Source: Microbispora hainanensis
Lineage (GTDB): Bacteria; Actinomycetota; Actinomycetes; Streptosporangiales; Streptosporangiaceae
DNA: 64,000 nt
Direction of reading: 5' to 3'
Assembly: GCF_006874475.1 (NCBI RefSeq)
Contig: NZ_VIRM01000011.1
Coordinates: 62,001 to 126,000, forward strand
Shown: piece by piece, positions 1-64,000 of the stretch
Layout of the letters: the number at the start of each line of letters is the position of its first letter
How positions within the stretch are numbered: position 1 is the first letter of the stretch
Made by a program: the position numbers and the translations under genes
The notes under the pieces: model-generated
What the model saw: the letters and a program-made list of their open reading frames with translations, nothing else
What the model was told of the DNA's origin: nothing
Database searches by the model: none

Positions 1-545
1 CCGCGGCGCTGCTGGGCCGCCAACTGGAGCCGCCGCACCGGGCGGGCCCCCTGCGACCGCTGATCGAAGGGTTGCTGCGGTACGACCCGGAAGAACGGCT
101 CACCGTCGACCAGGCGATGCGCGTGCTGGTGGACGTGTTGCGGCGGCAGGGCATCCCGGCGGCGGCGCCCGGCCGGACGGCCGGCGAGCTGCCGAGCCTC
201 GGCACGGCCGCCGCCGTGCCGTACGCGGCGTCCGGCGCGGCGCCCAGACCGGGCGGGGCGCACCAGCGCGGCCGTTCCTCCGGCCACGCGTGGCCGCCGG
301 CACCCCGTGAACTGACAGCGTCCAGGGAACTCCCAGTGCCCCGAGAACTTCCTGTGCACCGGGAGTTCGCCGCGTCCCGGGAGTTCCCCGTGCCTCGGGA
401 ATTCCCGGTGCCGCGGGAGCTGATGGTGCCGGGCGAGCTCACGACCGGGCGGTTCCACGACGCGGAGGCAGGTCGCCGGGACCTTTCCCACTGGCCCCTT
501 CCCACGACCGGGCCCGGCCGGCCCTGGCCTCCGCGCCTCCCGTAG
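1..545 (+). CDS. Ser/Thr protein kinase, C-terminal end (5' part outside window)
   Basis: The open frame enters from the left edge and ends at a TAG at 543-545, leaving about 180 residues. The first part reads [16 protein letters not shown] followed by VDQAM, which matches the end of a Hanks-type Ser/Thr kinase domain (subdomain XI, with the conserved Arg before L-T). The rest is a Pro/Ala/Arg-rich cytosolic tail with no transmembrane segment or PASTA repeat. It includes a run of degenerate 6-7 residue repeats of the type RE(L/F)PVP. The N-lobe, the catalytic HRD/DFG motifs and the start lie outside the window, so activity cannot be judged. An internal ATG at 72 would start inside the domain and is not a credible gene start. 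Kinase assignment rests on one short motif; the family call is likely, the substrate unknown. Confidence 0.68.
304..448 (+). repeat. Degenerate in-frame 18-21 bp repeat encoding RE(L/F)PVP units
   Basis: About seven imperfect copies of a unit encoding Arg-Glu-(Leu/Phe)-(Pro/Ala/Thr)-(Val/Ser) occur in the tail of the kinase gene. All copies keep the reading frame, so the array varies tail length without breaking the protein. No other function is visible. Confidence 0.6.
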
Positions 546-603
546 CCCCCCCGACAGCCCCCGACAGCCCCTGTAGCCCCCGGCCGGCCCTGCCCCCATA
601 GCT

Positions 604-1123
604 CATGGTGGCTTGGTAGCGGACGGCGAGTTTGTCGTATCTGGTTGCGATGGCTCGGTGGCGTTTGAGCCGGTTGATGCCGCATTTTACAGCGTGACGG
701 GCGCGGTAGTCGCGGGCGTCGAACGTGTACGGGCGGCCGCCGCGGCTGCCGCGCCGTAGGCGCGCGGCGATGCGATCGGCTGGTTCGGGGATGGTGCATC
801 TGATCCCGCGACTGCGTAGGTGGGCGCGGATCGCCCGGGATGAGTAGGCCTTGTCCGCGCGCACCACTTCGGGACGGGCGCGGGGCCGGCCTGGCCCGAG
901 CCGGGGGACGTAGATGCCGGCCATGATGGCCTGGAACTGTGGGGCATCGCCCCGCTGCCCGGCGGTCAGCACCAGCGACAGCAACCGTTGGCCCTGTTCA
1001 CAGGCCAGGTGCAGCTTGGTCGACAGGCCACCGCGGGGCACTTCCCGCCGGCGCACCGCGACCGCCGTGGCGAACGGCTCGGCCGGCGGGTGGCCCGGCG
1101 CGGCCGCCGACGACGAGCCGCCA
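604..1123 (-). pseudogene. IS5-family transposase remnant (C-terminal half, catalytic Glu lost)
   Basis: The minus-strand frame reads [15 protein letters not shown], then [16 protein letters not shown], then [20 protein letters not shown]. This is the C-terminal half of the IS5-type DDE transposases common in streptomycetes and relatives. The second catalytic Asp is present in RADKAY. The Y(2)R(3)E(6)K signature is present except that Glu is Lys (codon AAA, plus-strand positions 685-687), so the enzyme would be dead even if complete. The N-terminal half with the first Asp is missing; upstream of about 1040 the similarity fades. At the 3' end the reading runs past the expected C-terminus without the usual stop, and no terminal inverted repeat is visible. 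It lies head to head with a group II intron fragment. I infer an old IS insertion trimmed on both sides. Confidence 0.72.
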
Positions 1124-1144
1124 TTCTGACCTGTCGTGGTCGAG

Positions 1145-1173
1145 GGGCCCGGGCCATACGGCTCGGGCCCTTT
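1145..1173 (+). terminator. Intrinsic-terminator-like hairpin, probable intron target
   Basis: An 11-bp stem (1145-1155 with 1160-1170, one G-U pair) closes a 4-base loop (ATAC) and is followed by TTT at 1171-1173. Five bases further on, the group II intron-like sequence begins. Bacterial class C group II introns are known to insert just behind such terminator hairpins, so this is probably the original target site. Confidence 0.6.
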
Positions 1174-1177
1174 CGCG

Positions 1178-1303
1178 GTACGCCCGTCATGGGCGATCGC
1201 TTGGGGGTGAAAGTCCCCTGGAGACAGAGGTAGTGCTGACTCCGAGCCGGAGGCAACTGCGCCGTCGTGAGGCGGGGGTGGGAAGGAAGCCCGAGGCGAC
1301 GTC
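1178..1303 (+). mobile_element. Group II intron 5' fragment (domain I), truncated
   Basis: The segment begins GTACG, close to the GUGYG 5' end of group II introns. It continues with gcccgtcatgggcg, gggggtgaaagtcccc, gagacagaggtagtgctgac, gagccggaggcaactg and ggaaggaagcccgaggcg. This order of short helices and loops, with a GUGAAAGUC loop and a GGAAGC-type segment, matches domain I of bacterial class C-like introns as I remember them. No reverse transcriptase/maturase frame and no domain V follow; after about 1303 the sequence merges into the 3' end of the next gene. It is therefore a dead 5' remnant, not a splicing intron. The exact 3' limit is uncertain. Confidence 0.62.
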
Positions 1304-1372
1304 CCGCTGGTCGACGTCCTCGTCGACGTCGACCGCTCCGGCCCAGCCTCATCGCTGGCCCGGGGGGCGATG

Positions 1373-2284
1373 TCAGCTCGCCGCAGGGTGCGGGACCGGA
1401 ACAGGCTTGGGATGGACGATGATGGGCACGCTGGCCCGCATCGCGCCGGAGCCGTGGAGGGACCGGCCGTCCTGGTCCTTCCAAAACTCCAGGTGGTAGG
1501 TCCCAGCCGGGACACCCGCCCACTTGCGGTACTGCCACGAGTTACAGCTAAACCGCGCGGCCTCGCCCGTGGGCCGGAGCGCCACCCAGTATGTGGTCGT
1601 CCCCTCTGGACAAGAGTTGTTCCACCACAGCTCGACGTCACCGGCGGACGTCTGAGTCCACTCCCGCGAAAGGATGCGAAAGGCCATGCGGTCGATCCGC
1701 ATGGCGAACCCGTATCCGGGATCGGGTGCGGGCGGCGGCGAGGCCGACGTGGCGACGGCCGCCGTCTCCTCGCCCGGAGCGTGGAGAAGGAGGACGAGCA
1801 CGAGGCCGGCCACCACGGTGGCCCCCGCACCGGCCACTGGGACGAGCCAGCGCCCGCGCCGCCGCCGAGGCCGCGATCGCTCGCGATTATCAGGAGAGTC
1901 TCCTGCGTGCATGGCCACAGGGGCAGGCGAGTCGCGGGCCTGAGCAGCAGGCACCTCGGGGGTGGGGGCTGGGCGCTGGAGCTGGCGCTGCCGCTGGTCG
2001 CCCCTTGCTTGCCTCTGCAGCTCGTGCCACTCGTCCAGTTCCTCGGCGCTGGCCCCGAAGATCTCCGCCAACGCCGTGAGCACCGCCTTTTCAGGCAGAG
2101 TGGTGTGCTCCGTGCTCAGATAGCGGCTCAAGGCCGTGTCGCTCAGTCCTCTGACGTTCTGGTCTTGCAGCTTCACCTTCAGCTTCGCCGCGACCTGGTC
2201 CAACTTCAGGCCGCCGGAAGTCACCCACTTGGCGCGCAGTTTCTGAGCGAGCACCACCCTCGCTGCACTAGGAACCTTTCCCAT
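1373..2284 (-). CDS. Membrane-anchored helix-turn-helix protein with an external Cys-containing domain
   Basis: The protein has 303 aa. Residues 8-90 are Lys/Arg-rich and helical, with [11 protein letters not shown] and [20 protein letters not shown], which looks like an XRE-type helix-turn-helix. A Pro/Gln-rich linker leads to a basic stretch (RRRRGR) and one transmembrane helix at about 146-168. About 135 residues outside follow, with two Cys (NNSCPEG and FSCNSWQY) and many aromatic residues. The start is the ATG at 2284, because AGGAG stands 8 bases upstream; a longer frame exists but lacks a ribosome site. Such one-piece proteins are common in actinomycetes and usually have no known role. 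DNA binding inside with a sensor domain outside is inference. It sits among mobile-element remnants with no operon partner and may be cargo. Confidence 0.72.
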
Positions 2285-3040
2285 CGGCGCTCCTGCATCG
2301 TCGCGGACATCCCGATATCCCGTCACTATCCCTCCGCCATCCCAAAGCCGGACGGTTCCGCAGGTGAGAGCCGCGAAGAGCAATCGGGATCGGGCCGGGA
2401 TCCGGGCGGGACGCGACCCCCGCCAACAGCACTGGTGGCGCTTCCACGATCTCCCCAATCCTGAATCCGGCGACGCCCACATGGCTCGCCAAGCTCGCAG
2501 ATCACCCACGTCTCAGCATTCCGGCATCCGCCGAGCCTAGCGATGCGGATCACTGCGAGCAGTGTCTTTCAACTGACCTAAGGGGAGCAATGCTGATCAC
2601 AGCACGAAGAGAGGGCTGCTGCCGCCGCTATGACGGCCATGGGCCCTGACGTCCAGCCCGGCTGCCGGGACCGCACATGCGGCCGTCCAGCCAGTCTTCG
2701 GGAAGGTCTGCATGTTCAACCTCTCCGGAGCTGCTGCCCGGGCTGACGAAATCCCTGGCCATCATGAAGACCTATAGCAACATTCTCAACCACGATAGGC
2801 GGCTGGTCAGCGGGGTCAGCACGGCCCCGAACTACTACTTCGGCAAGGTGCTCAACGATGCGCGCTGGGGGCGGATTCTCGCGGTAACGGTGTCCAAGCG
2901 TTAGACCCCCGACAGCGGCGGATCGGCCCCTGCTCGCCCCGTCGCCGTCGGCGCATCACTGCAGACGAAACGGACCACAGATCCACGCTCGAACATCGAC
3001 TGCGGCTGCTCAAGCCGCGACACCAGGAAGGACCGAGCTG
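2285..3040. other. Stretch without a confident gene
   Basis: About 750 bp between the helix-turn-helix gene and the zinc-motif mini-gene. A short plus-strand frame at 2764-2904 encodes 46 residues ending NDARWGRILAVTVSKR. Its base composition is less G+C-rich than the surroundings, but it has no ribosome site and no family I recognise. It may be the end of a decayed foreign gene. No repeat or strong hairpin stands out. Confidence 0.4.
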
Positions 3041-3199
3041 ATGCCCCGATGCAAGTCATGCGAAGGAAACGGCGAGTGCCGCAAGTGTAATGGGACGGGG
3101 GAGCTGGATGGCTTCTTCTCCCGGCCCAAGTGCGACGCCTGCGGCGGGGATGGCGTGTGCCACTCCTGCAAGGGCCACGGAGAGTCATGGGGCTGGTGA
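3041..3199 (+). CDS. 52-aa protein with CxxCxGxG (DnaJ-type) zinc motifs
   Basis: This gene is easily missed because it encodes only 52 residues. The start ATG at 3041 is preceded by AGGAAGGA about nine bases upstream, and TGA ends it at 3199. The protein is four Cys pairs with Gly-rich spacers: CKSCEGNG, CRKCNGTG, CDACGGDG and CHSCKGHG, the CxxCxGxG unit of the DnaJ central zinc domain. Eight Cys would bind two zinc ions in the DnaJ fold. Nothing else is attached: no J domain, no membrane segment. Free-standing small zinc proteins of this type are frequent in actinomycetes near mobile or regulatory genes; their roles are mostly unknown. Chaperone-like or thiol-redox activity is a guess. The regular motif spacing makes a real gene much more likely than a chance frame. 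Confidence 0.72.
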   Translation: MPRCKSCEGNGECRKCNGTGELDGFFSRPKCDACGGDGVCHSCKGHGESWGW

Positions 3200-3319
3200 C
3201 AAGTTCTTCCCCGCCCCGAAGTTGATCACCCTTCGAGGTTGTCAGCGGCCAAGCAGACGGCCTCGAAGGATGACACTTCGGTGATCCTGGATTCGGAGCC
3301 CTGGATGAACATCAGACGG

Positions 3320-3564
3320 CACCGCCGCCTACTCTCCAAACTCCTCCGGGCGGCCGCACCAAAGGACCGGTGTACCTCACCGACCGGCGCGCCCGCGTCG
3401 CCTTGGCCGCCGCCGACCTCGACCCGACTCCGGCCGGGCCCGCCTGTCCCACCGGCGCGCTGACATCACCGACCCCGACCAGCTCGCCCGCCGCCATCAG
3501 CAGGGCCCTGCACGACCTGCGCCACTCTGCCCTCACCCACGCCGCCGAAAAAAACGGCGCCAAC
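3320..3564 (+). pseudogene. Tyrosine site-specific integrase remnant
   Basis: In frame 2 the sequence reads GPVYLTDRRARVALAAADLDP and, further on, LHDLRHSALTHAAEKNGAN. These match the catalytic part of actinobacterial tyrosine recombinases, including the box II motif (H-x-L-R-H). The N-terminal region, the middle between the two motifs, and the catalytic Tyr segment after LTHAAE are missing or scrambled, so it cannot recombine DNA. The frame runs straight into the following secreted-protein gene, giving a longer spurious frame. I infer deletion of an integrated element with this piece left behind. Confidence 0.66.
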
Positions 3565-3576
3565 GAAAGGATTCCT

Positions 3577-4101
3577 GTGTCCACGATTTCCTTTGTGCTG
3601 CGCACGGCTTCCACAGCAGGCTTGGCCGTGGGGCTGTTCCTGGGCGGTTCCCTCATCGAGGTCCCAGCCCATGCCTCGGCCCAGCAGTCCCAGACCTCCT
3701 GCAGCGGCAGGCGCATCGGCCACGTTCAGATCATGGCCACGGGCAGTCGAAAGGCTATGAAAGCGGCCTACCTGCACATCTACCGCAGTGGCAGCCGGGT
3801 CTGCGCCTTCACCAACACCAGCGCAGCAGCCGAACGCTTTTCTAAGGACATGGAAGTATCCCTGTGGGCATGTGGCCGCACTGCCGACGAGTGCCGAAGG
3901 GCTCACCCGTGGGGCAGAAACGACCCGTCCCCGCAGGCCGAAAACTCCGTGAAGGACGTGCATACCCGTACCAAGTCCGTCACCATTCTCGCCGGCGATC
4001 GATGCATCCAGGCCTGGGCAATGGTCGGGTTCACCGACTGGTCTAGCGGTGTCGGGTACATGGGGTATGGATACAGCCCTATTTCGTGCCCGCCCCGCTA
4101 G
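3577..4101 (+). CDS. Small secreted Cys-rich protein, function unknown
   Basis: The protein has 174 aa from a GTG at 3577, chosen because AAAGGA lies six bases upstream and a signal peptide follows at once. The signal is VSTISFVLRTASTAGLAVG then LFLGGSLIEVPAHASA, with cleavage likely after AHASA. The mature part has six or more Cys (TSCSG, RVCAF, WACGRTADEC, DRCIQAW, ISCPP), suggesting disulfides outside the cell. The pattern AAYLHIYRSGSRVCAFTN vaguely resembles spore-associated protein A (SapA)-type secreted proteins of streptomycetes; I would not name it on that. The frame extends upstream into an integrase remnant, which is accidental read-through. It stands alone between two broken mobile genes and may have arrived as cargo. 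Confidence 0.66.
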   Translation: MSTISFVLRTASTAGLAVGLFLGGSLIEVPAHASAQQSQTSCSGRRIGHVQIMATGSRKAMKAAYLHIYRSGSRVCAFTNTSAAAERFSKDMEVSLWACGRTADECRRAHPWGRNDPSPQAENSVKDVHTRTKSVTILAGDRCIQAWAMVGFTDWSSGVGYMGYGYSPISCPPR

Positions 4102-4318
4102 AGCACCTAGGCTAGTCTCTTCAGTTCGGTGTGAGGAATCTATGCGGCATCAGTCCGCGGGGCGTCCCCACCTTGTTTTGACAACCTTCACACCGGAGCC
4201 CGGCAGGATCGCGCGACCGGGTGGCGGGGACGAGGTGCCGTCGCACGTCCTTGGGGCGTTCTCGCCGACAATCGGCCGAGGGCGCCCCGTTCGTGTCTGT
4301 CAACGGACTCCCGATAGT

Positions 4319-4340
4319 GGCTCTGGCACTAATTTTGTGA
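4319..4340 (+). repeat. Probable left terminal inverted repeat of an ISL3-type element
   Basis: The sequence starts GGCTCTGGCACTAATTTTG and lies about 40 bp before an ISL3-type transposase start. ISL3 elements commonly begin with GGCTCT followed by an A/T-rich stretch. The matching right end is not in the window, in keeping with the truncated transposase. Confidence 0.45.
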
Positions 4341-4380
4341 TCTTCCCGCGCTCGGCTGCCGGTGTTGCTGATCATGCTGG

Positions 4381-4546
4381 GTGACGATCTCTGAGTTGCT
4401 CGCGGTTCTCTTCCCTCACCTGGCCTGCCTACAGATTGACCAGGTGTCCCGGTCAGGCAGGTCGGTACGGATCCGGGCCAGGACCGTCTCCACGCAGGCG
4501 GCGTGCTCCCGGTGCGGGAAGGTCTCCCAGCGCGTGCACAGCCCGC
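4381..4546 (+). pseudogene. ISL3-family transposase, N-terminal fragment
   Basis: A GTG-started frame reads ISELLAVLFPHLACLQIDQV, then RIRARTVSTQAACSRCGKVS followed by QRVHS. This is the N-terminal zinc-ribbon region of ISL3-type transposases (C-x2-C in CSRC). Similarity stops at about 4546, where sequence of a serine resolvase begins in another frame. The DDE domain is absent. The joint of two unrelated recombinase fragments at one base position points to deletion or recombination between mobile elements. Confidence 0.66.
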
Positions 4547-4617
4547 GATCAGCGCCTCGACCGACAGACCCGCGCGCTCGAAGCCGCCGGCTGCATCCGC
4601 ATCTTCGCCGACAAGCG
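4547..4617 (+). pseudogene. Serine recombinase (resolvase/invertase) fragment
   Basis: About 24 codons read DQRLDRQTRALEAAGC then IRIFADK, the well-conserved segment of Tn3/Hin-type resolvases that follows the catalytic Ser (family form: Q-x2-L-Q-x-D-A-L-x-A-A-G-C-x-R-I-F-x-D). Nothing before or after belongs to a resolvase. The fragment is directly fused to the end of the ISL3 fragment. Confidence 0.55.
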
Positions 4618-4650
4618 GTGCGGCGGCGGATACCCATGGCACCCCGGTAG

Positions 4651-4710
4651 CCCCGGCCACCCGGCCGCCCGGCCTCGTGCCGGGCGGCTCCCCCGCGTGG
4701 GTGGCCGGGG
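4651..4710 (-). terminator. Nested double-stem hairpin downstream of the PepSY gene
   Basis: A perfect 12-bp outer stem (4651-4662 with 4699-4710) encloses a perfect 10-bp inner hairpin (4664-4673 with 4679-4688, 5-base loop). It lies 28 bp after the PepSY stop codon and is the likely transcription end of the regulator-kinase-PepSY operon. It also marks the boundary with the mobile-element graveyard. Confidence 0.55.
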
Positions 4711-4738
4711 GAGCCGGATCTTCCTGCGTTTCCTGTGG

Positions 4739-5098
4739 TCAGTCGTCGTGGTCGACGCGGAACTTGATGATCCGTCCGGTCGCGATCGCGACGTAGACGT
4801 CGTACTCCGTGTGACCCTTGTGCAGCTCGATCTTCCAGGTGCGGTAGCCGTGCTCCCACTCGCGTTCGACCTCGGTGACCCGCGCGCCGGGCACCCGCTT
4901 CTTCGCGATCGCGACCGCCTGGCGCCAGGTGATCGCGGCCGTGGAGGCGGAGGCCCGGGAGAGGGAGGCCTGGGAGAGGGAGGCCGAGGCGGCCGAGGAG
5001 AGCGGGGCGGGCGCCGCGGCCGCGACGGCGGTTCCGCCGGCGGCCAGTGCGGTGACGGTGACGGCGGCGGCGAGAGCGATCTTCGTTGTCTGTCTCAT
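4739..5098 (-). CDS. Exported PepSY-domain protein
   Basis: The protein has 119 aa. An N-terminal signal peptide (ALAAAVTVTALAAGGTAVAAAA) is followed by a low-complexity Ser/Ala stretch (SLSQASLSRASAS) and one PepSY domain with AVAIAKKRVPGARVTEVE and, near the end, YDVYVAIATGRIIKF. PepSY modules of about 60-70 residues are known from extracytoplasmic proteins, some of which inhibit proteases. The gene follows the sensor kinase on the same strand after 90 bp. It has its own upstream TTAG-N7-TTAGCG box, also found before the neighbouring divergent gene, so it is probably a target of the adjacent response regulator. Whether it feeds back on the kinase is not visible from sequence. Confidence 0.85.
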   Translation of the reverse strand: MRQTTKIALAAAVTVTALAAGGTAVAAAAPAPLSSAASASLSQASLSRASASTAAITWRQAVAIAKKRVPGARVTEVEREWEHGYRTWKIELHKGHTEYDVYVAIATGRIIKFRVDHDD

Positions 5099-5131
5099 GC
5101 GTCGAGGTTCGCAGCGATCATGTTAGGGCCG

Positions 5132-5148
5132 CGCTAAGCGATCCCTAA
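5132..5148 (-). promoter_or_regulatory. Predicted response-regulator box TTAG-N7-TTAGCG before the PepSY gene
   Basis: On the minus strand the sequence is TTAGGGATCGCTTAGCG, two TTAG half-sites exactly 11 bp apart, 34-50 bp upstream of the PepSY start. Direct repeats at 11-bp spacing are typical of OmpR/PhoB-type regulators. A near copy stands at 7230-7246. Confidence 0.5.
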
Positions 5149-5188
5149 AGCATCGCTGCCTTCTTCCGGCACCGGCGGAACCCCTGCG

Positions 5189-6478
5189 TCAGCGCCCGTC
5201 CGAGTCGCGGCGGGCCGAGCCCAGGAGCAGGCGCACCTCGGCGCCGCCGAGATCCGATCGGCCGACGGTCAGGGAGCCGCCCGACTCCTCGGCCACGCGG
5301 CGGGCGATGTCGAGCCCGAGCCCCGTCGAGCCCGCGCCGCTCTCCCCGCGTCTCGGCGGGCCGCCGGGGCCGAAGCCGGGACCGGCATCCGAGACCGTCA
5401 GGGCCGCCGCGTCGTCGGGCCCGGGGGCCAGGAGCACGCGGAAGGACGTCCCGTCGGGGGTGTGCGCGAAGACGTTGCCGAGGAGGGCGTCGGCGCAGTC
5501 GGCCAGGTCCTCGGCCGCGACCGCCACCGGCAGCGGGCCGGGCACGAGGTCGAGCGTGAAGGACCTCGACTGGTCCTCCGCCAGCACCGACCAGAACTCC
5601 ACCCGGTCGCGCACCACGGCGACGGCGTCGCAGGAGGCCCGTTCCCGCGACCGCCGCCGCACGTCGTTGATGACGGCGGTGACCGCCCGCTCCAGCGCGT
5701 CCACGCGGGCCTCCATCCTGGCCGCCTCGCCGGGATCGGCCAGCGACTCCGCTTCGAGCCGCAGGCCGGTCAGCGGTGTGCGCAGCCGGTGGGAGAGGTC
5801 CGCCACCATCTCGCGCTCCTCGGCGAGCAGGTCGGAGATGCGTCCCGCGAGGTGGTTGAGGGCCAGGCCCGCCGTACGGACCTCCGGCGGGCCCTGCGGG
5901 GTCGCCCGGGCGGTCAGGTCGCCCTTCGCGAGGCGGTGGGAGACCTGGGCGAGCGCCGTGGTGGGCCGCACGACCGCGCGTGCGAGGCGGTCGGCGACCA
6001 GGATGCCGAGCCCGACCAGGGCGACCCCGAGGATCAGCAGCGCGAGCCAGGTCCGGTGGACGCCGCGGTCGAGATCGTCGTCGGAGAGGAAGGCGCGGAC
6101 GACGGCCGTGCCGCCCGGCGCGCCCTGCACCGCCACCAGGATCTCCCTGCCGCCCGGCACGGCCGCGGTCAGGCTCCGGCCGCGTGCGGCGAGGTCGACG
6201 GCGCGGGTGCGGGCCGCCTGGGCCCCGAGCACGCGGCCGTCCGCGAGGAAGACCGTGACGGGGTGTCCGCTCGACGCGCCCGCCTGCTCGGCGGTCAGCC
6301 GCAGCGTCTCCTCGTCCACCGCGCCCACGGCCACGGCGACGGATTCGGCGGCCCGGGTCGCGGAGGCGACGGCCTCGCTGTGCGCCACCGACCGCACCAG
6401 CAAGGCAAGCGGCACCAGCAGTGACACCAGGACCAGCGACGTGGTCGCCGCGACGAGGGCCGCGAGCCAGCGCCTCAT
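5189..6478 (-). CDS. Sensor histidine kinase (HAMP, HisKA, HATPase)
   Basis: The protein has 429 aa. Transmembrane helices at about 8-28 and 143-162 flank a 110-residue external sensor region. A HAMP linker (about 160-215) leads to the HisKA dimerisation helix with phospho-acceptor His230 in VADLSHRLRTPLTG. The ATP-binding part shows an N-box (LLGNVFAHT), DAGPGFGPGG and GSTGLGLDIARRVAEESGG. It is the partner of the OmpR-type regulator four bases upstream (TGA then ATG). The signal is unknown; the linked PepSY protein suggests an envelope cue. No motif is missing, so it should be active. Confidence 0.93.
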   Translation of the reverse strand: MRRWLAALVAATTSLVLVSLLVPLALLVRSVAHSEAVASATRAAESVAVAVGAVDEETLRLTAEQAGASSGHPVTVFLADGRVLGAQAARTRAVDLAARGRSLTAAVPGGREILVAVQGAPGGTAVVRAFLSDDDLDRGVHRTWLALLILGVALVGLGILVADRLARAVVRPTTALAQVSHRLAKGDLTARATPQGPPEVRTAGLALNHLAGRISDLLAEEREMVADLSHRLRTPLTGLRLEAESLADPGEAARMEARVDALERAVTAVINDVRRRSRERASCDAVAVVRDRVEFWSVLAEDQSRSFTLDLVPGPLPVAVAAEDLADCADALLGNVFAHTPDGTSFRVLLAPGPDDAAALTVSDAGPGFGPGGPPRRGESGAGSTGLGLDIARRVAEESGGSLTVGRSDLGGAEVRLLLGSARRDSDGR

Positions 6479-6482
6479 CGGC

Positions 6483-7175
6483 TCATTCCGCGGGCGAAGG
6501 CGGCGCGGTCAGGCGTACGCCCACCCCGCGGACGGTCTGGAGATAGCGCGGACGCTGCGCGGTCTCGCCGAGTTTGCGGCGCAGCCACGACAGGTGGACG
6601 TCGACCGTCTTGTCGGTGCCTCCGTAGGGGATGCGCCAGACCTCGGTGAGCAGCTCGCGCTTGGTCACGACCTGCCCGGCCCGTGCCGCCAGATAGTGCA
6701 GCAGGTCGAACTCCCGCGGCGTCAGGTCCAGCACCGCGCCGTCGAGCGTCGCCTCCCTGGCGCCCGGGTCGACGCGGAGCGTCCCCACCGTCAGGGAGGT
6801 GTCCGTACGCCCGGTGTCGATCCGGCGCAGCACGGCGCGGATGCGCGCGTCGAGCTGCGCGGCGCTGTAGGGCTTGACCACGTAGTCGTCGGCGCCGGCG
6901 TCGAGCAGGCGGACCATGTCGGCCTCCCCGTCCCTGGCGGTGGCGACGATGACCGGCACGCGGCTCACCGCGCGGAGCATGCGCAGCAGGTCGGCGCCGT
7001 CCATGTCGGGCAGGCCGAGGTCGAGCACGATGAGGTCGGGACGGTCCTCGACGGCCGACCGCAGGCCGTCGAGGGCGGTGGAGGCGGAGGAGACGGCATG
7101 CCCGCGGTCGCGCAGGCTCCGGGTGAGGGAGGTGCGGATGGGGGCGTCGTCTTCGATGAGCAGCACGCTTGGCAT
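6483..7175 (-). CDS. OmpR/PhoB-family response regulator
   Basis: The protein has 230 aa from the ATG at 7175. The receiver domain carries the acidic pair in LLIEDD, phospho-acceptor Asp52 in LIVLDLGLPDMDG, and the conserved Lys in DDYVVKPYS. The C-terminal winged helix is complete (LTPREFDLLHYLAARAG, VDVHLSWLRRKLGE and YLQTVRGVGVRL). A start 36 bp further upstream is possible but adds residues not seen in the family. It forms an operon with the kinase and PepSY gene. The divergent gene at 7269 shares its upstream region, which carries the proposed 11-bp direct repeat, so autoregulation is likely. Confidence 0.93.
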   Translation of the reverse strand: MPSVLLIEDDAPIRTSLTRSLRDRGHAVSSASTALDGLRSAVEDRPDLIVLDLGLPDMDGADLLRMLRAVSRVPVIVATARDGEADMVRLLDAGADDYVVKPYSAAQLDARIRAVLRRIDTGRTDTSLTVGTLRVDPGAREATLDGAVLDLTPREFDLLHYLAARAGQVVTKRELLTEVWRIPYGGTDKTVDVHLSWLRRKLGETAQRPRYLQTVRGVGVRLTAPPSPAE

Positions 7176-7229
7176 TTGACCGTTACGGTAGCCGCCCGGT
7201 GGAAGCGGCATAAGTCCGTTATCCGGGCC

Positions 7230-7246
7230 TTAGCGTTCCCTTAGCG
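7230..7246 (+). promoter_or_regulatory. Predicted response-regulator box TTAG-N7-TTAGCG in the divergent promoter region
   Basis: The sequence TTAGCGTTCCCTTAGCG holds two TTAGCG half-sites exactly 11 bp apart, between the response regulator gene (start 7175) and the divergent envelope gene (start 7269). The same architecture precedes the PepSY gene. Confidence 0.5.
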
Positions 7247-7268
7247 TTCGGAGTGGGAAAGTGGCGGC

Positions 7269-7784
7269 GTGAACAGCCGTCTCGCACTCGCCGTCGCCGG
7301 GTGGCTGCTGGCCGCCGTCCTCGCCACCGGCACGGGTGTCGCCGTGCTCGGCCTGCTGGGCCGGCCGCTCACGGGGTCGGCGGAGCGGCTGATGACGGCC
7401 GAGGAGATCCGCGTCGCGCTCGCCCAGGACACACCGCTCGCCCAGGACACGCGGGGCGGCAGCCCCGGCGCGCCCTCCCCTGCCGCCGTCCCCTCCGATG
7501 ACGCCTCGGCAGGCCCGTCCGGCGTACGGACGCCGGGCGCCGCGCCCGCGACCTGGCGCAGGCTCGTCTCCACGGACGCGGGCAGCGTGATCGCCCGATG
7601 CGACGGCGAGCTGGTACGGCTCCAGTCGTGGACGCCTGCGCAGGGCTTCGAGGTGGACGACGTCGACCCGGGGCCGGACGACCGCGCCCGGGTGAAGTTC
7701 GAGTCGGACGAGGACCGGCTTGAGGTGGAGGTGCGCTGCTCCGGTGGGGTCCCGGTCCCCCGGATCACCCGGCACGACGGCTGA
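7269..7784 (+). CDS. Exported or membrane-anchored protein of unknown function
   Basis: The protein has 171 aa from a GTG at 7269. An N-terminal hydrophobic helix (about 5-30) is either an uncleaved anchor or a signal peptide. A low-complexity Ala/Pro/Ser linker follows. The C-terminal 70 residues form a small domain (TDAGSVIARCDGELVRLQSW and VKFESDEDRLEVEVRC) with two Cys and an acidic character. I have seen this layout in actinobacterial proteins linked to two-component systems but cannot name the family. It is divergent from the response regulator and shares the proposed TTAG box, so it is probably part of the same regulon as the PepSY protein. Its stop lies 75 bp from the convergent stop of dop. 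Confidence 0.75.
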   Translation: MNSRLALAVAGWLLAAVLATGTGVAVLGLLGRPLTGSAERLMTAEEIRVALAQDTPLAQDTRGGSPGAPSPAAVPSDDASAGPSGVRTPGAAPATWRRLVSTDAGSVIARCDGELVRLQSWTPAQGFEVDDVDPGPDDRARVKFESDEDRLEVEVRCSGGVPVPRITRHDG

Positions 7785-7858
7785 CCGGGAGACACCGGCC
7801 GACGTCGATCGCGGCGGCGTCCGGCCGGACCGTCGGTACCGGCGCCGCCGTGCCCCGG

Positions 7859-9376
7859 TCAGCCCTCGCCGGTGAGGGCGGCGACGAGGTCGGCGGCCGT
7901 ACGGCACCGGTCGAGCAGGTCGCCCACGTGCGCCTTGGTGCCGCGCAGCGGCTCCAGGGTCGGCACCCGCTGGAGCGACTCGCGGCCAGGGATGTCGAAG
8001 ATGACCGAGTCCCAGGACGCGGCGGCGACCGACTCGCTGTACTGCCGCAGGCACCGGCCGCGGAAGTAGGCCCGGGTGTCGGTGGGCGGCAGCTCGACCG
8101 CCCGCTCGATGTCCTCGTCGGTCACCAGGCGCTGCATGCGGCCCCTGGCGACCAGCCGGTTGTACAGGCCGCGGTCGGGACGGATGTCGGAATACTGCAG
8201 GTCGACCAGTTGCAGCCGCGGATGCGACCACGGCAGGTTGTCGCGGGTGCGGTAGCCCTCGAGGATCTCCAGCTTGGCGACCCAGTCGAGCTCCCGCGAC
8301 AGCTGCATCGGGTCCTCCGCGAGCCGGGTGAGCACCGACTCCCAGCGGTTGAGCACGTCCTTGGTGAGGTCGTCGACGCCCGAGCCGAAGCGGTCCTCGA
8401 CGTACTTGCGGGCCTGCTCCAGGTATTCCATCTGCAGCTGCACGGCGGTCATCTTCCGCCCGTTGCGCAGCGCGATCTCGTACTTGCAGGTCGGGTCGTG
8501 GGAGACCGCGCGCAGCGCCGCGACCGGCGACTCGGGGGTCAGGTCGATGGTGAGGAACCCCTCCTCGATCATCGCGAGGACCAGCGCCGTCGTGCCCAGC
8601 TTCAAATAAGTCGAAATTTCCGACATGTTGGCGTCGCCGATGATCACGTGCAGGCGGCGATACTTCTCCGGGTCGGCGTGCGGCTCGTCGCGGGTGTTGA
8701 TGATCGGCCGCTTGAGCGTGGTCTCCAGCCCGACCTCGACCTCGAAGAAGTCGGCCCGCTGGCTGATCTGGAAGCCCTCGCCGCGCGAGTCCTGGCCGAT
8801 GCCGACCTTGCCCGCGCCGCAGACGACCTGCCGCGACACGAAGAACGGCGTGAGGTGCCTGACGATGTCGGCGAACGGCGTCGCGCGGCGCATGAGGTAG
8901 TTCTCGTGGCACCCGTACGACGCGCCCTTGGCGTCGGTGTTGTTCTTGTAGAGCTGGATGGGGGCGTTGCCGGGCATGGCGGACGCCCGCACGGCGGCGT
9001 CGTACATCACCCGCTCGCCCGCCTTGTCCCAGATCACCGCGGCACGGGGGTTGGTGCACTCGGGCGTGGAGTATTCCGGGTGGGCGTGGTCGACGTAGAG
9101 GCGCGCGCCGTTGGTGAGGATCACGTTGGCGAGGCCGAGGTCCTCGTCGGTGAGCTGACTCTGATCGGCCACCTCACGGGCCAGGTCGAACCCTCGGGCA
9201 TCGCGGAGCGGGTTCTCCTCCTCGAAGTCCCACCGGGCCCGGCGAGCCCGGGCGGCCGACGCCGCCAGGTACGCGTTGACGACCTGTGAGGAGGTCACCA
9301 TCGCGTTCGCTCCCGGTTGACCTGGCACGGCGATGCCGTACTCGGTCTCGATGCCCATCACCCGCCGAACCGTCAT
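7859..9376 (-). CDS. dop: Dop, Pup deamidase/depupylase
   Basis: The protein has 505 aa. It belongs to the carboxylate-amine ligase-like family of Dop and PafA, related to glutamine synthetase. It deamidates the C-terminal Gln of Pup to Glu and removes Pup from tagged proteins. Visible marks are the ATP/metal-binding start [13 protein letters not shown], the [12 protein letters not shown] segment, and [19 protein letters not shown]. The start at ATG 9376 gives the N-terminus usual for streptomycete Dop; a GTG two codons upstream is an alternative. In most actinobacteria dop is followed by pup and the proteasome genes prcB and prcA; here it is followed by a convergent unrelated gene. ARC lies upstream on the same strand, separated by an acyltransferase gene. 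Confidence 0.95.
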
Positions 9377-9451
9377 TCGCACCCCGCCTGTATCAGGCCG
9401 TCGTAGTCATATACGAGCCTAGCCCTTTCTCTATGCCCTGCTACCGAACAG

Positions 9452-10750
9452 TTACGGCACAGATGCCTCGGGACTTTGCGCCGGAATAGCCCTCGTAGTC
9501 CGGGAGCTACCCCCGCCGCCCCGGGGGCGGGACCGCCGGAAGCGGTCGAGCAGGGCCCCCAGCCTGGCACGAAGCCAGCGCTGACCGGGTTTGTCGACCA
9601 TACGGTAGATCAGGTAGGCGAGCCCGATCGAGACCGCCATCGTGATCACGACCAGCGGCCACGGATCCACCACGTCCCGATATGCGGGGATCACGACGGC
9701 CGAGACCGTCTGGTGCACGAGATAGAGCGGATACGTGAGGGCCCCCAGGGTCACCAGGCGACGCCAGCGCACCCACCGCAACCAGCCGAGGGCGACCGCG
9801 GCCATCAGCAGATAGACGACGGTGATCGCGATGACGACGGCCTCCGGGGGCGCCGGGTAATGCTTGATGCCGACCAGGCGCACCCGCTCCCCCACGCGCT
9901 CCATGGCGGCGTACAGGGACATCCCGTAGCCGGCGGCGACCAGCAGCCACGGCATGAAGGCGCCGGAACGCGCGCCGAAGCGGTGGATCAGGAAGAAGGC
10001 CATGCCCGCGATGAAGTACGGCGCCTGCCGCGGCATGAAGACGAAGACGAGCGTCTCGTTCTGGGTGAGCTCGGCCAGCAGCGCCAGGCCGGACCAGGCC
10101 GCCAGGAACACCAGGCAGCGCCGCAGTGTGATCCCCACGAGGGAGAACAGCGCCACGAGGACGTAGAACCGCAGCTCCACCCAGAGGGACCAGAAGACGC
10201 CGCCGGCGTGGCCCACGCCGAACGCCCCCTGGAACATGGTCAGGTTGAGCAGATACTCGCCATCGCTGAGCTTGGGGTCGAACCCCGCGACCCCGCTGAA
10301 GCGGTACATGACGAAGATCATGAGTACGGCGAACCAGTACGCCGGATACAACCGCGACACCCGGGAGACCGCGAACTCGCCGACCGTGTGCCCCCAGACG
10401 CTCATCAGGATGACGAACCCGCTGATGAGGAAGAACAGCTCCACCCCGAGGATGCCCAGCGTGGTCAGGCGGGCGACCGGCTCGAACAGCTTGGTGGGGT
10501 ACTCGTCCCACAGCGACTTGCTGGCCGCCATGAAATGGAAGGACATGACGGCGAACGCGGCCACGAACCGAAGGACGTCGAGTTCGACCAGGCGGCGGCC
10601 CTTGGCGGCGGCGGCGCCCCGCGCCGGGGCCCTGTCCCGCGCCCTGTCCGGCGCCCTGTCCGGCGCCCTGTCCGGCGCGGCCGAGACCGGAGCGGACTGT
10701 CGCACGGGCCGTCCTGCCGGCTGTCTCACAGGCTGTCCCACAGCGGTCAT
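9452..10750 (-). CDS. Acyltransferase 3 family membrane protein
   Basis: The protein has 432 aa with ten or so transmembrane helices. The family signature is complete at the start (RRLVELDVLRFVAAFAVMSF followed by HF, with the catalytic His) and LGVELFFLISGFVI follows. These enzymes transfer acyl groups to sugars or lipids of the envelope, or to secondary metabolites; the substrate cannot be read from sequence. The first 50 residues are an Ala/Pro/Arg-rich extension with the unit DRAP repeated four times, encoded by a 12-bp DNA repeat. The gene sits between arc and dop on the same strand, 75 bp before dop, so dop could be transcribed with it. I see no functional reason for that link and suspect insertion into the pupylation locus. 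Confidence 0.9.
   Translation of the reverse strand: MTAVGQPVRQPAGRPVRQSAPVSAAPDRAPDRAPDRARDRAPARGAAAAKGRRLVELDVLRFVAAFAVMSFHFMAASKSLWDEYPTKLFEPVARLTTLGILGVELFFLISGFVILMSVWGHTVGEFAVSRVSRLYPAYWFAVLMIFVMYRFSGVAGFDPKLSDGEYLLNLTMFQGAFGVGHAGGVFWSLWVELRFYVLVALFSLVGITLRRCLVFLAAWSGLALLAELTQNETLVFVFMPRQAPYFIAGMAFFLIHRFGARSGAFMPWLLVAAGYGMSLYAAMERVGERVRLVGIKHYPAPPEAVVIAITVVYLLMAAVALGWLRWVRWRRLVTLGALTYPLYLVHQTVSAVVIPAYRDVVDPWPLVVITMAVSIGLAYLIYRMVDKPGQRWLRARLGALLDRFRRSRPRGGGGSSRTTRAIPAQSPEASVP
10628..10679 (-). repeat. 12-bp tandem repeat in the acyltransferase N-terminus
   Basis: The unit gccctgtccggc (plus strand) occurs about four times with small changes and encodes the DRAP/DRAR repeat of the acyltransferase. 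The copies are in frame. Confidence 0.65.
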
Positions 10751-10899
10751 CCGTGCGAGCCAAGAAAGATCATGCCTTCTTTGACGTGATCAGCCCGGGT
10801 TTCGGTTCCCTCAGATCACGATCGTTATCAATGGTCGCCTATGCCCCTCCTGTTGTTGCCCTCCCCACGTCCCCGCGCCGGAAAGGGCCTGAAACGCCG

Positions 10900-10935
10900 G
10901 AGGAGCGGCGCGACCCGCGGGTCGCGCCGCTCCTC
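10900..10935 (-). terminator. Perfect 17-bp inverted repeat after arc
   Basis: Left arm gaggagcggcgcgaccc (10900-10916) pairs fully with 10919-10935; only two bases lie between. It stands 30 bp after the arc stop codon. It fits a strong transcription end for arc, although no T-tract follows on the minus strand. It would separate arc from the acyltransferase and dop. Confidence 0.6.
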
Positions 10936-10965
10936 GATGGCGCCGGTCCGGCCGGAGCCGGGGTG

Positions 10966-12729
10966 TTACAGGTACTGACCGGTGTTGGCGACCGTGTCGA
11001 TCGACCGTCCGGCCTCGGTGCCCTGCTTGCCCTGCACGAGCGTGCGGATGTAGACGATCCGCTCGCCCTTCTTGCCGGAGATGCGGGCCCAGTCGTCGGG
11101 GTTGGTGGTGTTGGGCAGGTCCTCGTTCTCGGAGAACTCGTCCACGCAGGCGGCCAGCAGGTGCGAGATCCGCAGACCCTTCTGCCCGGTCTCCAGGAAC
11201 TCCTTGATGGCCATCTTCTTGCCCCGGTCCACGATGTTCTGGATCATGGCGCCGGAGTTGAAGTCCTTGAAGTAGAGGACCTCCTTGTCGCCGTTGGCGT
11301 AGGTCACCTCGAGGAAGCGGTTCTCCTCGCTCTCGGCGTACATCCGCTCGACGACCCGCTGGATCATCGCGGCGATCGTGCCCTCGCGGCTGCTGCCGTG
11401 CTCGGCCAGGTCGTCCGGGTGCAGCGGCAGGTCGCTGACGAGGTACTTCGAGAAGATGTCCTTCGCCGCCTCGGCGTCGGGCCGCTCGATCTTGATCTTG
11501 ACGTCCAGGCGGCCGGGCCGCAGGATCGCCGGGTCGATCATGTCCTCGCGGTTGGAGGCGCCGATGACGATGACGTTCTCCAGGCCCTCGACACCGTCGA
11601 TCTCCGAAAGGAGCTGGGGAACGATGGTGTTCTCGACGTCGGAGGACACACCGGAGCCGCGGGTGCGGAAGATCGAGTCCATCTCGTCGAAGAACACGAT
11701 CACCGGGGTGCCCTCGGACGCCTTCTCACGCGCCCGCTGGAAGACCAGGCGGATGTGCCGCTCGGTCTCGCCGACGTACTTGTTGAGAAGCTCCGGGCCC
11801 TTGATGTTGAGGAAGAAGCTCTTGCCCGACTGGCCGGTCTTCTCCGCGACCTGCTTGGCCAGGGAGTTGGCCACCGCCTTGGCGATGAGCGTCTTGCCGC
11901 AGCCGGGCGGGCCGTACAGCAGCACACCCTTCGGCGGGCGGAGCTTGTGCTCGCGGAACAGGTCGGCGTGCAGGTAGGGCAGCTCGATGGCGTCCCTGAT
12001 CTGCTCGATCTGCCGGCCGAGGCCGCCGATCTCCTCGTAGGAGATGTCGGGGACCTCTTCGAGGACGAGCTCCTCCACCTCCGACTTGGGGATGCGCTCG
12101 TAGACGTAGTTGGATCGGGGTTCGAGCAGGAGGGAGTCGCCGGCCCGCAGCGGCTGGTCCAGCAGCGAGTGGGCGAGCTTGACGACCCGCTCCTCGTCCG
12201 CGTGCGAGATGACGAGCGCGCGGTCGCCGCTCTCCAGCAACTCCTTGAGCATCACGATCTCGCCGACGTCCTCGTAGCCGAGGGCCTCGACGACGTTGAG
12301 CGCCTCGTTCAGCATGACCTCCTGGCCACGCTTGAGCGAGTCGACGTCGACCGCCGGGCTGACGTTCACGCGGAGCTTGCGCCCGCCCGTGAACACCTCG
12401 ATCGTGCCGTCATCCCTGGCTTCGAGGAAGACGCCGAATCCGGATGGCGGCTGCGCCAGCCGGTCGACCTCCTCCTTGAGGGCGACGATCTGGTCCCTGG
12501 CCTCCTTGAGGGTGGAGACCAAACGCTCGTTCTGGCTTGTGAGAGCGGCCACCTGAGCCTGTGCCTCGTGGAGGCGCTCCTCGATGACCCTGGCCTGCCG
12601 GGGAGACTCGGCCAGCTTCCGGCGCAACGCGGTGATCTCCTCTTGCAGGAAGGAGACCTGTGTTGTGAGATCCGCGACCTCCCGTTCGCGCTGCGCGGCT
12701 CGAGCCTCAGCGTCGTCGCGAGCTGCCAC
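10966..12729 (-). CDS. arc: ARC (Mpa), proteasomal AAA+ ATPase
   Basis: The protein has 587 aa. It is the ring-shaped unfoldase that recognises Pup-tagged proteins and feeds them to the 20S proteasome. In order: an N-terminal coiled coil (about 5-93) that binds Pup, two OB-fold domains (about 95-220), and an AAA+ module with Walker A GPPGCGKT (273-280), Walker [11 protein letters not shown], a sensor segment [19 protein letters not shown] and the arginine finger region. The C-terminus ends GQYL, the conserved motif that docks into the proteasome, so a 20S core is expected elsewhere in the genome. The GTG start is supported by AAGGAGGTGA eight bases upstream. trmI lies upstream on the same strand after a 205-bp gap with room for an own promoter. 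Confidence 0.96.
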
Positions 12730-12934
12730 GCCCCGTCACCTCCTTCCCCGTCGAGAACGACTACTCAAGACCCTACCTATCTTGGCGCTGTACGTAACCT
12801 GGCCGGGCAGTGTTCGTGTAGTTACGTTGGGTGTTCGGCGTTTGATACCTTATGGACCGATTGTTCGGTTCACCATTAGGAACACACCCAAATGTTCCCG
12901 TGTCACGCGGCTTTGCCGGGTTGTGGCTGAATCG

Positions 12935-13798
12935 TCACACTTGTTCGATCCCCTCTCCGTACGCCCCCTTGGCGGGACGCCTGCGCCGCGGCGGGGGCGT
13001 GACGCCGTCCGCCATGCGACGGGCCATCACCAGAAACCCCGTGTGGCCGACCATCCGGTGGTCGGGCCGTACGGCGAGACCTTCGACATGCCAGTCGCGA
13101 ACCAGGGTCTCCCACGCGTGAGGCTCGGTGAAACTCCCGTGCTCCCGCAGTGTTTCCACGGTTCTGGACATCTGGGTCGTCGTCGCAACATAGCAGCAGA
13201 TAACTCCCCCAGGAGTAAGGGACTTCGCCGCCGCGTCAACGCACTCCCAAGGGGCGAGCATGTCGAGGATGACGCGATCCACGTCCGTCTCGTCCAGCGC
13301 GTCGACGAAGTCACCGACCACGAGACGCCACTGCCCCATCGGGCCGCCGAAGAACTTCTCGACGTTCTTGGTGGCCACCTCGGCGAAGTCGGCGCGCCGC
13401 TCATAGGAGGTGACCTTCCCCTCCGAGCCGACGGCGCGCAGCAGGAAGCAGGTGAGCGCGCCGGAGCCCACGCCGGCCTCGACCACCCGGGCGCCCGGGA
13501 AGATGTCGGCCATGGCGACGATCTGAGCCGCGTCCTTCGGGTAGACCACCGCGGCGCCGCGCGGCATCGACACCGCGTAGTCGGCGAGCAGGTGCCGGAA
13601 CGCCAGGTAGGCCGTGCCGCCGGAGGACCGCACCACGGACCCCTCGGGCTGTCCGATCAGGTCGTCATGCGGGATCGACCCCTTGTGCGTGTGGAAGACG
13701 CCGCCCTCTTTCAGCGTCACCGTGTGCCGCTTGTTCTTGGGGTCGGTGAGCTGGACCTGATCTCCGGCCTGGAACGGGCCGTGCCTGCGAAAACCCAT
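12935..13798 (-). CDS. trmI: tRNA (adenine-58-N1)-methyltransferase TrmI
   Basis: The protein has 287 aa. It methylates A58 in the T-loop of tRNA using S-adenosylmethionine, as a homotetramer. The N-terminal beta domain (GPFQAGDQVQLTDPKNKRHT) precedes a Rossmann domain with SAM motif VEAGVGSGALTCFLLRAVG and motif IV region DRVILDMLAPWE, which carries the conserved Asp. The start is the ATG at 13798; no clear ribosome site precedes it, while a TAGCCT hexamer stands about eight bases upstream. That layout fits a leaderless transcript, which is frequent in actinobacteria. In many actinomycetes this gene is the neighbour of arc, as here. Confidence 0.94.
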   Translation of the reverse strand: MGFRRHGPFQAGDQVQLTDPKNKRHTVTLKEGGVFHTHKGSIPHDDLIGQPEGSVVRSSGGTAYLAFRHLLADYAVSMPRGAAVVYPKDAAQIVAMADIFPGARVVEAGVGSGALTCFLLRAVGSEGKVTSYERRADFAEVATKNVEKFFGGPMGQWRLVVGDFVDALDETDVDRVILDMLAPWECVDAAAKSLTPGGVICCYVATTTQMSRTVETLREHGSFTEPHAWETLVRDWHVEGLAVRPDHRMVGHTGFLVMARRMADGVTPPPRRRRPAKGAYGEGIEQV

Positions 13799-13949
13799 GC
13801 GGAAAAGGCTAGTGCCGCGACCGACGAGATTCGCCCGCGCGGAGCGGTGTCCCGGGGGTGCTTCCTGGGCGGGCGGCAACGCGGCGGGGAGCGGCGGCGG
13901 CCGGGAAAAGACCTGGCCGGTGCGGAGTCGCTGCTGGTAACAATGTGAC

Positions 13950-15062
13950 ATGTTGCCCCAAGAGGCGATCCCCGCCGGGCCGGCCGTGCTGCGCCTGCCC
14001 GTCGAGGGGGATGCCGACCAGATCGCCCGAGCCTGCGCCGACCCCGAGATCGCCAGGTTCATCCCCTTCATCCCTTCCCCGTACACGCGGGACGACGCGC
14101 TGACGTGGATCACCAAGACCGTGCCCGCCACCTGGGAGAACGGCGGCGCCGACTTCGTCGTCGCCGATGCCGCCACGGACGAGGTGCTCGGCACCGCCGG
14201 GCTCAAGCCGCAGGACCGGTTCGGCGGGACGGAGGTGGGCTACTGGCTCGCGCCGTGGGCACGCGGGCGTGGCGTCGTCACGGCCGCCGTGCGGGCGCTG
14301 GCCGAACGGGCCTTCGCCCGGGGCGTCCCGCGGATCGAGCTGTACGCCGACGTGGAGAACGTCGCGAGCCAGCAGGTAGCCCTGCGGTGCGGCTTCGCCC
14401 ACGAGGGCGTGCTGCGCGGGGCCGGCGGTCCCCGGGACGGCACCCCTGCCGACCTCGCCGTGTTCGGGCGGCTGAGCACCGATCCCGGCGACCCGATCAC
14501 GCCCTTCCTGCCGTTCTTCCCCGGAGGGTTCCCCGGCGGCTCGCTCACCGACGGCGTCGTCCGGCTCACGCCGCTGACCACGGCCGACGCCGCCGACTAC
14601 TTTGCGCTGGCGTCCCTACCGGACGTGATCGACTCGTCGGTGCCGCCCGTGCCGCCGGAGTACGCAGGCAGCGAGGTCCTCTGCCGGTACGCCGGGCATC
14701 GATGGCTGACCGGCCAGCGGGCGGACATCGCCATCAGGGACGCGGCGACCGGCGAGTTCGCCGGGGAGATCCAGCTCACCGGCGTCGTCCCGCCGCTCGG
14801 CCAGGCGATGCTCGGCTACAGCCTCCGTCCGGAGTTCCGCGGCAGGGGCCTGGTGACGCGGGCGGTGGACCTGCTGGTCGAGTGGGCGTTCGCCAGCACG
14901 CCGCTGAGGCGGATCATCGCCGGGACCAACCCCGGCAACACGGCCTCCCAGCGCGTGCTCGAACGGGCGGGCTTCGTCCGGGAGCACCTCGTCAAGGGGC
15001 TGCTGCCCGGCCCCGGAGACACCCGGCTCGACGACATCCAGTGGGCGCGGACACGCCCCTGA
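13950..15062 (+). CDS. Tandem GNAT acetyltransferase (two RimJ/RimL-type domains)
   Basis: The protein has 370 aa made of two GNAT domains. Domain 1 (about 10-170) shows YWLAPWARGRGVVTAAVRAL and NVASQQVALRCGF; domain 2 (about 190-365) shows YSLRPEFRGRGLVTRAVDLL and NTASQRVLERAGFVRE. Both keep the acetyl-CoA pyrophosphate loop (R-G-R-G). These domains acetylate amino groups of proteins, amino acids or antibiotics; the substrate is not predictable. It diverges from trmI and ends before a terminator hairpin. Two acetyltransferase domains on one chain usually means one is catalytic and the other structural or binds a second substrate; the sequence does not tell which. Confidence 0.88.
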   Translation: MLPQEAIPAGPAVLRLPVEGDADQIARACADPEIARFIPFIPSPYTRDDALTWITKTVPATWENGGADFVVADAATDEVLGTAGLKPQDRFGGTEVGYWLAPWARGRGVVTAAVRALAERAFARGVPRIELYADVENVASQQVALRCGFAHEGVLRGAGGPRDGTPADLAVFGRLSTDPGDPITPFLPFFPGGFPGGSLTDGVVRLTPLTTADAADYFALASLPDVIDSSVPPVPPEYAGSEVLCRYAGHRWLTGQRADIAIRDAATGEFAGEIQLTGVVPPLGQAMLGYSLRPEFRGRGLVTRAVDLLVEWAFASTPLRRIIAGTNPGNTASQRVLERAGFVREHLVKGLLPGPGDTRLDDIQWARTRP

Positions 15063-15130
15063 GCGGAACGGACCTCCCGCGCCCGGATGCCGCCCGGAAC
15101 CCGGCACCCGAGCGCGGGCCGTCCGCGGCA

Positions 15131-15153
15131 CGGGACGCCCGCCGGGCGTCCCG
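15131..15153 (+). terminator. Hairpin between convergent genes
   Basis: Eleven bases cgggacgcccg (15131-15141) pair perfectly with 15143-15153. It lies 70 bp after the GNAT stop codon and 24 bp from the convergent stop of the aminotransferase gene, so it can serve both. Confidence 0.55.
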
Positions 15154-15176
15154 CCCACGCCCTTGAGGCCGGTCCC

Positions 15177-16400
15177 TCAGTCGGCTCCGTACGCGGCCCG
15201 CAGCTTGGCGAAGGCGGCGTCGGTGCCCTGGAGTGCCCGGTCGATCTCCTCGTCGGTGTGCGCGGCCGACAGGAACCAGTTGTGCCAGGGGTGGAGGTAG
15301 ACCCCCTCCTCCAGGCAGTGCCCGGCCCAGGCGATGCCCTTCTCCAGGGTCTCGTCGCCCTCGAAGGACAGCCACGGCACCTGCACCGGGCCGGTCTGGC
15401 GGACCACGAAGCCGTGCGCCCGTGCCTGGGCGGCGAGGCCCTCGCGCAGCCGGGTCCCGGCGCGGTGCATGAGCGCGGGGCCGTCGGTCTCGCGCAGGAT
15501 CTCGATCGTCGCCTTGGCGGCGGCCATGGCCGTCGCGGAGAACCAGAAGGAGCCCGTCGAGTAGAGCGTCTGGGCCGCCCCGCGCAGCGTGTCGGTCCCG
15601 GTGACCGCCGCGATGGGGAAACCGTTGGCCATCGCCTTGCTCCAGGCCGTCAGGTCGGGGCGCACGCCGAGCGGCTCCCACGAGCCGCGCAGGTCGAGCC
15701 GCCACCCGGCGCGTACGTCGTCGATGACCAGCGCCGCCCCGATCCGGTCGGCCAGCGCCCGCACGCCCCGGGCGAACTCCGCGTCGGCGTCCTCCTGGTC
15801 CTCGAACGAGTCGTGCTTGAACGGGGTGACGAGGATGGCGGCGACGTCGCCGTCCGCCTGGACCGCGGCGGCCTCGGCGCTCGCGAGGTCGTTGTAGGTG
15901 AACTGGATCGTGTCCGCCCGCTGGTTGGGGGTGACGCCGGACAGGCCGGGCGTGCACCAGGGGTCGGCGCCGTGGTAGGCGCCGTGGGCGACCAGCACCT
16001 TGGTGCGGCCCGTCGCCGCCCTGGCCACCATGAGGGCCTGGGTGGTGGCGTCGGTGCCGTTCTTGGAGAACATGGCCCAGTCGGCCGAGGGGATGAGGTC
16101 CACCAGCAACTCGGCGAGCTCCACCATGATCGGCCCGGGGCCGTTCAGGCAGTCGCCCTCCGCCTGCTGCGCGGCGGCGGCGGCCTCCACGCGCGGGTTG
16201 CGGTGGCCGACGATCATCGGCCCCCAGCTGCACATCAGGTCGACGTACGCACGGCCGTCGGCGTCCCACTGCCGGGCGCCCTCGGCGCGTACGAAGAACT
16301 GGGGGTAGCGGTCCCCGTGCAGGGCCGCGTTGAGGTGGCCGTACATGCCACCGGGGATGACCTTCGCGGCACGGGCCCGCAGGGAGGCGTCGAGGGACAT
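15177..16400 (-). CDS. Class III PLP aminotransferase, glutamate-1-semialdehyde aminomutase-like
   Basis: The protein has 407 aa. Class III fold marks are SKNGTDATTQALMVARAATG (cofactor phosphate loop), IDDVRAGWRLD (the Asp that binds the pyridine nitrogen) and TAWSKAMANGFPIAAV with the Schiff-base Lys. It is nearest to the HemL-like subgroup, but its context is a sugar-kinase operon, not haem synthesis, so it more likely transaminates an unusual keto or amino compound. The ATG at 16400 is chosen over a GTG at 16409 because AGGAG sits eight bases before the ATG and would overlap the GTG. It follows the PfkB gene on the same strand after 65 bp and is probably controlled by the divergent TetR protein. 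Confidence 0.87.
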   Translation of the reverse strand: MSLDASLRARAAKVIPGGMYGHLNAALHGDRYPQFFVRAEGARQWDADGRAYVDLMCSWGPMIVGHRNPRVEAAAAAQQAEGDCLNGPGPIMVELAELLVDLIPSADWAMFSKNGTDATTQALMVARAATGRTKVLVAHGAYHGADPWCTPGLSGVTPNQRADTIQFTYNDLASAEAAAVQADGDVAAILVTPFKHDSFEDQEDADAEFARGVRALADRIGAALVIDDVRAGWRLDLRGSWEPLGVRPDLTAWSKAMANGFPIAAVTGTDTLRGAAQTLYSTGSFWFSATAMAAAKATIEILRETDGPALMHRAGTRLREGLAAQARAHGFVVRQTGPVQVPWLSFEGDETLEKGIAWAGHCLEEGVYLHPWHNWFLSAAHTDEEIDRALQGTDAAFAKLRAAYGAD

Positions 16401-16465
16401 GGGCGGCACTCCTGGGATCGGGAAATCGGAGAGGTCGGGGGGCGGGGGCCGGGTGGGGAGCCGCG

Positions 16466-17386
16466 TCAGGCGTCCGGGCCGTGGCCGGCGGCGACGAAGC
16501 CGTCCAGCCCGGCGTCGGAGCCGAGCCCGCCCGCGACCCGTGCGGCGACGGCGGTGCCGAGGCGTGCGGCGCCGAGGACGTCGCGGCCGTGCAGCAGTCC
16601 CGCCGCGAACCCGGCGCAGTACGCGTCGCCGCAGCCGGTGGTGTCGACCACCGGCACGTCGAGGGCGGGCACGCGGGTGACTCCGTCGGCGGTGGCCACG
16701 AGGCTGCCGGCGGCCCCCAGGGTGACGATCACGCCCGTGGGTCCCTCGGCGAGCAGCGCGGCCGCGGCCTCCTCGGGCGTCGCCGCCCCGCTGAGCATGA
16801 GCGCCTGCTCTTCGTTCGGCAGGAGGTAGTCGACGTGAGGCAGGAACGCGCGGACGCCGGGCATGAGGTCGGGCATGTTCGACAGCAGGTCGAGCGTGAC
16901 GGTCGTGCCGCCCTCGCGGGCCTTGTCGAGCAGCTCGAAGAAGGCGGGGTCGTGCAGGCCCCAGGTGACGTCCATGCCGCCGAGGTGCACCACCTTCGCA
17001 CCGGTGAGACGATCCGCGTCGAGGTCGGCGGTCGCCAGGCCGAGGTTGGCCCCGGGCACGTGGAATGAGGGCCGTCCGCCGTCGGGGCGGATGGGCAGGA
17101 TGGAGGCGGCGGTCTGCTCCCCCTGCCTGCGCACCAGGCCGCTCACGTCGACGCCGTGCCGCGCCATGATCATCAGGAGGAAGTCGCCGAGCTCGTCGTC
17201 GCCGACGGCGCCCATCGAGGCGACCGGCACGCCGATCTTCGCGAGGGTCACGGCCGTGCCTGCGGCGGCGCCGGCCGCGGTGATGCGGATCTGCTCGAGC
17301 AGGTGGGTGTCCTGACCGGCCGGGATCGACTCGACCGGGCGGGCCAGGACGTCGACGATATGCACGCCGACCGTCACTACCGTCAT
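16466..17386 (-). CDS. PfkB-family carbohydrate kinase
   Basis: The protein has 306 aa. It is a ribokinase-type kinase that uses ATP to phosphorylate a sugar or nucleoside hydroxyl. Visible are VGDDELGDFLLMIMARHGVD, a substrate loop (GANLGLA), the nucleotide segment LLPNEEQALMLSG, and the anion-hole/catalytic motif DTTGCGDAYCAGFAAGL with catalytic Asp. The motif has Cys where most family members have Ala (GCGD for GAGD); this occurs in several uncharacterised PfkB groups. It is the first gene of the two-gene operon with the aminotransferase. A pathway in which a compound is phosphorylated and transaminated is possible but unproven. Confidence 0.9.
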   Translation of the reverse strand: MTVVTVGVHIVDVLARPVESIPAGQDTHLLEQIRITAAGAAAGTAVTLAKIGVPVASMGAVGDDELGDFLLMIMARHGVDVSGLVRRQGEQTAASILPIRPDGGRPSFHVPGANLGLATADLDADRLTGAKVVHLGGMDVTWGLHDPAFFELLDKAREGGTTVTLDLLSNMPDLMPGVRAFLPHVDYLLPNEEQALMLSGAATPEEAAAALLAEGPTGVIVTLGAAGSLVATADGVTRVPALDVPVVDTTGCGDAYCAGFAAGLLHGRDVLGAARLGTAVAARVAGGLGSDAGLDGFVAAGHGPDA

Positions 17387-17400
17387 GAGCGGATAATAGA

Positions 17401-17410
17401 CGGGCGCCCG
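17401..17410. promoter_or_regulatory. Candidate TetR operator (perfect 10-bp palindrome)
   Basis: CGGGCGCCCG sits in the 52-bp gap between the divergent PfkB and TetR genes. It is flanked by AGA on one side and ACT on the other, giving a 16-bp near-palindrome. It would overlap both promoters, the usual place for a TetR-type repressor site. Confidence 0.45.
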
Positions 17411-17438
17411 ACTAAAATGTCAACCGAGGTGGTGCACC

Positions 17439-18029
17439 ATGCCGAAGATCGTCAATCACGAGGAGCGCAGGGGCGAGGTCGTCGCGGCGGCGCGCCGGAT
17501 CATCCTGCGCGAGGGCATCGAGGCCGCGACGACGCGGGCCATCGCCAAGGAGGCCGGCTACTCCAACGGGGTGCTCACGCACTACTTCGCCGACAAGGAC
17601 GAGATCCTGCTGTCGGCCCTGGAGGCGTCCCATCGCCGGATCACCGACCGGCTGCGGGAGAAGCTGTCGGGCCGCACCGGCCTGGAGGCGCTGCGCGAAC
17701 TGCTGCTCGACAACGTGCCGCTCGACGACGAGCGGGCCGGGGAGACCGGGCTGGAGGTGGGCTTCTGGGGGCGCAGCCTGACCAGCCCCGCGCTGCTCGA
17801 GGTCCAGCGCCGGGAGGCCGCCGAGCTCCGCTTTCTGGTGACGAGCCTGCTCAGGTGCGCCGCCGAGGCCGGTGAGATCCGTACGGACGACGACCTGGAG
17901 GACGTGGCGGAGCGGCTGCTGGCGCTCGTGGACGGGCTGAGCATGCACCGGCTGCTGTATCCCGCGCACGTCACCGCCGAGCGGCTGGAACGGCTGATCC
18001 TCGGCGAGATCGACAGGCTGCGCGCCTGA
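17439..18029 (+). CDS. TetR-family transcriptional regulator
   Basis: The protein has 196 aa. The N-terminal helix-turn-helix (about 8-55) reads AARRIILREGIEAATTRAIA and GYSNGVLTHYFADKDEIL, the standard TetR DNA-binding unit. The C-terminal two thirds form the ligand and dimer domain with RLLALVDGLSMHRLLYP, as in BetI/TetR_C-type members. It diverges from the PfkB/aminotransferase operon across 52 bp with a palindrome, so it most likely represses that operon and itself until a small molecule binds. The ligand is unknown. Confidence 0.92.
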   Translation: MPKIVNHEERRGEVVAAARRIILREGIEAATTRAIAKEAGYSNGVLTHYFADKDEILLSALEASHRRITDRLREKLSGRTGLEALRELLLDNVPLDDERAGETGLEVGFWGRSLTSPALLEVQRREAAELRFLVTSLLRCAAEAGEIRTDDDLEDVAERLLALVDGLSMHRLLYPAHVTAERLERLILGEIDRLRA

Positions 18030-18033
18030 CGAG

Positions 18034-18063
18034 GGCCGCCGGGAGCCGGTTGCCCCGGCGGCC
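18034..18063. terminator. Bidirectional hairpin between convergent genes
   Basis: ggccgccggg (18034-18043) pairs with 18054-18063 around a 10-base loop. It fills the 43-bp gap between the stop codons of the TetR gene and the FHA gene and can end both transcripts. Confidence 0.55.
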
Positions 18064-18072
18064 TCGGGATCG

Positions 18073-19590
18073 TCAGGCGGTGCGGTGGGGCTCGTACCGC
18101 ATCGTGCGCGAGACGCCCACACGCACGGTCGTGCCGGGCAGTATCGGCACCGGCTCGTTCGGCGGGATGTCGTAGAAGTTGGGGTCGCCGGGCGGCTGGA
18201 TCTGGGTGCCGTTCACCGAGCCCAGGTCGAGCAGGTTGACGTCCCAGTTGTCCAGGAAGACCCGCAGGTGACGGCGCGACACCGAGCCGTCGGGGCTGGT
18301 CACCCTGGCCGGCCTCGCCTCGCCCGACTGCACCTCGGGCGCGCGCTCGGGGTCGCGGCCCAGCAGGTAGTCGGCCTCCAGCGGCAGCGCCATGCCGTCG
18401 TCGAGCAGCAGCACGCCGAGCAGCGGCCGGGGACCCTTGTAGGGCACCACGGCCCGCTGGTCGATCGGGATGCCGCAGACCGCGCAGTAGGGCGCGCGCG
18501 GGTCGTTGAAGTGGTCGTTCTTGCAGTCGACGCCGTAGACCATCGGCCGCTGCTCCGGCTCGGGCGTCGCGTCCAGCTGGGTCGCGTCGCCCGGCTCCTC
18601 GTCCGCGAGCGCGTGCGGCACCGGCTCGAACGGCCCGCTCGGCGGGCCGTCAGGACCGCCGAGGTCATGCGGCCCGCCCAGGTCGAGCGGCGGGTTCAGG
18701 TCGTGCTGCGGGTTCAGGTCATGCTGCGGGTTCAGGTCGTGCGGGGGGTTGAGGTCGTGCAGGGCGCCCCGGTCCTCGGCGGGCTCGGGCAGCGGAGGCA
18801 GCGGCTGCGGCCCCGAGTGGTGCGCGGGCCCCGGGTCGGGGAGCGGAGGCAGCGGCTGGACGGGCGGCGGCGCGAGGGGCTGGGACGGTCCCGGCGACGG
18901 CGCCCCCTGCTCCCCCGACGGCCCGCCGGACAGCGGACCGGAGAACGGCGACACGGGCGGCGGCGGCACGGTCGACGGCACCACGGGCCCGCGCGGGGCG
19001 ATCGGCTCCGGAGCGCCGATGGGCGAGGGCTGCACGCCCTGCTGCTGCGGCTGGGGCTGGGGCGGGCGCGGGGGCAGCGGCGGGAAGGCGAGGTCGCCGT
19101 GCCGCGTGAAGTCGCACTCCAGCCCGGCCCCGGTGACCACACCGCCGTCCAGCCGGGCGTACGGGCTCGACGGGCCCGCTCCCGGCAGGCGCAGCTCGAC
19201 CCGGGACACCGCACCGTTGACGAGACGATCGGTCCAGGTCAGCGCGTCGTGCCCGGCGAGGCGGACCTCGCCGTCGGGCCCGCCCGACACGGTCGCGTAC
19301 GCGGCCCCGCTGACCAGCACGGCCACGCCGCCTCCGGCGGGACCGGCGACCGCGCAGGCCATCGGCTCGCCGCCGATCGACCTGTCCATGGCGCGCGCGA
19401 GGACCTGGGCCACCCGCCGGGCGAGCGCCCGGCCGTCCCCGCCCGTCGTGGCGGTCTCGTTCAGCGCCGCCAGCAGGTCTTCGACCGGGTGGTCGCCACC
19501 GGTGGCGCACACGAGCAGCAACCCGTTCAGATGGGCGACCACGCCCTCCCCCGGCAGCGGGCGGACCACCCCCACGCCCTGTTCCGTCAC
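18073..19590 (-). CDS. FHA-domain protein with zinc-ribbon-like segment and repeat linker
   Basis: The protein has 505 aa; the GTG start at 19590 has GGAGGGAGAA in front. An N-terminal domain of about 180 residues (LPGEGVVAHLNGLLLVCATG) is rich in Gly and not recognised with confidence. A 190-residue Pro/Gly-rich linker follows, with a hexapeptide repeat DLNPQH. Then comes a Cys pair motif (YGVDCKNDHFN then YCAVCG) that could bind zinc together with nearby ligands. The C-terminal FHA domain, which binds phosphothreonine, shows YLLGRDPE, GSVSRRHLRVFL and LLDLGSVNGTQI. FHA proteins in actinomycetes work with Ser/Thr kinases, often in cell-wall or secretion control. No kinase gene adjoins it, so partner and role are open. 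Confidence 0.85.
   Translation of the reverse strand: MTEQGVGVVRPLPGEGVVAHLNGLLLVCATGGDHPVEDLLAALNETATTGGDGRALARRVAQVLARAMDRSIGGEPMACAVAGPAGGGVAVLVSGAAYATVSGGPDGEVRLAGHDALTWTDRLVNGAVSRVELRLPGAGPSSPYARLDGGVVTGAGLECDFTRHGDLAFPPLPPRPPQPQPQQQGVQPSPIGAPEPIAPRGPVVPSTVPPPPVSPFSGPLSGGPSGEQGAPSPGPSQPLAPPPVQPLPPLPDPGPAHHSGPQPLPPLPEPAEDRGALHDLNPPHDLNPQHDLNPQHDLNPPLDLGGPHDLGGPDGPPSGPFEPVPHALADEEPGDATQLDATPEPEQRPMVYGVDCKNDHFNDPRAPYCAVCGIPIDQRAVVPYKGPRPLLGVLLLDDGMALPLEADYLLGRDPERAPEVQSGEARPARVTSPDGSVSRRHLRVFLDNWDVNLLDLGSVNGTQIQPPGDPNFYDIPPNEPVPILPGTTVRVGVSRTMRYEPHRTA
18662..18762 (-). repeat. 18-bp in-frame repeat encoding DLNPQH in the FHA protein linker
   Basis: Five to six copies of an 18-bp unit encode Asp-Leu-Asn-Pro-(Gln/Pro)-His and degenerate forms such as DLGGPH. 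The three central copies are nearly identical, so expansion is recent. Confidence 0.65.
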
Positions 19591-19833
19591 AGAAGTTCTC
19601 CCTCCGGAAACGCCACCGGATGACCGGCACCATCGCCGGCACGCCATGTGCCGGATCGATCACCCCAGAAAGTAGCAAAAAAGAACGATGAAGCGGCCTG
19701 CGGGACCGCGCGAGGGGTGCCCGGACGGTGGCCGGCCCCCGTTTCGACCTGCGGAAGCGCGCGGGGCCCGGCGTGCGGGCGTGTGGGCCGCCCCGGCGGG
19801 CCGGGACGTTTCACGGGCCGTTCCCCGGGCCGC

Positions 19834-21003
19834 TCACACACCGCTGAACATGCGGTTGACGTCGGCCGTGGCGAGCACGCCGTAGATCTCACCGCCCCGC
19901 TCGACGAGCAGGTATTCCGGCGCGGGGGCCTCCCGCATGGCGTCGAGTAGGGACTCCCCCTCCAGATCGGCGCCGAGCACGAGCGAGGGCTCCAGAGATC
20001 GGGACAGCGCGCCGACGTTCACCCACGGTCTGCGCTGCTCCGGAGTGGCGTTGACCGCCGCCTCGTTGACGATGCCGACCGGCCGCCCGTCGTGGTCGAC
20101 CACCACCATGGCCCCCGCTCCGGCCTCCCGCGCCCGGCGCAGGCCCTCGGAGAGCGGCACCTCGGCGGTGACCGGGATCGCCCTGCGGGCCAGCACCCGG
20201 GCCCGCAGCTGCGGCAGCCGGGCCCGTACGCGGGCCACCCGCAGCGACTGGGAGGCCCCGAGCCAGATGAACGACGCCAGCACCACCGTCCAGAGCATGC
20301 TCCCGATGCCGGGCTCCTGGCCGGACATCAGGTTCATCAGGAGCGGCACCACGACCAGCGCGATCGCGACGCCGCGGCCGACCCACGCGGCGGCCAGCGT
20401 GCCGATGCCCGCGTCGCGCTTGGCCTTCCACACGGCGGCCCGCAGCATCCGGCCGCCGTCGAGCGGCAGGCCGGGGAGGAGGTTGAAGATCCCCACGATC
20501 AGGTTGGACGACCAGAGCTGCCAGATCAGCACCGGCACGAGCCCGTCGGGCGGGCGCAGGAACATGGACAGCGGGTCGACGGGACCGGTCACGAACGCGA
20601 CCGCGGACACCAGATAACCGATCGCCGCGAGGCCCAGCGAGAGCAGGGGCCCGGCGAGCGCGACGTTGAACTCCCGGCCCGCCGTCTCGGGCTCGCGTTC
20701 GATCTCCGAGACGCCGCCCAGCATGTAGAGGGTGATCCTGCGCACCGGAAGGCCGTAGTGCTTGGCGACGACGCAGTGCGCCAGCTCGTGGAGCAGGACC
20801 GAGCCGTAGAGCAGGACGGCGAAGACCAGCGCCACCACGGAACTGCCGAGGAGCCCGTATCCGGGGAGGCTGGCGGCGAAGACCGGCTGGAAGCTGTAGG
20901 TGATGAACGCCGCCACGATGAGCCACGTGGGCGAGACGTAGACGGGAATGCCGAAGGGCCGCCCCATCCGCAGTCCAGTGGACTCCTTGACAGGTGTGCT
21001 CAT
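19834..21003 (-). CDS. Site-2-type M50 metalloprotease with CBS pair
   Basis: The protein has 389 aa. The membrane part (about 1-230) has the zinc motif HELAH in VLLHELAHCVVAKHYGL, and the third ligand Asp in LLPGLPLDGGRMLRA. A C-terminal pair of CBS modules (about 255-389) ends the protein; CBS pairs often bind adenosine nucleotides and may gate the protease. Site-2 proteases cut membrane-spanning substrates such as anti-sigma factors; the target is unknown. It diverges from the RecB-like gene. In streptomycetes this M50/RecB pair lies close to arc and trmI, so this part of the window follows a conserved order. Confidence 0.93.
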   Translation of the reverse strand: MSTPVKESTGLRMGRPFGIPVYVSPTWLIVAAFITYSFQPVFAASLPGYGLLGSSVVALVFAVLLYGSVLLHELAHCVVAKHYGLPVRRITLYMLGGVSEIEREPETAGREFNVALAGPLLSLGLAAIGYLVSAVAFVTGPVDPLSMFLRPPDGLVPVLIWQLWSSNLIVGIFNLLPGLPLDGGRMLRAAVWKAKRDAGIGTLAAAWVGRGVAIALVVVPLLMNLMSGQEPGIGSMLWTVVLASFIWLGASQSLRVARVRARLPQLRARVLARRAIPVTAEVPLSEGLRRAREAGAGAMVVVDHDGRPVGIVNEAAVNATPEQRRPWVNVGALSRSLEPSLVLGADLEGESLLDAMREAPAPEYLLVERGGEIYGVLATADVNRMFSGV

Positions 21004-21163
21004 GTGCCGCCTTCCCCTCCCACGCTCCTCGATGCTACGTGCCGGAGCGTGAGATCAGCCTAAGAGCTCGCCCGCCCGTTGCGCACCGTGTGATCGGCGC
21101 CGCGGCTCCCCGGGAGGGGCGGGGCGGGAGCGTTCTGTCGGCCCGGTGTCCTACAGTTCCGGC

Positions 21164-22024
21164 ATGACCCTCGCCGAAGAGCGCGCCGTGATCGGGGCGC
21201 TATCCCCCTCCCGGGCCGGTGACTTCATGACCTGCCCCCTGCTCTACCGGTTCAGGGTGATCGACCAGCTCCCCGAGCGGCCCTCGGCCGCCGCGGTCCG
21301 GGGCACGCTCGTTCACGCCGTGCTGGAGCGGCTCTACGATCTGCCCGCGGAGGCGCGGACGGTCGCCGCCGCCCAGGACCTGCTGGAGCCCCAGTGGCTG
21401 CGGCTGCTCGCCGAGGAGCCCGACTACGCCGGGCTGTTCGAGGACGACGCGGAGCGGGACGCCTGGCTGACCCAGGCCCGCGGCATGGTCGAGCGTTACT
21501 TCACGCTGGAGGACCCCCAGCGGCTGGAGCCCGCCGAGCGGGAGATGTACGTCGAGGTCGTGCTCGACAGCGGGCTGCTGCTGCGCGGCTACATCGACAG
21601 GCTCGACGTGGCCCCGACCGGCGAGGTGCGGGTCGTGGACTACAAGACGGGCACGGCGCCGGGGCGCGAGTGGGAGGCCAAGGCGCTGTTCCAGATGAAG
21701 TTCTACGCGCTGGCGCTGTGGCGGCGCAGCGGCCAGGTCCCCCGGATGCTCCAGCTGATGTACCTGGGCAACGGCGAGATCATCCGTTACGTCCCGGACG
21801 AGGCCGACCTGCGGGCGACCGAGCGCAAGGTGGAGGCCCTGTGGGCGGCCATCGAGCGTGCCGTACGCACCCGTGAGTGGCGCGCCCGGCGCTCCCGGCT
21901 GTGCGACTGGTGCGACCACCAGGCGCTGTGCCCGGAGTTCGGCGGCACCCCGCCGCCCGTGCCCGACCGCGAGCCGGGGCTGTCCGCCCGCGTGAGCAGG
22001 AGGTCGGCCAGCGACGAGCTGTGA
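21164..22024 (+). CDS. RecB-like PD-(D/E)XK nuclease with predicted Fe-S cluster
   Basis: The protein has 286 aa. The nuclease core includes GTLVHAVLERLYDLPAE (motif with His), then RGYIDRLD and VRVVDYKTG, which give the D...D-Y-K catalytic set of the Cas4/AddB/RecB nuclease family. One Cys in DFMTCPLLYRF and three near the C-terminus (CDWCDHQALC) match the four Cys that hold a [4Fe-4S] cluster in this family. It is a single domain without a helicase. The ATG at 21164 is preferred; a GTG six codons upstream is possible. It probably acts on DNA ends in repair. Confidence 0.9.
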   Translation: MTLAEERAVIGALSPSRAGDFMTCPLLYRFRVIDQLPERPSAAAVRGTLVHAVLERLYDLPAEARTVAAAQDLLEPQWLRLLAEEPDYAGLFEDDAERDAWLTQARGMVERYFTLEDPQRLEPAEREMYVEVVLDSGLLLRGYIDRLDVAPTGEVRVVDYKTGTAPGREWEAKALFQMKFYALALWRRSGQVPRMLQLMYLGNGEIIRYVPDEADLRATERKVEALWAAIERAVRTREWRARRSRLCDWCDHQALCPEFGGTPPPVPDREPGLSARVSRRSASDEL

Positions 22025-22117
22025 CGCCCGGACTGCTGCGGGCTCCTCCGCGAGGAGGAGGGGGGATATCCCTCCCGGGCAGGGTGGCCGCGAGGGGCGA
22101 ACGCCTAGATTTGGTAC

Positions 22118-23317
22118 GTGCGCACCACCCCCGGCAACATGCGGTCCTGGCTCAGGGCTCGTCCCCTGGTCTACGACTCGATCCTCGCGGTGGTGCTGAC
22201 GACCGCGTCCCTGGCGTGGATCGCCTCGGCCGGCCCGGGGGAAGGCGCCGGCTGGCTGCGGTCCGGGACGCCGCGCCCGGCGGACGCGCTCAACCTGATC
22301 CTGGCGGCGGCCTGCACGCTGCCCGTGGCCCTGCGCCGCAGCCGGCCCTTCGTGCTGCTGGTGGCCACCTGCGTCCCTCAGGCGGTGCTCGACACGCTCG
22401 ACTACGACCCCGGTCTGAGCGGGTTCGGCGCGCTCGTCCTGCTCTATTCCGTGGCCGCCTATCGGGGGCTGGCGCTGAGCCTGGTCGCCCTCGTCGTCTC
22501 CTTCGCCTCCTACGCGGCCAGCGCGATCGCCGGGGTCATCACCCCGTCGTGGACCGACCACGTCGTCGTCGCCTCCGTCCTGCTGCTGTGCTGGGTGTGC
22601 GGCCGGGCGCTGCGGCTGCGCCGCGCCTACCTCGCCGAGCTGGTGCAGCGGGCCGACCGGCTGGAGCGGGCGCGTGAGGCCGACACCAGGGCCGCCAGGG
22701 CCGAGGAGCGCTCCCGCATCGCCCGGGAGCTGCACGACGTCGTGGCCCACCACGTCAGCGTGATGACGGTCCAGGCCGCCGCCGCCCGCAAGATGCTCGA
22801 CACCAAGCCCGACGTGGCCCGGGACGCCCTGTCCGCGATCGAGGAGATGGGCCGTACGGCGATGGCGGAGATGCGCAGCATCGTCGGCGTGCTGCGCACC
22901 GACGGCCCGGCCGAGCGCGGGCCGCAGCCGGGCATGCACGACCTGCCCGCGCTGGTGGAGCAGATGCGCGAGGCGGGGCTGCGGACCCGGCTGTCGATCG
23001 AGGGCGAGCGGCGCGGCCTGCCGCCGGGGGTGGATCTGGCCGCCTACCGGCTCGTGCAGGAGGCGCTGACCAACAGCCTGCGGCACGCCGGGCCCGCGGC
23101 CCGCGCCTGGGTGACCGTACGGCACGAGCCGAACGAGCTGAGCATCCACGTGGAGGACGACGGGCGCGGCGCGGCGGAGGAGTCGGTGCGTATCGGCGGC
23201 AAGGGTCACGGCCTCGTCGGCATCCGCGAGCGTGTGGCGCTCTATGGTGGAGTTCTGCGGATCGGTCCCCGCACCGGGGGCGGGTTCGAGGTCCGCGCCC
23301 GGTTCCCCTTGAAGTGA
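22118..23317 (+). CDS. NarL-type sensor histidine kinase (HisKA_3)
   Basis: The protein has 399 aa. Five or so transmembrane helices occupy residues 20-165 with almost no external loop, so it likely senses a signal in the membrane. A short coiled linker follows. The phospho-acceptor is His206 in IARELHDVVAHHVSVM, the classic HisKA_3 signature. The C-terminal ATPase domain shows LTNSLRHAGP, VEDDGRGAA and GKGHGLVGIRERVALYGG. It is the first gene of a pair with a LuxR-type regulator 97 bp downstream. This architecture resembles the DesK/LiaS-like kinases, many of which respond to envelope stress. The signal is unknown. Confidence 0.93.
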   Translation: MRTTPGNMRSWLRARPLVYDSILAVVLTTASLAWIASAGPGEGAGWLRSGTPRPADALNLILAAACTLPVALRRSRPFVLLVATCVPQAVLDTLDYDPGLSGFGALVLLYSVAAYRGLALSLVALVVSFASYAASAIAGVITPSWTDHVVVASVLLLCWVCGRALRLRRAYLAELVQRADRLERAREADTRAARAEERSRIARELHDVVAHHVSVMTVQAAAARKMLDTKPDVARDALSAIEEMGRTAMAEMRSIVGVLRTDGPAERGPQPGMHDLPALVEQMREAGLRTRLSIEGERRGLPPGVDLAAYRLVQEALTNSLRHAGPAARAWVTVRHEPNELSIHVEDDGRGAAEESVRIGGKGHGLVGIRERVALYGGVLRIGPRTGGGFEVRARFPLK

Positions 23318-23352
23318 AGCCCCCGCACGTAGAGCCCCTCTGAGGACAGACC

Positions 23353-23418
23353 ATGACGATCAGGGTGTCCCCCTCCACCCGGCGGCCCGCCGCCCATCCC
23401 ATGACGGACGCATCATGA
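23353..23418 (+). CDS. 21-aa leader ORF overlapping the regulator start (possible start-region duplication)
   Basis: A small frame starts with ATG at 23353 behind GAGGA (six bases away) and encodes MTIRVSPSTRRPAAHPMTDA plus Ser. It stops at the TGA of an ATGA overlap with the response regulator start (23415). Its first five codons match the first five of the regulator (MTIRV, 15 of the first 16 bases). So the start region looks tandemly duplicated with the old copy drifted out of frame. The result is a leader whose translation probably delivers ribosomes to the regulator start. It may be an accident with no peptide function. Confidence 0.45.
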   Translation: MTIRVSPSTRRPAAHPMTDAS

Positions 23419-24098
23419 CGATCCGGGTGTTGCTGGTCGACGACCAGCCGCTGCTGCGCACCGGGTTCCGCTTCATCCTGGAGGCCGAGCCGGACGTCAC
23501 CGTCGTGGGCGAGGCGGGCGACGGCGCGGTGGCCATGGAGCAGTCGCGGGCCCTGTTGCCCGACGTGGTGCTCATGGACGTCCGCATGCCCGGCACCGAC
23601 GGCATCGAGGCGACCCGCCGCATCGTGCGGGAGGCCGCACCGAGCGCCCACGTGCCGAAGGTGCTCGTGCTGACCACGTTCGACCTGGACGAGTACATCG
23701 TGGAGGCGCTGCGCGCGGGCGCGAGCGGGTTCCTCCTCAAGGACGTGCCGCCCGACGAGCTGGTCCAGGCGATCCGCGTGGTGGCGGCCGGCGACGCGAT
23801 CGTGGCGCCGAGCGTCACCCGGCGGCTGCTGGACAAGTTCGCCGCCCGGCTGCCCTCCGCCCACCCGCAGGCCACCCCCGCGCGGGTCGACCGGCTCACC
23901 GAGCGCGAGCTGGAGGTGCTGCGCCTGATCGCGAAGGGCATGTCGAACGCCGAGATCGCCGCCGAGCTCGTGGTCAGCGAGACGACCGTGAAGACCCATG
24001 TGGGCAACGTGCTGACCAAGCTGGGGCTGCGCGACCGGGTGCAGGCGGTCGTGCTCGCGTACGAGACCGGGCTGATCGTCCCCGGCGCCTTCTCGTGA
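23415..24098 (+). CDS. NarL/LuxR-family response regulator
   Basis: The protein has 227 aa. The receiver domain holds LLVDDQPLLR, phospho-acceptor Asp55 in VVLMDVRMPGTDG, the Thr in LTTFDLDEY and the Lys in GFLLKDVPPDE. The C-terminal LuxR-type helix-turn-helix reads LTERELEVLRLIAKGMSNAE and SETTVKTHVGNVLTKLGLRD. It is the cognate regulator of the upstream kinase. Its translation start overlaps the stop of a 21-codon leader (ATGA), suggesting coupling. Its stop faces the convergent oppF gene across a large hairpin. Confidence 0.93.
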   Translation: MTIRVLLVDDQPLLRTGFRFILEAEPDVTVVGEAGDGAVAMEQSRALLPDVVLMDVRMPGTDGIEATRRIVREAAPSAHVPKVLVLTTFDLDEYIVEALRAGASGFLLKDVPPDELVQAIRVVAAGDAIVAPSVTRRLLDKFAARLPSAHPQATPARVDRLTERELEVLRLIAKGMSNAEIAAELVVSETTVKTHVGNVLTKLGLRDRVQAVVLAYETGLIVPGAFS

Positions 24099-24245
24099 CC
24101 ACCGGTCTACGACCGCAGGAGGAGTGAGACAGGCCCGGGTCCTCCCCTGGTCGCGGGCGAGAGCCGTACGGGAGGCCGATGCCGGGCGGGGGCGCGCGCC
24201 GATAGCGTCGTGACAGGGGCGTGGCCGAGGTGGCGGAAACACGCC

Positions 24246-24303
24246 CCGCCGGTACGGCTCCCGCGGACCGTCTGGGGGAAGACGGCGGGGGCCGTACCGG
24301 CGG
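24246..24303. terminator. Large hairpin between convergent genes
   Basis: An 18-bp arm (24246-24263) pairs with 24286-24303 (one G-U pair). Inside lies a 6-bp hairpin (ccgtct/agacgg, 24268-24273 with 24280-24285). The position between the stop of the LuxR regulator and the convergent stop of oppF fits a bidirectional terminator. Confidence 0.6.
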
Positions 24304-24375
24304 AAAGACCCGGCGTGGAAAGACCGGTGCCGAAAGTCCCGGTGCCGAAAGTCCGGTGCCGAAAGTCCCGGTGCC
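24303..24375. repeat. Five 14-15 bp tandem repeats abutting the oppF stop codon
   Basis: The unit gaaagtcccggtgcc occurs five times (24303, 24318, 24332, 24347, 24361), with alternating 15- and 14-bp lengths and a weaker first copy. The last copy ends one base before the oppF stop (plus-strand tca, 24376-24378). It is noncoding on both strands. Confidence 0.7.
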
Positions 24376-25413
24376 TCAGTCGGCGGGCGCGGCGGCCGGC
24401 TGCGCGGGCGCCGCGGCCGCGTCGCCGGAGGGGGCGTTCTCGGGGAAGTGGCAGGCCACCTCGTGCCCGGGAGCGAGCGTCACCAGCGGAGGCTCGACCT
24501 GCTTGCAGATCTCCTGCGCCTTCCAGCAGCGGGTGTGGAACCGGCAGGCGGGCGGCGGGTTGAGCGGAGAGGGCACGTCGCCCTGCAGCCGGATGCGCTC
24601 CCGCTCCGTGCGCCGCTTCGGGTCCGGGATCGGGACCGCCGACAGCAGCGCGTTGGTGTACGGGTGCATCGGCGACTCGTAGAGGCCCTTGCGGTCGGCG
24701 ATCTCGACGATCTTGCCGAGGTACATCACCGCGACGCGGTCGCTGATGTGCCGCACCACCGACAGGTCATGCGCGATCACCACGTAGGTGAGGTCGAGCT
24801 CCTTCTGCAGGTCCTCGAGCAGGTTGACGACCTGGGCCTGGATCGACACGTCGAGCGCCGAGACCGGTTCGTCCGCGATGATCAGCTTGGGCTTGAGCGC
24901 GAGCGTCCTGGCGATGCCGATGCGCTGCCGCTGACCGCCGGAGAACTCGTGCGGGTAGCGGTTGTAGTGCTCGGGGTTGAGGCCGACCAGTTCGAGGATC
25001 TCCTGGACCGCCTTCTTGGTGCCCTGCTCGGTCTTGATGCCCTGGATCCGGAACGGCGCGCCGACGATGGCGCCGACCGTGTGCCGGGGGTTGAGCGAGC
25101 TGTAGGGGTCTTGGAAGATCATCTGCACGTCCCTGCGCAGCGGGCGCAGCCGCCCCTGGGACATGTGGGTGATGTCGGCGCCCTCGAAGACGATCTTGCC
25201 GGCGGTCGGCTCGATCAGACGCGTGATGAGGCGTCCGCTGGTGCTCTTTCCGCATCCCGACTCGCCGACCAGGCCGAGGGTCTCGCCCTTCTTCACGTCG
25301 AAGCTGATGCCGTCGACCGCCCTGACCGCGCCGACCTGCCGCTTGAGCAGGCCCTTCGTGACCGGGAAGTGCTTCTCCAGCCCCTGTACGGACAGCAAGG
25401 GCTCCTCGTTCAC
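24376..25413 (-). CDS. oppF: Peptide ABC transporter ATP-binding protein, OppF type
   Basis: The protein has 345 aa and is the second ATPase of a peptide/nickel-type importer. Walker [11 protein letters not shown]-loop [11 protein letters not shown], signature LSGGQ-type [19 protein letters not shown] and Walker [15 protein letters not shown] are intact. The C-terminal oligopeptide extension has the Cys motif CRFHTRC...C typical of OppD/F. It ends in an Ala/Pro-rich tail. The GTG start at 25413 overlaps the oppD stop by four bases (GTGA), so the two are translated together. It is the last gene of the operon. Confidence 0.93.
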
Positions 25414-26435
25414 GAAGCCTCCAGGTTCGGCTTGATCTCGTTCTCCCAGATAGCGCGCCGCCGCTCGCGCGGCAGGTGGCAGCGCACGAGGTGGCCGCCC
25501 TCGGTCTCCAGCAACTCGGGGACCTCCGTCTTGGCCCGCCCGCCCGTACGCTCCTCGAACACGCAGCGCGGGTGGAAGGCGCAGCCGGACGGCACGTTGA
25601 TCAGCGAGGGTGGCGAGCCCTTGATCGGCATCAGCCGCTCGGTCGGCTCCCGGTCCAGCCGCGGCATCGAGCCGAGCAGGCCCCACGTGTAGGGGTGCTC
25701 GGGCCGCTCGAAGATGTCGTCGGAGGTGCCGTATTCGACGCACTTGCCGCCGTACATCACGAGGATGTCGTCGGACAGCTCGGCGACGACGCCGAGGTCG
25801 TGCGTGATGATGATCAGCGCGGCGTTGAAGTCGCGCTGCAGGTCGCGCATCAGGTCGAGGATCTGCGCCTGCACGGTCACGTCGAGCGCTGTCGTCGGCT
25901 CGTCGGCGATCAGCAGCTCGGGGTCGCAGCTCAGCGCCATGGCGATCATGGCGCGCTGCCGCATGCCGCCGGAGAACTCGTGGGGGTAGCTGTCCACGCG
26001 GCGCTCCGGCTGCGGGATGCCCACCCGGCCGAGCATGTCGATCGCGTGCTTGCGCGCGACCTTCTTGCTGACGTCGTTGTGGATGCGGTAGGCCTCGATG
26101 ATCTGGTCGCCGACCGTGTAGAACGGGTGCATCGCCGACAGCGGATCCTGGAAGATCATCGCCATCTTCTTGCCGCGCAGCGCCCGCACGTGCTCCTGGC
26201 CGGCGCCGACGAGCTCCTCGCCGTCCAGCCAGATCTCGCCCGAGATGCGGGCGCGCCCGCCCTTGTGCAGGCCGAGGATGCCGAGGCTGGTCACGCTCTT
26301 GCCGGAGCCGGACTCGCCGACGATGCCGAGCGTCTTGCCCCGCTCCAGGGTGAACGACAGCCCGTCGACGGACTTGACCAGGCCGTCGTCGGTCGGGAAG
26401 TGGATCCGCAGGTCCTTCAGTTCCAGGAAGCTCAT
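25410..26435 (-). CDS. oppD: Peptide ABC transporter ATP-binding protein, OppD type
   Basis: The protein has 341 aa. It has Walker [11 protein letters not shown]-loop [11 protein letters not shown], signature [19 protein letters not shown], Walker [15 protein letters not shown], and the switch His in [13 protein letters not shown]. The C-terminal oligopeptide/dipeptide domain includes the CAFHPRC Cys motif. It pairs with OppF to drive transport. Its start overlaps the oppB stop by four bases (ATGA), and its stop overlaps the oppF start in the same way. Confidence 0.93.
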
Positions 26436-27451
26436 CCCAGCCTCACCCTCGGGTCCACGACGGCGTACAGGAGGTCGACGATCAGGTTCGCGAAGACCAC
26501 GAAGAAGGCGGCGACGAGCGTCACGCCCATGACCTTGGGCAGGTCCTGGTTCGTGATCGCGTCGATCGCGTACTTGCCCATGCCGGGCAGCGAGTAGGTG
26601 CTCTCGGTGAGCACGGCGCCGCCGAGCAGCAGGCCGAGGTCGAGGCCGAAGATCGTGAGGATCGGAGTGAGCGCTCCGCGCAGGCCGTGTTTGACCACGA
26701 CCCTCCGCTCGTTCAGGCCCTTGGCCCGTGCGGTGCGGATGTAGTCCTCACTCATCGTCTCCAGCATGCCCGCCCGGGTGAGCCGCGCGTATCCGGCGGC
26801 GTACAGGAAGGCCAGCGTGATCCACGGCAGGATCAGGTTGTAGGCCCACATCGCCGGATTCTCATCGAACGGCGTGAAGCTGCCGCCCGGGGCGGTGATC
26901 CGGAATGGATGACCGTAGCTGAAGATGACCAGCGAGACGATGCCGGTGAAGAAGATCGGCAGTGACACGCCGGCCAGGGCGACGCCCATCGCGGCGCGGT
27001 CGAACAGGCTGCCGCGTCTCAGCGCGGACAGCACGCCGGTCGCCACACCGGCTAACACCCAGATGACGGCGGCCCCGATGGCCAGCGAGAGCGTCACGGG
27101 CAGCCGGTCCAGCAGGTCGGGCCAGACGGGGAGCCGGGTGAGGAACGAGTAGCCGAAGCAGGGCGCCGGGCAGCGCTCCACGCCGGGGCCGTAGTCGTAG
27201 TCGGCGCCGGCGACGATGCCCTTGGCGAACCGCCCGTACTGCACGATCAGCGGATCGTTGAAGCCGAGCTTGTCGGCCGCGATCTTGACCTGTTCCGCCG
27301 AGGCGGTGCGCCCAACGTAGCGCGCGGCCAGGCTCTCCGAGGTGGCGCCCGCCAGGCGGGGCACCAGGAAGAAGATGGCGAACGTGATGATGCTCACGAT
27401 GGTGAGCATCACCACCGCCCAGATCAGCCGCCGGATGATGTATGTGACCAC
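26432..27451 (-). CDS. oppB: Peptide ABC transporter permease, OppB type
   Basis: The protein has 339 aa with six transmembrane helices. The N-terminal TM and external loop (about 1-130) are typical of OppB/DppB. The coupling EAA loop reads [20 protein letters not shown] followed by LRGALTPI. It forms the channel with OppC. It lies after the binding-protein gene (91 bp gap) and before oppD. Its C-terminus reads [13 protein letters not shown], the usual family ending. Confidence 0.93.
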
Positions 27452-27541
27452 AGTCCCCCCGGCTCCGGGGGCCGGCCCTGTGGGACCGGCCCCCTTGCCG
27501 CGTTCACGCGTCTATCGGATCTGTCTGGTCTCGGCGGACGC

Positions 27542-29320
27542 TTACTTGACGCCCATGCCGAGGTAGTCGTACATGCCGTACGCGTCGTTGACGAAGATGT
27601 TCGTGGCGTTCTTGCTGCGCACGAGCAGGGTCTTCGTCCACACGTTCGGCAGGATGAAGGAGTCCTCCATGACCTTCTTGTCGATCTGGGTCCAGATCGC
27701 GTTGCGGGCGTTGGTGTCGGTCTCCTTCATCGCCTGGTCGATCAGCTTGTCGACCTCGGGGTCGCGGACGCTGATGTTGGAGGAGCCACCGGTGTCACGG
27801 ATGACGCGGCTGTCGACGATCTGCTGCAGGAAGCCGAAGCCGTCGGGCCAGTCGGACTGCCAGCCGTTCATGGCCAGACCGATCTTGTAGTCCTTGGCGT
27901 AGCCCGGCTTGCCGGCGTACAGCGCGAAGTAGTCGGCCTGCGGGAACGGCTTGAGCGTGAGCTTGATGCCGACCCGGCCGAGGGACTGCTGCAGCGCCTC
28001 GGCGGCCGCCTTCTCCTTGGGCCGCTCGGCGCGGTAGGAGATGTTGGTCTCGAAGCCGTTGGGCTGGCCGCAGGCGGTCAGCGCCTCCTTGGCCTTGGTC
28101 AGGTCGCCCTTGTTGTCGGCGCCCGGCGGGTAGAGGTTGAAGTCCTCGTGGCCGGGGATCGCCGGCGGCAGCAGGCTGGTCGCGATCTGGCCGCCGGAGA
28201 ACTCGCCGCCCCAGGCGGTCTGGAGGGACACCTTGTCCGTGGCGTACTGGACGGCCTTGCGGCAGTCGATGTTGTCGAGCGGCGGGACGTTGCCGTTGAT
28301 CGACGTGTACCAGAGGCGCGTGCTGGTCGGGTTGTCGGAGTTCGCCTTCAGGGCGGGGTCGGGCAGGACCCGGCCGAGGGCCGCCGACTGGATGCCGATG
28401 CCCGCGACGTCGATGTCGAGGTCGCCGGCGAGGATCCGGTTGTCGATGTCGTCGGCGTTGACGTTGGTGGAGACCTCGTAGCCGTCCGGCAGCGCCTTGC
28501 GGTTCGGGTCGGTCGCCGGGTCCCACTGCTCGTTGCGGACCAGCGTGAAGCCCTTGCCGATCTCGTTCTTCTCGAACTTGTACGGCCCGGTGGCGATGAC
28601 GTGTTCCTTGTACTTCGCGCCGGTGTCCTTGTCCTTGGGGACCGGGATCGTGGCGGGAAGCTGGGCGAAGTAGTCGAAGTTGCTCAGCGGCTGCTTGAGG
28701 TGGAAGACGATCGTGGAGTCGTCGGGCGTCTCGATCGCGCTGTCGGTGTTGACGTCCTTGGACTTGTAGGCGCCCTTGTAGCCCTTCGGCCAGTCGAGGA
28801 AGTCGTTGAAGTAGGTGTACCCGTCCGGGAACACCTCCTTGTCGAACGACCGCTCCACGGCGTACTTCACGTCCTTGGACGTCACCGGGGTGCCGTCCTC
28901 GAACTTGATGCCCTTCTTGAGCTTGTACGTCCAGGTCTTGGCGTCGTCGCTGGGCGTGCCCAGGTCCTCGGCGAGGTCGGGGGTGAGCTGGTTGCCCTCC
29001 TTGCCCACGGCGGACTTGAACATCAGCAGGGACCGGCCGTACAGGCGGATGAAGTTCCAGGAGTAGCCGTAGTAGGTGTCGCCCGGGTCGAGGGAGTCCC
29101 AGTCACCGCCGTTGGCGAACTTGAGGATGCCGCCCTTCTTGTCGGACGGGTTCACGACCCCCGTGAGGGCGGCGTTGAACTCGCCGGTCGCGGCGGCGCC
29201 GCCGCCCGCGGCGTCGCCGGAGGACGACGGCGAGCTGCTGCCCGAACCGCCGCCGCAGGCGGCCACGGCAAGGGCGAGCACGGCGCCGATGGCCGCCACA
29301 CCCAGTCTTCTTCTTAGCAT
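27542..29320 (-). CDS. oppA: Peptide ABC transporter solute-binding lipoprotein, OppA type
   Basis: The protein has 592 aa of family SBP_bac_5. A lipoprotein signal ends in the lipobox VAAC (lipidated Cys22), then a Ser/Gly linker. The mature domain carries the family start motif LKFANGGDWDSLDPGDTYYG and the DGTPVTSKDVKYAVERSFD region. It captures peptides or related ligands outside and hands them to OppBC. The gene sits between oppC and oppB, so the two permeases are separated, an order found in some actinobacterial operons. Ligand specificity cannot be read from sequence. Confidence 0.93.
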   Translation of the reverse strand: MLRRRLGVAAIGAVLALAVAACGGGSGSSSPSSSGDAAGGGAAATGEFNAALTGVVNPSDKKGGILKFANGGDWDSLDPGDTYYGYSWNFIRLYGRSLLMFKSAVGKEGNQLTPDLAEDLGTPSDDAKTWTYKLKKGIKFEDGTPVTSKDVKYAVERSFDKEVFPDGYTYFNDFLDWPKGYKGAYKSKDVNTDSAIETPDDSTIVFHLKQPLSNFDYFAQLPATIPVPKDKDTGAKYKEHVIATGPYKFEKNEIGKGFTLVRNEQWDPATDPNRKALPDGYEVSTNVNADDIDNRILAGDLDIDVAGIGIQSAALGRVLPDPALKANSDNPTSTRLWYTSINGNVPPLDNIDCRKAVQYATDKVSLQTAWGGEFSGGQIATSLLPPAIPGHEDFNLYPPGADNKGDLTKAKEALTACGQPNGFETNISYRAERPKEKAAAEALQQSLGRVGIKLTLKPFPQADYFALYAGKPGYAKDYKIGLAMNGWQSDWPDGFGFLQQIVDSRVIRDTGGSSNISVRDPEVDKLIDQAMKETDTNARNAIWTQIDKKVMEDSFILPNVWTKTLLVRSKNATNIFVNDAYGMYDYLGMGVK

Positions 29321-29369
29321 TGCAAACCCCTTGGTGATAGGAGCCGGGGACTTTATGAGAAGGGAGGGC

Positions 29370-30362
29370 TCAGCGGGCCTTCGGGTCGAGAGCGTCCCGC
29401 AGGCCGTCGCCGAACAGGTTGAACGCCAGGACCGTGATGAAGATCGCCATGCCGGGGAAGAACATGAAGTGCGGGATCGTGTAGAACCGCACCGCGTCCG
29501 CCAGCATGCCGCCCCAGGTGGGGGTGGGCGGGCGCACGCCGACGCCGAGGAACGACAGCGCCGCCTCGAACAGCACGTTCGTGGGGATCAGCAGCGTCGC
29601 GTAGACGAGGATGGGCGCGATCAGGTTCGGCAGCAGCTCACGGAAGATGATGTACGGCCCGCGCGCCCCGAGGCTCCGCGCCGCGTCCACGAACTCCCGC
29701 TCGCGCAGCGACAGGGTCTGCCCCCGGACGATCCGCCCGATGTACGGCCAGTTGAAGAAGCCGATGATGAACACCAGCAGCGAGACGCGCAGCGTGTCGC
29801 CGGTCAGGCCGAACGCCGAGTCGGGGACGATGCCCGCCAGCGCGATCGCGAAGACCAGGAGCGGGAAGGCCAGGAAGACGTCCATGGTCTTGCTGATGAT
29901 CGAGTCGACCAGGCCGCCGAAGAAGCCCGCGGTGACCCCGAGCAGGGTGCCGATGACCACCGAGAGCAGCGTGGCCAGGAAGGCGATGAGCAGTGAGATC
30001 CGCGCGCCGTACACGACCCGGCTGAAGATGTCACGGCCGTTCACCGGCTCGATGCCGAACAGGTGGTCGACGCTGATGCCGGTGCCCGTCTTGGGCACCA
30101 TCGTGGAGGAGTCGATGAGGTCGGAGTTGAACTGCGTCGGGTCCTGCCCGAGCAGCCCGACGATCACCGGCGCGAAGACCGCGACCAGGATCAGGAAGAT
30201 GACGATCAGACCACCGGCGAGGGCGACCTTGTCGCGCTTGAGCCGCATCCAGGCGATCTGACCGAGAGACCTGCCCTGGATCGCCTTGCCGCCCGACGCG
30301 TCGACGACGGCCTCCGGCGCGGCCTCTGTGTCCCCACCGGTGACGTCCATCGGCGCGGTCAT
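29370..30362 (-). CDS. oppC: Peptide ABC transporter permease, OppC type
   Basis: The protein has 330 aa. A 40-residue cytosolic N-terminal stretch (GQIAWMRLKRDKVALAG) precedes six transmembrane helices. The EAA loop reads EFVDAARSLGARGPYIIFRE followed by LLPNLI. The C-terminus is LFGDGLRDALDPKAR, the usual OppC ending. It is the first gene of the operon; the promoter must lie in 30363-30729. It forms the membrane channel with OppB. Confidence 0.93.
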   Translation of the reverse strand: MTAPMDVTGGDTEAAPEAVVDASGGKAIQGRSLGQIAWMRLKRDKVALAGGLIVIFLILVAVFAPVIVGLLGQDPTQFNSDLIDSSTMVPKTGTGISVDHLFGIEPVNGRDIFSRVVYGARISLLIAFLATLLSVVIGTLLGVTAGFFGGLVDSIISKTMDVFLAFPLLVFAIALAGIVPDSAFGLTGDTLRVSLLVFIIGFFNWPYIGRIVRGQTLSLREREFVDAARSLGARGPYIIFRELLPNLIAPILVYATLLIPTNVLFEAALSFLGVGVRPPTPTWGGMLADAVRFYTIPHFMFFPGMAIFITVLAFNLFGDGLRDALDPKAR

Positions 30363-30729
30363 CGATCCTCCTTCGCCCTGCCCGAGCGCACCGCATCAGC
30401 GGTGACATGCTCGGGATAGCCCGGGATCGATCCGGCGACGAAGAAGCTGTGGCCGCTTACGACCTTGCCTCGCACGGCCATGTGGTGCAGGCCCCCTGGA
30501 TCCCAGACGACATTGTCCGAAGGGACCGCGTGGTGTGCGGCCCCCGGAGGCAGAATCTATGGTCTGAGCTGGGCTGACCAGTCCCCAGAGGGCCGCTGTG
30601 GCTCAACTGTGATTCACGCGAAACTCATTCGTGTTGATCTTGGAGGGATTGTCCGCGTCCCGTTTCGATTATGTCGTGGAACTGTAACATTGCACTGGCC
30701 GGTAACTTCGTCTCACGATGCGAGAACGA
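30363..30729. other. Upstream region of the opp operon
   Basis: About 370 bp between the oppC start and the stop of the next minus-strand gene. It must hold the opp promoter, but no convincing -35/-10 pair or operator stands out. A 90-codon plus-strand frame at 30465-30737 has no ribosome site, signal or recognisable motif. The part from about 30590 is less G+C-rich, as expected for a regulatory region. Confidence 0.4.
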
Positions 30730-31230
30730 TCAGCTGATCCCCCGGCGCTTGAGAATGTCCTCGATGTCCGAAAAATCATCTGATGCGGGCTGTTCCACCT
30801 GTCGTGGTGCCGTCTTCCCGGTCTGTGCCGTTTTAGACGTGGCCGTCTTGGACGTTTTGGGCTCGGCGGAGCGTTCGGACGCGGCGGCGCCGCCCTGCTC
30901 CGGCCGTGCCGTACGGGCCCGGGACAGGGCGCGGCCGCGCAGCCTGCCGGAGACGACGAACAGCAGCGCCGACAGACCGGCCAGGACCACCCCGGCCCAG
31001 ACCGCGGGCGACAGGACCAGGCCGGTCACGAAACCCACCGCCGCCGCGCCGATGTTCCAGATCGTCCGCAGCGCGCCGGTGAGGTAGGCGGCCAGCGGCA
31101 GCAGGGACCAGGCGGTGGCGCGCAGGCCGGCGGTCACCCCCCGCCGCCGGAAGGCCAGGTAGCTGAGCCCGACGCCCACCGCGGTGAGGCCGGCGCACAG
31201 CGGCAGCCAGGCGATGTCGTTGAAATTCAT
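30730..31230 (-). CDS. Small actinobacterial membrane protein of unknown function
   Basis: The protein has 166 aa. Three to four transmembrane helices lie in residues 5-90 (WLPLCAGLTAVGVGLSYLAF, SLLPLAAYLTGALRTIW, GVVLAGLSALLFVVSGRL). They are followed by a hydrophilic Lys/Ser/Thr tail that ends with the conserved-looking DDFSDIEDILKRRGIS. I have met this layout in other actinomycetes, where automatic annotation sometimes calls it cellulose synthase; nothing in the sequence supports catalysis. It lies 68 bp behind the HAD gene on the same strand, after metH. Confidence 0.78.
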   Translation of the reverse strand: MNFNDIAWLPLCAGLTAVGVGLSYLAFRRRGVTAGLRATAWSLLPLAAYLTGALRTIWNIGAAAVGFVTGLVLSPAVWAGVVLAGLSALLFVVSGRLRGRALSRARTARPEQGGAAASERSAEPKTSKTATSKTAQTGKTAPRQVEQPASDDFSDIEDILKRRGIS

Positions 31231-31298
31231 GAGGGCCCCCTTGGTCCACGGCGTACCCCCATCCTGGCACCCGCGCGACGATCATGCGGGGGCCCGCG

Positions 31299-31940
31299 TT
31301 ACCGGACGAGCCCCCGCAGGAAGTCGACGTCCACGTCGAGCAGCGAGGGCATCACGACCCGGCCCGGCGCCTGGGCGATCGGCAGGACGCCCGGCACGGC
31401 GACGACCCTGCAGCCCGCGGCGGTGGCGGAGGCGACGCCGTTCGGCGAGTCCTCCAGCGCGACGCACCGCTCCGGGTCCACCGACAGCAGGCCGGCCGCG
31501 GTCAGGTAGGGCTCCGGGTGCGGCTTGGTGCAGGTGACATCGTCGGCCGTCACGACGACCTCGAAGTGCTCCCGGCCGACGGCCTTGAGCACGGCGTCGG
31601 CGATGATCCGCAGCGACGAGGTGACCAGCGCGGTGCGCACCCCCTGGTCGCCGAGCCCCCGCAGCAGGTCGAGGGCCCCCGGCATGGGCTCGACGCCTCT
31701 CGACAGGCGGCTCTCCATCCCGTCGATCAGCCACTCCCCCACGAGTGCGGGATCGACGTCGGCCTGCGTCAGCTCCAGCATGTACGCGACGGTGCGGTCC
31801 CAGGAGCCGCCCACGAGCTGTTCCTGGTGCTCCGGGCCCCAGTCTCCGCCGAGGCGGGTGACCACCTCGGTCTCGACCTCGAACCACACTCCTTCGGTGT
31901 CGACGAGCAATCCGTCCATGTCGAACAGCACGGCGTCCAC
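31299..31940 (-). CDS. HAD-family hydrolase (beta-phosphoglucomutase-like phosphatase)
   Basis: The protein has 213 aa. HAD motif I is DMDGLLVDTE (nucleophile and acid/base Asp), motif II LVTSS, motif III Lys in CTKPHPEPYL and motif IV VALEDSPNGVASA. A helical cap between motifs I and II puts it in the subfamily of beta-phosphoglucomutase and phosphoglycolate-type phosphatases. The GTG at 31940 is chosen because the nucleophile motif begins seven residues later, as usual, and a GGGGGAAGGGG purine stretch lies upstream. It follows metH after 80 bp on the same strand. The substrate is unknown. Confidence 0.9.
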   Translation of the reverse strand: MDAVLFDMDGLLVDTEGVWFEVETEVVTRLGGDWGPEHQEQLVGGSWDRTVAYMLELTQADVDPALVGEWLIDGMESRLSRGVEPMPGALDLLRGLGDQGVRTALVTSSLRIIADAVLKAVGREHFEVVVTADDVTCTKPHPEPYLTAAGLLSVDPERCVALEDSPNGVASATAAGCRVVAVPGVLPIAQAPGRVVMPSLLDVDVDFLRGLVR

Positions 31941-32020
31941 GTGGCCCCTTCCCCCTGCGAGACCCCCGAAGAGGGGGGACCAACATGGTAAGGGGTGTCC
32001 GTAAATGCCCGTGCGGCCGG

Positions 32021-35485
<3,465 letters not shown>

Positions 35486-35705
35486 GGAGGCAAGCCTATC
35501 GGCCCCGCCGGACGGAACATCGTCCACGCGCGGGAAACGGGAATATCGGTCGCGCGGGGGACGGCGGGCCCCTGTCCGCCCGGCGCGCCGCCGCAGGTCA
35601 GCGCCGCTGCGACGGGCCGGTCCCCCGCGGAGGTGACGTACGGGGCCCCTCACCGAATAGTCTTGGACTGAGCCATACTGCACAAGGCCAGTGAGGAGGC
35701 GGCGC

Positions 35706-36560
35706 GTGATCGAGTTCGAAGGGCTCCCCGAGCTCGTCGACCCGGTGCTGATCGCCGCGTTCGAGGGGTGGAACGACGCCGGCGAGGCGTCCAGCGGTGT
35801 GCTCGCGCACCTCGAGTCCGAGTGGAAGGCCACCCCACTCGTCGAGCTGGACCCCGAGGACTACTACGACTTCCAGGTGACCCGGCCGGTGGTCGAGCTC
35901 GGCGACGGCGTGACCCGCTCCATCGTCTGGCCGACGACCCGGCTGCTGCTGGCGCGCCCGCCCGGCGCCAAGCGCGACGTGGTGCTGCTGCGCGGCATCG
36001 AGCCCAACATGCGGTGGCGGTCGTTCTGCGCCGAGATCGTCGGGCTCTGCCACGACCTCGGCATCGAGCTGGCCATCCTGCTCGGCGCGCTGCTCAACGA
36101 CTCGCCGCACACCCGGCCGGTGCCGATCACCGGCTCGGTCAGCGACCCCGGCATGGCCCGCGCGCTCAACCTGGAGCTGACCAAATACGAGGGCCCGACG
36201 GGCATCGTGGGCGTGCTGCAGCACACCCTCGGCACCGCCGGGCTGCGGACGGTGTCCCTGTGGGCGTCGGTCCCGCACTACGTCGCCCAGCCGCCCAACC
36301 CCAAGGCCACCCTGGCGCTGCTGCGCCGCATCGAGGACATGCTCGACATCCCGATGCCGTACGGCGACCTCGCCGAGGAGGCGCGGGCCTGGGAGCACGG
36401 CGTGGACGAGCTGGCGGCCCAGGACAGCGAGGTGGCCGAATACGTGCGGGAGCTGGAGGAGCGCAAGGACGCGGCCGAGCTGCCCGAGGCCAGCGGCGAC
36501 GCCATCGCGGCGGAGTTCGAGCGCTACCTGCGCCGCCGCGACCGCGGCACCGACCGCTGA
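35706..36560 (+). CDS. PAC2-family protein
   Basis: The protein has 284 aa. PAC2 proteins are named after a proteasome assembly chaperone of eukaryotes; actinobacterial members are common and uncharacterised. Typical features here are AFEGWNDAGEASSGVLAHLE at the start, LLLRGIEPNMRWRSFCAEIV in the middle and SVPHYVAQPPNPKATLALL later. The GTG at 35706 is preferred because GAGGAGG stands a few bases before it; a GTG at 35691 would start inside that site. It diverges from metH. In streptomycetes PAC2 lies next to mshC; here about 23 kb of other genes separate them, so an accessory region may have entered between them. Confidence 0.9.
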   Translation: MIEFEGLPELVDPVLIAAFEGWNDAGEASSGVLAHLESEWKATPLVELDPEDYYDFQVTRPVVELGDGVTRSIVWPTTRLLLARPPGAKRDVVLLRGIEPNMRWRSFCAEIVGLCHDLGIELAILLGALLNDSPHTRPVPITGSVSDPGMARALNLELTKYEGPTGIVGVLQHTLGTAGLRTVSLWASVPHYVAQPPNPKATLALLRRIEDMLDIPMPYGDLAEEARAWEHGVDELAAQDSEVAEYVRELEERKDAAELPEASGDAIAAEFERYLRRRDRGTDR

Positions 36561-36590
36561 GCCCTGAGGCGGCCGTGGCGGTGGGACCGG

Positions 36591-37526
36591 TCAGGCCGGC
36601 CACCAGCTGAGGTAGCGCTCGCCCGTGTCCGGGAAGATCGTCACGACTGTCTGTCCCGACAGGTCCCGGCGGCGGGCCAGCTCGGCGCAGCCGTACGCCG
36701 CCGCGCCGGAGGAGACCCCCACCAGCAGCCCGGTGGTGGCCGCGATGCGGCGGGTCATGGCGGCCGCCTCGCCGTCCGGCACGGTGATCACCTCGTCGAT
36801 CAGGGTGACGTCGGTGACGGGGCTGATGAAGCCGCCGTTGAGGCCGGGGATCCGGTGCGGCCCCGCGGCGCCTCCCGACAGCAGGGGCGAGCCCTCCGGC
36901 TCCACCGCGACGACCCGCAGCCCGGGGTTGCGCTCGCGCAGGTAGCGGGCCGTCCCGGTGAGCGTGCCGCCGGTCCCGACCCCGCACACCAGCACGTCGG
37001 CCTGCCCGCCGGTGGCGGCCCAGATCTCCGGCCCCGTGGTCGTGTAGTGGGCCAGGACGTTGGCGGGGTTCTCGTGCTGGCGGGCGTACCAGGACCCGGG
37101 GAGGGCGGCGTGCAGCTCCGCCGCCCGGTCCACGCAGCCCTGGAAGCCGAGGGTGTGGTCGGTGAACTCGACCCGGGCGCCCAGCATGCGCAGGGTCAGC
37201 GTCCGTTCCCGCGACGCGTTGTCCGGCATCACGACGACGCACGGGTATCCCCGGCTGACCGCGAGCGCCGCCAGGGCGATGCCGGTGTTGCCCGAGGTGG
37301 ACTCGATCACGGTGGCGCCGGGGGTCAGCGCCCCGGACGCCTCGGCCTCCTCGATCATGCGCAGCGCCACCCGGTCCTTGATGCTCGACAGCGGGTTGGC
37401 CGCCTCCAGCTTGGCGAGCACGGTGGCGTCCGGGGGCAGGCCGTCGAGGCGGAGACGGAGCAGGGGGGTGTCGCCGATGAGGTCGTCGATCCTGGCCGCG
37501 ATGTCGCCGCCGATCAGCGGGATCAT
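36591..37526 (-). CDS. Cysteine-synthase-like PLP enzyme (beta-substitution)
   Basis: The protein has 311 aa of the CysK/CysM fold. The Schiff-base Lys is in LSSIKDRVALRM, the substrate loop is STSGNTGIALA, the phosphate loop GVGTGGTLTGTARYL, and the pyridine-nitrogen Ser is in VGVSSGAAAYG. The enzyme should replace the acetyl group of O-acetylserine with a nucleophile: sulfide gives cysteine, other nucleophiles give beta-substituted alanines (as with DcsD in cycloserine or SbnA in 2,3-diaminopropionate synthesis). Its start overlaps the stop of the methyltransferase gene (ATGA), so it is translated with the operon. An enzyme for ordinary cysteine supply would not normally be the last gene behind two peptide ligases and an exporter. 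Confidence 0.9.
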   Translation of the reverse strand: MIPLIGGDIAARIDDLIGDTPLLRLRLDGLPPDATVLAKLEAANPLSSIKDRVALRMIEEAEASGALTPGATVIESTSGNTGIALAALAVSRGYPCVVVMPDNASRERTLTLRMLGARVEFTDHTLGFQGCVDRAAELHAALPGSWYARQHENPANVLAHYTTTGPEIWAATGGQADVLVCGVGTGGTLTGTARYLRERNPGLRVVAVEPEGSPLLSGGAAGPHRIPGLNGGFISPVTDVTLIDEVITVPDGEAAAMTRRIAATTGLLVGVSSGAAAYGCAELARRRDLSGQTVVTIFPDTGERYLSWWPA

Positions 37527-38200
37527 GCCTGCTCCTTCTCGGCCACGAGCAGGTATTCGTGCGAGCGGTTGGTCAGCATCGGGCCGTCGTCGCTCACCGG
37601 CCGGTCATAGCAGTGGATCCGCTCGTCGCCGAGGGTCAGGTGGCGGCCGAGCACCCGGGCGACGTCCCAGGCCAGCGGCACGAACCTGCCGGCCAGGCGG
37701 CGGTTCTGCACGGCGAGCACCGCCCGCGCGCCGGGCCGCATGACCTTCGCCACCGCGGCGAACGCCTCGTCGATCGCGCTCAGATACTCGTCGTAGTCGC
37801 GCAGCGCGTAGAACTGGCCCTCCACCGTGGAGTCGGTGTCGAGGTTGGTGCCGAAATAGGGCAGGTCGGCCAGGACGAAGTCCACCGACTCCGGCGGCAG
37901 CGGCGGCGTGCGGGCGTCGCCGCACAGCATGGTCTGGCCGGGGTACGCCTCCAGGCGCTTGCGCGCCTGCTCCGCGCGCTCCGGCGAGACCTCGAGGCCG
38001 ATCCCCTTCCGGCCCTCGACCGCGCACGCCACCAGCGTCGTCCCCCAGCCGGCGAACGGGTCGAGCACGACGTCGCCCGGCTCGGTCATCTCCACGATCA
38101 GCGGCCTCAGCTGGCTGACCCAGCCGCACTGCCCCGCGGCCTCCGGCAGCTCGAAGGCGGGGTCCTCTCCCCGCAGCACGTGCCAACTCGATCTGCCCAT
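37523..38200 (-). CDS. DNA/amino-methyltransferase-like protein (SAM-dependent, N4/N6 type motif)
   Basis: The protein has 225 aa. The SAM-binding motif I is DVVLDPFAGWGTTLVACAVE, with the next acidic residue in GIGLEVSPERAEQA. The catalytic motif IV is DLPYFG, a form of the (D/N)-P-P-Y motif of enzymes that methylate exocyclic or free amino groups in DNA, RNA or proteins. There is no target-recognition domain and no restriction gene nearby. Length and context suggest a stand-alone N-methyltransferase that could modify the operon product, but a DNA or RNA role cannot be excluded. Start and stop overlap the flanking genes (TGATG and ATGA). Confidence 0.78.
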   Translation of the reverse strand: MGRSSWHVLRGEDPAFELPEAAGQCGWVSQLRPLIVEMTEPGDVVLDPFAGWGTTLVACAVEGRKGIGLEVSPERAEQARKRLEAYPGQTMLCGDARTPPLPPESVDFVLADLPYFGTNLDTDSTVEGQFYALRDYDEYLSAIDEAFAAVAKVMRPGARAVLAVQNRRLAGRFVPLAWDVARVLGRHLTLGDERIHCYDRPVSDDGPMLTNRSHEYLLVAEKEQA

Positions 38201-39543
38201 CACTCCACACCAGCCTTCTGTGTCGTCGTCGCTGCGCGACGGTCGTCCGTATCTGTCTTTTCGGTGTCGTCGGGGTCTTCGGGGTTCTCGGGGTCGTCGG
38301 GGACTCGCGCGTGGACGGCCCGGGCCGGCAGCCGGGGCTCCAGGCGGAGCATGGTGAGGGCCGAGCAGGAGACGCCTCCCGCGAGCAGCAGCCACATGGA
38401 GACCGGCGACAGGCTCAGCAGCGCGGTCAGCACGGCCGGGGCCAGCGTGATCGGGATGGCCCAGGAGAACTGGTAGACCGCCATATACCGCCCCCGGGTC
38501 TCCTCGGGGGCGGCGCTCGACACGAGCGCCGACAGCGGCGCGCCGTGCAGCATCTCCCCCAGCGTGAACAGCGCCGTCGCGGCGAACACCCCGGCCAGCG
38601 CGACCGGCCGGACGGGGACCCCGGCCAGCAGGGCGAACGCCGCGAACGAGGCCCCGAACGTGGCGGCGCCCGCCGCGACCGTGCGGGTGCGCCGATAGCG
38701 GATCAGCCGCCGCGTCACCGGGATCTGCAGCAGCGCGATGCCGACGGTGTTGACCGCGTACAGCACGCCGACCAGCGACGCGGGGACGTCCAGCTCCTGG
38801 GTGACGTAGACGGGCAGCGCCACCGACAGCACCATGTAGCCGAAGGCGGTCGGCACGTTCTGCAGGGTCAGGGCGAGGAACGTCCGGTCGCGCAGGACGA
38901 GCCGGTATCCCCCGCTCCCCCGCGCCGCCACCGGAGCCGGTGTGCCGGCCGCACCGGCCCGCGCGGCCGTACGATCCTGCCCGCCGGGGACGGGGATCGT
39001 ACGGAGGATCAGCGCGGCGCCTGCGAACGCGGCGGCGCTGACGAGCACGATCACCCGGTAGGCGGCGTCGCTGCCCAGGCCGAGCGCGGCGCCCGCGATG
39101 AGACCGCCCGCGCCGAGGCCCGCGTTGCGCAGGCTGCGCTGCGCGGCGAGGAGCCTGTCTCGGTCCGCGCCCCGCGCGATCGCGGCGACGAACGACTGGA
39201 TCGACGGCGGGTAGGAGCCGTCGCCGAGCGCCACCAGCGCCACCGCGAGGAACATCGTCAGCGGCGAGTCCACCAGCGGGTAGGCGGCGAACCCCACGGC
39301 GCGCACCAGATAACCGCCCACGACGACGGCCCGCGCGCCGAAGCGGTCGACGAGCACGCCCGCGATCGGGTTGGCGACCAGGCTGAACAGCGCCGCCGCG
39401 GTCATGATGACGCCGACCCGCTCGATCGGCAGCCCGGTGACGTGGTGGAAGAACAGCAGCGACAGGGGCAGGTACATGCCGCTGCCGGTGGAGTCGACCA
39501 CCATGCCGGCCATGTAGCGCACCTGCGTCGACGGGCGGATCAC
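38200..39543 (-). CDS. MFS transporter, probable product exporter
   Basis: The protein has 447 aa with 12 predicted transmembrane helices in two halves. The loop between helices 2 and 3 reads GVLVDRFGARAVVVGGYL, the family signature. The C-terminus is a long charged tail (PDDPENPEDPDDTEKTDTDD) with no transport role visible. It is translated from a GTG that overlaps the ATP-grasp stop by four bases. In this operon the likely job is export of, or self-resistance to, the product. A major facilitator rather than an ABC pump is usual for small peptide antibiotics such as bacilysin. Confidence 0.9.
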   Translation of the reverse strand: MIRPSTQVRYMAGMVVDSTGSGMYLPLSLLFFHHVTGLPIERVGVIMTAAALFSLVANPIAGVLVDRFGARAVVVGGYLVRAVGFAAYPLVDSPLTMFLAVALVALGDGSYPPSIQSFVAAIARGADRDRLLAAQRSLRNAGLGAGGLIAGAALGLGSDAAYRVIVLVSAAAFAGAALILRTIPVPGGQDRTAARAGAAGTPAPVAARGSGGYRLVLRDRTFLALTLQNVPTAFGYMVLSVALPVYVTQELDVPASLVGVLYAVNTVGIALLQIPVTRRLIRYRRTRTVAAGAATFGASFAAFALLAGVPVRPVALAGVFAATALFTLGEMLHGAPLSALVSSAAPEETRGRYMAVYQFSWAIPITLAPAVLTALLSLSPVSMWLLLAGGVSCSALTMLRLEPRLPARAVHARVPDDPENPEDPDDTEKTDTDDRRAATTTQKAGVE

Positions 39544-40814
39544 GACGACACCGCCCCGATCCGCACCTGCTCCTCCAGCCGCGCGCCGAGCGAGCGGAGC
39601 CTGCGCTCGCACTCCGCCCGCGTGGGGGCCGAGGCGATGGCCACGGTCAGGAAGTCGGCCGAGCCCGAGGCGGGCGGCACCACCTGGCCCGGCCGCGCGT
39701 AGAGCCAGAAGTGCTCCACCCAGGGCTCCTGCGGGACGTCGGGCAGCGCGTGGATGAGCCCGGGCCGCTTCATCATCAGCACCTGACCGGCCATCCGCGC
39801 CGGCTCCGGCCGGCGCCCCGGCCGTACGGCCCGCTCCACGTCGGGCAGCGGAAGGCCGAGCTGGGCCCGGATGGAGCACTCGGCGAGGTTGACCCCGAAC
39901 AGGGTGTGGAAGACCTCGCGGATCTTCCCGCCGCCGGACCGGCAGGCGATCTCGCACAGCACCAGCCGGTCGTCGGGCGTGTGGAAGATCTCCGCGTGGA
40001 AGGCGTGGTCGCGCAGCCGGCCGCCGGGCCGCCGCAGCGCCGCCAGCGTCCGCCCGGTCAGCTCCAGCAGGCGGCCGGTGAGCGGGTCGCCGGGGTCGAG
40101 CGCCAGGTCGACGCGGGAGCCCGGGTCGCTGCCGAACGACGCCAGCTCGTACTGGTACTGCGAGGGCCAGGCCAGCACGACCTCGCCGTCCACCACCAGC
40201 CCGTCGACGTGGCACATGCGGCCGGGCACGTACGCCTCCAGCAGCAGGTCGTCGCGCTGCCCGTCCCGTCGCGGGCCGTACGCCTCGGTGAGGAAGGCCG
40301 TCAGCGCGTTGCGGTCGCGCAGGACGCGCAGGCCGATGGAGTTGAAACCGGCCCTGTTCTTGACCACGAGGGGGAATCCGTGGACACCGGCGAAAGCCGG
40401 CGCGTCGGCGGCGGTCCGCGGCACCGTGTGGGGCGCGACCTCCACGCCCGCCCGCGCCGCGTGCTCCTTCATCAGGGCCTTGTCGCGGAACGGCAGCACG
40501 TCGGCGGCCCGCGCGCCGGGCAGCCCGAGCTCCTCGCGCAGGGCGGCCACGCGCAGCACGTCGGCCTCGTGCTCCCCGATCAGGTGCGTGGCGCCATACT
40601 CGGCGACGAGCCGCGCGACCCGCCCGGCCACCTCGTCGTCGTGGTCGAAGAGCTCCAGGTGCGTGTAGCCGAGGTTCCCCTCGGGGATCCGCTCGCCGAA
40701 CGGCTCGAACCTGTCGCGGGCGGCGAGGATGACCACCGGGCCCTCGTGATCGCGCAGCCAGCGGTCGTACGGGAACGGCTCCAGCGGGTTGCGGTGCACG
40801 ATGACGACACTCAT
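39540..40814 (-). CDS. ATP-grasp carboxylate-amine ligase (stand-alone)
   Basis: The protein has 424 aa. The N-terminal pre-ATP-grasp domain (about 1-115) reads VVIVHRNPLEPFPYDRWLRD. The ATP-binding lid shows FPLVVKNRAGFNSIGLRVL and LLLEAYVPGRMCHVDGLVVD; the metal site is VLCEIACRSGGGKIREVFH. The fold joins a carboxylate to an amine through an acyl-phosphate, as in D-Ala ligase, BacD or DdaF. It is the second ligase of the operon and differs clearly from the fused one, which suggests two bond-forming steps or two different substrates. The ATG at 40814 has GAGGGAG in front. The gap to the upstream fusion gene is 53 bp. Confidence 0.9.
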   Translation of the reverse strand: MSVVIVHRNPLEPFPYDRWLRDHEGPVVILAARDRFEPFGERIPEGNLGYTHLELFDHDDEVAGRVARLVAEYGATHLIGEHEADVLRVAALREELGLPGARAADVLPFRDKALMKEHAARAGVEVAPHTVPRTAADAPAFAGVHGFPLVVKNRAGFNSIGLRVLRDRNALTAFLTEAYGPRRDGQRDDLLLEAYVPGRMCHVDGLVVDGEVVLAWPSQYQYELASFGSDPGSRVDLALDPGDPLTGRLLELTGRTLAALRRPGGRLRDHAFHAEIFHTPDDRLVLCEIACRSGGGKIREVFHTLFGVNLAECSIRAQLGLPLPDVERAVRPGRRPEPARMAGQVLMMKRPGLIHALPDVPQEPWVEHFWLYARPGQVVPPASGSADFLTVAIASAPTRAECERRLRSLGARLEEQVRIGAVSS

Positions 40815-40867
40815 GTCACTCCCTCGCCCGGCGGCTCGGGGTCTGCCGGTTCGCTCGCTTCGCTCCT

Positions 40868-42838
40868 TCATGCCGGCACCTCCGCGAAGGATCGCGCCTC
40901 GGCCACATGCGCGAACCAGGTGCGCCCGTCCTCGCCCGCGATCCGGATCCGGATCGCGTCGCCGACGACCTCGGCTCCGCGGCGGATCGCCGCCTCCGTG
41001 TCGGGGCCGGTCACCGCCACCAGGCCGAGCCGGTCCCAGTTGTCGCGCAGCGCGTGCACCGTGTCGCCCGGCTTGGCCGTGACGCGCACGTCGAGCACGC
41101 CGTCCCGCGCCGCGGCGTCGGCGACGCCCTCCACCGACTCGACCCGCCCCGGCTCGCTCACCAGGGAGCGCACGCTGGCCCCCGCGTGCGCCTCCGGCCG
41201 TTCCGGCAGCTCGGGGACCAGCCGGAACGGCCAGCCCAGGGCATACTCGATCAGGTCGATGCCGTACGCCCCGCGCACGAGCTCCGGGATCATGTCGCCG
41301 GCGACGCGGCTGTGGCTCTCGATGACCACCGGGCCGTCCGGGCCGAGCCGCAGCTCGGTGTGCGTGACGCCGTCCCTGAGACCGATCAGGTCGAGGAAGC
41401 GGCACACGCTCGCGCGGATGCGCTCCCGCACCGGCTCGTCCAGCCGGGCCGGCACGGCGTGGCCGAGCTCGGCGAACCGCTCGGGGTGCACGAACTTCTC
41501 GGTGATCGCCACCACGACGTGGCGGCCCGCGAAACTGAACGCCTCGACGCTGAACTCCGGCCCCTCGACGTACTCCTCCATGAGGAAGTCCCGCAGGATG
41601 AACATGGTGGAGACCCGGTCGGTGCGGGTGCCGCGCAGGCCTTCCACCGTGGCCCACACCTGCCCGGCGTCCTCAGGTCCTCCGATGCGGAAGACGCCGA
41701 TGCTCGCGGTCGCGTCGGTCGGCTTGACGATGAACGGATAGCCGTGGGCGGCGCCGAAGGCGTCCAGGTCCTCGCGCCGCAGGAGCGGCGCGGCGGCCAC
41801 CGCGGAGGGGTCGAGCTCCGCGCCCGGAACCGATGCGAGGTGGCGGCGCATGGCAAGTTTGTCGCGGAACCTCCGGGTGACCTCATAACCGGTGCCGCCC
41901 AGGCCGAACAGGTCGTTGACCCGTCCCGCGTTCTCCAGCCCGGGCTCGGTGATCGACAGCGCGACGCGGAACCCCGGCTCCCGCCACAGCTCCCTGGCGA
42001 CGGGCTCGACGGCCGCCCAGTCGGTGTAGTCGAGCACGCGAAGGACGTCGGCGAGCTCCTCCTGCTCGGGGCTGACCTTGGTGGGGTGCTGGAGCAGCAG
42101 GACGGTCAGCCCCAGCTCCTTGGCCGTGCGCACGGTCTCGTCGGTGGCGCCGACTATCAGGACCGTGCTGTCCGGATTCATCGATCCGCTCCTTTCGTCG
42201 GGGGGTCGGGGCAGGTCGGCTCCGGCCGTACGGGCCGGGGCGCCGCCGCGCGGCGCGGCCACGGTCCCGGCGGGGGCGAGGACGCGCGCGCCGGCGGGCA
42301 CGTCGTCGAGGACGAGCGCCCGCGCCCCGATGACGGCGTCGTCCCCCACGCGCACCGGGCCGAGAACGGTCGCGCCGGCGCCCAGCACCACGCGGGCTCC
42401 GATCACCGGGTGCCGTCGTTCCCCGTCCGCGCGGAGGTTGTCGCGCCACCAGCCGACCGCCCCGAGGGTCACCTGGTGATAGATGGTCACGTCGTCGCCC
42501 ACGACGGCGGTCTCCCCGATCACCACGGCCGCGCCGTGGTCGACGAAGACCCTGCGCCCCAGCTTCGCGCCCGGGTGGATCTCCACTCCGGTGACGTGGC
42601 GTGCGAGGAGCATCAGCAGCCGGGCCGGCAGTCGCCTGCCGCGCCGGTGCAGCAGGTGGGCGACCCGGTGCAGCCACAGCGCCGGGAGCACCGGGTGCAG
42701 CAACGCCTCCTTCCGGTCGCGTACGGACGGGTCCCGTTCGACGATCGTCCGCAGGTCCTCGGCCAGGAGACGCGGCAGCCTCTCCGGCCGTTCGCTTCCC
42801 GGGGGCGGCGGAGAAGACCTGAAATCGGCACGCGGCAT
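40868..42838 (-). CDS. Serine O-acetyltransferase - ATP-grasp ligase fusion
   Basis: One uninterrupted frame of 656 aa joins two enzymes. Residues about 1-185 are a short CysE-type serine acetyltransferase with left-handed helix repeats: FVDHGAAVVIGETAVVGDDV and YHQVTLGAVGWW. It makes O-acetylserine from serine and acetyl-CoA. A 30-residue linker follows. From residue 220 on, an ATP-grasp ligase begins MNPDSTVLIVGATDETV, with YPFIVKPTDATASIGVFRI, MEEYVEGPEFSVEAFSF and VIESHSRVAGDMIPELV. The ATG start at 42838 has GAGGAGG six bases ahead. The CysE part has no stop codon of its own. An internal ATG at 42181 has a strong site (AAAGGAG), so the ligase may also be made alone. It is the first gene of the operon. 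I know of no described fusion of these two. Confidence 0.82.
   Translation of the reverse strand: MPRADFRSSPPPPGSERPERLPRLLAEDLRTIVERDPSVRDRKEALLHPVLPALWLHRVAHLLHRRGRRLPARLLMLLARHVTGVEIHPGAKLGRRVFVDHGAAVVIGETAVVGDDVTIYHQVTLGAVGWWRDNLRADGERRHPVIGARVVLGAGATVLGPVRVGDDAVIGARALVLDDVPAGARVLAPAGTVAAPRGGAPARTAGADLPRPPDERSGSMNPDSTVLIVGATDETVRTAKELGLTVLLLQHPTKVSPEQEELADVLRVLDYTDWAAVEPVARELWREPGFRVALSITEPGLENAGRVNDLFGLGGTGYEVTRRFRDKLAMRRHLASVPGAELDPSAVAAAPLLRREDLDAFGAAHGYPFIVKPTDATASIGVFRIGGPEDAGQVWATVEGLRGTRTDRVSTMFILRDFLMEEYVEGPEFSVEAFSFAGRHVVVAITEKFVHPERFAELGHAVPARLDEPVRERIRASVCRFLDLIGLRDGVTHTELRLGPDGPVVIESHSRVAGDMIPELVRGAYGIDLIEYALGWPFRLVPELPERPEAHAGASVRSLVSEPGRVESVEGVADAAARDGVLDVRVTAKPGDTVHALRDNWDRLGLVAVTGPDTEAAIRRGAEVVGDAIRIRIAGEDGRTWFAHVAEARSFAEVPA
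42178..42200 (-). promoter_or_regulatory. Internal ribosome site and start codon of the ligase domain
   Basis: AAAGGAG stands seven bases before an in-frame ATG (42181) exactly where the ATP-grasp domain begins. It may allow a 437-aa ligase to be made in addition to the 656-aa fusion. It may also be a relic of two genes that were separate before the stop codon was lost. Confidence 0.55.
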
Positions 42839-43304
42839 CTTCGCCTCCTCACATTCAGCTCGGCGAATGAACCATGAATGAAACCCGGATTCATGGAATG
42901 GCAGACCGCCACTGGCGTGGAGATCCTCCACGGCCATCTCCGGGAGAGTGAATTACGGACCCTTTTTCCTCGGTTATTGGGTAAGCGTGCTTGCCCTGGA
43001 ACCACCAGGTCAACCCCTACCCGACCGGCCGTCGACCGGTAACCGGCGGGCCGATGACCCCGACTGGACAGGCGTCGTACCGAATTATGCGAGCCCAAGG
43101 CGGCGTTTTCCCGGAGTCGGCGGGGTCGGAAAACGCCTACGCGCCGGCCCGAAACGGGCCGGCGCGGCAAAAAAAGAAAAAGCCCCACCCCCGGCCCCCC
43201 AGACGGCGCAGGGCGCCCGCAACGGCCGCGCGGAGCCGTCGGCGAACGGCTCGGCAGCGGGCGCGGGCGGCTGATGGCCCAGCCGCGGATACAGGGACGG
43301 GTCA
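42839..43304. other. Upstream region of the biosynthetic operon, with hairpin and A-tract
   Basis: No convincing gene. The part next to the fusion gene (42845-43000) is less G+C-rich and should hold the operon promoter. A perfect 11-bp hairpin with AAA loop lies at 43141-43165, followed on the plus strand by two A-runs at about 43169-43181. Seen from the minus strand the T-run precedes the hairpin, so it is not a normal terminator. Confidence 0.45.
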
Positions 43305-43444
43305 GGCCGGGGTGGGGGGTGGCCGGCGGCTCAGGCGTGGGTGCGGATGGCGAACGGGGTGCGGGCGGGCGTGATGGCGGCGCGGTGCCGGGCGAGGGCC
43401 TCGTCGAAGCGGGTCCAGACGAGGGCGGCCAGGTCGTCTTCCAC
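43305..43444. repeat. Direct repeat copy A (140 bp) flanking the toxin-antitoxin module
   Basis: This segment equals 44248-44387 except for two bases. The offset is exactly 943 bp. It contains the last codons and the stop of the sirohydrochlorin chelatase-like gene, here cut off from the rest of that gene. The pair of repeats encloses the toxin and antitoxin genes. Confidence 0.9.
43331..43444 (-). pseudogene. Orphan 3' end of the CbiX-like gene
   Basis: The minus strand encodes the last 38 residues of the CbiX-like protein (EDDLAALVWTRFDEAL to TPFAIRTHA, then stop). The intact gene at 44274-45005 has the same end with Asp for Glu at one position. The fragment has no own start and is the by-product of the 943-bp duplication or integration. 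Confidence 0.85.
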
Positions 43445-43524
43445 ATCCGATGCCCTCGCCGAGGCAGCACGGCAAACTAAGGGTAAACAATCAATCGCGT
43501 TCCGTAAGCAAGAAACAATTGTGC

Positions 43525-43788
43525 ATGGCACAATTCGTCTTCGTGCGTAGAATCAGGTTCACGCAGTCAGCACGGAAGCATCGCATCGGGACAGCGCGGG
43601 TCCTTGCCGTTATCCGGGGCCAGCCACCCCGGATAGTGCCGCCACCAGGGCCTGGTCTGGACGAGCAGTGGCACTGGCTCGGCTTGGATGATCGCGGACT
43701 GGAGCTCGAGGTGATCGCCGTTCTGACCGAGAAGTACCTGCTGGTGATCCACGCGATGCCGACCGCGTTCAGGAGGAACGAGCTATGA
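43525..43788 (+). CDS. Putative toxin of a type II toxin-antitoxin pair
   Basis: The protein has 87 aa. It begins AQFVFVRRIRFTQSARKHRI and ends EVIAVLTEKYLLVIHAMPTA followed by FRRNEL. Small proteins with R-x-H near the start, a W-x-G-x-DDRG-x-E-L-E centre and a VIHxMPT end are usual partners of ribbon-helix-helix antitoxins in actinobacteria; they resemble the BrnT/RelE-like fold in size and layout. The gene overlaps the antitoxin start by four bases (ATGA), the usual sign of a pair. No strong ribosome site precedes the ATG. Codon use here is less G+C-rich than in the neighbours, which suggests import. Confidence 0.6.
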   Translation: MAQFVFVRRIRFTQSARKHRIGTARVLAVIRGQPPRIVPPPGPGLDEQWHWLGLDDRGLELEVIAVLTEKYLLVIHAMPTAFRRNEL

Positions 43789-44114
43789 CCGAATACACCG
43801 GCCCCTGGCCCCCGGAGGACGTCGAGCTCGCCGTGGACGACGAGTCGGACGTCGACCTGAGCGCCGAGGAGCTCTATGACAGACGGGGGAATCGGATCGA
43901 CGAGGCCTATGTCGAGGCCGCTGTCGAGCATGTGCGCCGGACGGTCGGCCGTCCCTCGCTCACGGCACCGGGCAAGCATTCACCGCAGGTGACGTTCCGC
44001 CTGAGTCCGGAGGAGAAGGCAGCCGCCAGGGCGCTGGCCGAACGGGAGGGCAAGACGGTGTCGCAACTGGCCAGAGAGGCGTTCGCCCGGTACCTCCGCG
44101 ACCACGCGGCCTGA
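43785..44114 (+). CDS. Ribbon-helix-helix antitoxin
   Basis: The protein has 109 aa. The acidic N-terminal half (DVELAVDDESDVDLSAEELY) is likely the flexible, toxin-binding part. The C-terminal half reads SPQVTFRLSPEEKAAARALA and REGKTVSQLAREAFARYL, a typical CopG/MetJ-like ribbon-helix-helix that binds the operon promoter as a dimer. The start overlaps the toxin stop. The module lies between two 140-bp direct repeats. Confidence 0.72.
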   Translation: MTEYTGPWPPEDVELAVDDESDVDLSAEELYDRRGNRIDEAYVEAAVEHVRRTVGRPSLTAPGKHSPQVTFRLSPEEKAAARALAEREGKTVSQLAREAFARYLRDHAA

Positions 44115-44183
44115 TGGATCCAGCGTTCGGAAGGCGCAGTCACGGCGAACGGCTCAGCCGTGCGGGCGGCTGACAGCTCAGCC

Positions 44184-44280
44184 GCGGGTGCGGGTGGCCG
44201 GCGGCTCAGGCCCGGGTGGGGGGTGGCTGCGGGTGGGGGGTGGCTCGGGCCGGGGTGGGGGGTGGCCGGTGGCTCAGGCG
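44184..44280. repeat. G-rich repeats at the edge of the direct repeat
   Basis: Three to four variants of a ggtggggggtggc motif occur in close succession on the plus strand, with CGGGTG and GGCTCAGG spacers. Several GGG runs in a row could form a G-quadruplex. The array starts before repeat copy B and runs into it; copy A holds only one unit. Confidence 0.55.
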
Positions 44281-44387
44281 TGGGTGCGGATGGCGAACGG
44301 GGTGCGGGCGGGCGTGATGGCGGCGCGGTGCCGGGCGAGGGCCTCGTCGAAGCGGGTCCAGACGAGGGCGGCCAGGTCGTCGTCCAC
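44248..44387. repeat. Direct repeat copy B (140 bp), inside the CbiX-like gene 3' end
   Basis: This is the native copy: it holds the last 38 codons of the CbiX-like gene, its stop codon and 26 bp beyond. It matches copy A (43305-43444) at 138 of 140 positions by eye. Confidence 0.9.
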
Positions 44388-45005
44388 GCCGAGGGGCGGG
44401 CTGACCAGGTCCGCGCCGCTGCTCACCAGCCGGTCGTGGAAGAACCCGGGCGCGAGCAGGTAGGAGGCGACGGCGACGCGCGGGGCGAGGCCGGCTCTGG
44501 TGCGTTCCAGGGCCTCGGCGAGGGTGGGCGTCCCGGCCGACGCGAACGCGGCCGTGACGGGACGCGAGAGCCGTACGGAAAGGAGCCGGGCGGCGGCGCG
44601 GACGTCGTCGAGGGCGGCGGGGTCGGACGAGCCGGCCGCGCCCAGGATCACGGCGTCGCAGGGCCGCAGGCCGGCCGCGGCGAGGCGGCGCGCCAGCACC
44701 GAGGTCAGCAGCCGGTGCGGCCCGAGCTGCCCGGCGACGACCGCGTCGGGCCGGCTGCGGGCGACGACGGCCGGCAGGTCGATGTGCGCGTGGTATCCCC
44801 CGGCGAGCAGCATGGGGACCACCACGACGGGCCCGGCCACCCCCGACAGCACGTCGGACAGCAGCGGCGCGCTGATCTCCAGGAACCCCAGCTCGACCGG
44901 GGCGCCGGGCCTGGCGCGGCGCACGCGGGCCGCCAGAGAGTCCATGACCGACTCCCAGTGGCCGCTGCGTGCCCCGTGCGCCGCCATCACCAGGGTCGGG
45001 GTCAT
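44274..45005 (-). CDS. Sirohydrochlorin chelatase, CbiX/SirB type
   Basis: The protein has 243 aa of the type II chelatase family. The start MTPTLVMAAHGARSGHWESV carries the first metal-binding His, and the second is in LLAGGYHAHIDLPAVVARS. In this operon the likely task is inserting iron into sirohydrochlorin to make sirohaem for NirB. Length fits a two-half CbiX-like protein. Its ATG overlaps the hemD stop (ATGA). The last 38 codons exist in a second copy 943 bp away, so the gene end is the edge of an inserted module; the coding sequence itself is intact. Confidence 0.87.
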   Translation of the reverse strand: MTPTLVMAAHGARSGHWESVMDSLAARVRRARPGAPVELGFLEISAPLLSDVLSGVAGPVVVVPMLLAGGYHAHIDLPAVVARSRPDAVVAGQLGPHRLLTSVLARRLAAAGLRPCDAVILGAAGSSDPAALDDVRAAARLLSVRLSRPVTAAFASAGTPTLAEALERTRAGLAPRVAVASYLLAPGFFHDRLVSSGADLVSPPLGVDDDLAALVWTRFDEALARHRAAITPARTPFAIRTHA

Positions 45006-46165
45006 CGCTCGTCCCGGCCGCAGGCGAGGCGGTAGCCGCGCTTGACGACGGTCTCGACGATGCCCGCGGGACCGAGCGCCCGCCGCAGGCGGGTGATGGC
45101 CATCTCCACCGCGTGCTCGGCCGAGTCGCGGGAGGGGCCGCCGGGCAGCACGACCCGCAGGTCGGCCCGGTTGACGACATGCCCGGGGCGCTCGGCGAGC
45201 CGCTTCAGCACGGCCATCGGGGCGGGCGGCAGCGGCTTGAGCTCGCCGTCGACCACCACGGCGTGACCGCGGATCTCCAGCTCGTGCCCGCCCGCGACGA
45301 GCCGCGTGACACCGCTTTCCGGCAGGTGGCGGGCGAGGATCCGGGCGAGCGCGCCGAGGCGGGCCCGCTCGGGCTGGACGGCCCGCACCCCGCGCTGGGT
45401 CAGCGGCCCGGCCGTGACCGGGCCGACGCAGGCCGCCACCACGCGGCTGCCGAACGCCGCGAGCAGCGCGTCCTCCAGCCCGTCGGCGCGGGCCGCGCCC
45501 AGCATGGCCAGCACGGCGGGCGCGCTGGTGAAGGCCACCGCGTCCACCGAGCCGGTGATCGCCTGGCTGATCAGGCGGCGCAGCGGCGAGGTGTCACGGT
45601 AGGGCAGCCATCGGTAGACCGGCACCTCGATCACCTCCGCGCCCGCCTCCCGCAGCGCCGCGACGAAGCTGTCCAGCGGTTCGCCGTGGAGCTGAACGGC
45701 GATGCGGCGGCCGTGCAGGTCCTGCGCGAGCAGATACTCCTTGACCTCCTCGCACGACTCCGTGGCCGGCGTCCAGAAGTCCACCAGGCCGGCCGCGCGG
45801 ACGGCCCCGCGCGCCTTGGGGCCGCGGGCGAGAAGCCGCGCGTTGCCGAGGTGCGCGTTCAGGTCGGCCGACAGGCCCCAGCCCTCCGCCGCCGCCATCC
45901 ACCCGCGGAACCCCACTCCCGTGGTGATGACCACGTCGTCGACGGGCGCCTCCAGACAGGCCCGGGTCGCGGCGAGCAGCCCGGCGTCCTCCGCGAGCGG
46001 CACGATGCGGATCGCGGGCGCCCGCACGACCCGGGCGCCCCGCCGTTCGAGGAGCGCGGCCAGCTCCTCGCTGCGGCGGGTCGCCGTCACCCCGATCGTG
46101 AACCCGGCCAGCGCGTCCGGCGCCGTCTCCAGGCTCATCGGGGTCTCGTCCACCAGCGCGGTCAT
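45002..46165 (-). CDS. Uroporphyrinogen-III synthase fused to a winged-helix DNA-binding domain
   Basis: The protein has 387 aa. Residues about 15-270 are HemD-like: FTIGVTATRRSEELAALLER and VDAVAFTSAPAVLAMLGAAR. HemD closes hydroxymethylbilane to uroporphyrinogen III, the precursor of sirohaem. The C-terminal 100 residues form an OmpR-type winged helix (VLKRLAERPGHVVNRADLRV and AITRLRRALGPAGIVETVVK then RGYRL). This fusion is known from actinobacterial nitrate-assimilation loci, where it can act as a regulator (NnaR-type) of nitrate genes. Which function dominates here cannot be told. Both ends overlap neighbours by four bases. Confidence 0.88.
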   Translation of the reverse strand: MTALVDETPMSLETAPDALAGFTIGVTATRRSEELAALLERRGARVVRAPAIRIVPLAEDAGLLAATRACLEAPVDDVVITTGVGFRGWMAAAEGWGLSADLNAHLGNARLLARGPKARGAVRAAGLVDFWTPATESCEEVKEYLLAQDLHGRRIAVQLHGEPLDSFVAALREAGAEVIEVPVYRWLPYRDTSPLRRLISQAITGSVDAVAFTSAPAVLAMLGAARADGLEDALLAAFGSRVVAACVGPVTAGPLTQRGVRAVQPERARLGALARILARHLPESGVTRLVAGGHELEIRGHAVVVDGELKPLPPAPMAVLKRLAERPGHVVNRADLRVVLPGGPSRDSAEHAVEMAITRLRRALGPAGIVETVVKRGYRLACGRDER

Positions 46166-46518
46166 ACCACGCTCACCTCCACGGTTCCGTCGGTCACCCG
46201 AACGGGATAGGTCGGCACTGCGACGCCCGGGTCGTCGGCGCAGACGCCGGTGACCAGGGAGAACACCTGCTTGTGCATGGGCGAGGCCACGGTCGGCTCA
46301 CCGTTCCTGGTGCCGACGATGCCCCGGGACATGACGTACGCCCCGCTGAACGGGTCGAGGTTGCCCAGGGCGTACAGGGCGCCGTCGAAGGTGCGGAAGA
46401 CCGCCACCTGCCGGTCGCCGACGAGCACCGCCGCACCCCGCTCGGGCAGCAGGTCGGTGTAGGAGCAGACCGGGGTCCAGTGGCCGGCAAGGGCCGGCAT
46501 CTCGTCGAGGATGGTCAT
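46162..46518 (-). CDS. nirD: Nitrite reductase small subunit NirD
   Basis: The protein has 118 aa. NirD has a Rieske-like fold without the iron-sulfur ligands and supports the large subunit. Features are AVLVGDRQVAVFRTFDGALY and SRGIVGTRNGEPTVASPMHK then QVF. The expected Cys-x-His cluster motifs are absent, as is normal for NirD. The ATG overlaps the nirB stop. Confidence 0.93.
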   Translation of the reverse strand: MTILDEMPALAGHWTPVCSYTDLLPERGAAVLVGDRQVAVFRTFDGALYALGNLDPFSGAYVMSRGIVGTRNGEPTVASPMHKQVFSLVTGVCADDPGVAVPTYPVRVTDGTVEVSVV

Positions 46519-48986
46519 CTGCGGGTCACCTCCAGTGGAATCAGCACCGGCTTGATCTGGTCGCGCTCGGTCTCGAACGAGATCGAGGGGTCGGGAACGC
46601 CGGGGGCGTTGACGAAGCTCACGAAGCGGCGCAGTTTGTCGGGGTCCTCGATGGTGGCGCGCCACTCGTCGACGTACGTGGACACGTGCCGTTCCATCTG
46701 CGCGTCGAGTTCGGCGCAGATGCCGAGCGAGTCCTCCATGATCACCTCACGGAGGTAGTCGAGCCCGCCGTCCAGGTTCTCCAGCCACGCGGCGGTGCGC
46801 TGGAGCCGGTCGGCGGTGCGGATGTAGAACATCAGGAACCGGTCGATCGTCCTGACCAGGTCGTCGGTGGACAGGTCGGACGCGAGCAGGTCGCCGTGGC
46901 GGGGCTTGAAGCCGCCGTTGCCGCCCACGTAGAGGTTCCAGCCCTGCTCGGTCGCGATGATGCCGAAGTCCTTCGACCTGGCCTCGGCGCACTCCCGGGC
47001 GCAGCCGGAGACCGCCGACTTCAGCTTGTGCGGCGAGCGCAGCCCCCGGTAGCGCAGCTCCAGGGCGATGGCCAGGCCCACCGAGTCCTGCACGCCGTAG
47101 CGGCACCAGGTGGACCCGACGCAGGACTTCACCGTCCGCAGCGCCTTGCCGTACGCGTGACCGGACTCGAAGCCGGCATCGACGAGGCGGCGCCAGATGG
47201 CCGGAAGCTGCTCGACCCGGGCCCCGAGCAGGTCGATGCGCTGCGCTCCGGTGATCTTCGTGTAGAGCCCGAAGTCGCGGGCCACCTCGCCGATGACGAT
47301 GAGTTTGTCCGGGGTGATCTCGCCGCCCGGGATGCGGGGGACGACCGAGTAGGTGCCGTTCTTCTGGATGTTGGCCAGGAACTGGTCGTTGGTGTCCTGC
47401 AGCGCGGCCTGCTCGCCGTCGAGGATGTGGCCGCGGCCGAGGGAGGCGAGGATCGAGGCGACCGCGGGCTTGCAGATGTCGCAGCCGCGGCCGGTGCCGT
47501 GCTCGGCGATGAGCTGGGAGAACGTCGTGATCCCGCGGACGTTGACGATGTCGAACAGCTCGGCCCTGCTGTGCGGGAAGTGCTCGCACAGCGCCTTGCC
47601 GACGTCGACGCCCGACTTCACCAGGATCTGCTTGAGCATCGGCACGCAGCTCCCGCAGGTGGTGCCGGCGCGGGTGCAGTCCTTGACGCCCTGCACGTCG
47701 GTCAGGCCCTTGTCGGCGATGGCCTCGCAGATCTTTCCCTTGGTGACGTTGTTGCAGGAGCAGACCTGCGCGTCGTCGGGCAGGTCGACCGTCGCCTTGC
47801 CCGCTCCGGCGAACAGCAGGTCGCTCGGCGCGCCGGGCAGCGGCTTGCCGACGAACGGCCGCAGCGCGTTGTAGGGCGCGGCGTCGCCGACGCAGATGCC
47901 GCCGAGCAGGGTCTTGGCGTCGTCGCTGATGAACAGCCGCTTGTAGACGCCGCCGACGGGGTCCATGTAGGTGACGTCGAGCGCGCCCGACATGGCGCCG
48001 AACTGGGCCACCTCCACGCCGAGCAGCTTGAGCTTGGTGGACATGTCGGCGCCGGTGAAGGCGGCCTGCCCGTCCAGGATCCGTTCGGCGGCCACCTCCG
48101 CCTGGGTGTTGCAGGGCCCGACGAGGCCGTAGACCATGCCTCCGGCGAGGGCGCACTCGCCGATCGCGTAGATGTGCTCGTCGGAGGTGCGCATGCCCTC
48201 GTCGACCACGATGCCGCCGCGCTCGCCGACCTCCAGGCCGCAGGCGCGGGCGAGCTCGTCACGCGGCCGGATGCCGGCCGAGAAGACCACGACCTGCGCC
48301 TCGATCGCCTCTCCGTCGGGCTTGACGAGCGACGCGACCCGGCCGTCCGGGCCGGCCTCGATCGACCCCACGCCCGCGCCCGTGTGGATCGTCAGCCCGA
48401 GCCCCTCGATGTGCCCGCGCAGCACCGAGCCGCCGCCCTCGTCCACCTGCCGCGGCATGAGCCGGCCGCTCATCTCGATGACGTGGGTGTCGAGGCCGAG
48501 CCCGCGCAGGGCGTCGGCCGCCTCCAGGCCGAGCAGGCCGCCGCCGATGACCACGCCCGCGCGGGCGTCCCGCGACGCGTCCCTGATGGCGTCCAGGTCG
48601 TCGATCGTCCGGTAGACGAAGCAGCCCGGCAGGTCCCGGCCCTGCACCGGCGGCACGAACGGCGCCGACCCGGTGGCCAGCACCAGCACGTCGTACGGCT
48701 CGCTGTCGCCGGCGTCGGTGGTGACGGTGCGGCTCGCGCGGTCGATCGCGGTGACGCGGACGCCGGTCCTGACGGTGACGCCGTCCGGCACCGGATAGGT
48801 GAGGTCCTCGACGCTCTTGCCGCTGAGGTAGGAGGTGAGCGCCACCCGGTCGTAGGCCGGGCGGGGCTCCTCCCCGACAACGGTGACCGTCCCCTCGAAG
48901 CCCCGGCCGGCGAGCGTCTCGATCAGGCGGTGTGCCGTCGGGCCGTGTCCGACGACGACGAGTCTCATGCCCTTACGGTCCTTCAT
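46515..48986 (-). CDS. nirB: Assimilatory nitrite reductase large subunit NirB (sirohaem)
   Basis: The protein has 823 aa. It reduces nitrite to ammonium with NAD(P)H. An N-terminal FAD/NAD domain (LVVVGHGPTAHRLIE, VIGGGLLGLEAADALRGLG) is followed by a BFD-like [2Fe-2S] domain with CSCNNVTKGKICEAI and CGSC. The sulfite/nitrite reductase domains have the sirohaem/[4Fe-4S] Cys in CVGSTWC (C-x5-C) and GCARECAEA (C-x3-C). All key residues are present. The ATG at 48986 overlaps the nasC stop. Sirohaem supply is encoded downstream in the same operon. Confidence 0.95.
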   Translation of the reverse strand: MKDRKGMRLVVVGHGPTAHRLIETLAGRGFEGTVTVVGEEPRPAYDRVALTSYLSGKSVEDLTYPVPDGVTVRTGVRVTAIDRASRTVTTDAGDSEPYDVLVLATGSAPFVPPVQGRDLPGCFVYRTIDDLDAIRDASRDARAGVVIGGGLLGLEAADALRGLGLDTHVIEMSGRLMPRQVDEGGGSVLRGHIEGLGLTIHTGAGVGSIEAGPDGRVASLVKPDGEAIEAQVVVFSAGIRPRDELARACGLEVGERGGIVVDEGMRTSDEHIYAIGECALAGGMVYGLVGPCNTQAEVAAERILDGQAAFTGADMSTKLKLLGVEVAQFGAMSGALDVTYMDPVGGVYKRLFISDDAKTLLGGICVGDAAPYNALRPFVGKPLPGAPSDLLFAGAGKATVDLPDDAQVCSCNNVTKGKICEAIADKGLTDVQGVKDCTRAGTTCGSCVPMLKQILVKSGVDVGKALCEHFPHSRAELFDIVNVRGITTFSQLIAEHGTGRGCDICKPAVASILASLGRGHILDGEQAALQDTNDQFLANIQKNGTYSVVPRIPGGEITPDKLIVIGEVARDFGLYTKITGAQRIDLLGARVEQLPAIWRRLVDAGFESGHAYGKALRTVKSCVGSTWCRYGVQDSVGLAIALELRYRGLRSPHKLKSAVSGCARECAEARSKDFGIIATEQGWNLYVGGNGGFKPRHGDLLASDLSTDDLVRTIDRFLMFYIRTADRLQRTAAWLENLDGGLDYLREVIMEDSLGICAELDAQMERHVSTYVDEWRATIEDPDKLRRFVSFVNAPGVPDPSISFETERDQIKPVLIPLEVTRR

Positions 48987-50392
48987 GCGCTCACACCTTC
49001 CTGCTCACACAGCCAGCCGACGATGCCCTCGACCGCGTCGCGGCAGCTGCCGCAGCCGGTGGTGGCCCTCGTCGCGGCGGCCACGGCCTCCACGTTCCGC
49101 GCGCCGGACTCCCAGCACGCTCTGATCTGGCCCTTCGTCACGTTGTTGCACTGGCAGACCCGCGCGGAGTCGGGCATCCGGGTGGGGCTGTCGGCCACCG
49201 CCGCGCCGCCCATGCCTGCGAGGTCGGGGAACAGCAGCCCGGTGCGGTCGCCGGGCAGGGGACCTCCCCGGTCGAAGAGCTGGGTCAGCGTGCCCACCGC
49301 GGAGGTCTCGCCCAGCAGGATCGCGCCGACCAGCCGGCCGTCGCGGATGACGAGCTTGCGGTAGGTGCCCTTGTGCCGGTGGGAGAAGCGGACGATCTCC
49401 GCCTCGTCCTCCGTCAGCTGGGTCTCCCCCATCGCCGCGAGCTCCACGCTCCTGGCCTTGAGCCGGGTGACCAGCCGCGAACCCCGATAGCGGGCGCCCT
49501 TGTCGGCGCCGGTCACGAGGTCGGCCACGACCGACGCCTGCTCCCAGCCGGGGGCGACCAGCCCGTAGACGAGGCCCGCGTGCTGGGCGCATTCCCCGAT
49601 CGCGAAGATCGACGGGTCGTCGGTGCGCAGCTCGTCGTCCACGACGACGCCGCGCTCGACCTCCAGCCCCGCGTCGCGGGCGAGCCCGACGACCGGGCGC
49701 ACGCCGCAGGCCAGCACGACCAGGTCGGCGTCGATCAGCTCGCCGCCGGCCAGTTCGACGTGCCGCTCGCGGATCGCGCTCACGGTGACGCCCGTGCGGA
49801 TGGCGACGCCGAGCGCGCCGAGCGTCTCGCGGAGGATCAGCCCGGCCTCCTCGTCGAGCTGTCGCTCCATCAGGTGGCCGGCGAGGTGCAGCAGCGTCAC
49901 CGGGACGCCCCGCCCGGCCAGGCCCCGCGCGGCCTCGATGCCGAGCAGCCCGCCGCCGACCACGACCGCGCTGCGCGCGCTCTCTGCGGCCTCCCTGATC
50001 CGCTCGCAGTCGTCCAGCGTGCGGAACGCCGTCGCCCGCTGCACGCCGGGGATCGGCGGCACGATCGGCTCGCTGCCGGTGGCGAGCACGAGCACGTCGT
50101 ACGGCTCGCGCGTCCCGTCGGCGGCGACCACCGTCTGGCAGTCCCGGTCGATGGCGGAGACCGGGACGCCGAGGCGGGCGGTCACCCCGTGGTCGGCGTA
50201 CCAGCGGGAGTCGAGCAGCCGGACCTGGTCCGGGCTCGACGTGCCGGCCACCACGTTCGACAGCAGCACCCGGTTGTACGGCTGCCATGCCTCGGCCCCG
50301 AACACCGTGATCTTCACGTCCTTGGCCCGGGCGCGGACCTCGCTCACCACGCGCGAGCCCGCCATCCCGTTCCCCACCACCACAAGCCTCAC
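48983..50392 (-). CDS. Nitrate-assimilation FAD oxidoreductase with BFD domain (NasC-like)
   Basis: The protein has 469 aa. It matches the N-terminal half of NirB (LVVVGNGMAGSRVVSEV, SAVVVGGGLLGIEAARGLAG) and ends with a [2Fe-2S] BFD-like domain (VCQCNNVTKGQIRACWE, GCGSC). It has no sirohaem part. Proteins of this type move electrons from NAD(P)H to nitrate reductase NasA. The GTG start at 50392 overlaps the nasA stop. It appears to be a paralogue of the NirB front end, probably from duplication. Confidence 0.85.
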   Translation of the reverse strand: MRLVVVGNGMAGSRVVSEVRARAKDVKITVFGAEAWQPYNRVLLSNVVAGTSSPDQVRLLDSRWYADHGVTARLGVPVSAIDRDCQTVVAADGTREPYDVLVLATGSEPIVPPIPGVQRATAFRTLDDCERIREAAESARSAVVVGGGLLGIEAARGLAGRGVPVTLLHLAGHLMERQLDEEAGLILRETLGALGVAIRTGVTVSAIRERHVELAGGELIDADLVVLACGVRPVVGLARDAGLEVERGVVVDDELRTDDPSIFAIGECAQHAGLVYGLVAPGWEQASVVADLVTGADKGARYRGSRLVTRLKARSVELAAMGETQLTEDEAEIVRFSHRHKGTYRKLVIRDGRLVGAILLGETSAVGTLTQLFDRGGPLPGDRTGLLFPDLAGMGGAAVADSPTRMPDSARVCQCNNVTKGQIRACWESGARNVEAVAAATRATTGCGSCRDAVEGIVGWLCEQEGVSA

Positions 50393-52686
50393 GCGACACG
50401 CTCCCCGTCTTCGGCGCACCGCTCGACGGCGGCCGCGCAGACCTTGAACTCCGGCATGCGCGACATCGGGTCGAGCGCCGGGTTGGTGAGCAGGTTGACG
50501 CCCTCCCAGTGGAACGGCATGAACAACGTGTCCGGCCGGATCGAGGCGTTCACGCGGGCCACGCCCTCGGCGGCGCCCCGGCGGCTGCGCACCCGGACGC
50601 GGTCGCCGGAAGCGACCCCCAGCCGCTCGGCGAGGTCCGGGTGCAGCTCCACGAACACCTCGGGCGACGCCTGCGTCAGCGGGCGGATGCGGCGCGTCTG
50701 CGCCCCCGACTGATAGTGGGCGAGCACCCGGCCCGACGTCAGGTAGAGCGGGAACTCCTCGTCCACGTCCTCGGCGGGCGGGCGGTGCTCCACCGGCACC
50801 AGGCGCGCCCGGCCGTCCGGGGTCGCGAAGCGGTCGAGGAACGGCCGCGGGGTTCCGGGGTGCGGGTCGCCCCCGGTGTCGTTCCCGGCGCCGTCGTTCC
50901 CGGCGCCGTCGTTCCCGGCGCCGTCGTCCACCGTGCCGTCGTCCACCGTGCCGTCGTTCCCGGTGCCGTTGTCCACGGCGCCGTCGTCCACAGTGCCGTT
51001 GTCCACTGTGCCGTCGTCCACTGTGCCGGGGCAGGGCCAGAACACCCCGGTCTCGGCCGCGATCCGCTCGTAGGTGATGCCGGAGTAGTCGGCGACGCCC
51101 CCGGCGGAGGCCCGGCGCAGCTCGTCGAAGACCGTGCGCGGGTCGGCGGGGAACTTCTCGCCGCAGCCGAGCCGCTCGGCGAGGCCCCGCAGGATCTCCA
51201 GGTCGCTGCGGGCGCCCGGCGGGGGCGCGGCGGCCTGGCGGCGCAGCAGCACGCGGCCCTCCAGGTTGGTCATCGTGCCCGCCTCCTCGGCCCACTGGGT
51301 CGTGGGCAGCACGACGTGGGCCATGGCCGCCGTCTCCGACAGCACGAAGTCGGAGACCACGAGCAGGTCGAGCGCGCCCAGCCGCCGGGCGACGTGCCCG
51401 GCGCGCGGCGCGGAGACGACGGGATTGGAGCCGAACAGCAGCAGGGCCTTCGGTCCCTCCGGCGTGCCGAGCGCGTCCAGCAGCTCGTACGCCGACCGGC
51501 CGGGTCCGGGCAGGTCGGCGGGGTCGATTCCCCACACGGCGCCGACGTGCGCCCGCGCCGCCGGGTCGTCGATCTTGCGGTAGCCGGGGAGCTGGTCGGC
51601 CTTCTGGCCGTGCTCCCTGCCGCCCTGGCCGTTGCCCTGGCCCGTCACGCAGCCGTAGCCGGAGCCCTCACGGCCGGGCAGCCCGAGTGTGAGCGCCAGG
51701 TTGACGAACGCGGTGACGGTGTCGGTGCCCTTGGCGTGCTGCTCGGCGCCCCGGCCGGTCAGCACCATCGCGCGCTCGGCCTCGCCGAGGATCCGTACGG
51801 CCTCGCGCATCTGGGCGACCGGGACGCCGGTGACGCGCTCCACCCGCTCGGGCCACCAGGCCGACACGGAGGTGCGCACCTCCTCGAAGCCGGTCGTGCG
51901 GGCGGCCAGGTAGTCCAGGTCGGCATACCCCTCGGCGATCGCGATGTGCAGCAGGCCGAGCGCGAGGGCGAGGTCGGTGCCGGGGGTGACCTGGAGGTGC
52001 AGGTCGGCCATCTTGGCGGTCTGGGTGACGCGCGGGTCGACGACGACGAGCCGGCCGCCACCGGACCGCATGGCGCTGAGGTGGCGCACGAAGGGAGGCA
52101 TGGTCTCGGCGACGTTGCCCCCGGCGAACAGCACGGCGCCGGCGCGGGCGATGTCGGTGATCGGGAACGGCAGCCCCCGGTCCATGCCGAAGGCCCGGTT
52201 GACCGCGCTGGCCGCCGACGACATGCAGAACCTGCCGTTGTAGTCGATCTGGCTGGTCCGCAGCGCGACCCTGGCGAACTTGCCGAGCTGGTAGGCCTTC
52301 TCGTTGGTCAGCCCGCCGCCGCCGAACACCGCCACGGCGTCCGGCCCGTGCGCGGCCCTGATGGCCTCGATCCGCTCGGCGACGTAGTCGAGCGCCTCGT
52401 CCCAGCTCACCGGGCTGCCGTGCAGCAGCGGGGTGGTGAGCCGTTCGGGCGAGGTCAGCAGCTCCGCCGCCGTCCAGCCCTTCTGGCACAGGCCGCCGGC
52501 GTTGGCCGGGATGTCCTCTCGCGGGGTGATCTCTCCCTTCGCCACGTACATGCCGCACTGGAGTGCGCAGTAGGGGCAGTGGGTGGCCGAGCCCACGGTC
52601 GTGCCCGCGGTGGCCTGTGACATCACAGGTCCGGGAGCGTGCAGTGAGATCGGCATGGATCCGATGGTGCTGACAGGCGGTTTCAC
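50389..52686 (-). CDS. nasA: Assimilatory nitrate reductase, molybdopterin catalytic subunit
   Basis: The protein has 765 aa. It reduces nitrate to nitrite with a bis-MGD molybdenum centre. The N-terminal [4Fe-4S] motif is CPYCALQCGM then GGLCQKGW. The molybdopterin domain shows YNGRFCMSSAASAVNRAFG with the probable Mo-ligand Cys, and GREHGQKADQLPGYRKIDDP. The C-terminal domain binds the second pterin (MPFHWEGVNLLTNPALDP). Between them, residues 554-603 are ten Gly-(Thr/Ala)-(Val/Gly)-Asp-Asp pentapeptide repeats, which are not part of the family. The GTG start at 52686 has AGAAGGGA in front; an ATG 21 codons later is possible. Confidence 0.94.
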   Translation of the reverse strand: MKPPVSTIGSMPISLHAPGPVMSQATAGTTVGSATHCPYCALQCGMYVAKGEITPREDIPANAGGLCQKGWTAAELLTSPERLTTPLLHGSPVSWDEALDYVAERIEAIRAAHGPDAVAVFGGGGLTNEKAYQLGKFARVALRTSQIDYNGRFCMSSAASAVNRAFGMDRGLPFPITDIARAGAVLFAGGNVAETMPPFVRHLSAMRSGGGRLVVVDPRVTQTAKMADLHLQVTPGTDLALALGLLHIAIAEGYADLDYLAARTTGFEEVRTSVSAWWPERVERVTGVPVAQMREAVRILGEAERAMVLTGRGAEQHAKGTDTVTAFVNLALTLGLPGREGSGYGCVTGQGNGQGGREHGQKADQLPGYRKIDDPAARAHVGAVWGIDPADLPGPGRSAYELLDALGTPEGPKALLLFGSNPVVSAPRAGHVARRLGALDLLVVSDFVLSETAAMAHVVLPTTQWAEEAGTMTNLEGRVLLRRQAAAPPPGARSDLEILRGLAERLGCGEKFPADPRTVFDELRRASAGGVADYSGITYERIAAETGVFWPCPGTVDDGTVDNGTVDDGAVDNGTGNDGTVDDGTVDDGAGNDGAGNDGAGNDTGGDPHPGTPRPFLDRFATPDGRARLVPVEHRPPAEDVDEEFPLYLTSGRVLAHYQSGAQTRRIRPLTQASPEVFVELHPDLAERLGVASGDRVRVRSRRGAAEGVARVNASIRPDTLFMPFHWEGVNLLTNPALDPMSRMPEFKVCAAAVERCAEDGERVA
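50878..51027 (-). repeat. Ten 15-bp in-frame repeats inserted in nasA
   Basis: Ten head-to-tail copies of gtcgtccactgtgcc and variants (plus strand). They encode Gly-Thr-Val-Asp-Asp or Gly-Ala-Gly-Asn-Asp pentapeptides on the minus strand. Period and frame are exact (150 bp, 50 codons). Neighbouring copies are nearly identical in two blocks, which suggests recent slippage growth. Confidence 0.92.
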
Positions 52687-52823
52687 CGCTGGGTCCCTTC
52701 TGTTACCGCTGTGCTACAAGGCGCCAACCGCGCTAACTTCGGCGAGCGCGGCGTGTGAGAGACCCCGTCGTCTCGAAAGCTCACTTGTGCTGTCGCCGCT
52801 TGTGAGGCGTCGGTCCGGAAAAG

Positions 52824-52847
52824 GCGGGCGCCGTGACCGGCGCCCGC
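52824..52847 (-). terminator. Hairpin between narK and nasA
   Basis: Ten bases gcgggcgccg (52824-52833) pair perfectly with 52838-52847 around TGAC. It lies 23 bp after the narK stop. It may partly end transcription so that nasA and the later genes are set at a lower level than narK. Confidence 0.5.
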
Positions 52848-52869
52848 GAGTGGCGGTGAGCGGCCGGGC

Positions 52870-54240
52870 TCAGACCCGGGCCGCCGCGAGGCTCGGCGCC
52901 GACTTCGCCCCGAGGGTGCGCATGTAGCAGAACCAGGTCAGGGCGAAGCAGAGGACGTAGAAGGCGGCGAAGGCCGCCAGCGCCGCCCCCGCGCCGCCGG
53001 TCGCGGAGATGGAGCTGCCGAACCCGCGGTTGATGAAGAATCCGCCGAACGCGCCCACCGCGGAGATGAACCCGATGGCCGCCGAGGCGTCGCGCTTGCC
53101 GGTCACCAGGGCCTCCTCGTACGCGGGGGTGCCGGGCTCGACGCCGGCCACCGCCTTCGCCCGGAAGATCGCCGGGATCATCCGGTAGGTGGAGCCGTTG
53201 CCGACGCCCGCCGTGCCGATCAGCAGCATGAACGCCGCGAAGAACAGCGGGAGGCTGTGCGCGGACATGGCCTGCCAGACGAGCAGGACCGAGACGGCCA
53301 TCCCGGCGAAGTTCCAGAACGTCACCGCGGCGCCGCCGAGCCGGTCCGACAGCCAGCCGCCGACCGGCCGGATGACCGACCCGACCAGCGGGCCGAGGAA
53401 CGCCAGCGAGGTCAGCGCGGCGTGCTCGGGAAACTGCGACTTGATGAGCAGCGGGAACGCGGTCGAGTAGCCGATGAACGAGCCGAACGTGCCGATGTAG
53501 AGGACCGACATGATCCAGGTCTGCGCCCGGCCGGCCGCCTTGGCCATCTCCCTCGGCTCGGCCTTGGCCGAGGTGAGGTTGTCCATGCAGAAGTACGCGC
53601 CGACGGCGGCGGCCAGGACGAAGGGCACCCAGAACAACCCGGCCGCGGCCAGCCCGAATCCGGCGATGACCAGCGGCATCAGCAGCTGCACGGAGCTGAC
53701 GCCGATGTTGCCGCCGGCCGCGTTCAGGCCGAGGGCGGCGCCCTGCCGGCTCTGCGGGTAGAAGTAGGTGATGTTGGCCATGCTGGAGGCGAAGTTGCCG
53801 CCGCCGAGCCCGGCCGTCGCCGCGATCACCAGGAAGGCCCAGTAGGGGGTGCCCGGGTCGTTCACCGCCACCGCGAGCAGGACGGCGGGCACCAGCAGCA
53901 ACAGCGCGCTGACCACGGTCCAGTTGCGGCCGCCGAACCGCGCGGGCGCGAAGGTGTAGGGGATGCGCAGCGTGGAGCCCACGAGGTTGGGCAGCGAGAC
54001 GATCCAGAAGAGCTGGTCGGTGGAGAACTTGTACGCGCCGAGCTTGACCGCGACGATGCTCCAGACGGTCCACAGGGTGAAGCCCAGATGCTCGGCCAGG
54101 ATCGAGAACACCAGGTTCCGCCGGGCCACCTTCTTGCCGGTGCTCTCCCAGAACACCGGATCGTCGGGTCGCCAGTCACCGATCCAGCGGCCTTTCCTGG
54201 GTTCTTCCGGGGCCGTGCGCGCCGCCTGCGTCGCCGTCAT
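52870..54240 (-). CDS. narK: Nitrate/nitrite transporter NarK (MFS)
   Basis: The protein has 456 aa and 12 predicted transmembrane helices. The nitrate-porter signatures are visible: GLGGGNFASSMANITYFYPQ in helix 5 and GFISAVGAFGGFFINRGFGS in helix 11. Length and order suggest a nitrate uptake or nitrate/nitrite exchange protein. It stands 184 bp before nasA and is the first gene of the assimilation locus. Confidence 0.94.
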   Translation of the reverse strand: MTATQAARTAPEEPRKGRWIGDWRPDDPVFWESTGKKVARRNLVFSILAEHLGFTLWTVWSIVAVKLGAYKFSTDQLFWIVSLPNLVGSTLRIPYTFAPARFGGRNWTVVSALLLLVPAVLLAVAVNDPGTPYWAFLVIAATAGLGGGNFASSMANITYFYPQSRQGAALGLNAAGGNIGVSSVQLLMPLVIAGFGLAAAGLFWVPFVLAAAVGAYFCMDNLTSAKAEPREMAKAAGRAQTWIMSVLYIGTFGSFIGYSTAFPLLIKSQFPEHAALTSLAFLGPLVGSVIRPVGGWLSDRLGGAAVTFWNFAGMAVSVLLVWQAMSAHSLPLFFAAFMLLIGTAGVGNGSTYRMIPAIFRAKAVAGVEPGTPAYEEALVTGKRDASAAIGFISAVGAFGGFFINRGFGSSISATGGAGAALAAFAAFYVLCFALTWFCYMRTLGAKSAPSLAAARV

Positions 54241-54695
54241 CGCTCCTCCTGCGTCCTTGTCGCCTGGGGCCGATAACCGAAACTAGGAAGAGCGCGTTAC
54301 GCACTTTGACCATGGGTGACCGTGCGGCCGTTACATGTGCCGCACCCGCGAAACATGCAATCCACAGGCATAACGGACGCAACATCGGGTTAACACAAGC
54401 CCCCCTCTCATCGGGCCCGCGTTTCAGCCGCATGACCTTCGCCCCACTCGCCGCCATTACGCATGGTCAGCACGGTGACCCGTACGCAGGGTATTTCGGG
54501 AAATTCCCGCGATCGCGGTCGTGCCATTCCGTGACCGGACTACGGCGTTTTCCGCCGCGGCATGGCACGGACATTTCGGTTGACATGTGACCGGTTTTCG
54601 CTCGCAGGAATATCCGCGGCGGGGAAAGGGGATATCGATGCCGCCTCCCGCCGTACGAGGGCCCCCCGAGGGCCCCGCGCACTCGGGGAGGACGG
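54241..54695. other. Divergent regulatory region, narK and amidase
   Basis: 455 bp between the start of narK (minus) and the Tat-amidase (plus). It is clearly less G+C-rich than the rest and must hold both promoters. GTTAC (54296, 54330) and GAAAC (54279, 54350) pentamers occur, like GlnR half-sites, but not with the usual spacing. No gene frame looks real. Confidence 0.45.
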
Positions 54696-55523
54696 ATGTC
54701 TGCGGTCTCGCGCCGCGCATTTCTTTCGACGGGGCTCCTCTGGTCGGCGTGCCTGCCGGCGGCGATGCTGACCGCGCAAAGCGGGCTCGTCGCGGCGGCC
54801 ACGCCCGTCTGGGCCGGGGGCCGCCCGCGCCCGCCGCGCGTGTACACCCGGTCGGACTGGAAGGCCGATCCGCCCAGGAGCAAGGCCGAGGTGCTCGACC
54901 GCGCGCCCGACCGGCTCGTCGTCCACCACACGGCGACGGCGAACACGGACGCGACCGACCTCGACGCGGCCTTCCGGCTGTCCCGGACGATCCAGCGCTA
55001 CCACATGAAGCACAACGGCTGGGAGGACATCGGCGAGCAGTTCACCGTCAGCCGGGGCGGACACATCATGGAGGGCCGCAACCGCTCACTGCCGGCCGTC
55101 GAGGCGGGCAAGCACGTGATGGGCGCGCAGGCGGCCGACCACAACGACCACACGCTGGGCGTCGAGACCGAGGGGACCTACACCTCCACCCTGCCTCCGG
55201 TCCGCCAGCTGTCCGCGCTCACCGCGCTGCTGGCCTGGCTGTGCGACGTCTACGAGCTCGACCCGCACGAGGCCATCATCGGCCACCGCGACCTCAACCG
55301 GACCGCCTGCCCGGGCGACCGCCTCTACGCGTACCTGCCGCGGCTGCGGGACGACGTCGCCCGCCGTCTCGGCGGTCGCGGGTCCGGACGGGACGAGCCC
55401 CCGCCGCCGCGGCTCGCGCTGCCGGACGACGCCTACGAGGGGGTCGCGCTCGTCGGCGACCTGCCGTACGAGCACGGTCCCGCTCTGGGTCCGCACGATC
55501 TCACGAGGCGTGACCGCGCCTGA
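54696..55523 (+). CDS. Tat-exported N-acetylmuramoyl-L-alanine amidase (PGRP/amidase_2)
   Basis: The protein has 275 aa. The N-terminus SRRAFLS is a textbook twin-arginine export motif, followed by a hydrophobic stretch and an Ala-rich cleavage region. The amidase domain (about 48-220) begins YTRSDWKADPP and has zinc ligands in RLVVHHTATAN (His77/78) and IIGHRDLNRTACPGD. It should cut between muramic acid and the stem peptide of peptidoglycan. The start ATG at 54696 has GGGAGGA in front. It stands at the head of the envelope gene block. Confidence 0.9.
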   Translation: MSAVSRRAFLSTGLLWSACLPAAMLTAQSGLVAAATPVWAGGRPRPPRVYTRSDWKADPPRSKAEVLDRAPDRLVVHHTATANTDATDLDAAFRLSRTIQRYHMKHNGWEDIGEQFTVSRGGHIMEGRNRSLPAVEAGKHVMGAQAADHNDHTLGVETEGTYTSTLPPVRQLSALTALLAWLCDVYELDPHEAIIGHRDLNRTACPGDRLYAYLPRLRDDVARRLGGRGSGRDEPPPPRLALPDDAYEGVALVGDLPYEHGPALGPHDLTRRDRA

Positions 55524-55841
55524 CGCCACGGAAGCGGCCGCCCGCCCGCGCGCGGGCGGCCGGGATGGGCGCGAACGACACCGGCGATACCGGCGGAAAC
55601 GGAAACGGGCGGCCCCCGCAGGGACCGCCCGTGACCGTCGTACAGGAGCGAAGACGCTCCGCGCGCCCGGCTTCTGCCTGTGCGCGGCGGCGCGCTCGGG
55701 GCCGGCGTGGGCCGGCGTGGGCCGGCGTACCGCTCCGGGTACGGCCGGCGTCCGGGGAGGGCCGCCATCGCCGTGGTCTCCCACTCGGCACGGAAACGGC
55801 CCGCCCCGCATGCTCCCCACGCCGGCCACACCGGCGCCGGT
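55524..55841. other. Intergenic region with strong terminator
   Basis: 318 bp between the amidase stop and the convergent stop of the LPFTG gene. An 11-bp perfect hairpin (55535-55545 with 55552-55562, 6-base loop) ends the amidase transcript. The rest has repeated GGCGTGGGCC units around 55696-55726 and no gene. Confidence 0.5.
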
Positions 55842-57881
55842 CTACTCCGTGACCCTGCGGCGCCGCCACGGCAGCAGGGCGAGAGCGAACGCCAGCAGGC
55901 CCGCGCCCGCCGCGCCCACTCCCGCAGGGGCTCCGGTGAACGGCAACCCCGGGCCGCCGGGGCCGGGGGCGGCGGGACCCGCGGGGGCGCCGCCCATCAT
56001 CGGCGGAGCCTGCTCCTCCCAGGAGACGTCCTCGGGCTCGTCCTCGTACTCCTCTTCGACGCTCTCCTCGGGCTCCGCCTCGAACTCCTCCCCGGGCTCC
56101 TCGAAGTACGCCTCATCCGGCATCTCCTCAGGCGTGATCGGCCCCGTGGGAGAGGCGTCGGCCTGCTGCATGGCGTTCTGCACGGGAAGGGCCCCGCCGT
56201 TGCCACCCCCGCCGGTCGGCGCCACGACGGGCTGGGCCTGAGCTCCGTTGTCGTTCTGGGTGTCGTTGTTGGTGTAGGTCTGGGGCCAGTTGCTCCATGA
56301 CCAGTTCCTCGGCTGGGACCAGTTGTTGTTGTTGTTGCAGTTGCCGTTCGGGCAGTTGTCGTTCTCCACCACTTCCGGCTCCGCGACCTGTCGCGTCACG
56401 GCTACCGGCTCGGTCGCCGCGACGGGCTCGGTCTCCACGACCGGCTCGGTCTCCACGACGGGCTCGGTGTCGGATCGCCGCACGCCGTCCTCGACCGCGT
56501 CGTCGTCCGCGACCACCCTGTCCTCGGCGTCCGCGGCGTCCGCGGCGTCCTCGCCGTCCTCGCCGTCCTCGAACCATGCGCCGTCCTCGAACGTGCCGTC
56601 CGAGCGCAGGCCGTCGTTGCCCACCGGGCCGTACTCACCCGCCAGTGCCAGTGTGTCGGCGGTCGCGGGCTCCTGAGCGGCCGCCACGACCGGGGCCGCC
56701 TTAGCGTCCGTCACGACGTCCGCCGCATTCTGGGCGTCCGCGGCGGCAGGCTCCGCCGCCGTAACCGGCGTTGTCTCCTTGGCCGGCTCCGCGGCCGTGA
56801 TCGGCGTTGCCTCCTTGACGGGCTCCACCTCGGTGGCCGGCGTCGCCTCCTTGACAGGCTCCACCTCGGTGGCCGGCGCTGCCTCCTTCACCGGCTCCGC
56901 GTCCGCGATCGGCGTCGCCTCCTTGACGGGCTCCACCTCGGTGGCCGGCGCTGCCTCCTTCACCGGCTCCACCTCAGTGGCCTCCGGGCCCTTCGCATCC
57001 GCCGCCGCCTGATCGTCGCAGACGCACTCGGCGTCCGCCGCGACAGGAACCACATCCGCGACCGCGTCGGACCGCGCGTCCGCCGCGACCGGCACCGCCG
57101 CCTTAACGGGCTCCACCTCGGTGGCCGGCGCTGCCTCCTTCACCGGCTCCACGTCCGCGATCGGCGCTGCCTCCTTCACCGGCTCCACGTCCGCGATCGG
57201 CGTTGCCTCCTTGACGGGCTCCGCCTCCTTGACTGGCTCCACCTCGGTGGCCGGCGCTGCCTCCTTGACCGGCTCCAGCTCAGTGGCCTCCGGGCCCTTC
57301 GCATCCGCCGGCACCGAATCGTCACAGACGCACTCGGCGTCCGCCGCGACCGGCTCCGCCGCCTTAACGGGCTCCACCTCGGTGGCCGGCGCTGCCTCCT
57401 TCACCGGCTCCAGGTCCGCGATCGGCGTCGCCTCCTTGACGGGCTCCGCCTCCTTCACCGGCTCCACCTCGGCGGGCGGCGCTGCCTCCTTCACCGGCTC
57501 CACCTCAGTGGCCTCCGGGCCCTTCGCATCCGCCGGCACCGAATCGTCACAGACGCACTCGGCGTCCGCCGCGACCGGCACCGCGTCCGTGGCCGCCTCG
57601 CCCTCAGCGGACGCGGCCATAGCCATGGGCTCGACGTCAGCCGGGTCTTGCGTGTTCGGATTCGTCGTGGCGGGTTCCCTCACGCCCACGGTCGCGGCGC
57701 CCGAGGTTCCGTTCTCCGCTCCCCCAAGGGTGTCAAGCGGGGGCGAGTACTGCTCCGGCTGAGTAGCGGACGTCTGCTCGGGTGCATGGGCCTGCGCACT
57801 GGCGATGGCCTGGGTGCCGAGTGTCAGGCCGCCCGCGACCGTCACCGCCAGAAGAACAGGTACAGTATTTTTTCGCGCCAC
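55842..57881 (-). CDS. Cell-wall-anchored LPFTG surface protein with Pro-Val-Lys repeats
   Basis: The protein has 679 aa. The signal peptide is KNTVPVLLAVTVAGGLTLGT then QAIASAQA. A long region of 16 PVK(E/A) units (type EVEPVKEAAPAT) carries three copies of the block AECVCDD followed by (A)DAKGPEAT. Next come an Asp/Glu-rich part, an Asn-rich stretch with NCPNGNC, a Glu-rich part, and the sorting signal GLPFTG with hydrophobic helix and RRRR tail. LPFTG is an LPXTG-type signal, so sortase links it to peptidoglycan. The GTG at 57881 has GGGAG in front. The divergent sortase gene is the likely enzyme. The repeats are extended and charged, as in stalk-like surface proteins; the three CVC pairs are odd for such a protein. 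Confidence 0.87.
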   Translation of the reverse strand: MARKNTVPVLLAVTVAGGLTLGTQAIASAQAHAPEQTSATQPEQYSPPLDTLGGAENGTSGAATVGVREPATTNPNTQDPADVEPMAMAASAEGEAATDAVPVAADAECVCDDSVPADAKGPEATEVEPVKEAAPPAEVEPVKEAEPVKEATPIADLEPVKEAAPATEVEPVKAAEPVAADAECVCDDSVPADAKGPEATELEPVKEAAPATEVEPVKEAEPVKEATPIADVEPVKEAAPIADVEPVKEAAPATEVEPVKAAVPVAADARSDAVADVVPVAADAECVCDDQAAADAKGPEATEVEPVKEAAPATEVEPVKEATPIADAEPVKEAAPATEVEPVKEATPATEVEPVKEATPITAAEPAKETTPVTAAEPAAADAQNAADVVTDAKAAPVVAAAQEPATADTLALAGEYGPVGNDGLRSDGTFEDGAWFEDGEDGEDAADAADAEDRVVADDDAVEDGVRRSDTEPVVETEPVVETEPVAATEPVAVTRQVAEPEVVENDNCPNGNCNNNNNWSQPRNWSWSNWPQTYTNNDTQNDNGAQAQPVVAPTGGGGNGGALPVQNAMQQADASPTGPITPEEMPDEAYFEEPGEEFEAEPEESVEEEYEDEPEDVSWEEQAPPMMGGAPAGPAAPGPGGPGLPFTGAPAGVGAAGAGLLAFALALLPWRRRRVTE
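56760..57600 (-). repeat. Long imperfect repeat array encoding EPVKEA units and three CVCDD blocks
   Basis: At DNA level 30-36 bp units of the type ggctccacctcggtggccgg (plus strand) recur many times. The CVCDD-coding block appears at about 57013, 57323 and 57546. Units differ by single substitutions, so the array is old but still similar along its length. Confidence 0.88.
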
Positions 57882-58142
57882 TTTGGACTCCCGATAACGG
57901 TCGCTCAATTGATAGAGCATTTGCCCGGATTGCCAGCGACATTTCGCTGCTCGACTGTTGTATGCGCCCCTCACAGGGCCGCCTCATTCCGGCGCACGGT
58001 GCTTACCGAAGGATCGTCCAGGTTTTCGCTTCGTTGACCACGACCGCACCGCTGCGGATCGCCGGAGCGGCCTGCCAAAAAAATTCGCCAACGGCCCTCA
58101 TATGGCCGCGGCCCGCGCTCGACAGGCGGCGATACTCGGTCC

Positions 58143-58793
58143 GTGCGCGAAGAGAACGAGGGGGCCGTGCGGACGGTCGTACGGGTCGTCGGCGAGCTGT
58201 GCCTGCCCGCGGGGCTGGTCCTGCTGCTGTTCTACGCGTACCTGCTCTGGGGCACCGGCGCGGAGACCGATCGGGAGCAGCGCGTGCTCCAGCAGCGGCT
58301 CGGCGACGTCTTCGCCAGGCACGGCGAGCACGCGGGGCCCGGTCCGGTGAAGCTCGGCGACGCCCTGGCGCTGCTGCGCATCCCCCGGCTGGGCGCCGGA
58401 TACCGGTACGCGGTGGTCGAGGGCGTCGGGCCTGCGGAGCTGCGCAAGGGCCCCGGCCACTTCCCCGGCACGGCCCTGCCCGGTCAGGTGGGCAACTTCG
58501 TGCTCTCGGGCCACCGCACCACCTACGCCGCGCCGTTCAATCGTCTTGACGAGCTGCGGCGCGGCGACGACATCGTGGTGGACGCGCGGGACGCCCGCTA
58601 CACCTACGAGGTGACGCGCAAGAAGATCGTGGACCCAGGCGAGGTCGACGTCGTCGATCCCGTCCCCGGCCATCCCGGGAAGCGGCCCACGACCGCGCTC
58701 ATGACCATGACCACCTGTCATCCCGAGTTCTCCGCGGCGCAGCGCCTGGTCGTCCAGGGCGTGCTCGTCCGCCGCGAGGAACGCCAGGACTGA
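58143..58793 (+). CDS. Class E sortase
   Basis: The protein has 216 aa. An N-terminal membrane helix lies at about 18-36. The catalytic set is complete: His124 (NFVLSGHRTTY), Cys192 in MTMTTCHPEF (TLxTC-type motif) and Arg201 in AAQRLVV. Class E sortases of actinomycetes attach surface proteins with LPXTG- or LAXTG-like signals to peptidoglycan. The only sorting-signal gene in the window is the divergent LPFTG protein 261 bp away, the probable substrate. The GTG start at 58143 is the best fit; a GTG a few codons on is possible. Confidence 0.93.
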   Translation: MREENEGAVRTVVRVVGELCLPAGLVLLLFYAYLLWGTGAETDREQRVLQQRLGDVFARHGEHAGPGPVKLGDALALLRIPRLGAGYRYAVVEGVGPAELRKGPGHFPGTALPGQVGNFVLSGHRTTYAAPFNRLDELRRGDDIVVDARDARYTYEVTRKKIVDPGEVDVVDPVPGHPGKRPTTALMTMTTCHPEFSAAQRLVVQGVLVRREERQD

Positions 58794-58809
58794 CCGAGGG
58801 AGATCCGGC

Positions 58810-58950
58810 GTGTACAGGTTCCTCTGGCGGCGGCTGCCCGGCGGCACCGCGCTCCGGCTGGCCGTGGTGCTGCTGCTGACCGGCGCGGCCGTGGCCGCGC
58901 TGTGGTACGTCGTGTTCCCCTGGCTGGCGCCGCGGGTGCCGATCGGTTAA
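58810..58950 (+). CDS. 46-aa membrane protein after the sortase
   Basis: This short gene (start GTG 58810, stop TAA 58948-58950) encodes YRFLWRRLPGGTALRLAVVL and, after one transmembrane helix, LWYVVFPWLAPRVPIG. GAGGGAGA stands eight bases before the start. The same layout (YRF-x-WRRLPG then helix then VFPWLxPxxP) is known from many actinobacteria next to class E sortases, so it is a real gene. One helix and a basic N-terminus suggest a membrane partner; the role is unknown. Confidence 0.8.
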   Translation: MYRFLWRRLPGGTALRLAVVLLLTGAAVAALWYVVFPWLAPRVPIG

Positions 58951-59121
58951 CGACGCCGCCCATATGACGAAAGCAGCGGAAAACTGGCCTGTCCCCCGCC
59001 GCACCCGTCCGGCGTACGTATGCGGGTGCCCCACCCGAGTCCGCACCGGTCACCGGCGCGCCGCGCCGCCGGTCCTTCCGGTGTGCCTCGTGGTGGTCAT
59101 CCCCCCGCTGAGGAGAACCCT

Positions 59122-59754
59122 ATGCGCATGTCCCCGATGCGGACGTCACGGTTCCTCCGGACCCGCGTGGCCCTGCTCACGGGAACGGCCGTGCTGCTCA
59201 CGGTGTCACCGGCCCGGGCGGCCGAGCCGGCCGGCGCCACGACGGCGAGCACGGCGGCGAGCACGGCGGCGGGCACGGCGGTGCGCGTGCTGCGGTATGA
59301 CGCGAGCCGCGCCGCCGAGTTCCGCACGGTGATGGACCAGGCCGCGCAGGTGTGGAACGCCACCGTCGCCGAGGTCCGCCTGGTCGCGGGCACGCCCGCC
59401 GACTTCGTGGTGCGTGCCGACGACGGCTGGCCGCGCACGAGCGTCACCAGGCTGGGCCGGGGCACCATCTGGATGGGCAGGGAGGCGACCGCCGAGGGCT
59501 ACTATCCCCTGCGCATCGCCACCCATGAGATCGGCCACGTCCTCGGCCTGCCCGACCGGCGCACCGGCCTGTGCACCGACCTGATGTCCGGTCACAGCGC
59601 CCCGGTGAGCTGCACCAACGCCACCCCGAGCGCCGCGGAGCGCCGCGCGGTCGACGCGAACTTCGCCGGCTCCTCCCTCCGCGCCGGGGAGCCCACCGGC
59701 CGGCTCTTCGTCGACCGTCCGGACGCCGCCCGCGACCCGGTTCCCGCGCCGTAG
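59122..59754 (+). CDS. Snapalysin-like secreted metalloprotease (M7)
   Basis: The protein has 210 aa. The ATG at 59122 is preceded by GAGGAGAA; a signal peptide ends in SPARA (cleavage after residue 33). The zinc site is HEIGHVLGLPD (His135, His139, Asp145), the compact HExxHxxGxxD motif of snapalysin, the small neutral protease of streptomycetes. Two Cys pairs (GLCTD and VSCTN) likely form a disulfide. A short Ala/Thr repeat follows the signal (TTASTAASTAAGTA). No pro-region of note is visible. Confidence 0.9.
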   Translation: MRMSPMRTSRFLRTRVALLTGTAVLLTVSPARAAEPAGATTASTAASTAAGTAVRVLRYDASRAAEFRTVMDQAAQVWNATVAEVRLVAGTPADFVVRADDGWPRTSVTRLGRGTIWMGREATAEGYYPLRIATHEIGHVLGLPDRRTGLCTDLMSGHSAPVSCTNATPSAAERRAVDANFAGSSLRAGEPTGRLFVDRPDAARDPVPAP

Positions 59755-59890
59755 GAGTGCCCGGCGCACTCACCGTCCCCGGGTCCGGCCGTCGTGGCCA
59801 CGGTCCAGGGACGGCGCGTGCCGCACGGGGCGAGAGTCGCCTGCGCCGTCAGGGCGAGGATCAGAGGCGAGAGTCGATCAGGGGGCGGCA

Positions 59891-59958
59891 CGGTTCAGAG
59901 GGCAACGCGGTTCAGACGGCGACGCGGTTCAGACGGCGGCGCGGTTCAGACGGCGACG
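59891..59958. repeat. Four 17-bp tandem repeats at the mshC stop codon
   Basis: The unit cggttcagacggcgacg occurs four times (59891, 59908, 59925, 59942). The last copy holds the mshC stop codon (plus-strand tca at 59946-59948) and its last codons. The other three repeat that end beyond the gene. Confidence 0.85.
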
Positions 59959-61157
59959 CCGAGGAGCGCGTCGGCGACGTCGCGCACCAGCGCCGGAGAC
60001 GAGGCGTCGTCGCCCTCCTCCGCCGCCCAGGCGTCGATAGCCGCGAGCGCGCCGGGGGCGTCGAGATCGTCGGCGAGGCGCTCACGCACCGCCGACAGCA
60101 CCGGGCCTCCCGCGGGGCCCGCCGGGCGCGCCACCGCGGCCCGCCACCGTGCCAGCCTCTCCTCGGCCGTGGCGAGCTGGTCCGGCGTCCACTCCCAGTC
60201 CGTACGGTAGTGGTGCGCCAGCAGGGCCAGCCGGATGGCCATGGGGTCGGCGGTCTGCCGCAGCCTGGAGACGAACACGAGGTTGCCCCTGGACTTCGAC
60301 ATCTTCTCGCCGTCCAGGCCGACCATGCCCGCGTGGACGTACGCCCGCGCGAACGGCCACTCGCCGGTGGCCACGTGGCCCTCACAGGCGCCCATCTCGT
60401 GGTGGGGGAAGATCAGGTCCGAGCCGCCGCCGGCGACGTCGAAGCCGCTGCCCAGGTTGCGCAGGGCGATGGCGGTGCACTCGATGTGCCAGCCGGGCCT
60501 GCCGCGGCCGAGCGGCGACTCCCAGGACGGCTCTCCCGGGCGTTCCGCCCGCCACAGCAGCCAGTCGAGCGGGTGGCGCTTGCCCTCCCTGCCGGGGTCG
60601 CCCCCGCGCTCGCCGAACAGCTCGAGCATGGTCTCCTCTGAGTAGCCCGAGACCGCGCCGAACTTGGGCGCGGACGCGACCGAGAAGTAGACGTCCCCGT
60701 CGATCTCGTACGTGGCGCCTCGATCGGCCAGCCGGGTGATCAGCTCGGCGATCTCCCCCACGGTCTCGGTGACCCCGACGTACTCGCGGGGCGGCAGGAT
60801 GCGCAGCGCCTCCATGTCGGAGCGGAACAGCTCGATCTCGCGCTCACCGAGGGAACGCCAGTCGGTGCCGGTCGCCTCGGCCCGCTCCAGCAGGGGGTCG
60901 TCCACGTCAGTGGCGTTCTGGGTGTAGTGCACGTCGTGGCCGGCGTCCCGCCATACCCGGTTGACCAGGTCGAAGGCGAGGTAGGTGTTGGCGTGCCCCA
61001 GGTGGGTGGCGTCGTACGGCGTGATCCCGCAGACGTAGAGCCTGGCCTCGCCGGAGGGGGTAGTCTCCCGCACCTCCCGGGCGGCAGTGTCGTACAGACG
61101 GAGCATGAGGCCCGAACCGGGCAGCCTTGGGACATTCGGAGCAGACCACGATCGCAT
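59946..61157 (-). CDS. mshC: MshC, cysteine:glucosaminyl-inositol ligase (mycothiol synthesis)
   Basis: The protein has 403 aa. It joins Cys to GlcN-Ins with ATP, the third step to mycothiol, and derives from cysteinyl-tRNA synthetase. The zinc Cys43 is in [20 protein letters not shown], which also holds the HIGH-type motif. The KMSKS loop is intact in [11 protein letters not shown]. It lacks the anticodon-binding domain of CysRS, and its length fits MshC. The start ATG at 61157 has a TAGGCT element about eight bases upstream, as for metH, so the transcript may be leaderless. The 3' end carries a 17-bp repeat array. Confidence 0.95.
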
Positions 61158-61167
61158 GGTGTGAAGC

Positions 61168-61947
61168 CTATCCGCGCCGCCGGCGGACCCGGTCAGCCGG
61201 TGCGCTCCACGACATGTCGACCTCGTGCCAGGTGGCGGGGTCGTCCGGCTGGGGGCAGAAGTCGTAGCGGAGCCCCTCCTCCGCCACGGCGACCAGCGTG
61301 ATCGAGAGGCTGGCGAAGATCCGCCCATCCGGCAGCCGCCGCCGCATGACCAGCGCGCGGGGATCGTCCCAGGGCACCCCCGCGCCCGAGGCGGGGTCGA
61401 GCCACTCCCCCCAGAACCGCCCGGTCGAGCCGCCCGTCATCCACCCGGGCCGGGCGACCCTGGCGAAGCGGGGCCGGAACCAGGCGGTGCGCGGCTCGCT
61501 CTCGCCCCGGTCCCAGCCGGTGTTCACGATCATGTGCACGCCCGCGGGCAGCTTCTCCTCGGTCAGGGACCTGCCGTCCCAGCTCCACAGGCGTACGCCG
61601 TCGAGCCCGCCGAGGACGAGATGAAAGGGGTCATACCAGGATAAATCGAGCGGCGGGAACTCTCCCGCGGCGGCGGCGAGCAGCGGCAGCTCGCCGCGCG
61701 AGTGACGCCTGCCATCCGCGGCCGCGACGCCGTCACCGTTGAGCAGCGCCGCCACGCGCCGCTTTTCGGGGTCGGCCGCCAGCCAGGTGCCGCCCGCCTG
61801 GAGGTCGCGGCCTCCGATCAGGCCGGGGTACGCGGGCCAGTGCCGGTCCGGCGACATCCACGGCCGCGTGACGAACTCGTCACGCACTCCCGCCAGGAGC
61901 ACCGGCGCGTCCGCCTCCGGCTCGACGCTCACGATGACCGTACACAA
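61168..61947 (-). CDS. NRDE/TANGO2-like protein
   Basis: The protein has 259 aa. Cys2 after the start Met ([13 protein letters not shown]) and the N-R-D-E-type motif position ([22 protein letters not shown]) place it in the NRDE family, related to TANGO2. Members look like Ntn-hydrolase folds with Cys2 as nucleophile; bacterial roles are unknown. It lies ten bp before mshC on the same strand. A near-constant neighbour of mshC is SCO1664-type, so this gene may be an insertion. Confidence 0.82.
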
Positions 61948-62026
61948 TGCGTGTTCCCTCCAATATCGGTAGAGACCCCTGCAGAGTGCACAATTCGCAC
62001 GTTTTGCGCAAGCCTGGCTGCATTGA

Positions 62027-62788
62027 TCAAATCGGGGGCCACGGTATCGCCGGCCAGTCCTCGGACGGGTGCGGGTGGACCCCCGTGGCGAGCAGCCTCT
62101 TGACCCGCTCCCACGTGGCCTCCACCTCGGCCTGGGTCAGCAGCTCGCGCAGGCGCCGGCCGAGGCGCCCCCGCTCGATCTCGCGTTCCAGCCGCACCAG
62201 CACGTTGACCGCCTCGCGCGGGAGCGTCTTGCCGCGCCACTGCCACAGCACGGTGCGCAGCTTGTCCTCCACCGCGAAGCAGACCCCGTGGTCGACCCCG
62301 TACACGTGCCCGTCGGGCAGCGGAAGCAGATGGCCGCCCTTGCGGTCGGCGTTGTTCACCACGGCATCGAACACGGCCATGCGGCGCAGGGCGGGGTTGC
62401 GGCTGCGCATGAGGGCCATCAGGTCGGTCTCGGGGTCGGCGTCGATCCACAGCTGCACCATCCCCGGGCCGAAGGGACCGTCCCGATAGACGGTCGGCGG
62501 CACGATGCGCCATCCGGTGGCGGCGGCCACCTCGTAGGCGGCCACCTCACGGGCCGCCAGCGTGCCGTCGGGGAAGTCCCACAGGGGACGCTCCCCGCGC
62601 ACCGGCTTGTACACGCACGCCGCCGCGTGCTCGCCGTTCCTGATGGAGCAGTAGAGCGTCATGTTCGTGGCCTCGACGAGTCGTCCCGCCACTTCTAAGG
62701 TGCCCTCCCGCAGCAGGCTCATCGCCGCCGCGTCGTCCAGCCCCGGCCCGTCCACGTCGCTGATGCTCGCCTCGCCCTCGGCCGTCAT
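62027..62788 (-). CDS. SCO1664-family conserved protein
   Basis: The protein has 253 aa. It is the actinobacterial family I know as SCO1664. Features are CSIRNGEHAAACVYKPVRGE, RPLWDFPDGTLAAREVAAYE and AVFDAVVNNADRKGGHLL. The V-N-N-A-D-R-K-G-x-H motif resembles the catalytic loop of phosphatidylinositol 3-/4-kinase-like (HipA-like) phosphotransferases. Together with the Lys in VYKPVRG it suggests an atypical kinase fold. The ATG at 62788 fits GCGAGGA in front. Neighbours DUF3090 and histidine phosphatase are usual partners in this lineage. Confidence 0.9.
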   Translation of the reverse strand: MTAEGEASISDVDGPGLDDAAAMSLLREGTLEVAGRLVEATNMTLYCSIRNGEHAAACVYKPVRGERPLWDFPDGTLAAREVAAYEVAAATGWRIVPPTVYRDGPFGPGMVQLWIDADPETDLMALMRSRNPALRRMAVFDAVVNNADRKGGHLLPLPDGHVYGVDHGVCFAVEDKLRTVLWQWRGKTLPREAVNVLVRLEREIERGRLGRRLRELLTQAEVEATWERVKRLLATGVHPHPSEDWPAIPWPPI

Positions 62789-62846
62789 CCGGTTCCTCGC
62801 CCGCGCGGCGCGAGGCCGCCCTTCCACCCGTTCACCGCCGCACCTC

Positions 62847-63416
62847 TCATGCCGACAGTCCTCCGGGGTGGTGGCCGTTGAGGCGGACGCAGATGTGGCC
62901 CTCGGGGTCGAGGGGCCTGCCGCACAGCGGGCACGGCGGGCGGCCCGCGGCGACCACCTCAAGCGCCCGGCGGCTGAACGCGCGGGCGGCGGCGGCGCTG
63001 ATCCGCACCCGGAGGACGGCGGGCTCGGGCCGGTCGTCCACCGGGGGCTCCTCGTCCTCCTCGTCGCCCTCGGTGGCCTCCTGCGCCTCGATGATCACCT
63101 GGGCGGTCTCGGGATCCCAGGCGAGCGCCATCGTGCCCACTCGGAAGTCCTCGTCGATCGGCAGGTCGAGAGGGCCCTCGTCGCTCAGCTCCGCGGGGGC
63201 CATGGCCGGGACCGGCGCGCGCCCGCCGCTGCGCCGCAGAACCTCGTCGAGCAGCTCGTCGAGGCGATCGGCCAGCACGGCGACCTGGAACTTCTCCAGC
63301 GCAACCGTGGTGATCCTGCCCTGGCCTCTGGCTTGCAGGAAGAAGGCTCGCGCGCCCGGTTGCCCCACGGCACCGGCCACGAACCTGTCAGGCGGATCGT
63401 AGTCGAAGACCGGCAT
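62847..63416 (-). CDS. DUF3090-family protein
   Basis: The protein has 189 aa. The start FDYDPPDRFVAGAVGQPGAR is the family hallmark. An acidic stretch (EATEGDEEDEEPPVDDRPE) lies in the middle. The C-terminal Cys motif CPLCGRPLDPEGHICVRLNG (C-x2-C...H-x-C) looks like a zinc site. Function unknown; it is always found with SCO1664-type and histidine phosphatase genes, so the three likely work together. Confidence 0.92.
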   Translation of the reverse strand: MPVFDYDPPDRFVAGAVGQPGARAFFLQARGQGRITTVALEKFQVAVLADRLDELLDEVLRRSGGRAPVPAMAPAELSDEGPLDLPIDEDFRVGTMALAWDPETAQVIIEAQEATEGDEEDEEPPVDDRPEPAVLRVRISAAAARAFSRRALEVVAAGRPPCPLCGRPLDPEGHICVRLNGHHPGGLSA

Positions 63417-63425
63417 AGCCCGACC

Positions 63426-64000
63426 TTATGTGGTCCCGGGTCCGCCGCCGACGGCGGCATCGCTTCCGGTGTTGGTTTCTCCCCCGTCTTCGTCCTCCGA
63501 CACCTCAGGCGGGGGCACCAGGTTGGCCACTCCCCCGCCCACGTCGTTGGCCCTGAGCAGGAAGGGACGCAAGGGGGTGTAGCGGATCACCGTGACGGAC
63601 GCGGGGTCGGCCGTGACCCGCTGGAACTGGTCCAGGTGCAGGCCCATGGCGTCGGCCACGATCGCCTTGATCACATCCCCGTGGCTGCAGATGAGATAGG
63701 TGGCCTTCTCGCCGAGCCGCTCGTTCCAGTCGCGTACGGCACGCACGGCCCGGCTCTGCACGTCCGCCAGGGCCTCCCCGCCGGGGAAGACCGCCGCGCT
63801 GGGATGGGCCTGCACGACCCGCCAGAGCGGCTCCTCGGCGAGCTCCTTCAGCGGCCTGCCGGTCCAGTCGCCGTAGCCGCACTCGCCGAACCTGTCGTCG
63901 GTCTGCACCGACACGGGGCGGCCCGTCGCGATGGCGGCGGCGGTCTCCTGGCACCGCTCCAGCGGGCTGGACACGATGGCGTCCAGCTCCAGGGGCGCGA
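63426..64000 (-). CDS. Histidine phosphatase (phosphoglycerate mutase-like), 5' end outside window
   Basis: About 190 residues are visible; the frame runs off the right edge. Read from the edge it begins APLELDAIVSSPLERCQETA and has a complete later part: DRFGECGYGDWTGRPLKELA and the second catalytic His in YLICSHGDVIKAIVADAMGL. The N-terminal RHG motif lies beyond the window. It matches the actinobacterial histidine-phosphatase group next to SCO1664. The Glu/Asp/Thr-rich C-terminal tail (SEDEDGGETNTGSDAA) has no known role. Confidence 0.9.
   Translation of the reverse strand, partial: APLELDAIVSSPLERCQETAAAIATGRPVSVQTDDRFGECGYGDWTGRPLKELAEEPLWRVVQAHPSAAVFPGGEALADVQSRAVRAVRDWNERLGEKATYLICSHGDVIKAIVADAMGLHLDQFQRVTADPASVTVIRYTPLRPFLLRANDVGGGVANLVPPPEVSEDEDGGETNTGSDAAVGGGPGTT

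Follow-up and report, generated by a model that had tools for sequence, protein, structure and literature searches.

A probable sortase-anchored coat protein with paired cysteines in Microbispora hainanensis and its relatives in Streptosporangiaceae

In the window, that is, the whole stretch of 64,000 nucleotides of Microbispora hainanensis that was analysed, the gene at 55842..57881 on the minus strand encodes a protein of 679 aa which is best explained, with reasonable probability, as a coat protein of hyphae or spores, disordered, paired through disulfides and anchored by a class E sortase, that would act in the manner of SspA of Actinoplanes or the long chaplins. Secretion and anchor signals, the pairing with a sortase gene, an even number of cysteines and a conserved upstream element can all be read from the sequence, with good support for the anchor signals and the cysteine pairing. 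A developmental role is suggested by the biology of class E sortases in Streptomyces and Actinoplanes, and by the confinement of the family to Streptosporangiaceae.

First of all, the open frame of 679 codons starts with GTG and is preceded by a ribosome site, GGGAG, at 57888-57892. The G+C content by codon position is 77/52/88% in this frame versus 51/79/87% in a long antisense ORF, and comparison with the nearest relative gives a dN/dS of 0.57, the sortase neighbour being more constrained (0.27); from the codon-position values and the dN/dS it follows that the frame is translated, and that its protein changes fast. The preliminary description had allowed for the frame proving untranslated, which these values speak against, and chance or a wrong frame is ruled out by the coding statistics and the existence of relatives. 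An open frame of 213 aa lies antisense to the repeat region (57121-57762, plus strand); its codon-position composition is unlike that of a gene, and it is a by-product of the repeats.

The protein (all features on the minus strand) begins with a signal peptide, VARKNTVPVLLAVTVAGGLTLGTQAIASAQ (residues 1-30, 57792..57881), recognised by inspection and by the family-conserved pattern VARKN..PILLA..AGG, followed by YSPPL (residues 45-49, 57735..57749), which is how the family motif Y[PS]PPxP appears in this protein. Then come three CVCDD blocks, at residues 107-125 (AECVCDDSVPADAKGPEAT, 57507..57563), 182-200 (57282..57338) and 284-302 (56976..57032), in which CVCDD itself begins at residues 109, 184 and 286. 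The second and third blocks lie among the PVK repeats (residues 129-356, 56814..57497), which number exactly 16, each of them EPVK and 14 of them EPVKEA; Tandem Repeats Finder reports arrays of 36/108-bp period in this region, so the repeats are not due to chance. Further on, an Asn/Trp-rich segment (residues 507-546, 56244..56363) contains CPNGNC (residues 510-515, 56337..56354), a C-x4-C pair common to most Microbispora members, and a Glu-rich segment follows (residues 584-623, 56013..56132). The C-terminus carries the sorting motif LPFTG (residues 646-650, 55932..55946), invariant in alignment A1, and a hydrophobic stretch with an RRRR tail (55845..55931). Signal peptide, LPFTG, hydrophobic stretch and RRRR are kept in the relatives from other Microbispora genomes, and of 12 relatives searched for the anchor domain PF00746, 7 match it weakly. 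The signal peptide, the 16 PVK repeats, the three CVCDD blocks, the Asn- and Glu-rich parts and LPFTG had all been described before and were borne out, while the fourth cysteine pair, CPNGNC, and the divergent class E sortase had been missed.

The repeat region varies strongly. The nearest relative has 498 aa, 3 PVK and a single broken block, RAC, versus 679 aa and 16 PVK here, in agreement with the length variation by repeat number that had been expected. Counterparts of CVCDD are found as CEC in the split gene of G014, as CGC in one paralogue of G004 and as a decayed RAC in G009; the remaining Microbispora genomes have no CxC block, and among whole family members CxC is restricted to the window protein and G004. 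Judged from these sequences, CVCDD is a local, recently multiplied form of the cysteine pairing found throughout the family. A rather less likely reading, though one with some weight, is that the CVCDD blocks are functionless, being a slippage-amplified and fast-drifting disordered spacer in which the cysteines hitch-hike, so that the anchor and the C-terminal part alone matter. The copies are near-identical, hence recent, which fits such a history, as do the single broken block of the nearest relative and the lack of CxC in most Microbispora members; however, CxC persists as CEC and CGC in similar context in two other genomes, and the even cysteine parity extends over the whole family.

The wider family was searched for with a profile, A2, built from one Microbispora member and short relatives, and members were found in many Streptosporangiaceae genomes. 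Outside Streptosporangiaceae, a class-level search matched bare sorting signals and nothing more, so that the full architecture is confined to this group. In total, 67 members, each with 40 or more mature residues, were collected from about 60 genomes, some of them looser members recognised by anchor and start alone. The common plan consists of a signal peptide, Y[PS]PPxP, a variable part, closely spaced cysteines, LP(F/M)TGAP and RRRRS; the window protein fits it with YSPPL, 8 mature cysteines, LPFTGAP..RRRR and the upstream element. This Y[PS]PPxP-Cys-LPxTG family has apparently not been described before. The commonest cysteine spacing is 4, then 3 and 2, and the pairing is mostly C-x3-C or C-x4-C. 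Microbispora members usually have a C-x4-C pair beside an Asn-rich segment, and many short relatives carry their cysteines 6-17 residues ahead of the anchor, for example DDCGGGCGGGGCGPGCE and NCSPSCGGCSGCQ. Paired cysteines had been called unusual in wall-anchored proteins; they are no peculiarity of the window protein but the rule in this family, across several genera. The homologues mostly lack CxC as such, yet they keep the pairing and the sorting signal.

The number of cysteines is even in 54 of the 56 collected members that have any in the mature part, versus 72 of 183 control ORFs from the same loci, which were chosen by codon-position composition and not from curated annotation (Fisher p = 8e-16). 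Roughly 64% of exported mycobacterial proteins are stated to have an even number (PMC12421883), and against this benchmark the family also stands apart (p = 7e-9); the members are related, so both p-values are guides. With one member per cluster, the clusters being formed by a simple word-sharing rule, 35 of 36 are even. Since even numbers prevail so far beyond the controls, it is very probable that the cysteines work in pairs, as disulfides, and pairing is to be regarded as the family rule; the disulfides proposed earlier for the window protein are thus very likely. Pairing is not indispensable, because in 11 of the collected members the mature part is free of cysteine, and the G009 protein has three. 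For the oxidation step, the genome encodes DsbA-like proteins (three PF13462 matches). VKOR (PF07884), the usual partner of DsbA in actinobacteria, was looked for and not found in the window genome and 12 other Microbispora genomes (13 of 15), which counts against this step.

It has also been considered that the protein binds metal, CVCDD and C-x4-C holding Cu or Zn with the help of acidic neighbours, as a store or sink bound to the wall. The Asp-Asp after CxC and the Asp- or His-rich cysteine clusters of some relatives (DDDDCGGGCGGGGCGPGCE; GCGHGCHRH) would suit such a function, but the even parity is a mark of disulfides, whereas metal sites use odd numbers too, and exported thiols are normally oxidised; this reading is therefore distinctly improbable.

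Beyond the anchor motifs, no known domain was found in the window protein with Pfam, NCBIfam or solved structures. The AlphaFold models show no fold either, with a mean pLDDT of 36.6 for the whole protein and 48.8 for the C-terminal Asn/Trp part (10 sequences), values obtained from one sequence only or from an alignment of little depth. The models point, weakly, to a mature part that is probably disordered and floppy. These results also bear on the possibility that the protein is an adhesin or an S-layer-like decoration for surface or host contact and not a developmental coat. Repeat stalks of fast-changing length are indeed common in wall-anchored adhesins, but neither the domain and structure searches nor the models give a folded binding domain, and the full architecture is restricted to Streptosporangiaceae, so that an adhesin appears unlikely.

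The preferred explanation, a sortase-anchored coat protein, draws on the gene next to it. At 58143..58793 on the plus strand, divergent from the surface gene, lies a class E sortase gene (NF033747, 226 bits, cut-off 160), whose product is closest in solved structure to 5go5, 5uus and 5go6, with 5cuw (SrtE1 of S. coelicolor) lower in the list. The genome has three other sortases, all scoring as class F, which leaves this as the only one of class E found there. Surface gene and class E sortase are both present in 14 of 15 Microbispora genomes, G005 being without either; G014 is counted among the 14, with its surface gene divided between two contigs and the sortase on one of them. In all Microbispora genomes that have either gene, the sortase adjoins the surface gene divergently, and in G004, G007 and G012 there are two surface genes in tandem, whereas a single member was found in M. 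rosea ATCC 12950. The same divergent pair occurs in two genomes of genus g74, as well as in the examined genomes of g64 (G115, G118) and g23 (G232, G036). Many family members in other genera, however, have no neighbouring sortase gene, which counts against the preferred explanation. As for the surroundings, a snapalysin-like M7 metalloprotease (59020-59754, plus strand) adjoins the sortase in several, though not all, genomes, and a gene read as probable mshC (59946-61328, minus strand) is next in line in most.

Class E sortase substrates typically carry LAXTG signals, though not obligatorily. The substrate-type signal beside the sortase is LPFTG at every readable Microbispora locus, and the sortase retains a GHRTTY loop, the TY of the beta3/beta4 loop. 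The loop tyrosine has been proposed to favour LAXTG over LPXTG (PMC5148588), and its retention counts against processing of LPFTG; this is tempered by SrtE1, which cleaves both signals with a preference of just twofold (PMC5148588). In Actinoplanes, LPVTG appears to be the signal used by SrtE, which anchors a disordered spore protein, SspA (PMC13251363, PMC13293333). Because of these two enzymes the tyrosine is not a strict predictor, and we infer that the LPFTG protein is processed by the neighbouring class E sortase. Elsewhere (L220:749-5910), two secreted proteins flanked by two class F sortases have TGGGGDAGPDARL.VL..hydrophobic..R in common at their C-termini, not LPXTG; such C-termini are possibly an unusual sorting signal for class F sortases.

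The surface gene is also marked by a 37-bp conserved upstream element, GTCAACGAAGCGAAAACCTGGACGATCCTTCGGTAAG, at 58002..58038 on the minus strand. Alignment of the 5′ regions gave the conserved block GTCAAYnnnnnGRRAACn(6-7)GATCnTTCGGTAAG, and a search allowing up to 3 mismatches found the element at a single place in the 8.7-Mb genome. Across 338 Streptosporangiaceae genomes, 32 sites of 37-38 bp were found in 31 genomes, each of them at a gene of the family or a remnant of one, and a reversed-pattern control had 0 matches in the same 338. Every readable site lies roughly 80-125 bp ahead of a family gene. In G230 and G334 the element fronts a remnant or decayed relative: the G334 gene has a family-like start and no recognisable anchor motif, and in G230 (L237) the signal peptide of the family is fused in frame to an RRRSSCAK tail behind an intact element, apparently a natural deletion remnant. 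In nearly all sites a TATAAC-like hexamer follows 38-39 bp after the element; in the window this possible -10 box is TACAAC (57957..57962, minus strand), TATAAC in most relatives. An RNA element in the 5′ region was considered and dropped, there being no Rfam match and a folding z-score of -0.73. When the BldN, WhiG and MtrA-like promoter classes were compared by eye, none clearly fitted the element. The element would be an activator-dependent promoter dedicated to this family of surface proteins, and GTCAAC and GAGAAC, 11 bp apart, could form a direct repeat as used by OmpR-type regulators.

Taken together, the coat protein would work as follows. After export by the signal peptide, the neighbouring class E sortase would cut LPFTG and fix the protein covalently to peptidoglycan, so that the mature disordered spacer, rich in Pro, Glu, Lys and Val, would reach through the wall with its cysteine pairs. 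Outside the membrane the cysteines would be oxidised in pairs: CPNGNC would most likely close a small loop, and the CVC pairs would either form local loops under strain or connect blocks or adjacent chains. Expression would start from the gene's own promoter through the conserved upstream site, probably while aerial hyphae or spores are growing. It may further be speculated, as a rather doubtful extension, that neighbouring disordered chains are oxidised into a network at aerial emergence, giving a wall-anchored, disulfide-set sheath, with the single-target element as a dedicated developmental switch and the family filling in Streptosporangiaceae the role of the chaplins in Streptomyces. It is mainly in Streptomyces that the wall-anchored layers on the surface of aerial hyphae and spores have been well studied. 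Should the family be such a coat in Streptosporangiaceae, it would offer a gene, a sortase and a promoter site for studying how a second large group of filamentous soil bacteria builds its surface. Cysteine pairing is now seen as a family rule among sortase-anchored proteins, and the locus would add to the evidence that class E sortases can act on LPXTG substrates even when they have the tyrosine proposed to select alanine.

Among known systems, SspA, CwpA and CwpB of Actinoplanes missouriensis are class E sortase substrates with an LPVTG signal, comparable to the LPxTG of the window protein, and SspA is predicted to be disordered and is displayed on spores, a likeness by description (PMC13293333, PMC13251363). 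They differ in belonging to Micromonosporaceae and in having the sortase gene at a separate locus, and, unlike for the window protein, no cysteine clusters of SspA are reported in the parts of these papers that were consulted (PMC13293333, PMC13251363). The long chaplins ChpA-C of Streptomyces are likewise anchored by class E sortase on aerial hyphae and bear cysteines, as proposed here, but they have chaplin domains and LAXTG, whereas the window protein has LPFTG and no Pfam match to the chaplin domain, which speaks against its being a long chaplin. In composition only, and with no relationship, the EPVKEA repeats are analogous to the PEVK segments of titin and other springs of Pro, Glu, Val and Lys. 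Finally, the neighbouring sortase matches the class E structures of SrtE1 (5cuw), 5go5, 5go6 and 5uus, and differs from those enzymes in that the P3 residue of its apparent substrate is Pro instead of Ala in every Microbispora genome with a readable anchor.
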